Source of the DNA: Hyphomonadaceae bacterium
GTDB taxonomy: Bacteria > Pseudomonadota > Alphaproteobacteria > Caulobacterales > Hyphomonadaceae
Direction of reading: 5' to 3'
Length of the DNA stretch: 33,822 nucleotides
Assembly (NCBI GenBank): GCA_030696545.1
Contig: JAUYSA010000024.1
Location: 1 to 33,822, forward strand
Part shown: piece after piece, positions 1 through 33,822 of the stretch
How positions within the stretch are numbered: position 1 is the first letter of the stretch
Layout: each line of letters starts with the position of its first letter
Position numbers and translations under genes: made by a program
Notes under the pieces: model-generated
Told to the model about the DNA's origin: nothing
The model's input: only the letters and a program-made list of their open reading frames with translations
Database searches by the model: none

Positions 1-271
1 TGGCGCCAGTGACGCAGATTGTTCGCGATCAACGGGCCGACCTTAATCACCCAGCAGCGCACCGCCTCGCGGCTGACCTCAATCCCGAGCTGGGCCAGCA
101 GTTCCTCGACGTCCCGGATGCTCAGCGTTGAAATAGAGCCACACCGCATAGCGGGCCACGTACGGCGGGAACCGGTACCGCTTGAATGAGATCGGATGCA
201 TGGCCCCTCCCAGGCTCGGCCTGTCCCATAGGCCCAAACCGGAGACGTTTTATCGTTTGCCTGACAGCACC
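1..271 (-). mobile_element. IS6-family insertion sequence, 5' end with frameshifted transposase N-terminus (runs off window)
   Basis: Terminal repeat GGTGCTGTCAG on the minus strand at 261-271, followed by a reading frame FKRYRFPPYVARYAVWLYF that needs a frameshift to continue as LSIRDVEELLAQLGIEVSREAVRCWVIKVGP, typical of IS6-family transposase N-termini. Confidence 0.75.
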
Positions 272-362
272 GGTCACGGTGTAGCCGAAGGCGGTGACCC
301 GCCAACCGCCGTCACGGCTCTCCAAACCGGCGCGCCGGTCGAGCACACCATATCCATCGATA
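272..362 (-). pseudogene. Probable TonB-dependent receptor C-terminal fragment truncated by the IS end
   Basis: Minus frame reads FDIDGYGVLDRRAGLESRDGGWRVTAFGYTVTG, resembling the late beta-strands of TonB receptors (Y-x-L-x-x-ARxxLES-x-DGxWxxxxFGxNVT), abutting the IS terminal repeat at 271. Confidence 0.3.
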
Positions 363-690
363 TCAAAGAGATGCTTGAACGCCGATCGGGTGTTCGCCGT
401 CGTGATCGCCCCGATGGAAGCTGAACTTCACCGGGACGCTTTTCACCCCGCCCACGAAGTTTGAGTTGGTGCGGCGAGGCTCGCCGGCAAGCTCGATGCT
501 GTCCAATCGCTCAAAGAGTTCTTCGAAAAATATCCTCATCTCCATCTTGGCGAGGTTCTGGCCAATACAGACATGTGCTCCATGGCCAAATGAAATGTGC
601 GGGTTCGGCGATCGATCGACCCGGAACTCAGCGGGATCGGAGAACACCTCCTCATCCCGGTTTGCGGAGGGGTAGGAGAGGTCTGCGGTT
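363..690 (-). pseudogene. Cytochrome P450 C-terminal fragment with heme-binding Cys motif
   Basis: [87 protein letters not shown] contains the heme-ligand loop [10 protein letters not shown]; no P450 N-terminus upstream, where the histidine kinase ORF takes over. Confidence 0.85.
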
Positions 691-2638
691 GAGCCGGGCC
701 GCCATTGGCCCCGGCTAGCTCGTGGTCCGCTGAATCCATCGCCTGTGCGATCGCGTCAAACAGCTTCGTAGCGTCAATTGGCTTGGCGACGAAGCCGCCC
801 ATGCCAGCGTCACGGTAAGCGGCCAGTTGATGGCTCATCACGTTTGCTGTCAGCGCGATGATCGGCGTTGGCGGCGATTTCCCGTCAACTTCCAGTGCGC
901 GGATCGCGCGAGCGGCGTCCAGACCGTTCATCTCCGGCATCTGGACGTCCATCAGAATGAGGTCGAAGCTCTGCGCACGAAACGCGGCTAACGCCTGGAC
1001 ACCGTTTTCAACGACGGTCAGATCGACTCCCAAAGGCTCCAGCAGAGCCGCCAGGATCATTTGATTTGTGGAATTATCCTCAGCTGCGAGGATCCGCAGT
1101 CGGCGGTCCGACGAAACGTCACCCGCCTTCATATCCCTTACGGTTGAGATCGGGTGACTCTGGCGCTCAAGCGGCAGTACTGCTGTGAACGTCGAGCCTT
1201 GCCCAGGCGAACTTACGACCGTCAGGTTTCCCCCCATCAGCCCTGCGAGCTCTCGACATATTGCTAGGCCCAAGCCCGTGCCGCCGAACCGCCGAGTGGT
1301 GGAGGAATCCGCCTGTGAGAACCTCTCGAAGAGTTTCGGTAAGTGCTCGCTTGGCACGCCAATGCCGCTGTCGCTTATGCGGAACACCAATGCCGTTTTG
1401 GTCGCGTCCACTCGCACGTCAACGCCGCCGTGACTGGTGAACTTGACCGCATTCGACGTCAGGTTTGCTAAGATCTGGCGTATTCGCACCGCGTCACCGA
1501 CCCACGTCCCCTGTGCCGCGCTGGCGACTTCGATTGTGAAGCTGAGCCCTTTTTGCTCAGCTTGCGCCGCGAAGGCGTCGCAGGCGGCGTGGACTGCGGC
1601 ATCCAATTCGAACGGATGGCCGTCCAATTCCAACTTACCTGCCTCGATCTTGGAAATGTCGAGAACACTGTTCAGCATGCTCAGCAGCGACTCGCCCTGC
1701 GTGCGCACGACTTCCAAACGCTCGGCCTGCTTTGGATCTAGCGGATGGCGCGCCATGACCTGCGCCATTCCTAAAACCCCATTCAATGGGGTGCGAATTT
1801 CATGGCTGATGTTGGCGAGAAACTCACTCTTCGCCTGGTTCGCTGCTTGGGCGGCGATCTCTCCAGCAACCGCTCGGTCGCGTTCGATCATCAACTCGGT
1901 GAGGTCTTGGGTGACCCCAACGACTTCATGTCGACCACACGGCAACTTGCGGACCCCTATCCACGCGTTGCGGATGTGCCTCCAAGGCGCTCCTGCTCGG
2001 CGATGCCGAGATTCAACGATAGTGAGGTCGCCTGTCTCGACCACTCGCGCCCAAGCCCGCTCGACCCGGGCTCTATCGCGAGAATGGAGCCCCGCTCGCG
2101 CCGTCGCGAGCGCGTGACGCCGTGTGGGATCGGCATCTTCGAAGGGCTTGGAGAAGTCAGGCTCATACTCGCACTCGTCGCTGACAGGATCATATCGCCA
2201 CAACCGCACTCCGGCAGCGTGGCGCAAGAGGTTGTTCGCCTTCGTAACCTCAGCCACCTCCGCTGCACGACGACGCTCCTCGGTGATGTCCTGCATGACG
2301 ACGATGCCGGAGCCATCGGCCGCAAGCTTGGCTCGCACGCGGGTCCAGATAAAATCACCCGCCTTCGTGGGAACGCGGTGCTCATATGTGGCCTCGCCAA
2401 GGTCTCCGATCGCTTTCACCCCTGCACGCACGATGGGGAGGTCGTCGGGATGAACGAATGCCCAGATCGGCCGACTCAGCGCTTCGGCCTCCGACCACCC
2501 CGTCATAGCGGACCAGCCTGGGCTGATACGGACGGGCTGTGCGCCGCGGACGATCATGAAAATGTCGAGACTGTTCTCGAAGAACCAGGCCGCAGCTTCG
2601 ATCGATGTCTTACCGTCCGTCGAGGGATGTCCGGCCAT
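536..2638 (-). CDS. Hybrid sensor histidine kinase (PAS-PAS-HisKA-HATPase_c-REC) with a spurious C-terminal tail
   Basis: 700 aa ORF; H-box [20 protein letters not shown] boxes ([30 protein letters not shown]), receiver [21 protein letters not shown]. Last ~60 aa overlap the P450 fragment in a different frame. Confidence 0.9.
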
Positions 2639-2780
2639 GGCTACCTACCTGTGGAGCGACCATGGACCCCGACTGTTAAGGAGCTTGCAGATAATTCGAC
2701 GTCACCCAGGCGGAGTTCACGAAGCGACAGTGGGGCTATTTCAGCCCAAACAGTTGCCGGCTTAGCCGGGGCGCTTGTAC

Positions 2781-2791
2781 CTGACAGCACC
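2781..2791 (-). repeat. Isolated IS6-type terminal repeat (CTGACAGCACC)
   Basis: Exact match to the 11 bp end seen at 261-271; flanking sequence diverged. Confidence 0.4.
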
Positions 2792-2878
2792 AAAAGCACG
2801 CCGCTACATCGAGGCTGTGCTTCAGGCGCCGCCGCGACGTTGGATCGACTTCAACGTCGCGGCGGCCGGCCGTCGAAC

Positions 2879-3742
2879 TCAGGCGCTGGTCAGCTCGGGG
2901 TCCCTGACCTCGGCTTGCCACACGTCGCCGACCGCTTCCTTCATCGGCAAGACGCGATGCTGATGGTCGTCGGGGAGCTGCGCGTGTTCGAAGCAGTATT
3001 CGAAGTCGAACTTGCGCTTCTCGTCGGTGAAGTAGACCGCCACCGAACCCGACGGCACGTGCTTCATGACGTCGCTGCGCAGTTTGGCGCCGGCCTTCAA
3101 GCCGTTGTTGCGGATGCGCATCACATCGTCGATTCCGTCCACCAGGGTACAGATGTGACCGAATTCTGGCGTCAGGGCATTGGTGCGGATCAGCAGCAGC
3201 GAGTGATGATAGCGATCATCACAGCGCATGAAGAACGCGTTTTGCTCGATCTGATCGGAGACCTTGAAGCCCAGACCTTCAGTCCAGAACTTGAAGGTTT
3301 CGTCGAAATTCGGCGAACGCCAGCCGGCGTGCAGGAATTTCTTGATGTTGATCCCGTCGTTGTCAGGGGCCTTCGCCAGCTGGTCCATGCCGTAGAATAG
3401 ATCGACGCTCATACCGCCTGGATCGGTGAACCGCACGCGATGCTGCACATATTCGCCGTTCGGAAGTGCGACTTCCTCGTAGGCGAGCTTCCAGTCCTTC
3501 AGGAGCTGGATCGCGTCGGCCATGTTCTTGGCGTTGCCGACGTCGTACCCGACGCGTTTCACCTCTTCGATGTCGCTCTGCTCGATCCGCATCCAGTGGT
3601 GATCTGTACCACCGGTCAGAAACGCGGTTGATCCGTCACGGCCGGTTTCGACCATCCGGCCGACCTTGGAATAGAGACCCGCGGCCTCGTCCAGGTCCTT
3701 CGCTCCGATTGTGATGAAACCAAGCCTTTGAACTATCGCCAT
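2879..3742 (-). CDS. VOC-superfamily protein, two-domain type I extradiol dioxygenase-like
   Basis: 287 aa; two glyoxalase/VOC repeats (IGAKDLDEAAGLYSKVG..., HAGWRSPNFDETFKFWTEGLGFKV...HHSLLLI...H) and candidate metal-ligand His/Glu residues. Confidence 0.75.
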   Translation of the reverse strand: MAIVQRLGFITIGAKDLDEAAGLYSKVGRMVETGRDGSTAFLTGGTDHHWMRIEQSDIEEVKRVGYDVGNAKNMADAIQLLKDWKLAYEEVALPNGEYVQHRVRFTDPGGMSVDLFYGMDQLAKAPDNDGINIKKFLHAGWRSPNFDETFKFWTEGLGFKVSDQIEQNAFFMRCDDRYHHSLLLIRTNALTPEFGHICTLVDGIDDVMRIRNNGLKAGAKLRSDVMKHVPSGSVAVYFTDEKRKFDFEYCFEHAQLPDDHQHRVLPMKEAVGDVWQAEVRDPELTSA

Positions 3743-3808
3743 CTTGTCGCTCCCTTATTTTTGACCTCTGGTCACAGCCGCTTCACTTCAATATCGCCAG
3801 CGACTTTG

Positions 3809-3834
3809 TTGTGAATTTGACAGATTTTTCACAA
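3809..3834. promoter_or_regulatory. Inverted repeat TTGTGAA-N12-TTCACAA upstream of the VOC gene
   Basis: Perfect 7 bp arms in the intergenic region 67-92 bp upstream of the VOC start codon. Confidence 0.35.
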
Positions 3835-3962
3835 ATAATCTCGCGTCAACATCGGAAGATATTTACTGTCCGCTACAAGTTACCATGGCTTCGTTACACG
3901 CGCCATTCCTCGGGGCGGATGTGAAGCGGTTTCAAGATGGTGAATATGCCCGCGTGCGAAAG

Positions 3963-4010
3963 GGTGCTGGCAGGCTAACGGTAAAACGTCTCCACGATTG
4001 GGGCCGGCTG
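3963..4010 (+). mobile_element. Decayed IS6-family left-end remnant
   Basis: GGTGCTGGCAGGCTAACGGTAAAACGTCTCCACGATTGGGGCC matches the IS end at 271 on the minus strand (GGTGCTGTCAGGCAAACGATAAAACGTCTCCGGTTTGGGCC) with few differences. Confidence 0.6.
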
Positions 4011-4041
4011 CACCGGCTAAGCTCCAGCCGGTCCGTCGAGG

Positions 4042-6333
4042 CTACTTCACCAGCCGGGCGATTTCGGTAATTAGCGCCGCGGGTGAGATGGGTTTGGCGA
4101 CGACACCATCCATGCCAGCCGCAAGGTACTCGGTGCGCTGATGCTCCATGACATTGGCCGTCAGCCCGATGATGGGCACCTGGGAGGCGGGACCGACGAG
4201 GCCCCGGATTGCCCGGGTAGCATCGACGCCATTCATGTGCGGCATCTGGACATCCATCAGGATCACGTCATAGGAGCCCCTGCGAGCCGCTTCGACACCG
4301 AGCAGGCCGTCCTCCGCTTCGTCCACGTTCGCTCCGAGGCGCGTCAGCATGGTGTGCGCCACCAGCCGGTTGGTCGGATTGTCCTCGACTAGGAGGATAT
4401 CGACGCCTTCGAGCACGCCTCCTTCCGTCACCACCGCTTCGACTGGCGCCGCTTCCGGCGCGTCAAACTCTAGACGGAAGGTCGAGCCCTGGCCCTCGAC
4501 GCTAGAGCAGATGATCTCACCACCCATGGTGCGGGCGATGCACTGGGAGATCGCCAGTCCCAGGCCGGTTCCCCCGAACCGCCGGGCGGTGTCGCTCTCT
4601 GCCTGGCGGAAGCGCTCAAAGAGCCGCGCTTGGGCCTGGGCCGACATGCCGATCCCCGTGTCCTCGACTTCCAGCGTCACGTGGCGACAGCCGCCGTCGC
4701 CGATCGGACCAACGATAAGGCGCGCGGCGACATGGCCCTTGATGGTGAACTTCACCGCGTTGCCGATCAAATTGAACATCACTTGGCGCAGGCGCGCGGG
4801 GTCGACATCAACCCACGACTGCTCGCCAACGAACTCGCTGCGCAACTCCACGCCCTTCGCCCGGGCCTGACCAGCGAGGAGCGCGACGACGGCGTCCAGG
4901 GCCTCACGCGGGTCGATAGCTTCGGGCGCCAGCTCCAGCTGGCCGGCCTCGATCTTCGAGAAATCCAGGACGTCGTTGAGCAGCTGGGACAGCATCCGTC
5001 CGCAATCGCTCGCTTGCCGCATCAACTCCCTGCCCTCGGGCGAGATGTTTTCCCGTTCAAGGAGATGCAACGCGCCGAGGACTCCGTTCATCGGTGTACG
5101 AATCTCGTGGCTGACGTTTGCAAGGAACATGCTCTTGGCGAGGTTCGCCTCTTCGGCGACATCACGCGCCGCCTTCAGGTCAAACTCCAAGGCCATGCGC
5201 TCAGAAATGTCGACTGTTGTGCCGATCACGCGCGCGGGCCGGCCGTCTGCAGTGCGCTCCACCAGCGAACCGCGGGCCAGAACCCACTTGTAGGCCCCGT
5301 CCTTGCACAGCATCCGCTGCTCCGTAGCGGCCTGCGGGCTTTCGCCCGCGAAATGCGCCTCGAACGCCTGCTGTACAGCCGGGGCGTCCTCGGGGTGGAT
5401 GTAGCTGAAAAGATCGTCGGTCACCTCGTCGGGCTCGTAGCCCATCATCCGGGCCCAGCCGGCTGTTACCCGGCTCTGGCCGCCGATAAGATCAATCTCG
5501 AAGGTGCCGTCGCCAGCGGCGTCGATCGCCAGTGAGAGCTTGCGCTCGACCTCCGCTAGCGCCGCCTGCCGTTCGCCCAAGCGCTTCAGCAGCACTTGAT
5601 GGTCCATCGAGAAGGCGCGCGCCGCCAGAAACATACTGAGGATGAGGCCAGAGATGGCCATCGAGCCTAAAGTCACCCCATGACCTATCTGCGGTCCGAG
5701 GATCGCGATCCCCATTGAGGGGGTGAGCGAAGCGACGAGGATGGCCCGGTTCTCGCCGTGATAGACGAAGTTGTTCATGAAGGCCCCGCTCAGCCAGACG
5801 GTTCCCATGACCACCCCAAGCGGCGTGCCGATGGCGAGGCCGCCGAGGGCGACGAGGCCGTAAACGCTGCCACCGATGACATTGCGCGAGGCAAAGGCGG
5901 CCACGCCGACGCGTGTAGGCAACCTAACTGTCCACGGATTGATGAAGGCGCTGCTGATCCACTCCCAGGTCACGATTGCGGCCATCCATGCGGCTGCGAA
6001 CGCCCAGGGGATGACCAGCAACGACGCCAAGCCGAAAAGGCCGGCAAATGTCACGCGGGCAACGAGGCCCTTCCGGTCGAGCTCGATTACGCTGTCCATG
6101 CTGAAGGTCTCGGCGCTGGGCGGCTGGACTGGCTCGCGAGGGGTCGCGTCGGACAGGGGGAATTCCGGCTTGATCAAAGGGTCGTCGCCAGCCAGCGCGC
6201 GGCGCGTACCAACGCTTGCTGGTCCATGCCGGCAGAGGTTGATCAGGGTTGACGCCACGCCGGCCGCCATGATCCGGCTCAACCTCGCTGCGGTTGACGG
6301 CAGATCCGTTTGTCGCTCTCGCTCGTTGGTCAT
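4042..6333 (-). CDS. Membrane-bound hybrid sensor histidine kinase (TM region-PAS-HisKA-HATPase_c-REC)
   Basis: H-box [40 protein letters not shown], receiver [22 protein letters not shown]; several hydrophobic helices N-terminal. Start codon uncertain (6420, 6333 and 6099 are in frame). Confidence 0.9.
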   Translation of the reverse strand: MTNERERQTDLPSTAARLSRIMAAGVASTLINLCRHGPASVGTRRALAGDDPLIKPEFPLSDATPREPVQPPSAETFSMDSVIELDRKGLVARVTFAGLFGLASLLVIPWAFAAAWMAAIVTWEWISSAFINPWTVRLPTRVGVAAFASRNVIGGSVYGLVALGGLAIGTPLGVVMGTVWLSGAFMNNFVYHGENRAILVASLTPSMGIAILGPQIGHGVTLGSMAISGLILSMFLAARAFSMDHQVLLKRLGERQAALAEVERKLSLAIDAAGDGTFEIDLIGGQSRVTAGWARMMGYEPDEVTDDLFSYIHPEDAPAVQQAFEAHFAGESPQAATEQRMLCKDGAYKWVLARGSLVERTADGRPARVIGTTVDISERMALEFDLKAARDVAEEANLAKSMFLANVSHEIRTPMNGVLGALHLLERENISPEGRELMRQASDCGRMLSQLLNDVLDFSKIEAGQLELAPEAIDPREALDAVVALLAGQARAKGVELRSEFVGEQSWVDVDPARLRQVMFNLIGNAVKFTIKGHVAARLIVGPIGDGGCRHVTLEVEDTGIGMSAQAQARLFERFRQAESDTARRFGGTGLGLAISQCIARTMGGEIICSSVEGQGSTFRLEFDAPEAAPVEAVVTEGGVLEGVDILLVEDNPTNRLVAHTMLTRLGANVDEAEDGLLGVEAARRGSYDVILMDVQMPHMNGVDATRAIRGLVGPASQVPIIGLTANVMEHQRTEYLAAGMDGVVAKPISPAALITEIARLVK

Positions 6334-6649
6334 CCACCTCACCCAAACTGCGGCCCGTTGGCCGCCCCTGGGTGGGTTTTCACGCCCAACTGCGCAGACT
6401 TCTACTCTCCGTAACCCCAATTTGGGCTCGTAGTACGCGCGCCCCTGGATGCGAACGCCGAGGTCGGGACTGCGAATTCAAGGCCATGGTAGTGATCCTG
6501 ACCCACGAGCCAATTGGGACCGCTGGATGGAGCGACGCGCCGTGGAGTGACGGCGTGCGTCTGCAGCGCTCGATACCGAACGGCGCTCTTCAGAGACTGC
6601 GTCAGGCCTACGGGTGTGCGAGTGTGCGCGCGGGGGAAGGAGTGACAAG

Positions 6650-7153
6650 GTGCCGGTTCGAACGCACGACCTGAACATTGGGCGCGGGGAGCTTCTTCAT
6701 TTGGTCGCCGATAACTATCCGGTGATCGCTCGCAGCCTGCTGCGGCCGCTGCTGCACCTCCTCAGCATTTCACGAGAGGCTTGCGGCGGGGATGTCGACA
6801 AATTCCTCATCATGCTCGTGATCGCGATCCGCACCACGGAGCACGAGCGCTTCGCCACCTACAGTCAGGCGCAGTTGCTCAGCGGCGAGATTCCCGTTTT
6901 CCCGACGCTGGGGACCAATGTGCGATCGGTGGCGGAGTCGACGGGAACGCCCAAAGAGACCGTTCGTCGAAAGGTTGGCGAACTGATCGAGGCCGGCTGG
7001 ATATCACGTCAGGGCAACGAACTGCGGTTTACAGCGGTAGCCTACCAGGAGTTGGCTGGCGTGCGCGTCGCTATCGAGAATCTTGCAGTGAGCAATTTTC
7101 AGGTTGTTGCGCACTTGGCGCGCCGGCGCCTCGTGGAAACACCTACCCATTAG
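6650..7153 (+). CDS. Winged-helix (MarR/Crp-like) transcriptional regulator
   Basis: TLGTNVRSVAESTGTPKETVRRKVGELIEAGWISRQGNELRFT reads as an HTH; GTG start at 6650 preceded by GGGGGAAGGAG. Confidence 0.6.
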   Translation: MPVRTHDLNIGRGELLHLVADNYPVIARSLLRPLLHLLSISREACGGDVDKFLIMLVIAIRTTEHERFATYSQAQLLSGEIPVFPTLGTNVRSVAESTGTPKETVRRKVGELIEAGWISRQGNELRFTAVAYQELAGVRVAIENLAVSNFQVVAHLARRRLVETPTH

Positions 7154-7216
7154 GTACCTCAGCCCGGCATCTAGACCGAACGGGCGCGCGACCATGGCCA
7201 AACCCTTCGCGCCGAC

Positions 7217-7677
7217 TTGTCGAATGGTCCGGGATCCTTCGTCACCAGGACGCGGTACAAGGCCGCGGCCCTGAAATTCATCAAGAAAGCCATGAAGCGC
7301 CACGGTCGTGCGCGCGCCATCGTCACCGACGGCCTGCGCTCCTACGGCGCGGCCTTCAAGGAGGTTGGCGCCATCGATCGTCAGGAGGTGGGCCGCTGGC
7401 TCAACAACCGAGCTGAGAATTCACACCAGCCATTTCGGCGACGAGAACGGGCGATAGAGCGGTTCCGCAGGATGAAGACCCTCCAGAAATTTGCTGCCGT
7501 CCACGGCACGGTCCACAACCATTTCAGCCAAGAGCGCCACCTCATCAGCCGAGACCTCTACCGCGAACGACGCTCAGGCGCCTTGGCTGAGTGGCGCGCC
7601 GTCATGGGTTAGAGCCAGGTCTCCCCTGCCCTTACTGCGCCAATTCGGAGATGAATCGCCGTTGGACTGACAGCACC
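7217..7677 (+). mobile_element. IS6-family transposase C-terminal fragment plus right terminal repeat
   Basis: KAAALKFIKKAMKRHGRARAIVTDGLRSYGAAFKEV...GRWLNNRAENSHQPFRRRERAIERFRRMKTLQKFAAVHGTVHNHF is an IS6 DDE transposase C-terminal region; IS ends GTTGGACTGACAGCACC at 7677. N-terminal part missing. Confidence 0.88.
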
Positions 7678-7707
7678 CACGCGCCTCTCCCCAGCAATCG
7701 GTGCCAC

Positions 7708-9162
7708 TCAGAACTGCTGAGCCTTTGCCTCGGCGCGCATGGCTTCGGCGTTTTCCTTCAAGAACCAGCCTTGGCTGATAAGCCTGTCGAGCCGCTCGTT
7801 GAACTGCCGCTGATAATTGGCGGGCGTTCCGTAGAGCCTGCGCATTTTCGCGACCTCGAATTGGACTTCGGTACCGACCGTACCCACCCCTGCCGAGCCG
7901 TCCTCCTTTCGCGGACACGCATAATAGGTCGCGCGCGGAACATCCATTTGTACGCAGCGAATTCCACCCACGGTATTGCCGTGCGCATCCTTGGCGAAGT
8001 AGCGGCCGGCCTGATCGAGCTGCATCCGCGGCGCACGCGGCGGCACGCGACTGACATTTACCCAATCCACCAAATGGGCGAGCGCCATCTCGAACATTTC
8101 GTGATGCGGCAGGCTGTTCATGGTCGAATCGAGTGGAACGCGCCCCGCCGTCTCCATTGACTGCCAATGTCGCGGATCAGTGTAAGGCGGGTACCGCGTG
8201 CCCATGTGCGGCATGCCCGCGATCTCGTAAAGACGATAGCGATCATCAGGAGCATCGCTATCCCTCCGGCGATAGCGGCGTCCCGCGACGCCGAAACCGC
8301 CCGCCATGGCCGTCGTTGCATCCGGCGCGTCGCCGTCGCACATGACCTGAAGCAGCGGCACGTCGCGCGGGCCGAATGCTTCCCCGGGATAACCGGACGG
8401 GAACAGACCGTCGAACACCGGAGCACCACCGGCCAGGCGATGCGTGCCATGGGCGTTGGCGATATAATTGGTGCACACGTAACCGGTGCCCGAATGGCCC
8501 ATCAGGATCACCTTGCGAACGTTCCAGCCTTCGAATGGTCCCGATGTCCGGAGCGCCGCACCGGTCTGGGCGAGAATGGCGTTCGATGCCTGATTGGCAC
8601 GTTCGGAGGCAGCTACGCGTGCGGCGATCGGCCCGTTGGATGCAGGCGGCGCAGCTCCCGGGACGGGGCCGCTGGACGCGGTCGCAGGCTGAATGTTCAA
8701 CGAGGCATAATGCTCGGGATTGGATTTCTGCACGTGCGCTTCGAGCGCCGTCTTTTGCGACACGACGCACGCCCAGCCATGTCCGGAACGGGTGATATAG
8801 GGTGAGGTGTACAAACAGATCGGCGCGATACCGGCGCCGTGAAATGGTTCGACCAGAACGACACCGCTGAAACGGGCCGCGTCTTTGGGCCGCATGACAG
8901 AAATCAGGGTGACATAGTCCTGTCCGGTGTCGTCCGTACCGCTCGCGAACCATTCCTCTTCGACATAACCAGCTTCGGCCACATTAACCCGATACTGCCC
9001 CCGCGGCATGAACGGCTTGACGTCGACAGCCGAAGGGCGCGCCAGACGCGACGGCGTGACCGTTTTGCGCTGCGGCTTGGCGCTTGCCGCGCGCGCAGCC
9101 AATGTTTCGCACGATATGGCGGCGCCAGTCGTCGCCAACAGCGTTCGTCTGCTCATTTTCAT
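7708..9162 (-). CDS. Secreted alpha/beta hydrolase domain-containing protein (Abhydrolase_10/PF20091-like)
   Basis: N-terminal Tat/Sec-like signal MKMSRRTLLATTGAAISCETLAARAASA; nucleophile elbow GHSGTG (VILMGHSGTGYVCTNYI); acidic/His region AGMPHMG. Confidence 0.75.
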   Translation of the reverse strand: MKMSRRTLLATTGAAISCETLAARAASAKPQRKTVTPSRLARPSAVDVKPFMPRGQYRVNVAEAGYVEEEWFASGTDDTGQDYVTLISVMRPKDAARFSGVVLVEPFHGAGIAPICLYTSPYITRSGHGWACVVSQKTALEAHVQKSNPEHYASLNIQPATASSGPVPGAAPPASNGPIAARVAASERANQASNAILAQTGAALRTSGPFEGWNVRKVILMGHSGTGYVCTNYIANAHGTHRLAGGAPVFDGLFPSGYPGEAFGPRDVPLLQVMCDGDAPDATTAMAGGFGVAGRRYRRRDSDAPDDRYRLYEIAGMPHMGTRYPPYTDPRHWQSMETAGRVPLDSTMNSLPHHEMFEMALAHLVDWVNVSRVPPRAPRMQLDQAGRYFAKDAHGNTVGGIRCVQMDVPRATYYACPRKEDGSAGVGTVGTEVQFEVAKMRRLYGTPANYQRQFNERLDRLISQGWFLKENAEAMRAEAKAQQF

Positions 9163-9589
9163 GCGATCTGCTCCCCTTCATCAAAGCTCAAGCACAGCAT
9201 TTAGTTCATACATAAAATGTTTCGTCAACACTGGGGACGCGCGCCACGCTTCTGCCGCTATTATTCCTAATAATTACAGTGGGATCGCGCACTTCGCGAC
9301 GCTTTAGACATGTACTATTCTGGAGACATCAAAAAGATCGACGCTGATTCTGGCTAGAATCCAGCCGCGCGGCCGCAGAAGGCGAGTGACGTGAGTAAAA
9401 GAAGACGCGACAACTTCATCCGACCGCTCGCTTTAATAATCCCCACCAAAGAACGGCCACAGGTGTGGGAGCCAGCTCGTCAGGTTAACCCCTAGGGGTT
9501 CAGAAGCCGTCAGCGGTGACGAATTCAACCGCGGGCCGCCGCGTTCCAGACGCACAGGGCGTCGTGTCCAGCGTGCGGACCCTGGGACG

Positions 9590-9855
9590 GCGGTTGAGAT
9601 GCGGCTGGGTGGCCGCTGGCTAGACAACCGGGCGGAGAATTCACACCAGCCGTTCCGACGACGTGAGCGGGCCATGGAGCGATTTCGGAGGATGAAGACA
9701 CTCTAGAAATTCGCCTCGGTTCACGGGACCGTCCACAACCACTTCAATCAGGAACGCCATCTAACAAGCCGAGAGACTTACAAGGCCAACCGCTCAGGCC
9801 CTGGCTGAGTTGCAGTCGCTCATGGCCTGAGGCCAGAACGCCCCTGCCCTCACTA
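9590..9855 (+). mobile_element. IS6-family transposase C-terminal remnant (pseudogene)
   Basis: RWLDNRAENSHQPFRRRERAMERFRRMKTL-stop-KFASVHGTVHNHFNQERHLTSRETYKANRSG; terminal repeat lost. Confidence 0.8.
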
Positions 9856-10013
9856 GCCATCGACCTGATTAAGCAGGGATCATTGCAGAAGCGCGCGGCG
9901 GGCACGCTACGAAAGCTGCTCCCTTCCTGCCTGCTGCTCCACGAGCGCGCCCCGTTTGAGTGAGGACACCGCTGCGGAGGAACGATATCAGTGCTCAGCA
10001 GAGGGGAAATCAA

Positions 10014-10964
10014 ATGCTTAAGCTTACAGCGGCGTTGTCGCTCGCCGTCGTTCTCGTCGCCGCGGCGCCGACCGCCCAGGCCCAGACGTTCCCGGTCAAG
10101 ATGGCCAATCATAACAAGGGCTACTTCAAAGGTTTCAGCTCTGTCGTGCTGCCCAGCTACAACTTCACGGTCATCACCGCGAACCAGGCCACCGCGGTGG
10201 GCGGCGGCGCGGCGTCTCGTCTCAACAAGGTCCTGTTCGGCGTCGACGAAGCGGCGATGCGCAGGATGGCGGACGAAGCCCATGCCGACCTGCGCGCCCA
10301 ATTCACCGCCGCCGGAATTCCCGTGGCCAGCGACCAAGCTGCGCAGGCCGTGGTCACAGCCAACGCCGTCCCTCTGCAGCCCGGCAACCTCGACATCGTC
10401 AAGGCGACCGGTGGCATTACGGTCAATAAGAGCTTGCGGCAGAGCTACGTCACCGTCGGGGCCACATCCGCGCCCATGCTAGCCGCCTTCAAGTCGGTGC
10501 TCGGTGGCGGTCCCGGCGTGGCGGCTGCGACGAAGGCCGCTGAAAACTCGGCGAAGGGTCATGCCGATGGCGCCATGGTGGTGATTCCCACCCTGGTAGT
10601 CGATTTCGCCAGCATGCAGGCCGGCGTCCAGTCGAACACACGCCGCACCACCGCGACCACCAGCGGCGGCGCGTCGTTCGCCATCCGCGGGGTCGCCTCG
10701 GGCATCTTCTTCGGCAAGGTCTACAACGGTGGGAAAAACGTCTTCCCGTTCTATGTCCGTCCAGAAGGCGACTATGGGTCCGCGGCACCCTTCGCCGCCG
10801 ACGTCGCCGGCGCCGCAACGGTCGCCCCGACATCCGCCTTCGGCGACAACGCCGCCCGCGGGGATGCGGTCTTGGTCAACCTCACCGCTTGGGAGGGCCT
10901 CGTTCGGGATGCATACAAGTCCTACAATGCAACCGTGGTGAAGGCGGCTCTGGCGGGGAAGTAG
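10014..10964 (+). CDS. Secreted protein of unknown function
   Basis: 316 aa from ATG 10014, preceded by AGAGGGG; signal peptide MLKLTAALSLAVVLVAAAPTAQAQ; family not recognised. Confidence 0.65.
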   Translation: MLKLTAALSLAVVLVAAAPTAQAQTFPVKMANHNKGYFKGFSSVVLPSYNFTVITANQATAVGGGAASRLNKVLFGVDEAAMRRMADEAHADLRAQFTAAGIPVASDQAAQAVVTANAVPLQPGNLDIVKATGGITVNKSLRQSYVTVGATSAPMLAAFKSVLGGGPGVAAATKAAENSAKGHADGAMVVIPTLVVDFASMQAGVQSNTRRTTATTSGGASFAIRGVASGIFFGKVYNGGKNVFPFYVRPEGDYGSAAPFAADVAGAATVAPTSAFGDNAARGDAVLVNLTAWEGLVRDAYKSYNATVVKAALAGK

Positions 10965-11074
10965 GGTTCGCGGTCGTCCGTCGGCCGACCGATAAAGGAA
11001 AAGCTCGACTTTGGAGCTATGGCGAGGCGCTCGGCTGGTGACCACGCAGGCCCGATCCAGCGACCGGCCCCTGA

Positions 11075-11449
11075 CCGTCGCCGAGCAGGGTCACTCCGGT
11101 AGACGGTGGGGTTGTCGTTGACGGTCCCGGGAGCGTCGCGATTTCGCTCACCCCTGACTCTGCGACAGAGACCGCCCGAAGGCTGTCAGATGCCGCTGGT
11201 AAAGCCCTGGGCCAGCCCCCTAGCGATGAAGCGACGCCGAGAGACGGCAACCCCAGCAAGAGTCGTAGCGAACAGGCGCGCGCCGTCATTGAGCCATGCG
11301 AATTGGACAGGCCTGGATGGGTCGATTTCGTCGTTCAACCTGATGGGCTGTTTTCGCGAAATCTCTGGGGACGATACGCCTCGCTTCAAGAGGCTAAACA
11401 AGCTGCACTCGACGCGCGGCAGTATCTAGCACGAGGCGAGGCAATCTAG
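11075..11449 (+). pseudogene. ATG-less open frame, possible degraded small protein gene
   Basis: Uninterrupted 124-codon frame (TPVDGGVVVDGPGSVAISLTPDSATETARRLSDAAGKALG...RPGWVDFVVQPDGLFSRNLWGRYASLQEAKQAALDARQYLARGEAI*) with coding-like composition but no in-frame ATG/GTG; absent from the supplied ORF track. Confidence 0.35.
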
Positions 11450-11723
11450 AGCCATCCGCGCCGAGATTCGGGACGACCAAATCGGATTACATTTTCGGGG
11501 CAGCATCCGGCAATGGCTCAACGTCCGATTTCCACCCGTTGGGGGCAGACGATCTGCTCGTAGGTGTGGCGGGGCTATTCGCGGATACAGCTTCGGAGCG
11601 AAGCTCGCGTCACGATAGTTGGCCGCGTGCGGCCGGCAGCCACCTCGACGGCGGAACGACGCGGCGCGTTGGGAATTCAGGCTTGCGGCGGGATTCTTTC
11701 GCGTGACCGCCAGGGGGGTCACA

Positions 11724-13696
11724 TGACGGCGGAACAGCAACGCGCACTGGACCGTGTCCAGCAGCCAGCAATGCGCGAGCGCTTCCAGAGGCTCGATTGG
11801 GCTTCAACCCCCATCGGGCCGGCGGGCGCGTGGCCGCGATCACTAAAGACGGCCACCGATATCATTCTAAGTTCCCGCCAGCCCATGTTTATCGCGTGGG
11901 GCGAGGACCTTACGTTTCTCTACAACGACGCGTATGCCGCAATCCTCGGCGACAAGCATCCCGGCGCTCTCGGGCAGGCGTTTCGCCAGGTGTGGTCGGA
12001 CATTTGGGAGAACATCTTCCCGCTTATCGACCGCGCGCTCGGGGGTGAAGCCACATGGTCAGAAAACCTCCCGCTGACGATGAACCGCCGGGGGTTCTTA
12101 GAAGACACCTGGTGGACCTTCTCCTACTCGCCGATCCGCGGCGACGACGAGCGCATCAAGGGAATGTTCTGTTCTTGCCTCGAGACGACCGACCAAGTTC
12201 TCACGCAGCGCCAGTACATGGCGGAACGACAGCGCCTGTTCGAGCTGTCGCCGGACCTGTTGGGGGTGGCCAGCATCGAGGGCTATCTAAAGGCGATCAA
12301 TCCGGCCTGGTCGCGCGTGCTGGGTCGATCCGAAGCCGACCTTCTCGCGCGACCGTTCTCCGAGATCATCCATCCTGACGACCTAACAACGACGGCGGAG
12401 GTCGTCGCGGCGCTTGCCCAGGGCGAGCCCGTGCACCAGTTCCACGTTCGGCTGGTAAGAGCCGACGGGGAGCCTGTCGCCTTCGCTTGGTCGGCGGTGC
12501 CGGAGGCCGGGTCAGGTGGGACCTTCTACACTGTCGGGCGCGACATCACCGCGGAGCTGCGCCGCGACGAGATGCTGCGGCACAGCCAGAAGATGGACGC
12601 CATGGGGCAGCTCACGGGCGGCGTCGCACATGACTTCAATAATCTACTGATGCCGATCATCGGCGGCCTCGACATGCTCCAGCGCAAGGGCGTCGGCGAC
12701 GCCCGGTCCCAACGCATCATCGACGGCGCGCTGCAGTCCGCGGAGCGCGCCAAGACGCTTGTGCAACGGCTGCTGGGATTTGCCCGCCGACAACCCCTCC
12801 AGCCCCAGCCGATCGACCTCGTCGCGCTCGTCATCGGCATGGAAAGCCTGCTCGCGAGCACGGTGGGGCCGCGAATCCGGATCGCATTCGATCTGGAAGC
12901 TGACTTGCCGGCGGCGGTGGCGGACGCCAATCAGCTGGAGATGGCGCTGCTGAACCTTGCGGTGAACGGTCGCGACGCGATGCCAGACGGAGGCGTCCTC
13001 ACGATCCATGTGATGCTTGAGACCCTCACTCATGACCAGGGACTGGATCTCAAGCCCGGCCGTTACCTCCGCCTCTGCGTCCACGACACAGGCGTCGGGA
13101 TGGACGAGGCCACGCGGCTCAAGGCGACGGAGCCATTCTTCTCGACAAAGGGGGTCGGGCGCGGAACGGGCCTCGGCCTGTCCATGGTCCACGGCCTCGC
13201 CGCCCAGTTGGGCGGAGCCCTCGTTCTGGAAAGCGCGCCCGGAGAAGGGGCCACGGTCAAGATATGGCTGCCGCTGGCGGACGTCGATCCGACCGCGCCG
13301 GCCTCGCGCTCCCATGCTGAGCTTGGCCCGCAATCGGGAACCGTCCTATTGGTTGACGATGAGCACCTGGTCCGCGCGAGCACCGCTGAGATGCTCGCCG
13401 AGCTCGGATATCGGGTTGTGCAAGCCGACAATGCCGAGAGCGCCCTTCACAAGCTCGATGAGGAGATCGAGGTCGATCTCCTCATCACCGACCACCTAAT
13501 GCCGGGCATGTTTGGCGCCGAGCTCGTGGAGGCCGCGCGCCGCCTTCGTCCTGCGCTGCCCGCCCTGATCATCTCCGGCTATGCGGAGGCCGGCATCCCG
13601 CCGGAAATCGCGCGGCTCACAAAACCGTTCCGCCAGGCTGAATTGGCCGACGCCATCGCGGCCCTCTCCTCCAGCAATGGCGCAGGCCCCAAGTAA
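11724..13696 (+). CDS. Hybrid sensor histidine kinase (PAS-PAS-HisKA-HATPase_c-REC)
   Basis: Start MTAEQQRALDRVQQP at 11724; H-box [39 protein letters not shown], receiver GTVLLVDDEHLVRAS...LLITDHLMPGMFG. Confidence 0.9.
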
Positions 13697-13855
13697 GCCC
13701 TGACGTCTGACGCTGGCATGCTCCTATGTTGAGCAGTAATTTGGGGGATGTCGGCGCCTTGGGAACTGGGTCTAAGTCGGGAGTGCCGCCGTGTGTGGAC
13801 GGCGCGCCCGATCGAGCCGCCCCCGATCCAATGCTCGCGACCTGGCCCTTTTCAC

Positions 13856-15607
13856 TCAACTTTGGGTGTCGGCGGAGTTCGATAACGCCAAGGCGACCCG
13901 GGCGCCAAGCGTCGCTCGATCAAACGGCTTTCGCAGTAGCTGCGCTGGTCGGCCGAGCGCCTGCTCTAACGCCGCGGAGTCCGCGTAGCCGCTTGCAAAC
14001 AGGATCGGAAGCTCTGGTCGCTGGGCCAGCACTAGTCGGGCGAACGCCGCGCCCGACATACCAGGCATAGCGTAGTCCGCAAGCACTAGGTCGATCGGTT
14101 CCTGCTCCAAGATCTCGAGGCCGGCAGGCCCATTGTCAGCGGCGAAACAGACGTATCCCAGCGTCGTGAGCGCATCACTCACGTAGCTCAGCACGCCCGC
14201 GTCATCATCAACAACCAGGATGCGCGCGCCCGCATTCCCGGCTTGCGATGCAATCTTGCCGGAGGGCACAACCGCATTGTCCTTGGCCACCGGAAGGTAA
14301 ACGAAGACTGTAGTGCCCGTTCCCGTCTCGCTGTGGAGGCGTGCAAGTCCGCCGGCTTGTTTGGCTATGCCATAGACCTGCGCGAGACCAAGACCCGTAC
14401 CCTTCCCGACGCCCTTGGTGGTGAAGAAGGGATCGAATGCGCGCGATCGTATGTCAGCCGGCATCCCGACGCCGGTATCGGCCACGGACAGCACCAGGTA
14501 GGTCCCGGGCTGCAGGTCAGGATCCTCCGTCACGACTTCAGCGCGGGTGCTGACGCGCACCTCGCCTCCGTCCGGCATGGCGTCGCGGGCGTTGATACAG
14601 AGGTTCAGCAAAGCGAGCTCAAGCTGCGTCGCATCGCCAATCACCCACGCCTCTGTGTCGTGGACATCGAAGGCCACATCCACGGCCGAGCCAAGCACCG
14701 TGGGCAGCAATTCGCGTAGACGGTCCACGACCTCACGCACGTCGACCGGCCGCAGTTCCAGCTTCTGCGAGCGCGAGAACGCCAGCAATTGTGATGTCAG
14801 ACGAGAGCCGCGCTGCGTCGCCTCAGCGCCCATCCGGGCCCACTTCTCGACGCGTCCCGTGTCGGAAGGACGACTGGAGATCACGTCAAACGCGCCCTGG
14901 ACGGTCTGAAGCAGATTGTTGAAGTCGTGCGCGATCCCCCCTGTGAGCTGTCCCAAAGTCTCCATTTTCTGAGCCTGGAGCAGCGCTTCCTCCGCAGTCT
15001 CCCGGCGGCGAATCTGCTGCTGGAGACGCTCGTTCATGTTGGCCAGCTCAAGGGCGCGGGCCTGCGACTCCGCGCCGGCTCGGGCTTGCGCCGCCTGAGC
15101 CGCGTGCGCCCCGGCGAGAACGAGCACGGCCATGAGCAACAGCAACGCGGTGCCGGCGTGACGTTGGACGAGATCACCCAGCGGTTCGGGCGCCGCGCGT
15201 AGGTAAACCGTTCCGATCGGAACTCGCTCATGCAGGACGGGCGCCGTGACCGCGACGGCGACGCCGGGCGCCGGCCGCGCCTCGGCGACCGTCCCAGGCG
15301 GGCGTCGGCCGCTCCGCCCGAACTCCGCCACGCGTGCGCCGCGATCATCGTAGATGCCCGCAGCCTCGACGCGGGCGTCCGGCCGCAACGCGCGAACCAG
15401 GTCTCGCGCGGCGGCGGGATCTTGGAATACGAGCGCTGGCTCGACCGTGGCCGCCAGCACCTCGGCCTGCGCCGTAAGCGACTGCGCCTGACGGACGCGA
15501 AAGGCACGCTCGTTGACGAGGCCCACAATGAGACCGGCGACGACCAGCGCCAGCGCGCCCACCGCGGATACGAGCGCCCGGATGCTGCGTTTTTGCACAC
15601 CCGTCAT
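13856..15607 (-). CDS. Hybrid sensor histidine kinase with CHASE8-like periplasmic domain and C-terminal REC
   Basis: N-terminal TM then [62 protein letters not shown]-box [40 protein letters not shown]; receiver [14 protein letters not shown]...[13 protein letters not shown]. Confidence 0.88.
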
Positions 15608-16137
15608 CGGATCACAGCCACGGCGAGATTGAGCAACTTGGAGCTGATTCCGAGGCCGGCGCCGGCGCTAGCGCGCTGGTCGATCTGGAAACGGACCCGG
15701 TTCGCCTGGATCACGAACTGGATCCCAACGGGCTCTCCGATGGGTCCGTCGGCGACGGTGAGCACCGGCGCCCCGGACGCGGCGCGAACCGCGTCGCTCG
15801 GGGACTGCGCCGCGGAACCGCCGAGAAACGCGATATGACAGCCGGAATTCGGCGCAATGACGCTGATCCGGCGAACCCGAAGGCTGCGCATGTTGACTGT
15901 CTGCCCCTGCGCCAAACGGTCCAAGGTGTCTCCGAACGGATCGCGACCGACGACACAGAGTTGCACGGGCGAACGCGCGTCTGGAAACGCACTGGCGGGC
16001 CACTCGACGAAGGATCCGAACTTGGAAAGGAACGCCGCCTTCACCTGGTACTCAGGCGTGCGATCCTGGGCGCTTACATGCCCGGCGCCTATCCAGAGCG
16101 TGAGAACCGCCGCGCCGATGAAATCGCGACGACGCAT
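15604..16137 (-). CDS. YfiR family (DUF4154) periplasmic protein
   Basis: EYQVKAAFLSKFGSFVEWPASAF...LCVVGRDPFG...CHIAFLGGS...VLTVADGPIGEPVGIQFVIQANRVRFQIDQRASAGAGLGISSKLLNLA is the classic DUF4154 layout; 4 nt overlap with downstream kinase. Confidence 0.9.
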   Translation of the reverse strand: MRRRDFIGAAVLTLWIGAGHVSAQDRTPEYQVKAAFLSKFGSFVEWPASAFPDARSPVQLCVVGRDPFGDTLDRLAQGQTVNMRSLRVRRISVIAPNSGCHIAFLGGSAAQSPSDAVRAASGAPVLTVADGPIGEPVGIQFVIQANRVRFQIDQRASAGAGLGISSKLLNLAVAVIR

Positions 16138-16139
16138 TC

Positions 16140-18038
16140 TCAGAAGCCGTACCGCACCGCGACTTGATAGTTGCGGCGCATCTCATTGCGTCGCGGCTCC
16201 GTCGCCTCGGGGTGAGAGGCGTCTAGGAGATTGAAGCCCGCCAGGGAGAGTTCGACCCGGTCTGACACTCGCCAGCTGAGCCGCGCATCGGCCTCAGCGT
16301 AGGCCGGCGCCTTGCGGTATCCCGACGTTAGTTCGGCCGGTACTTCTCCCACATATCGGACCCGCAGGTCGAGATCGAGGCGGTCGCTCAGCTGGTGTTG
16401 TGAGCGAGCAATCATCTGGAAATTCGGATCGTGGCCGACCGCGGCGAGCCGCGACAGGTCGACTGCGTTGTCGGATGTACGAAAGTCCTTACCTAAACCG
16501 GAGATCCCGGCGCTGAGCCGCCACCGCTCCGTGGCTTGGAAATCGCCCCAGATCTCCAGCCCCCATGATTCTCCCTCAAGTCCGTTTGCGATGCGAACCG
16601 GCAGAATGGTGACCGGCGTCGGCTCGGTGGATCGCAGCTGCTCATAGTCGTGATAGAAGATGGTCGCCGAGAGCGAGAGACGCGGATGCGGCCGCCCGCG
16701 GTACCCCAACTCGTAGGCGATCAGCCGCTCCGCCTCGAACTGCGAACGCACGAGGAGGGGTGGAAAGACTAGGTCACGATCTAGCCGCGAGGGGTTGCGG
16801 ACGGCGCTTGAGGCGGCGCCCCAGAGCAGTGTGTTCGGCGACTGACGCCAAGCGAGCCGCACGTTCGGCATCCACTCCGTCCCACCTAAGGTGCTGCGTT
16901 CCGCCTTTACGCCCACTGTTAGTGTTACAGCCCCAAGGGCGACCTGATCTTGCACGAATGCGTTGGACAATTCCGACCGCCGCGTCGGCGGGTCCAAGAC
17001 GAAGCCGTTGACGAAGTTCGCGAAGCGGTCCTTCCAGACCCGATGGCCGGCGCCGAAAACGAGCTGGTGTTGGCCGATCGTCAGCCGCTGCTGCGCCTGG
17101 ATATCGTAGGTCCTGACCCCATCGAGAATCCCGCGGGCGATCCGCTCATAGCGGTCGTAGTAGGCTTGCACCTCGAAGTCTGCGTCATCACTCCACGCCT
17201 GGCTCCACCGGACGAGGAGATTCTGGCCGACAAGTTTGCCGTTTGGGCTGGCAGGAATCTGAGATGGCACCCTGTCGTGGTAAGCATCGCCCTGCAGCGT
17301 AATGTGCGTCGGGCCCCGGTCGAAATCGGTCCGGAAGCCCAGTTGGCCGCCCTTCCATCCATCCGCAGCGTCGCCGCCGTCGCGAATGCTGTCCGCACGA
17401 TCATAGGCGCGGCCGTAGATTCGGAACGCTCCATCCGCCCCGAGGCGGCCGCCGTAGCGGGCGGTGTAGGACTGATAGCCCGCGCCCCCGGCGGCGAGGC
17501 CCGCCAACCCCTGAGTTTGGTCGGCAGGGCGGGTGACAATATTGACCACGCCGTTCACCGCGTTCGCTCCCCATAGCGTGCCGCCGGGGCCGCTCACGAC
17601 CTCGATCCGGTCTACATCCGGCAGGTCTGGGTGGAGCTGGCTCCATTCCACACCGGAAAAGAAGGGGGAGTAGACGCTGCGGCCGTCGATCAGGACCAGC
17701 AGCTTGTTGGCGCTATCGAAGCCGTTGAGACCGCGGGCGGAGATGCCGTAGTCGAGGGCGTCGACCCGCTGCACCCCGAGGTTAGGAACGAGCCGCAACG
17801 CCTCCGCTACACTCTGCACGCCGCTTCTGCGAATATCATCGTTGGTCAGCACGAAGACTGAAGCCGCAGCTTCAGAGATGCGCTCAGGACGCTTCGAGAC
17901 GGAGGTGACCTCGACGTTCGACAGTTCCTCTAGCGACATGCGTGCAAGGTCGGAAGACGTCTCCGCCCGTGCGGCGGCCGCCGACAGAAGGAACAGCGCC
18001 GACAGCGCCCCGCCCCGCATGTCATTCCCCCCGGACAA
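16140..18038 (-). CDS. TonB-dependent receptor
   Basis: Signal peptide, plug domain (RISEAAASVFVLTNDDIRRSGVQSVAEALRLVPNLGV...DRIEVVSGPGGTLWGANAVNGVVNIVTR) and C-terminal beta-barrel ending YQVAVRYGF. Confidence 0.92.
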   Translation of the reverse strand: MSGGNDMRGGALSALFLLSAAAARAETSSDLARMSLEELSNVEVTSVSKRPERISEAAASVFVLTNDDIRRSGVQSVAEALRLVPNLGVQRVDALDYGISARGLNGFDSANKLLVLIDGRSVYSPFFSGVEWSQLHPDLPDVDRIEVVSGPGGTLWGANAVNGVVNIVTRPADQTQGLAGLAAGGAGYQSYTARYGGRLGADGAFRIYGRAYDRADSIRDGGDAADGWKGGQLGFRTDFDRGPTHITLQGDAYHDRVPSQIPASPNGKLVGQNLLVRWSQAWSDDADFEVQAYYDRYERIARGILDGVRTYDIQAQQRLTIGQHQLVFGAGHRVWKDRFANFVNGFVLDPPTRRSELSNAFVQDQVALGAVTLTVGVKAERSTLGGTEWMPNVRLAWRQSPNTLLWGAASSAVRNPSRLDRDLVFPPLLVRSQFEAERLIAYELGYRGRPHPRLSLSATIFYHDYEQLRSTEPTPVTILPVRIANGLEGESWGLEIWGDFQATERWRLSAGISGLGKDFRTSDNAVDLSRLAAVGHDPNFQMIARSQHQLSDRLDLDLRVRYVGEVPAELTSGYRKAPAYAEADARLSWRVSDRVELSLAGFNLLDASHPEATEPRRNEMRRNYQVAVRYGF

Positions 18039-18253
18039 TGACCCATGCCGTTGCTCGCAGGGCCAGATATCTACAGTGCGGAAAGGGTTGGCTTGTTCCC
18101 CTGCCGCAAGCCAATTTCCCGTCTTCTCCGATCTTCACCAAACTTCAAATGCGGGCCACAGGTCGGATTTCACCAGACCGCCGCACTCCCCGCACCCAAC
18201 AAGCGCCAGCTCCGGGCCTTCCGTTCGCCTTTCTCGCGAACTGTCGACGCAGG

Positions 18254-18658
18254 CTAATCCGCAAGAAAGGTAGGCGGTTGGCCGATCTCGACCAATCTCA
18301 GAAGCCTTCCCACCCGAGCTTGAAGCTGAGCCTCTGAAAATGGCTTTGTCAGGTAGTCCTTTGCGCCCAGTTTGATGGCGCGCTTCACATCGTCAACAGC
18401 ATGCCTTGCGGTCAGCACTAGGACAGGCAGCAGCTGGCCGCGGGCGCCCAGCGCCTCAAGGACAGCGAACCCATCCACCTCGGGCATGTTGATATCCAAC
18501 ACGAGAACATCTGGGCGAACCGCCGACACACTGGAGAGAGCTTCGGATCCGTTCCGGGCGGTGTGCACTTCGAAGCCCGCAGTGATTAATCGCGTACGAA
18601 TAAGCTCGCGGATGTCGCGATCGTCTTCAGCAACCAGGATCCGGTATTTAGGCGGCAT
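18254..18658 (-). CDS. Single-domain response regulator (REC)
   Basis: MPPKYRILVAEDDRDIRELIRTRL...VLVLDINMPEVDGFAVLEAL...VLTARHAVDDVKRAIKLGAKDYLTKPF; overlaps the upstream kinase stop by 11 nt. Confidence 0.9.
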   Translation of the reverse strand: MPPKYRILVAEDDRDIRELIRTRLITAGFEVHTARNGSEALSSVSAVRPDVLVLDINMPEVDGFAVLEALGARGQLLPVLVLTARHAVDDVKRAIKLGAKDYLTKPFSEAQLQARVGRLLRLVEIGQPPTFLAD

Positions 18659-21600
18659 CGCTATTCTTCCGGATTTGCTCAGCAAACGCCGTGGCGCGCC
18701 CCACGGCGGCGATCAAGGCTTGCGGCTCGACCGGCTTCCCGACGACATCCTCGAAACCTAAACTGATGAGTTTCGACCGCGCGGCGGGGTCCGCGTCAGC
18801 GGTAAATGCGAGAATGGGCGTCATGTCATTCGGCCCTGGTGCAGCTCGTATTTTCCGAAGGGCGCCGGGCCCATCGAGGCCGGGCATCTGGACGTCCATG
18901 AGAATAACGTCATAGGGCGCTTCTGACGCCATCTGAGCCGCGGCCTCGCCGTCCGCCGCCTCTGTGATCTCCGCGCCAACACCGGTTAAGAACAATCTGG
19001 CGAGTTCTCGATTGGCGGCGTGATCATCGACAACAAGCACGCGGACGCCGGTGAAACTGATCTGATCCGACGCCTCGTAAACCCTAGGCGTCTGCGCCAA
19101 GACAGCGCGTTGCGAGGGTATCTCGAACCAGAAGCAGCTGCCCTCTCCGGCTCGGCTCTCGATGCCGATATGACCCCCCATGGCCTCAACCAGGCCCTTG
19201 CAAATCGCCAACCCCAGTCCGGTGCCACTTTGAGTCCGCGTCAACGATCCGTCGATCTGCGAAAATCGCTTAAACAGCCGCTCCTGCTTGTCCTGAGAAA
19301 TCCCCTCACCCGTGTCGGCCACCTCGACGCGCAGGTTTCCTGTGTCGTCGTCATAACGCGTGCGCAGAGCGACGCCGCCGACAGTGGTGAACTTGACCGC
19401 GTTGCTCACCAAATTAAGCAGGATTTGGCGCAGGCGATCTGGGTCTATCAAAAGGACCAGATCATCGCCGCTCGCCCCGCCATCGAGAGACAAGCCGAGA
19501 TCCTTGGCGCCGGCCTGCGGCGTGAATAGATCAAGCGTGTCCCGGCAGAGTTTGCTGACAGACACCGCCTCGGGGTGGATAGCCACCTGGCCGGCCTCCA
19601 GCTTCGAGAAATCTAGGATGTCGTTCACCGTGCAGAGTAGGGCGCGACTAGCGTTGCCGACGCGGTCGATGTAGTTGCGCGTCAGATCAGCGAGATCAGC
19701 CTGCTCGGCGGCTAAACCTATGAATCCAATAATGCTTGTTAGCGGCGTCCGCAGCTCGTGGCTCATGTTGGCTAGGAAGTCCGCCTTCACGGAGGCCGCT
19801 TCCTCCGCCTCGACCTGCGCAAGTCGAAGGCGCGCCTCGAGGGCCTTTCTGGGCGTAATGTCGCGCACGACATCGTTGAGGCAGTTGAATTTGCCGGTGA
19901 TCGGATCTGTGGTCAGCGTCGGCTTGCATTCAAGCCAAAGCTCATGGCCCGCCTTGTGCCGCGCACGAAATTCGACCGGCCAAGCCGCGATTTTGCCCTT
20001 CGAGCGGAAGACGGTTTGGCACATGGCCAAAACCTTCTCGCCATCCTCTGGCTCCATCAGCGTCGTAAAGTGTTGACCTAACAGCTCGTCAGGCGTGTAG
20101 CCGGTAATGGCGAGGCTCGCCGGCGAGACATAAGTCATGATCCCGTCGAGCTGGAACTCGGTGATCATGTCGGGGGCGTTGACGGCAAGACTACGGAAAC
20201 GTTCTTCGCTCGTCCTGATGGCGATCTCGGCCATTTTTTGAGCCGTGACGTCGAGCGCAGTGCCGATCACCGCGAGGACTTCTCCGTTGGGGCCACGCTC
20301 GATGTCCGAATTGCAGAGAAGGTACCTCACCTCCCCATCGGCGCGTACGATACGGGTCAAGGAATTTTCGTCGGCGCCACCGCGGGCGAGCTGCTCCTCA
20401 AGGCGCACGCTCGCCAACAACGCGTCGTCCGGGTGGGTCATGGCCATGACCCCCTCAAGGTCGAGCGCTTGGTCTGCATCGAGGCCGTAAATCCGGTAGA
20501 TCTGGGCTGACCAGGTGAGTTCGCGGGTACCGGCATCCACTCGCCAGTGTCCGAAGCCAGCAATCGCTTCAGCGGCCTCCGCGCGACGCGCCAATTCCTC
20601 TGCCTGGTCGCGTGCTTCAGCCATCGCGGCTTCGGCTCGTTTAAGATCAGTAATATCGACACTGACCGAAACCGTTCCACCATCGGCGGTTCGGCGCTCG
20701 TTGACCCGCAACCAGCGACCCGACGCCGTCTGCAGTACGACGCTTGGCGCTGCCCCCCAGCGAGCCGCCTGCCGTTCCGCCACCCAATCCGCCTCGCGAC
20801 CTGAAGCAGCTGGATAAGCGCCGTGGAGAACGAGGGATTCTAGCACGCTGGGGAATTCGAGCCCGACTGCTAACTCTGCGCCGTTCGACCGGCAGAGGTC
20901 GTCATACTGAGCATTCCAGGCGATCAAGCGGTCGGACGAATCGTAGAAGGCCAGGCCCTCCGGCATGGCGTCCAGCGCTTCACGCAAGCGGCGCAGATTT
21001 CCACTACGGCGAGCGGCGTCAAGGGCGACCCCACCGGTCGCGACTATGAGGATCAGAGCGGTGGCAGCCACCGAGGCCGCCACCATAACCGCCGTCGACA
21101 TCAGCGTGGCGGGCACGCCCACGCTGGAGTCCGGCACGATCGACACTGCGGTCATGCCGGTGAAGTGCATGCCGACGATGGCGAGCGTGAGAAGTCCAGC
21201 GGAGCCGACGCGTGAGGCGACGCCGCTCTTCGAATGCGCGACGAGCAACGCGGCTGAGGCGAGCAGACCACCTACCGCAACCGACGCCGTGACATACGCC
21301 GCGTTCCATTGCACGACGCCAGCCGTCCGGTAGCCCAGCATTCCGACGTAATGCATAAGAGTGATGCCTAGCCCCACGACGAGGCCACCGCCCACAGTCG
21401 TCAAACTTGAACCAGGGCCGATGCGCGATGAAGCAAGAGCGAACCCCGAGGTCGTGCCGAAGACTGCGACGCCCAGCGATGCTGCGGTCGGAAGGAGTGC
21501 GTAGCCCGTCGGAAGACCCGTTTTGAACGCCAACATCGCAACGAAGTGCGTGGTCCAAATGCCCGCGCCGGCGACTAGGCCGGCCATAGTCAGCCAGCCT

Positions 21601-21740
21601 ATCTTCTTCCAGGAAGATGGAAGCGGTACCATGGAATATAGATAGAACGTCGCCAATGTTGAAGCCACACAGACTAAGGCCGCGACACCCACGAGCCAAA
21701 TATTGTGCTCCATTCCGATACAGAGCAGCACGTTAATCAT
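18648..21740 (-). CDS. MHYT-domain hybrid sensor histidine kinase (MHYT-multiple PAS-HisKA-HATPase_c-REC)
   Basis: Repeated MHYT-type motifs (THFVAMLAF, MHYVGMLGY, MHFTGMTAV) in TM segments; H-box [36 protein letters not shown]; receiver [21 protein letters not shown]. Likely start MINVLLCIGMEHNIW at 21740. Confidence 0.92.
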   Translation of the reverse strand: MINVLLCIGMEHNIWLVGVAALVCVASTLATFYLYSMVPLPSSWKKIGWLTMAGLVAGAGIWTTHFVAMLAFKTGLPTGYALLPTAASLGVAVFGTTSGFALASSRIGPGSSLTTVGGGLVVGLGITLMHYVGMLGYRTAGVVQWNAAYVTASVAVGGLLASAALLVAHSKSGVASRVGSAGLLTLAIVGMHFTGMTAVSIVPDSSVGVPATLMSTAVMVAASVAATALILIVATGGVALDAARRSGNLRRLREALDAMPEGLAFYDSSDRLIAWNAQYDDLCRSNGAELAVGLEFPSVLESLVLHGAYPAASGREADWVAERQAARWGAAPSVVLQTASGRWLRVNERRTADGGTVSVSVDITDLKRAEAAMAEARDQAEELARRAEAAEAIAGFGHWRVDAGTRELTWSAQIYRIYGLDADQALDLEGVMAMTHPDDALLASVRLEEQLARGGADENSLTRIVRADGEVRYLLCNSDIERGPNGEVLAVIGTALDVTAQKMAEIAIRTSEERFRSLAVNAPDMITEFQLDGIMTYVSPASLAITGYTPDELLGQHFTTLMEPEDGEKVLAMCQTVFRSKGKIAAWPVEFRARHKAGHELWLECKPTLTTDPITGKFNCLNDVVRDITPRKALEARLRLAQVEAEEAASVKADFLANMSHELRTPLTSIIGFIGLAAEQADLADLTRNYIDRVGNASRALLCTVNDILDFSKLEAGQVAIHPEAVSVSKLCRDTLDLFTPQAGAKDLGLSLDGGASGDDLVLLIDPDRLRQILLNLVSNAVKFTTVGGVALRTRYDDDTGNLRVEVADTGEGISQDKQERLFKRFSQIDGSLTRTQSGTGLGLAICKGLVEAMGGHIGIESRAGEGSCFWFEIPSQRAVLAQTPRVYEASDQISFTGVRVLVVDDHAANRELARLFLTGVGAEITEAADGEAAAQMASEAPYDVILMDVQMPGLDGPGALRKIRAAPGPNDMTPILAFTADADPAARSKLISLGFEDVVGKPVEPQALIAAVGRATAFAEQIRKNSDAA

Positions 21741-21884
21741 GGCAATATTCCAGCTATGCACTGGGCGGAGTGTGGGGGGTAATCCTTCTCCCGAAGCTAA
21801 CGCGGGCCCTATTGATCGCGTTACAACGACGCAGGACGTTAAGAGCGGCTGATGACACTTATTCGAAACTCGGAGCGGCCGACG

Positions 21885-21938
21885 CCCCTGCCCCCACTGT
21901 GCTAAGTGGAGACAAGTTGCCGTTGGACTGACAGCACT
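21885..21938 (+). mobile_element. IS6-family right-end remnant
   Basis: GCCCCTGCCCCCACTGTGCTAAGTGGAGACAAGTTGCCGTTGGACTGACAGCACT is nearly identical to the end at 33466-33520. Confidence 0.8.
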
Positions 21939-22062
21939 CCTTTTGGACATTGTGCAGACCGTTAGGAGTAGTACAAGATGAGCGGCATCAGGCGAGAAGG
22001 CAGTATGGCCATTCTTGAAAATTAGCTCGAGACCAAGTCTGTGTGGATAGGTGAGGATTGAC

Positions 22063-22836
22063 ATGATCGACTTGAAAATGACGCCGCCCGCCGGAAACCG
22101 GACTGTTATTGTTGGCGGTTGTGGCGGGATCGGTCACGCGCTGGCGAAAGCTTGCCAGGCACTGGATCACCGTGTCGCCGTTTTGGACCTTCCACGATCG
22201 ATCGAGAGTAGCCCGCCGGTTGAAGGCATCGAACCGATGCCGCTCGACATCACTCAGGCCGGTCAGGTCGAGTCCACACTCAGCCGCGTCGACGCCGAAC
22301 TGGGCGGTATCGATACCCTGATCAACCTGGTCGGCTTCATGAACAAGCGGGCACGGATCGAGGAGATTGAGGACGACGAATGGGCTAGCGTCATGGACGG
22401 AAATCTGGAGGCGGTAGCGCGCCTCCTGCGGCGCGCGGTTCCCATTATGAATCGCGCAACAGACGCATCGATCGTTCTCATATCATCCGGCATGGGTGTT
22501 CGCCCCCTACCCTTCAGCGCTCCCTATTCAATCGCGAAGGCGGGCATCATCGCGCTTACCAAAGCGTTGGCACTTGAATGCGCGCCTCGGATTCGCACCA
22601 ACGCGATCGCACCGGGAGCCGTGCAGACCGCATTTCTTACAGGTGGGACCGGACGCGATCCGGGAACGCCAGGCGACTCCCCGTTCGATATCGAAGCTTA
22701 CAAGAAGACCATCCCGATGCGGCGAATGGCCGAAACTGCCGATATAGTCGGACCCATCCTTTTCCTCGCGTCTCCTGCGGCGGGTTTCATCAACGGGCAG
22801 ACGCTTCACGTCAACGGCGGCGGCTTGATGCCCTGA
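22063..22836 (+). CDS. SDR family NAD(P)-dependent oxidoreductase
   Basis: VIVGGCGGIGHALA cofactor motif, NLVGF, catalytic S...YSIAK, C-terminal LASPAAGFINGQTLHVNGGGLMP. Confidence 0.93.
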   Translation: MIDLKMTPPAGNRTVIVGGCGGIGHALAKACQALDHRVAVLDLPRSIESSPPVEGIEPMPLDITQAGQVESTLSRVDAELGGIDTLINLVGFMNKRARIEEIEDDEWASVMDGNLEAVARLLRRAVPIMNRATDASIVLISSGMGVRPLPFSAPYSIAKAGIIALTKALALECAPRIRTNAIAPGAVQTAFLTGGTGRDPGTPGDSPFDIEAYKKTIPMRRMAETADIVGPILFLASPAAGFINGQTLHVNGGGLMP

Positions 22837-22960
22837 GAGGCACACGGCGATCTTCGTCGAACTCTACGACAAAACGTGGTGGAGCTTTGAGAACGACGCG
22901 ACTGAGGTCACCGCAGGCTTCTTCGTGGCGTTCACCAGTGACGTGACCCTCGTTTCGGCA

Positions 22961-23092
22961 CTGTCAGCGCAGACAATGCCGATTCTCGACGGGCCGTCTG
23001 CGACCGCGGAAATCCGTCGCATGGAAGCTGAGCGCGGACTTCAAAGAATTCCGATCACCGCTTTCACAGCGCCGGCTACCACCGTCGCCTGA
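22961..23092 (+). pseudogene. Receiver-domain (hybrid histidine kinase C-terminus) remnant
   Basis: In-frame LSAQTMPILDGPSATAEIRRMEAERGLQRIPITAFTAPATTVA* resembles REC signature DVQMPVMDGxxATxxIRRxExxxGxxRIPIIALTA; the aspartate pocket residue is lost. Confidence 0.5.
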
Positions 23093-24281
23093 GCTGGGCG
23101 CCCTTCGCGCGCGCGAGCAAGGCCTCCTGACGCTCACTGGCGCTCACGCGTGCAGTATCGGCTGGTAAATGATCCAATAGTGAACTGAGAGTCACAACCT
23201 CGGTTTTGATCTTCGGAAAGGCGGAATCGAAGAACCGGCAACGAACAGTCACGCGATCATAATCGGCCTTGTCGATCCAATTGAGAACGCCGGGATCGTG
23301 GCGAGAGACTACGACGCGGAGGCGTCCGTCGGAATCGACCTTGCCCTGATGAGAATTGAGACCGCATTGGCGGTTCATGAAATCAAGCGTGTTGCCCATG
23401 GCGTCCATGATCTGGACTCCCCAATAAGCGGTGGGATCGATGACATCCGTTTCCAAAATCCACGCTTCGTCATCGCCAATTTCAACAATGCCGTGCCCAT
23501 AGGCCTGGTCGCCGTAGGTCGGAAGCATGCTTGTCACTTCGATCATCGCATTCGTTGGGATCAAAGCGTGCTGCCGCTTGACGATACCGACGAAGTTTTG
23601 CGCATAGAGTTGGACGTAATTGGGGATCGCATTCAGGCGCTCGTTGTATTCCGCTGGCGTCCAATGCGCTTGCTCAATGTCTTTGTCGATCCGCTGAATG
23701 CTCAATGTTGGGTCAATGTCGTTGACCCAATCATCTGCCACGCGCCGCGCGCTAAGGTAAATATTGTCGATCTCGCGGTCGATTGGCACCCACGCGCCAT
23801 CATATCCGGCCGGCCTTTCAGCACTAAGCAGGATTTCATAGGCGCCGTCGGCAGCGATCTTGAATTCGTCAACATTGATATCACGCACGAATTTGCTCGT
23901 AGCGTCGATACCAAACTGTCCATGCTTGATCTGCAAATAGAATATTCTTGCCGTTCCCCGGTGACCGGAGACCCGATAAACGCCAGAACCACGGATGCGG
24001 CTCACGTTATACACAGTGTCCTGATTTCCATTGAAGGCGCGAATGGTACTGTTCAATAGTGGGAACCATTCAGGGTGGTCCGGATCGATGCGCGGGATCA
24101 TCAGGATCGCCTGCGTCAGAACGTGCATCAGGTGCTCGTTCACCTCGCCGGATTGCTGGGGAGTGGTCGCAAGTGAACCTTCGGAAAGCTTGTGAATCTG
24201 AAGGCCTGCTTCTCCCAATCGGCGGGTAAAATCGAGCCAGGCTTGCGCCGCCGGCGTGAGATCAGAATGAGTTAAATCCAC
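23076..24281 (-). CDS. DUF1214-domain protein (copy A)
   Basis: 401 aa; paralogous over its length to 31959-33176 (STIRAFNGNQDTVYNVSRI.., YGHGIVEIGDDEAWI, AYWGVQIMDAMGNTLDFMNRQC.LNS, HDPGVLNWID, ..RRRW C-terminus). Confidence 0.8.
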   Translation of the reverse strand: MDLTHSDLTPAAQAWLDFTRRLGEAGLQIHKLSEGSLATTPQQSGEVNEHLMHVLTQAILMIPRIDPDHPEWFPLLNSTIRAFNGNQDTVYNVSRIRGSGVYRVSGHRGTARIFYLQIKHGQFGIDATSKFVRDINVDEFKIAADGAYEILLSAERPAGYDGAWVPIDREIDNIYLSARRVADDWVNDIDPTLSIQRIDKDIEQAHWTPAEYNERLNAIPNYVQLYAQNFVGIVKRQHALIPTNAMIEVTSMLPTYGDQAYGHGIVEIGDDEAWILETDVIDPTAYWGVQIMDAMGNTLDFMNRQCGLNSHQGKVDSDGRLRVVVSRHDPGVLNWIDKADYDRVTVRCRFFDSAFPKIKTEVVTLSSLLDHLPADTARVSASERQEALLARAKGAQLRRRW

Positions 24282-24422
24282 GAAACCTCCCTTTGAATTT
24301 CAGGTGTGACCACCTGTTATTCGTCGTTATAATTCGGCGACGCCTTTTCGACCGGCGATCGATCGATGCGTCAAGGCGCACACGACCGGATCGACGGAGG
24401 TTAAAGCGGTTGAGGTCCTGAC

Positions 24423-24442
24423 ATTGTCGCCTTACCGACAAT
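24423..24442. promoter_or_regulatory. Crp-type operator ATTGTCG-N6-CGACAAT
   Basis: Perfect 7 bp inverted repeat with 6 bp spacer, 142 bp upstream of DUF1214 copy A; same half-site and spacing as 25196-25217. Confidence 0.55.
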
Positions 24443-24496
24443 CGACATCGATCGGGCGACTGATTTCGGCGGCCGGAGAGGTTCGCTCTCCTGATT

Positions 24497-25183
24497 TCAT
24501 GAATCGAGTCGAGCCGCATCCAGAATGATGATGGCGCCGTACTGGATTTCTATCAGGCCCTGCTTCTGAAGAAGGCGAAGACTCTCGTTTACGGTCTGTC
24601 GCGATAAGTCGATCATGCTGGCCATTTGCTCTTGATTGATTTCGAGCACGATATCCTTTTCGCGCCCCTGACGGACATCGCCCTGAGCTAGGTGACTTAA
24701 AAGGCGCCTCAGCCTAATTCGCGGTGGCTGCATCATCACTTCGCCGTTGAAGAACATCTGCCGACGCATATTGCCACAGAGCAGCGATGCAAAATTCTTC
24801 ATCAAGCCCGGCTGCGCTGCAATCAATGCATCGAATTGTCTGGGCGAGACTTGAAGGAGCGAGGCTTCCGAGACTGCCGACGTCGTATGATGGCGGGGCA
24901 GCGCATCAATCATCGAGACCTCACCGAACCAGCCGCCAGCCGAGCCAAATCCGGAGACGATCTCCTTTCCACTCAAATGGGTGTAGGTGTACTTGATCCG
25001 TCCAGAGCAAATGCCAAATAGCCCGTTCGGTGGATCTCCCTGCCGGTAGATAATTTTGCCAGACGGAACGTTCAGCAGATTGGCTTCGCCCAGAATCAGT
25101 TGTTGAAGCGAGGCAGGTAGTTCGGCGAACCAACCGCGTGCTCCCAGCTGTGTCGTCAAAGCCTGCGGGGTTTTCGATCTCAT
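24497..25183 (-). CDS. Crp/Fnr family transcriptional regulator
   Basis: cNMP-binding-type beta roll (GKIIYRQGDPPNGLFGICSGRIKYTYTHLSGKEIVSGFGSAGGWFGEVSMID) and HTH_Crp (INQEQMASMIDLSRQTVNESLRLLQKQGLIEI). Confidence 0.93.
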   Translation of the reverse strand: MRSKTPQALTTQLGARGWFAELPASLQQLILGEANLLNVPSGKIIYRQGDPPNGLFGICSGRIKYTYTHLSGKEIVSGFGSAGGWFGEVSMIDALPRHHTTSAVSEASLLQVSPRQFDALIAAQPGLMKNFASLLCGNMRRQMFFNGEVMMQPPRIRLRRLLSHLAQGDVRQGREKDIVLEINQEQMASMIDLSRQTVNESLRLLQKQGLIEIQYGAIIILDAARLDS

Positions 25184-25195
25184 TCACGGACCCCC

Positions 25196-25217
25196 AATTG
25201 TCGTCAGCACGACAATT
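25196..25217. promoter_or_regulatory. Crp-type operator AATTGTCGT-N4-ACGACAATT (TGTCG-N6-CGACA core)
   Basis: Perfect 9-4-9 palindrome in the divergent crp/sulfotransferase intergenic region. Confidence 0.65.
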
Positions 25218-25284
25218 TAAATCTAGCATCGGGGCTAACAGTGAAGTCAAGCGGTGTATCCGAAAACCAACGGGGAGGAGCAAG

Positions 25285-26475
25285 GTGCTCGTCGACAGCC
25301 AGGCCATTTTTGACGCGTTTGACCCGCAACGGTTGCTGAAGGAGGCGCAGGAACAAGCCGGCCTTTCCGATTTTGGTGATCAGGGGTTTGTGAGCGCGCT
25401 GGAAAAGTTGCGGGAATATTGTTCCCTTGATTCCAGGCTTGACGCGATGGGGCTGGCGTCGAACCGAACGAGGATTATTCGGCATCTGGTCAATCGTCTG
25501 CGCTTTGAGGATGATCTGAAGCGCCATCCGGAAATTTTGGACGAAGAGGTGTCAGATCCGATCGTCATCCTGGGCATGCCGCGCTCTGGAACGACGAAAA
25601 CGCACCGCATGATGGGCGTCGATCCAAATTTGTTGAAAACCATCACCTGGCAGCTCGTCAACCCCGCGCCGTTTCCGAATGCGAAGCCGGGAGAACCGGA
25701 CCCCAGGATCGAGGCAGCTTATAGTCAGGAAGTGTTGCTTTCCGCCAATGACAGCAATCCAGCGCTACGCGCAGGCCATTTTTACGGGGCCCACGAGGTT
25801 CAAGAAGACCTGTGGTTGTTCCTTCTGACCTTCAACTATCCGACGAATTCGCGCCCATTTTCGCTCGGGTATCACAATTATCTTATGGCTCGGCGGGCGC
25901 CCTCAGATCTGGAGAATTACGCCTACTTCAAAAAGCTGATCCAGTATCTTCAATGGCAACAGGGCGGTCGGAATGGCCGGCGATGGCTGTTCAAGAACAT
26001 CGGAAACATGGCGTTCATGGATGAGCTCCTGCAGACGTTTCCGAACGCGAGCCTCGTGCATGTCCACCGCAAGCTGACCAGCAGCTTGCCCTCGATCATC
26101 AAATTGACGACCGAATTGATCCGTACGGAGAACGCAGAAATCAATTCAAAGGATTTAATCGCTTATCACGTGATGCGGGCCAAGATGGTCATCGACCGTT
26201 ACATGGAAAGCCGTGACCGCCTGGGTCTCGACGGTCGCATCCTCGATATTCCTTATCAGCGCATACGTACAGACTCGTTATCTGTCATTCGCGAGATCTA
26301 CCAGCACGCAGAACACACCTTGGCTCCAGAGTCCGAGCAGCTCATGAAGGATTATGAATTGACGAATGAGCAGGGCAAGCACGGCGCGCACGAGTACTCG
26401 CTGGAAGGGTACGGTCTGTCAGAGTCCGCCATCAATAACAGCTTCCGCGAGTATAACCGCCGCTATATCCTTTAG
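25285..26475 (+). CDS. Sulfotransferase family protein (copy 1)
   Basis: 5'-PSB-type P-loop ILGMPRSGTTKTHRM; VHVHRKLTSSLPSI at the 3'-PB position; GTG start with GGGGAGGAG upstream. Confidence 0.88.
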   Translation: MLVDSQAIFDAFDPQRLLKEAQEQAGLSDFGDQGFVSALEKLREYCSLDSRLDAMGLASNRTRIIRHLVNRLRFEDDLKRHPEILDEEVSDPIVILGMPRSGTTKTHRMMGVDPNLLKTITWQLVNPAPFPNAKPGEPDPRIEAAYSQEVLLSANDSNPALRAGHFYGAHEVQEDLWLFLLTFNYPTNSRPFSLGYHNYLMARRAPSDLENYAYFKKLIQYLQWQQGGRNGRRWLFKNIGNMAFMDELLQTFPNASLVHVHRKLTSSLPSIIKLTTELIRTENAEINSKDLIAYHVMRAKMVIDRYMESRDRLGLDGRILDIPYQRIRTDSLSVIREIYQHAEHTLAPESEQLMKDYELTNEQGKHGAHEYSLEGYGLSESAINNSFREYNRRYIL

Positions 26476-26756
26476 GCCGGTTAAAGCAGCGCGATCTAGC
26501 AGCTGTCATAATTCACCGAGGCTAGGCTTTGCAACCTGGGCGCGCGATTTACTGGTTGTCTCGAATACGGCGGCAGAATCGCGCTGAAGAAATCTGGGGA
26601 AACGGTCAAGCGGTGCGAGGCGCTTTCGAACCAAATTGTAGCGCGGGCGACAATCTGCGCCCCGCGCGCATGTCACAAGCTTCCGCTACGTCGGCCTACG
26701 CTAGGCTTCGCAAAACGCGATGCAGAAGAGCCCCGTGGGGAGAGGGATTCAATAAC

Positions 26757-27956
26757 GTGCTCGTAGACAGAAACACCGTCGCCGCCGCGCTGGACGCGGA
26801 CCAATTGTTGAAGGAAGCCATCGAGATCAGCGGCCTGACCGATTTCGGGGATCCGCGCTCCATCGATGCGCTGCGCGTGATGGTGAAATGCTATGCGCAG
26901 GATCTTCAAGTGGACGCCGGCGGGCTGAACACCGTGCGGAATACGATCATCCGGCAGTTGGTGAACCGGGCCCGCTTCGCGCGCGACGTCGCGCTCCATC
27001 CGGAGATCCTCGAGGAGGATGTGAGCGATCCGATCATCATCCTGGGTCAACCCCGCTCAGGCACGACCAAGACGCATCGCATGCTGGGCGTCGATCCCAA
27101 TCTGCTGAAGACTTATATGTGGCAACTGACCAATCCGGCTCCATTTCCGGACGCGGAACCTGGAAAGCCGGACCCACGTATAGCGGCGGCGAACTTCCAG
27201 GACGAACTGATCCACGCGAGCAACACGAACCCCGAGTTGCGTGCTGGCCACCTCTATAGATCGGAAGAGGTGCAATCCGACCTATTTTTATTTGGCATGA
27301 CCTTCAATTGCAACACGTTATCTTCGGGGCGCCCACCGTCTCCATCCTATTACGAGTATACGAAGATCCGCACCATCCCCTCGGAGCTCGACAACTACAA
27401 ATACGTCAAGTCGTTGTTCCAGTATCTGCAGTGGCAACAAGGCGGCCGCCGGGGAAGGCGCTGGCTCATGAAGCATGAAACCAACCATGGACGGCTCGAT
27501 GAAGTGTTGACCGTCTATCCCAAGGCGACGCTCGTACACGTCCACCGTGACCCGCGGGCGAGCGTGCCTTCCCTGCTGAAGCTGATGGTCGAATCTTACA
27601 AGGCGATCAACCCAGACGTGGCCGCGGCCGAAATCTCGCCCTTGCTCATCAAGCGCGCGGTTGACGTGATGGCCCGCTACCTGGAGGCGCGCGATCGGCT
27701 GGACCTGGATGATCGAATCTACGACGTGCCCTACGAACAGATCCGCAGTAATCCGATGCCGGTCTTCCGTGAGATCTACCGGCGCGCCGGCCATGTGCTC
27801 ACACCGGAATCCGAGGCGCTCATGCTTCAGTACGAACTGAAAAACGAGCAGGGCAAGCACGGTGCTCACAAGTACTCTCTGGAACAGTTTGGGCTAACGG
27901 AAGAAATGATACGCCGCGATTTCGGCGCGTATATCGATCGCTTCATTGAAGCATAA
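26757..27956 (+). CDS. Sulfotransferase family protein (copy 2)
   Basis: ILGQPRSGTTKTHRM P-loop and VHVHRDPRASVPSL 3'-PB-like motif; closely paralogous to copy 1; GTG start with GGGGAGAGGG upstream. Confidence 0.9.
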   Translation: MLVDRNTVAAALDADQLLKEAIEISGLTDFGDPRSIDALRVMVKCYAQDLQVDAGGLNTVRNTIIRQLVNRARFARDVALHPEILEEDVSDPIIILGQPRSGTTKTHRMLGVDPNLLKTYMWQLTNPAPFPDAEPGKPDPRIAAANFQDELIHASNTNPELRAGHLYRSEEVQSDLFLFGMTFNCNTLSSGRPPSPSYYEYTKIRTIPSELDNYKYVKSLFQYLQWQQGGRRGRRWLMKHETNHGRLDEVLTVYPKATLVHVHRDPRASVPSLLKLMVESYKAINPDVAAAEISPLLIKRAVDVMARYLEARDRLDLDDRIYDVPYEQIRSNPMPVFREIYRRAGHVLTPESEALMLQYELKNEQGKHGAHKYSLEQFGLTEEMIRRDFGAYIDRFIEA

Positions 27957-27972
27957 CGCTGGGACGCGGACG

Positions 27973-28100
27973 ATGTCCGACACGCTCGCCGTGCGAACCG
28001 CTAACGACGGGCCCTCGAGCGAGGGCAGGAAAGCTGGCCTCGATTCACCGATAGGCTGGCGGCGGCCGGCGCCGCCGTCGCAAGAGAGAAGATACGTCGA
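27973..28100 (+). pseudogene. 5' remnant of a DUF1214 gene (copy C)
   Basis: ATGTCCGACACG...TCGAGCGAG...TTCACCGATxxGCTGGCGxCGGCCGGCGCCGCCGTC aligns with the 5' end of the gene at 31959 but is frameshifted and truncated. Confidence 0.75.
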
Positions 28101-28111
28101 CGGCGGTAGGG

Positions 28112-28132
28112 CGGCCGGCTCTAGGCCGGCCG
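28112..28132 (+). terminator. GC-rich hairpin upstream of cysD (8 bp stem, 5 nt loop)
   Basis: CGGCCGGC-TCTAG-GCCGGCCG; no U-tract, so terminator/attenuator function uncertain. Confidence 0.3.
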
Positions 28133-28249
28133 TTCCGGCCATTTGATCATTCACGCAGTCGATCCGGGGCGCCGGCGATTGCGACCCCATGTGCGGGACT
28201 GAGGTGTCTTCGGACAAACCGGGTCTCGCCGCCCTCCAAGGAGAAGTCC

Positions 28250-29152
28250 ATGAGGCCCCTCACGCATCTAGAGCACCTCGAAGCGGAGTCGATCCACATA
28301 CTGCGCGAAGTAGTGGCGGAGACCGAGAAGCCTGTAATGCTATATTCGGTGGGCAAGGACTCCGCCGTCATGCTTGATCTGGCGCTTAAGGCCTTTCACC
28401 CTTCGCCGCCTCCCTTCCCGTTGCTGCACGTCGATACGACTTGGAAATTCAAGGCGATGTACGAATTGCGCGACCGTATGGCGCGCGAAAGTGGAATGGA
28501 GTTGATCGTCTATCGGAACCCGGAGGCAGAGGCGCGCAGGATCAACCCGTTCGACCACGGCGCCCTTCATACGGACTTGTGGAAGACGGAGGGGCTGAAG
28601 CAAGCGCTGAACAAGTACGGCTTCGACGCGGCATTTGGCGGCGCCCGACGCGACGAGGAAAGAAGCCGCGCCAAGGAGCGCATATTCTCATTCCGATCGA
28701 CCCAACACCGATGGGATCCGAAGAACCAACGGCCAGAGCTTTGGAACCTCTACAACGCACACAAGGCGAAGGGCGAAAGCGTCAGAGTGTTCCCAATCTC
28801 GAACTGGACGGAACTGGATATCTGGCAATACATCCAGCTCCACGATGTGCCGATCGTGCCGCTCTACTTCGCCGCCAAACGACCGACCGTTGAGCGGGAC
28901 GGGATGTTGCTGATGGTCGATGACCATCGCTTCCCCCTTTATGCGGGCGAAGCGGCGGTCGAACGTTCAATCCGCTTTCGCACCTTGGGTTGCTATCCCC
29001 TAACGGGAGCAGTCGAGAGCCAGGCAACGACGATCAGCGAGGTGATTCAGGAGACCTTGCTCACCAGTACCTCTGAACGCCAGGGCCGCGCCATTGACAA
29101 GGATGCCGGCGGCGCCGGTATGGAAAAGAAGAAGCAAGAGGGATATTTCTGA
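28250..29152 (+). CDS. cysD: Sulfate adenylyltransferase subunit 2 (ATP sulfurylase small subunit)
   Basis: [47 protein letters not shown]-loop SGKDS-type motif; [22 protein letters not shown]-terminal [31 protein letters not shown]. Confidence 0.97.
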
Positions 29153-31059
29153 TGGAATCGGCTTCTGCTTATCGACCTGACGCGCTGATATCCAACGATA
29201 TAAATGCATATCTCGACCGTCACCAACACAAGACATTACTTCGCTTTATTACTTGTGGATCAGTGGACGATGGCAAGTCGACGCTGATCGGACGATTGCT
29301 CTACGACAGTAAGATGATTTTCGAGGATCAGCTGGCCACGCTGGAAGCCGACAGCAAGCGCATCGGCACGCAAGGTCAGGAGATCGACTTTGCGCTACTT
29401 GTGGATGGTCTGGCCGCCGAGCGCGAGCAGGGCATCACCATCGACGTCGCCTACCGCTTCTTCTCGACTGAGAAACGCAAGTTCATCGTCGCCGACACGC
29501 CCGGCCATGAGCAGTACACGCGCAACATGGTGACCGGCGCGTCAACCGCTGACCTCGCCGTAATTCTGGTGGACGCGCGCAAGGGCGTGCTTACGCAGAC
29601 GCGTCGTCATTCCTATCTCGCACACTTGGTTGGTATTCGTGACGTCGTGTTGGCCGTGAATAAGATGGACCTGGTCGGCTACGATGAGGGGATATTCGAC
29701 CAAATTGTCTCGGACTACCGCGGGTTCGCACAAAGCATCGGCGTTACGGCGTTTACACCCATCCCCATCTCGGGATTCAAGGGTGACAACATCACTGTCA
29801 GTTCGCTCAATATGCCCTGGTACACGGGACCGACGCTGATCGATTACCTGGAGCACGTTGAAGTGGATCGGCAGTCCCGCCAGGCCCAGCCCTTTCGGAT
29901 GCCGGTGCAGTGGGTCAACCGTCCCGATCTCGACTTCCGTGGATTCGCTGGCCTGATCGCCAGCGGGGGGGTCCGGCCGGGCGATCCAATACGTGTCCTC
30001 CCCTCAGGCAAGATCTCTAGCGTCGCGCGGATCGTGACGCAGGACGGCGATCTTGACGAGGCGGTGGCCGGGCAATCGGTCACCCTCACTTTCACAGACG
30101 AGCTCGATTGCTCTCGCGGCGCGGTTATCGCCGCGGCTGATGCCCCGCCCCAGTCCGCCGACCAGTTCGAGGCGACTATCGTTTGGATGGCGGATGAGGA
30201 GATGCTGCCGGGCCGCCCCTATTGGCTGAAGTCAGGTGCGCAAACCGTCAGCGCTATCGTCCAGCCGCCGAAGTATCAGATCAACGTCAACACGATGGAG
30301 CAGTTGGCGGCGAAGACGCTGGCGCTGAACGCGATCGGCGTCGCCAATTTTTCGACTGACCGGCCTTTGGTGTTCGAGCCCTATGTCGAGAACCGCACGC
30401 TGGGCAGCTTCATCATGATCGACAAGTTCACGAATGCGACCGTCGGCGCCGGCGTAATCCGGTTCGCCCTTCGGCGCGCACAGAACATCCACTGGCAGGC
30501 GGTGGAGATCGATCGGCACGCCCACGCCGAGCAGAAGTTGCAATCGCCGAAGTTGCTTTGGTTCACGGGCCTGTCGGGCTCGGGCAAGTCGACGATCGCC
30601 AATCTCGTAGAAAAGGCCCTCTACGTCCGTGGCAAGCACTCGTTTCTGCTTGACGGCGACAACGTCCGCCACGGCTTGAGCCGCGACCTGGGGTTCACCG
30701 ACGCCGACCGGGTCGAGAACATCCGGCGCGTCGGCGAGGTGGCCAAGTTGATGGTGGAGGCTGGTTTGTTCGCACTAACCGCTTTCATTTCGCCGTTCCG
30801 GGCTGAACGCCGGATGGTGCGCGACCTGATGCCTGACGGTGAGTTCATCGAGATCTTCGTCGACACGCCCTTGGAGGTGGCCGAGCAGCGTGACGTCAAG
30901 GGTCTCTATCGAAAGGCTCGCGCGGGGGAACTTGGCAACTTCACCGGCATCGACAGTCCTTACGAGCCGCCCCACACACCCGATATCCACATCGAGACCG
31001 AACGGATGACCCCTGAGGAAGCCGCGGAGTTCATCGTGGCGAAGGTGCTAGGCGAATGA
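29152..31059 (+). CDS. cysNC: Bifunctional sulfate adenylyltransferase subunit 1 / adenylylsulfate kinase (CysN/CysC)
   Basis: N-terminal GTPase [43 protein letters not shown]-terminal APS kinase [17 protein letters not shown]...[15 protein letters not shown]. Confidence 0.97.
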
Positions 31060-31793
31060 GCTCCCTTGGCGACCCTGAACTGGCGGCATGGCTTGCAGAG
31101 GCGGCTGGCCGCGTCCTGCTCGAGGTTCGCGCCAGCAACCTGTTCTCCGGCAAGGCGCTCGGCAAGGCGGGGGACCGCGTTGCAAATGCCTTGCTCATGG
31201 AGGCCATTGCAGAGCAGCGTCCGGACGACGCCGTGCTCTCTGAAGAAAGCGTGGACGACAAGGCGCGTCTGAAGTGCTCGCGGGTTTGGATCATCGATCC
31301 ACTGGACGGCACGCGGGAATATGGCGAGGGCCGGACCGACTGGGCGATCCACGTCGGCCTCGCCGTCGACGGGGTCGCCGTAGCGGGCGCGGTGGCCTTG
31401 CCCGGGCTAAACCTGGTCATGCGCAGCGACCAGCCGCCGTCCCTGCCAGCTGTAAGCAGGAGGCTGCGGATGCTGGTCAGCCGCACCCGACCTGCGGCCG
31501 AAGCAGTCGCCGTCGCCAAGGCAATGGACGCCGAGTTGACGCCGATGGGCTCGGCGGGGGCGAAGGCCATGGCGGTGGTGCGCGGAGAGGCCGACATCTA
31601 CCTGCATTCCGGCGGCCAGTACGAGTGGGACAACTGCGCGCCCGTCGCCGTCGCGCTTGCGGCGGGACTGCACGTAACGCGCATGGATGGCTCGTCGATG
31701 CGATACAACAACGAAAACAGCTGGTTGCCAGATCTACTGATTTGCCGACCGGAGCTGGCCCAGCAAGCTCAGGCGGCAATTGCTTCTTTGTAG
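31056..31793 (+). CDS. cysQ: 3'(2'),5'-bisphosphate nucleotidase
   Basis: Inositol-monophosphatase-like motifs [17 protein letters not shown], and [18 protein letters not shown] overlap with cysNC. Confidence 0.93.
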
Positions 31794-31795
31794 AA

Positions 31796-31827
31796 ATTAT
31801 ATGATAATAAGCTCTATTCCATATAAT
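31796..31827. promoter_or_regulatory. AT-rich inverted repeat ATTATATG-N16-CATATAAT after cysQ
   Basis: Perfect 8 bp arms in an AT-rich patch directly after the cysQ stop codon. Confidence 0.3.
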
Positions 31828-31958
31828 ACTTAATTGCTTTACGCGCCGCTACATCGATCCTGTACTTGTCTATCTTCAGTGAATAGCTAAATATAATGAG
31901 CGGATGAATCGGCGGCCCTACGCCCCTGCGTCCGGTTTGCAAATCTGGGATGGAAACG

Positions 31959-33176
31959 ATGTCCGACACGTTTGGCGTGCGATCCGCTGATACGTCCTCG
32001 AGCGAGGTCGCCGAAGGCTGGCGTCGCTTCACCGATGCGCTGGCGACGGCCGGCGCCGCCGTCTACGCACGAGAGAACATCGGTCGCGATGTGGCGCAGC
32101 AGGCGGAGATAACTGAATCGATGGTCTACGCCCTGATCGCTGGGCTGATGGCCTTCGCCAACGCCGATCGCGACCACCCGGAATTCACGCCTATCCTGAA
32201 CAGCGGCATCCGCCGGTTCGCGACCAACGCGGACACTGTCTACCTCCATGCGCTGATCAATGGTGCGGGACGCTATCGAATCGTCGGGCGGCGGGGCACT
32301 GTGGGCATCCTCCACTTCCAGGTCTTCGCCGGGAACATGGGAGTGTCGGAGATCTCGGCGCAGTGCGAGCTGGTCGCACCTCCGACGGCGCCAGGCGAGA
32401 ATGGCGAATTCGAGATACTGCTGAGCGACGAGCGCCCGAAAGGGTACGACGGGCTGTGGCTGCAACTCGATCCCACTTTCGCGGAGCAGTTCATCGCCGT
32501 TCGCTACGTCGCCAAGGACTGGGCGACGGAGATCGACCCGCAGATCGCCATAGAACCGCTCCACCACAGCATCCGCAAGGTGCGCGACAATCCGACGGGC
32601 CTGCTTGATCGTCTCCAACTCGTGCCCGCCTACGTCCAGGGCGTCACTGAAGAGCTGATGACGATCATGCGGAGCCAGCTGGAGAAGTCCGGCGCGCCCA
32701 ACGATGTGTACGACGTGACGCAGACGTTCCCTAACATAGCTGGCCAAGCCTACACCCACGGGCTCATCGAGATCGGTCCGAATGAGGCCTGGATCGCCGA
32801 GTGCGAGGTGCCGCAAGGTTTGTCCTACTGGGGCATCCAGCTGATGGACTTCGCCTACAACACGCTCGAATTCCCCTTCCGCCAATGCGCGATCAACAGC
32901 GATCTCGGCACGGTCGATCGCGACGGTAAGCTGCGCATCGTGGTCTGCAATCAAGACCCAGGCGTCGTAAACTGGCTCGACAACAACGGCTACGGCAAGG
33001 TCCAGATCCGCTGCCGCTGGTTCGGCTCGGCCCACCCGACCATCCGGACCAAGGTCGTGCCGCTGGCCGAGGTTCGTGATCATTTGCCGGCGGACACGGA
33101 GACGATCTCGCCGCATGAGCGCGAAGCCAGATTGCGGAAGCGATCCATCGGCGCGCAGATGCGCCGGCGCTGGTAG
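31959..33176 (+). CDS. DUF1214-domain protein (copy B)
   Basis: 405 aa; paralogue of 23076-24281 (NSGIRRFATNADTVYLHALI, YTHGLIEIGPNEAWIAE, SYWGIQLMDFAYNTLEFPFRQCAINS, QDPGVVNWLD, QMRRRW). Alternative start 31950. Confidence 0.82.
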   Translation: MSDTFGVRSADTSSSEVAEGWRRFTDALATAGAAVYARENIGRDVAQQAEITESMVYALIAGLMAFANADRDHPEFTPILNSGIRRFATNADTVYLHALINGAGRYRIVGRRGTVGILHFQVFAGNMGVSEISAQCELVAPPTAPGENGEFEILLSDERPKGYDGLWLQLDPTFAEQFIAVRYVAKDWATEIDPQIAIEPLHHSIRKVRDNPTGLLDRLQLVPAYVQGVTEELMTIMRSQLEKSGAPNDVYDVTQTFPNIAGQAYTHGLIEIGPNEAWIAECEVPQGLSYWGIQLMDFAYNTLEFPFRQCAINSDLGTVDRDGKLRIVVCNQDPGVVNWLDNNGYGKVQIRCRWFGSAHPTIRTKVVPLAEVRDHLPADTETISPHEREARLRKRSIGAQMRRRW

Positions 33177-33189
33177 AGCGCCCAGAGCG

Positions 33190-33520
33190 GCTCTGTCAGC
33201 CCAAACCATTGGCGGCAGGACCGACCGGGCTGTAGGCCTCATCGGTCATAACGAAATCGACCAGCTCGTTTCGCTACTTCGACAGCTCACCCGAGGCGAT
33301 CCGTCTCGTGGTGATGATGTAGGTGAAATACCCGCTGTCGCTGCGCAACGTGGAGGATCTCCTGCACGAGCGGGGCCTCGACATCTGCCACGAGACGGTG
33401 AGACAAGGCCGCGGCCCTGAGCTTCGTCAAGCGAGTGGCAGTCGCTCATGGCCTGAGACCAGAACGCCCCTGCCCTCACTCCGCCAGGTGGAGACAAGTT
33501 GCCGTTGGACTGACAGCACC
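33190..33520 (+). mobile_element. Internally deleted IS6-family element
   Basis: RYFDSSPEAIRLVVMM-stop-VKYPLSLRNVEDLLHERGLDICHETVR joined directly to the element's 3' end GRGPELRQ...CATGGCCTGAGACCAGAACGCCCCTGCCCTCACT...GCCGTTGGACTGACAGCACC. Confidence 0.82.
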
Positions 33521-33599
33521 GCGCGATGGACACCCACCACGAGCCCGGCAGGAGCGGGTGTCTGATCGCCATCGACAAGCCAGAATTTGATTCGGAAAA

Positions 33600-33822
33600 T
33601 TAGTTCGGCAGGCGCAATGACTGACCAGGATAGATCTTGTCCGGATCGCTCAACATGGGTCGGTTCGCTTCGAATATTTCGTGATAGCGCTTCGCGTCCC
33701 CATAAGTCTGCTTAGCGATCTTCGAGAGAGTGTCGCCCGACTTGACCACGTAGAATCTAGGCTGAGCTTGCGCGCTGGGAGCCGCGGGTTGAGCGCTTTG
33801 GGCTGCGGCTGCTGCAGGCTTT
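33600..33822 (-). CDS. LysM domain-containing protein (C-terminus, runs off window)
   Basis: Minus frame [72 protein letters not shown]; not in the supplied ORF list because it is open at the edge. Confidence 0.9.

Follow-up and report, generated by a model that had tools for sequence, protein, structure and literature searches.

A predicted local Crp/Fnr-family regulon with three operator-like palindromes at a sulfotransferase locus of a Hyphomonadaceae bacterium

The cAMP pocket of E. coli CRP comprises Glu72, Arg82, Ser83, Thr127 and Ser128, and its operator has the form TGTGA-N6-TCACA. Residues 180 and 181 are correlated with operator bases, and residues 180, 181 and 185 are DNA contacts (Rodionov and colleagues, PMC1274295). 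The coo operons of Desulfovibrio and R. rubrum gave TGTCGGCNNGCCGACA as the consensus site of the CO sensor CooA (PMC545781), and the recognition helix of the R. rubrum protein, SSRQTTSTAL, contains an Arg-Gln pair (1ft9).

The window analysed here, a stretch of 33,822 nucleotides from a Hyphomonadaceae bacterium, holds a Crp/Fnr-family regulator gene (crp) that shares features with both systems (Table 1). With CooA it has in common the Arg-Gln pair and, at its predicted operators, TGTCG half-sites separated by N6. An altered Crp half-site had been claimed for this locus in the original prediction: the spacing is indeed that of TGTGA-N6-TCACA, but the half-site is not new, since it equals the published CooA consensus (PMC545781). 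The CooA regulon has linked coo (CO dehydrogenase) genes, whereas none occurs among the window genes scanned; the predicted targets here are instead sulfotransferase and DUF1214 genes, and the regulator is closer in sequence to other CRP/FNR members than to CooA. From E. coli CRP, with which it shares domain layout, half-site spacing and Arg180, the regulator differs in two contact residues (Glu181 to Gln, Arg185 to Glu), in the TGTCG half-site and in a predicted scope that is local rather than global.

Table 1. Genes and predicted operators of the locus, in window coordinates
Feature	Position	Strand	Length or sequence	Basis or context
DUF1214 copy A	23076-24281	-		Pfam/NCBIfam; predicted target of A
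Operator A (predicted)	24423-24442	none	ATTGTCGCCTTACCGACAAT	crp / DUF1214 copy A gap
crp, Crp/Fnr-family regulator	24497-25183	-	228 aa	Pfam cNMP_binding and HTH_Crp_2
Operator B (predicted)	25196-25217	none	AATTGTCGTCAGCACGACAATT	gap of divergent crp / ST1
ST1, Sulfotransfer_3 family	25285-26475	+		Pfam/NCBIfam; predicted target of B
Operator C (predicted)	26635-26654	none	ATTGTAGCGCGGGCGACAAT	ST1-ST2 gap; one mismatch
ST2, Sulfotransfer_3 family	26757-27956	+		Pfam/NCBIfam; predicted target of C
cysD, sulfate adenylyltransferase subunit 2 (PAPS supply)	28250-29152	+		Pfam/NCBIfam
cysNC, bifunctional sulfate adenylyltransferase subunit 1 / adenylylsulfate kinase	29152-31059	+		Pfam/NCBIfam
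cysQ-like, inositol-monophosphatase family	31056-31793	+		below NCBIfam CysQ cut-off
DUF1214 copy B	31950-33176	+		Pfam/NCBIfam; similarity to copy A

Both palindromes of the original prediction, A and B, are present where it had placed them, and coordinates and Pfam/NCBIfam scans bear out the gene context it gave (crp, ST1 and DUF1214 copy A); a third palindrome, C, in the ST1-ST2 gap, had been overlooked. Site A has perfect 7-bp arms around CCTTAC (ATTGTCG-CCTTAC-CGACAAT). Site B, described earlier as a perfect palindrome, has perfect 9-bp arms, but its four-base core is not symmetric (AATTGTCGT-CAGC-ACGACAATT). The two-fold symmetric layout of CRP/FNR-type operators is found at A and B as TGTCG-N6-CGACA and at C with one mismatch, which falls on a core base. 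All three sites are intergenic and lie within a span of at most 2.2 kb around the regulator gene, and every gene adjoining the regulator has a site of its own: B for crp and ST1, A for DUF1214 copy A, and C for ST2. Measured from the centre of B, the crp ATG is 23.5 bp away and the ST1 GTG 78.5 bp; the centres of A and C are 151.5 bp and 112.5 bp upstream of the DUF1214 copy A and ST2 starts, respectively. A promoter scan found no strong sigma-70 promoter near any of them.

The motif has a low genome background, one of the checks proposed with the original prediction. Exact copies of the 14-base form ATTGTCG-N6-CGACAAT number two in the 4.5-Mb genome (24423-24442 and, within B, 25197-25216), and matches with up to one mismatch are A, B and C only; 0.06 occurrences per genome would be expected if half-sites were independent, and 100 shuffles of the window yielded none at zero or one mismatch. 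Among seven inspected sites with two mismatches, most are within genes. The 12-base form TTGTCG-N6-CGACAA, expected 0.007 times per window under the same assumption, is likewise exact only at A and B. It occurs 16 times in the genome with one mismatch, once at 26636-26653 in the 281-bp ST1-ST2 gap, where the density of the 15 others over 4.5 Mb gives a chance expectation of ~0.001.

The regulator has the domains that define the CRP/FNR superfamily, an N-terminal cNMP-binding domain (PF00027, E 2.4e-17) and a C-terminal Crp-type winged helix (PF13545, E 2.3e-14). Its recognition helix is LSRQTVNESL. In an alignment to E. coli CRP, Arg180 is kept, while Glu181, Gly184 and Arg185 correspond to Gln196, Asn199 and Glu200, so the CRP triad Arg180-Glu181-Arg185 reads Arg-Gln-Glu (reference sequences for CRP and R. 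rubrum CooA were verified against 1g6n and 1ft9). A TGTCG half-site is predicted from this helix because CooA, with the same Arg-Gln pair, has the same consensus. The Glu and Arg of the cAMP pocket are also kept, but the effector is probably not cAMP, since Ser83, Thr127 and Ser128 are replaced by His, Met and Phe and the CRP pocket is thus incomplete. The N-terminal Fe-S cysteine cluster of FNR is missing too: the first 58 residues contain no cysteine. A search of the same genome at E <= 1e-5 gave no paralogue of the regulator.

Conservation of the palindrome, another check suggested earlier, was assessed before the genes of regulator homologues (~27-40% identity) found by searches at class and phylum level, of plasmids and of GTDB, in a zone from -200 to +45 of the inferred start (245 bp). 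TGTC[AG]-N6-[CT]GACA is present upstream of the regulator's own gene in 27 of the 38 other Arg-Gln regulators aligned, a set that is unevenly sampled and not independent (13 are from one family), and the strict site is absent in 11; window shuffles give ~0.001 sites per region. Because these 27 positives span at least seven families besides the window's own, autoregulation appears to be conserved in those families. Across 18 loci (319 kb), 10 of 12 motif occurrences are directly upstream of the regulator gene; most 20-kb homologous loci have exactly one site, and at many homologous loci its distance to the start is 16-40 bp, similar to that of B. Partner genes include class II aldolase in several homologues and Mpo1-like or beta-lactamase-family genes in others. 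Autoregulation is thus the apparently conserved part, with a varying partner gene. Two Aquabacterium loci contain a near-match, ATTGTCA-N6-AGACAAT.

Regulator genes that diverge from class II aldolase/adducin genes were found at L019-L022 and on Paraburkholderia and Novosphingobium plasmids; at the four loci L019-L022, each from a class-level genome, the two genes share a single palindrome between them. These regulators are 29-40% identical to ours and likewise have the Arg-Gln helix and TGTCR-N6-YGACA in the divergent gap; they differ in their partner, an aldolase rather than a sulfotransferase, and in the TGTCA half-sites of several. Three other loci (L056, L057 and L058) encode the helix SRQRVNQEL and have no TGTCR-N6-YGACA upstream; their regulators may use a different operator. 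Residue 185 was considered as the sole determinant of the fifth half-site base and rejected: Glu accompanies G/G in two of two cases and Lys accompanies A in one or both half-sites, but G/G is likewise seen with Gln, Arg or Ala at this position, and the association is only suggestive.

Searches of 200 near genomes and 385 class-level genomes gave no close relative for the locus as a whole; none was found for ST1 in the 200 near genomes, or for the regulator in 150 near genomes. The best class-level sulfotransferases, in two of the 385 genomes, are 38% identical to ST1, with no motif in the flanking DNA scanned. Since no close locus relative was found, the conservation test covers the site before the regulator gene, and A, C and the target genes, with the proposed link between regulator and sulfotransferase or DUF1214 genes, are predictions from one genome.

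We consider it highly probable that A, B and C are operators of the locally encoded regulator, with B serving crp and ST1, C serving ST2, and A serving DUF1214 copy A. A narrower reading, in which B alone is a true operator (for autoregulation and perhaps ST1) while A and C are minor or fortuitous and some other control acts on DUF1214 copy A and ST2, would fit the homologues, where the sole recurring site is the one before the regulator gene, as well as the greater distances of A and C from their starts and the core mismatch in C. We judge it unlikely, given that A is an exact match, C is the next best genome-wide, and both are intergenic and upstream of cluster genes.

The nature of the sites could also be read differently. 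A follows crp and C follows ST1, and the arms could pair, as would be expected of RNA hairpins acting as terminators or processing signals; yet a terminator scan called none of the three, all lack a T-run, B sits between divergent genes, and one arm sequence recurs with differing spacers while the half-sites are common to homologous sites, all of which makes this reading extremely improbable. Binding by a different regulator encoded elsewhere would be compatible with the several regulator families that bind palindromes and with binding by the locus regulator being itself a prediction. It seems very unlikely, however, because homologous Crp/Fnr genes in at least seven other families, set among different neighbours, have the motif upstream and the locus helix matches that of CooA.

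Under the preferred reading, that of three operators for the local regulator, a dimer would place an Arg-Gln recognition helix in each of two TGTCG half-sites, whose centres are 11 bp apart. At B it would very probably regulate crp itself, with repression the most likely mode, as 12 bp separate the end of B from the crp start codon; this proximity, shared by many homologous sites, suggests that binding blocks crp expression. Such an arrangement would very probably be a small self-controlled switch of a familiar type. From B the regulator may also control the divergent ST1, from C ST2 and perhaps the downstream cysD-cysNC-cysQ, and from A DUF1214 copy A; the distances at these three genes are compatible with activation or repression. 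The outcome would be a small local sulfation regulon with its own PAPS-synthesis genes. The autoregulated regulon of crp, ST1 and DUF1214 copy A originally proposed is supported by the uniqueness of the sites in the genome and by the homologue sites, but it was too narrow: ST2 should be added on account of C, and cysD-cysNC-cysQ possibly belongs as well. Membership of ST1, ST2 and DUF1214 copy A, like binding and the sign of regulation, is proposed here from sequence.

ST1 and ST2 are 55% identical, and the two DUF1214 copies 40%. The genome encodes a second cysNC elsewhere, 60% identical to the locus copy, so the latter may be a dedicated PAPS supply; the motif is absent from the flanking DNA scanned around the second copy. 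The cysQ-like protein likely removes PAP. No operator was found for cysD itself or at DUF1214 copy B. A minus-strand ORF at 31887-33242 (451 aa) was rejected as DUF1214 copy B for want of similarity to copy A; it overlaps the accepted copy B, has no family match and is probably a spurious shadow ORF. On the left side of the regulon, several hybrid histidine kinases are encoded in 536-22064 along with a YfiR-like protein and a TonB receptor, with no operator found near them. An inverted repeat at 24301-24316 (CAGGTG-TGAC-CACCTG), 20-35 bp upstream of the DUF1214 copy A start, scored as terminator-like on the plus strand and could alternatively be an operator.

We found nothing relevant in the literature on sulfotransferases with DUF1214 proteins or with a Crp regulator. 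For a bacterial sulfotransferase cluster that has a second PAPS-synthesis set to itself, the locus offers a testable regulon and a lead to the inducing signal. More broadly, the Arg-Gln pair goes with a TGTCR half-site in many uncharacterised Crp/Fnr regulators, and operators should therefore be predictable from protein sequence. It is a long shot that the regulator is one of a widespread but undescribed group of Arg-Gln Crp/Fnr proteins with a CooA-type autoregulatory operator, and that here it may have been recruited to sulfation and sense a pathway nucleotide, such as PAP or PAPS, in its cNMP-binding domain.

The relaxed pattern WTGTCR-N6-YGACAW occurs at three further genome sites, of which two fall inside genes. 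The third, AATGTCAGGCATGTGACAAT (L059 1500-1519; G000 contig C37:2664-2681), is intergenic on another contig, ~80 bp upstream of a TonB-dependent receptor gene, and is a possible fourth site marking a distal target of the regulator.
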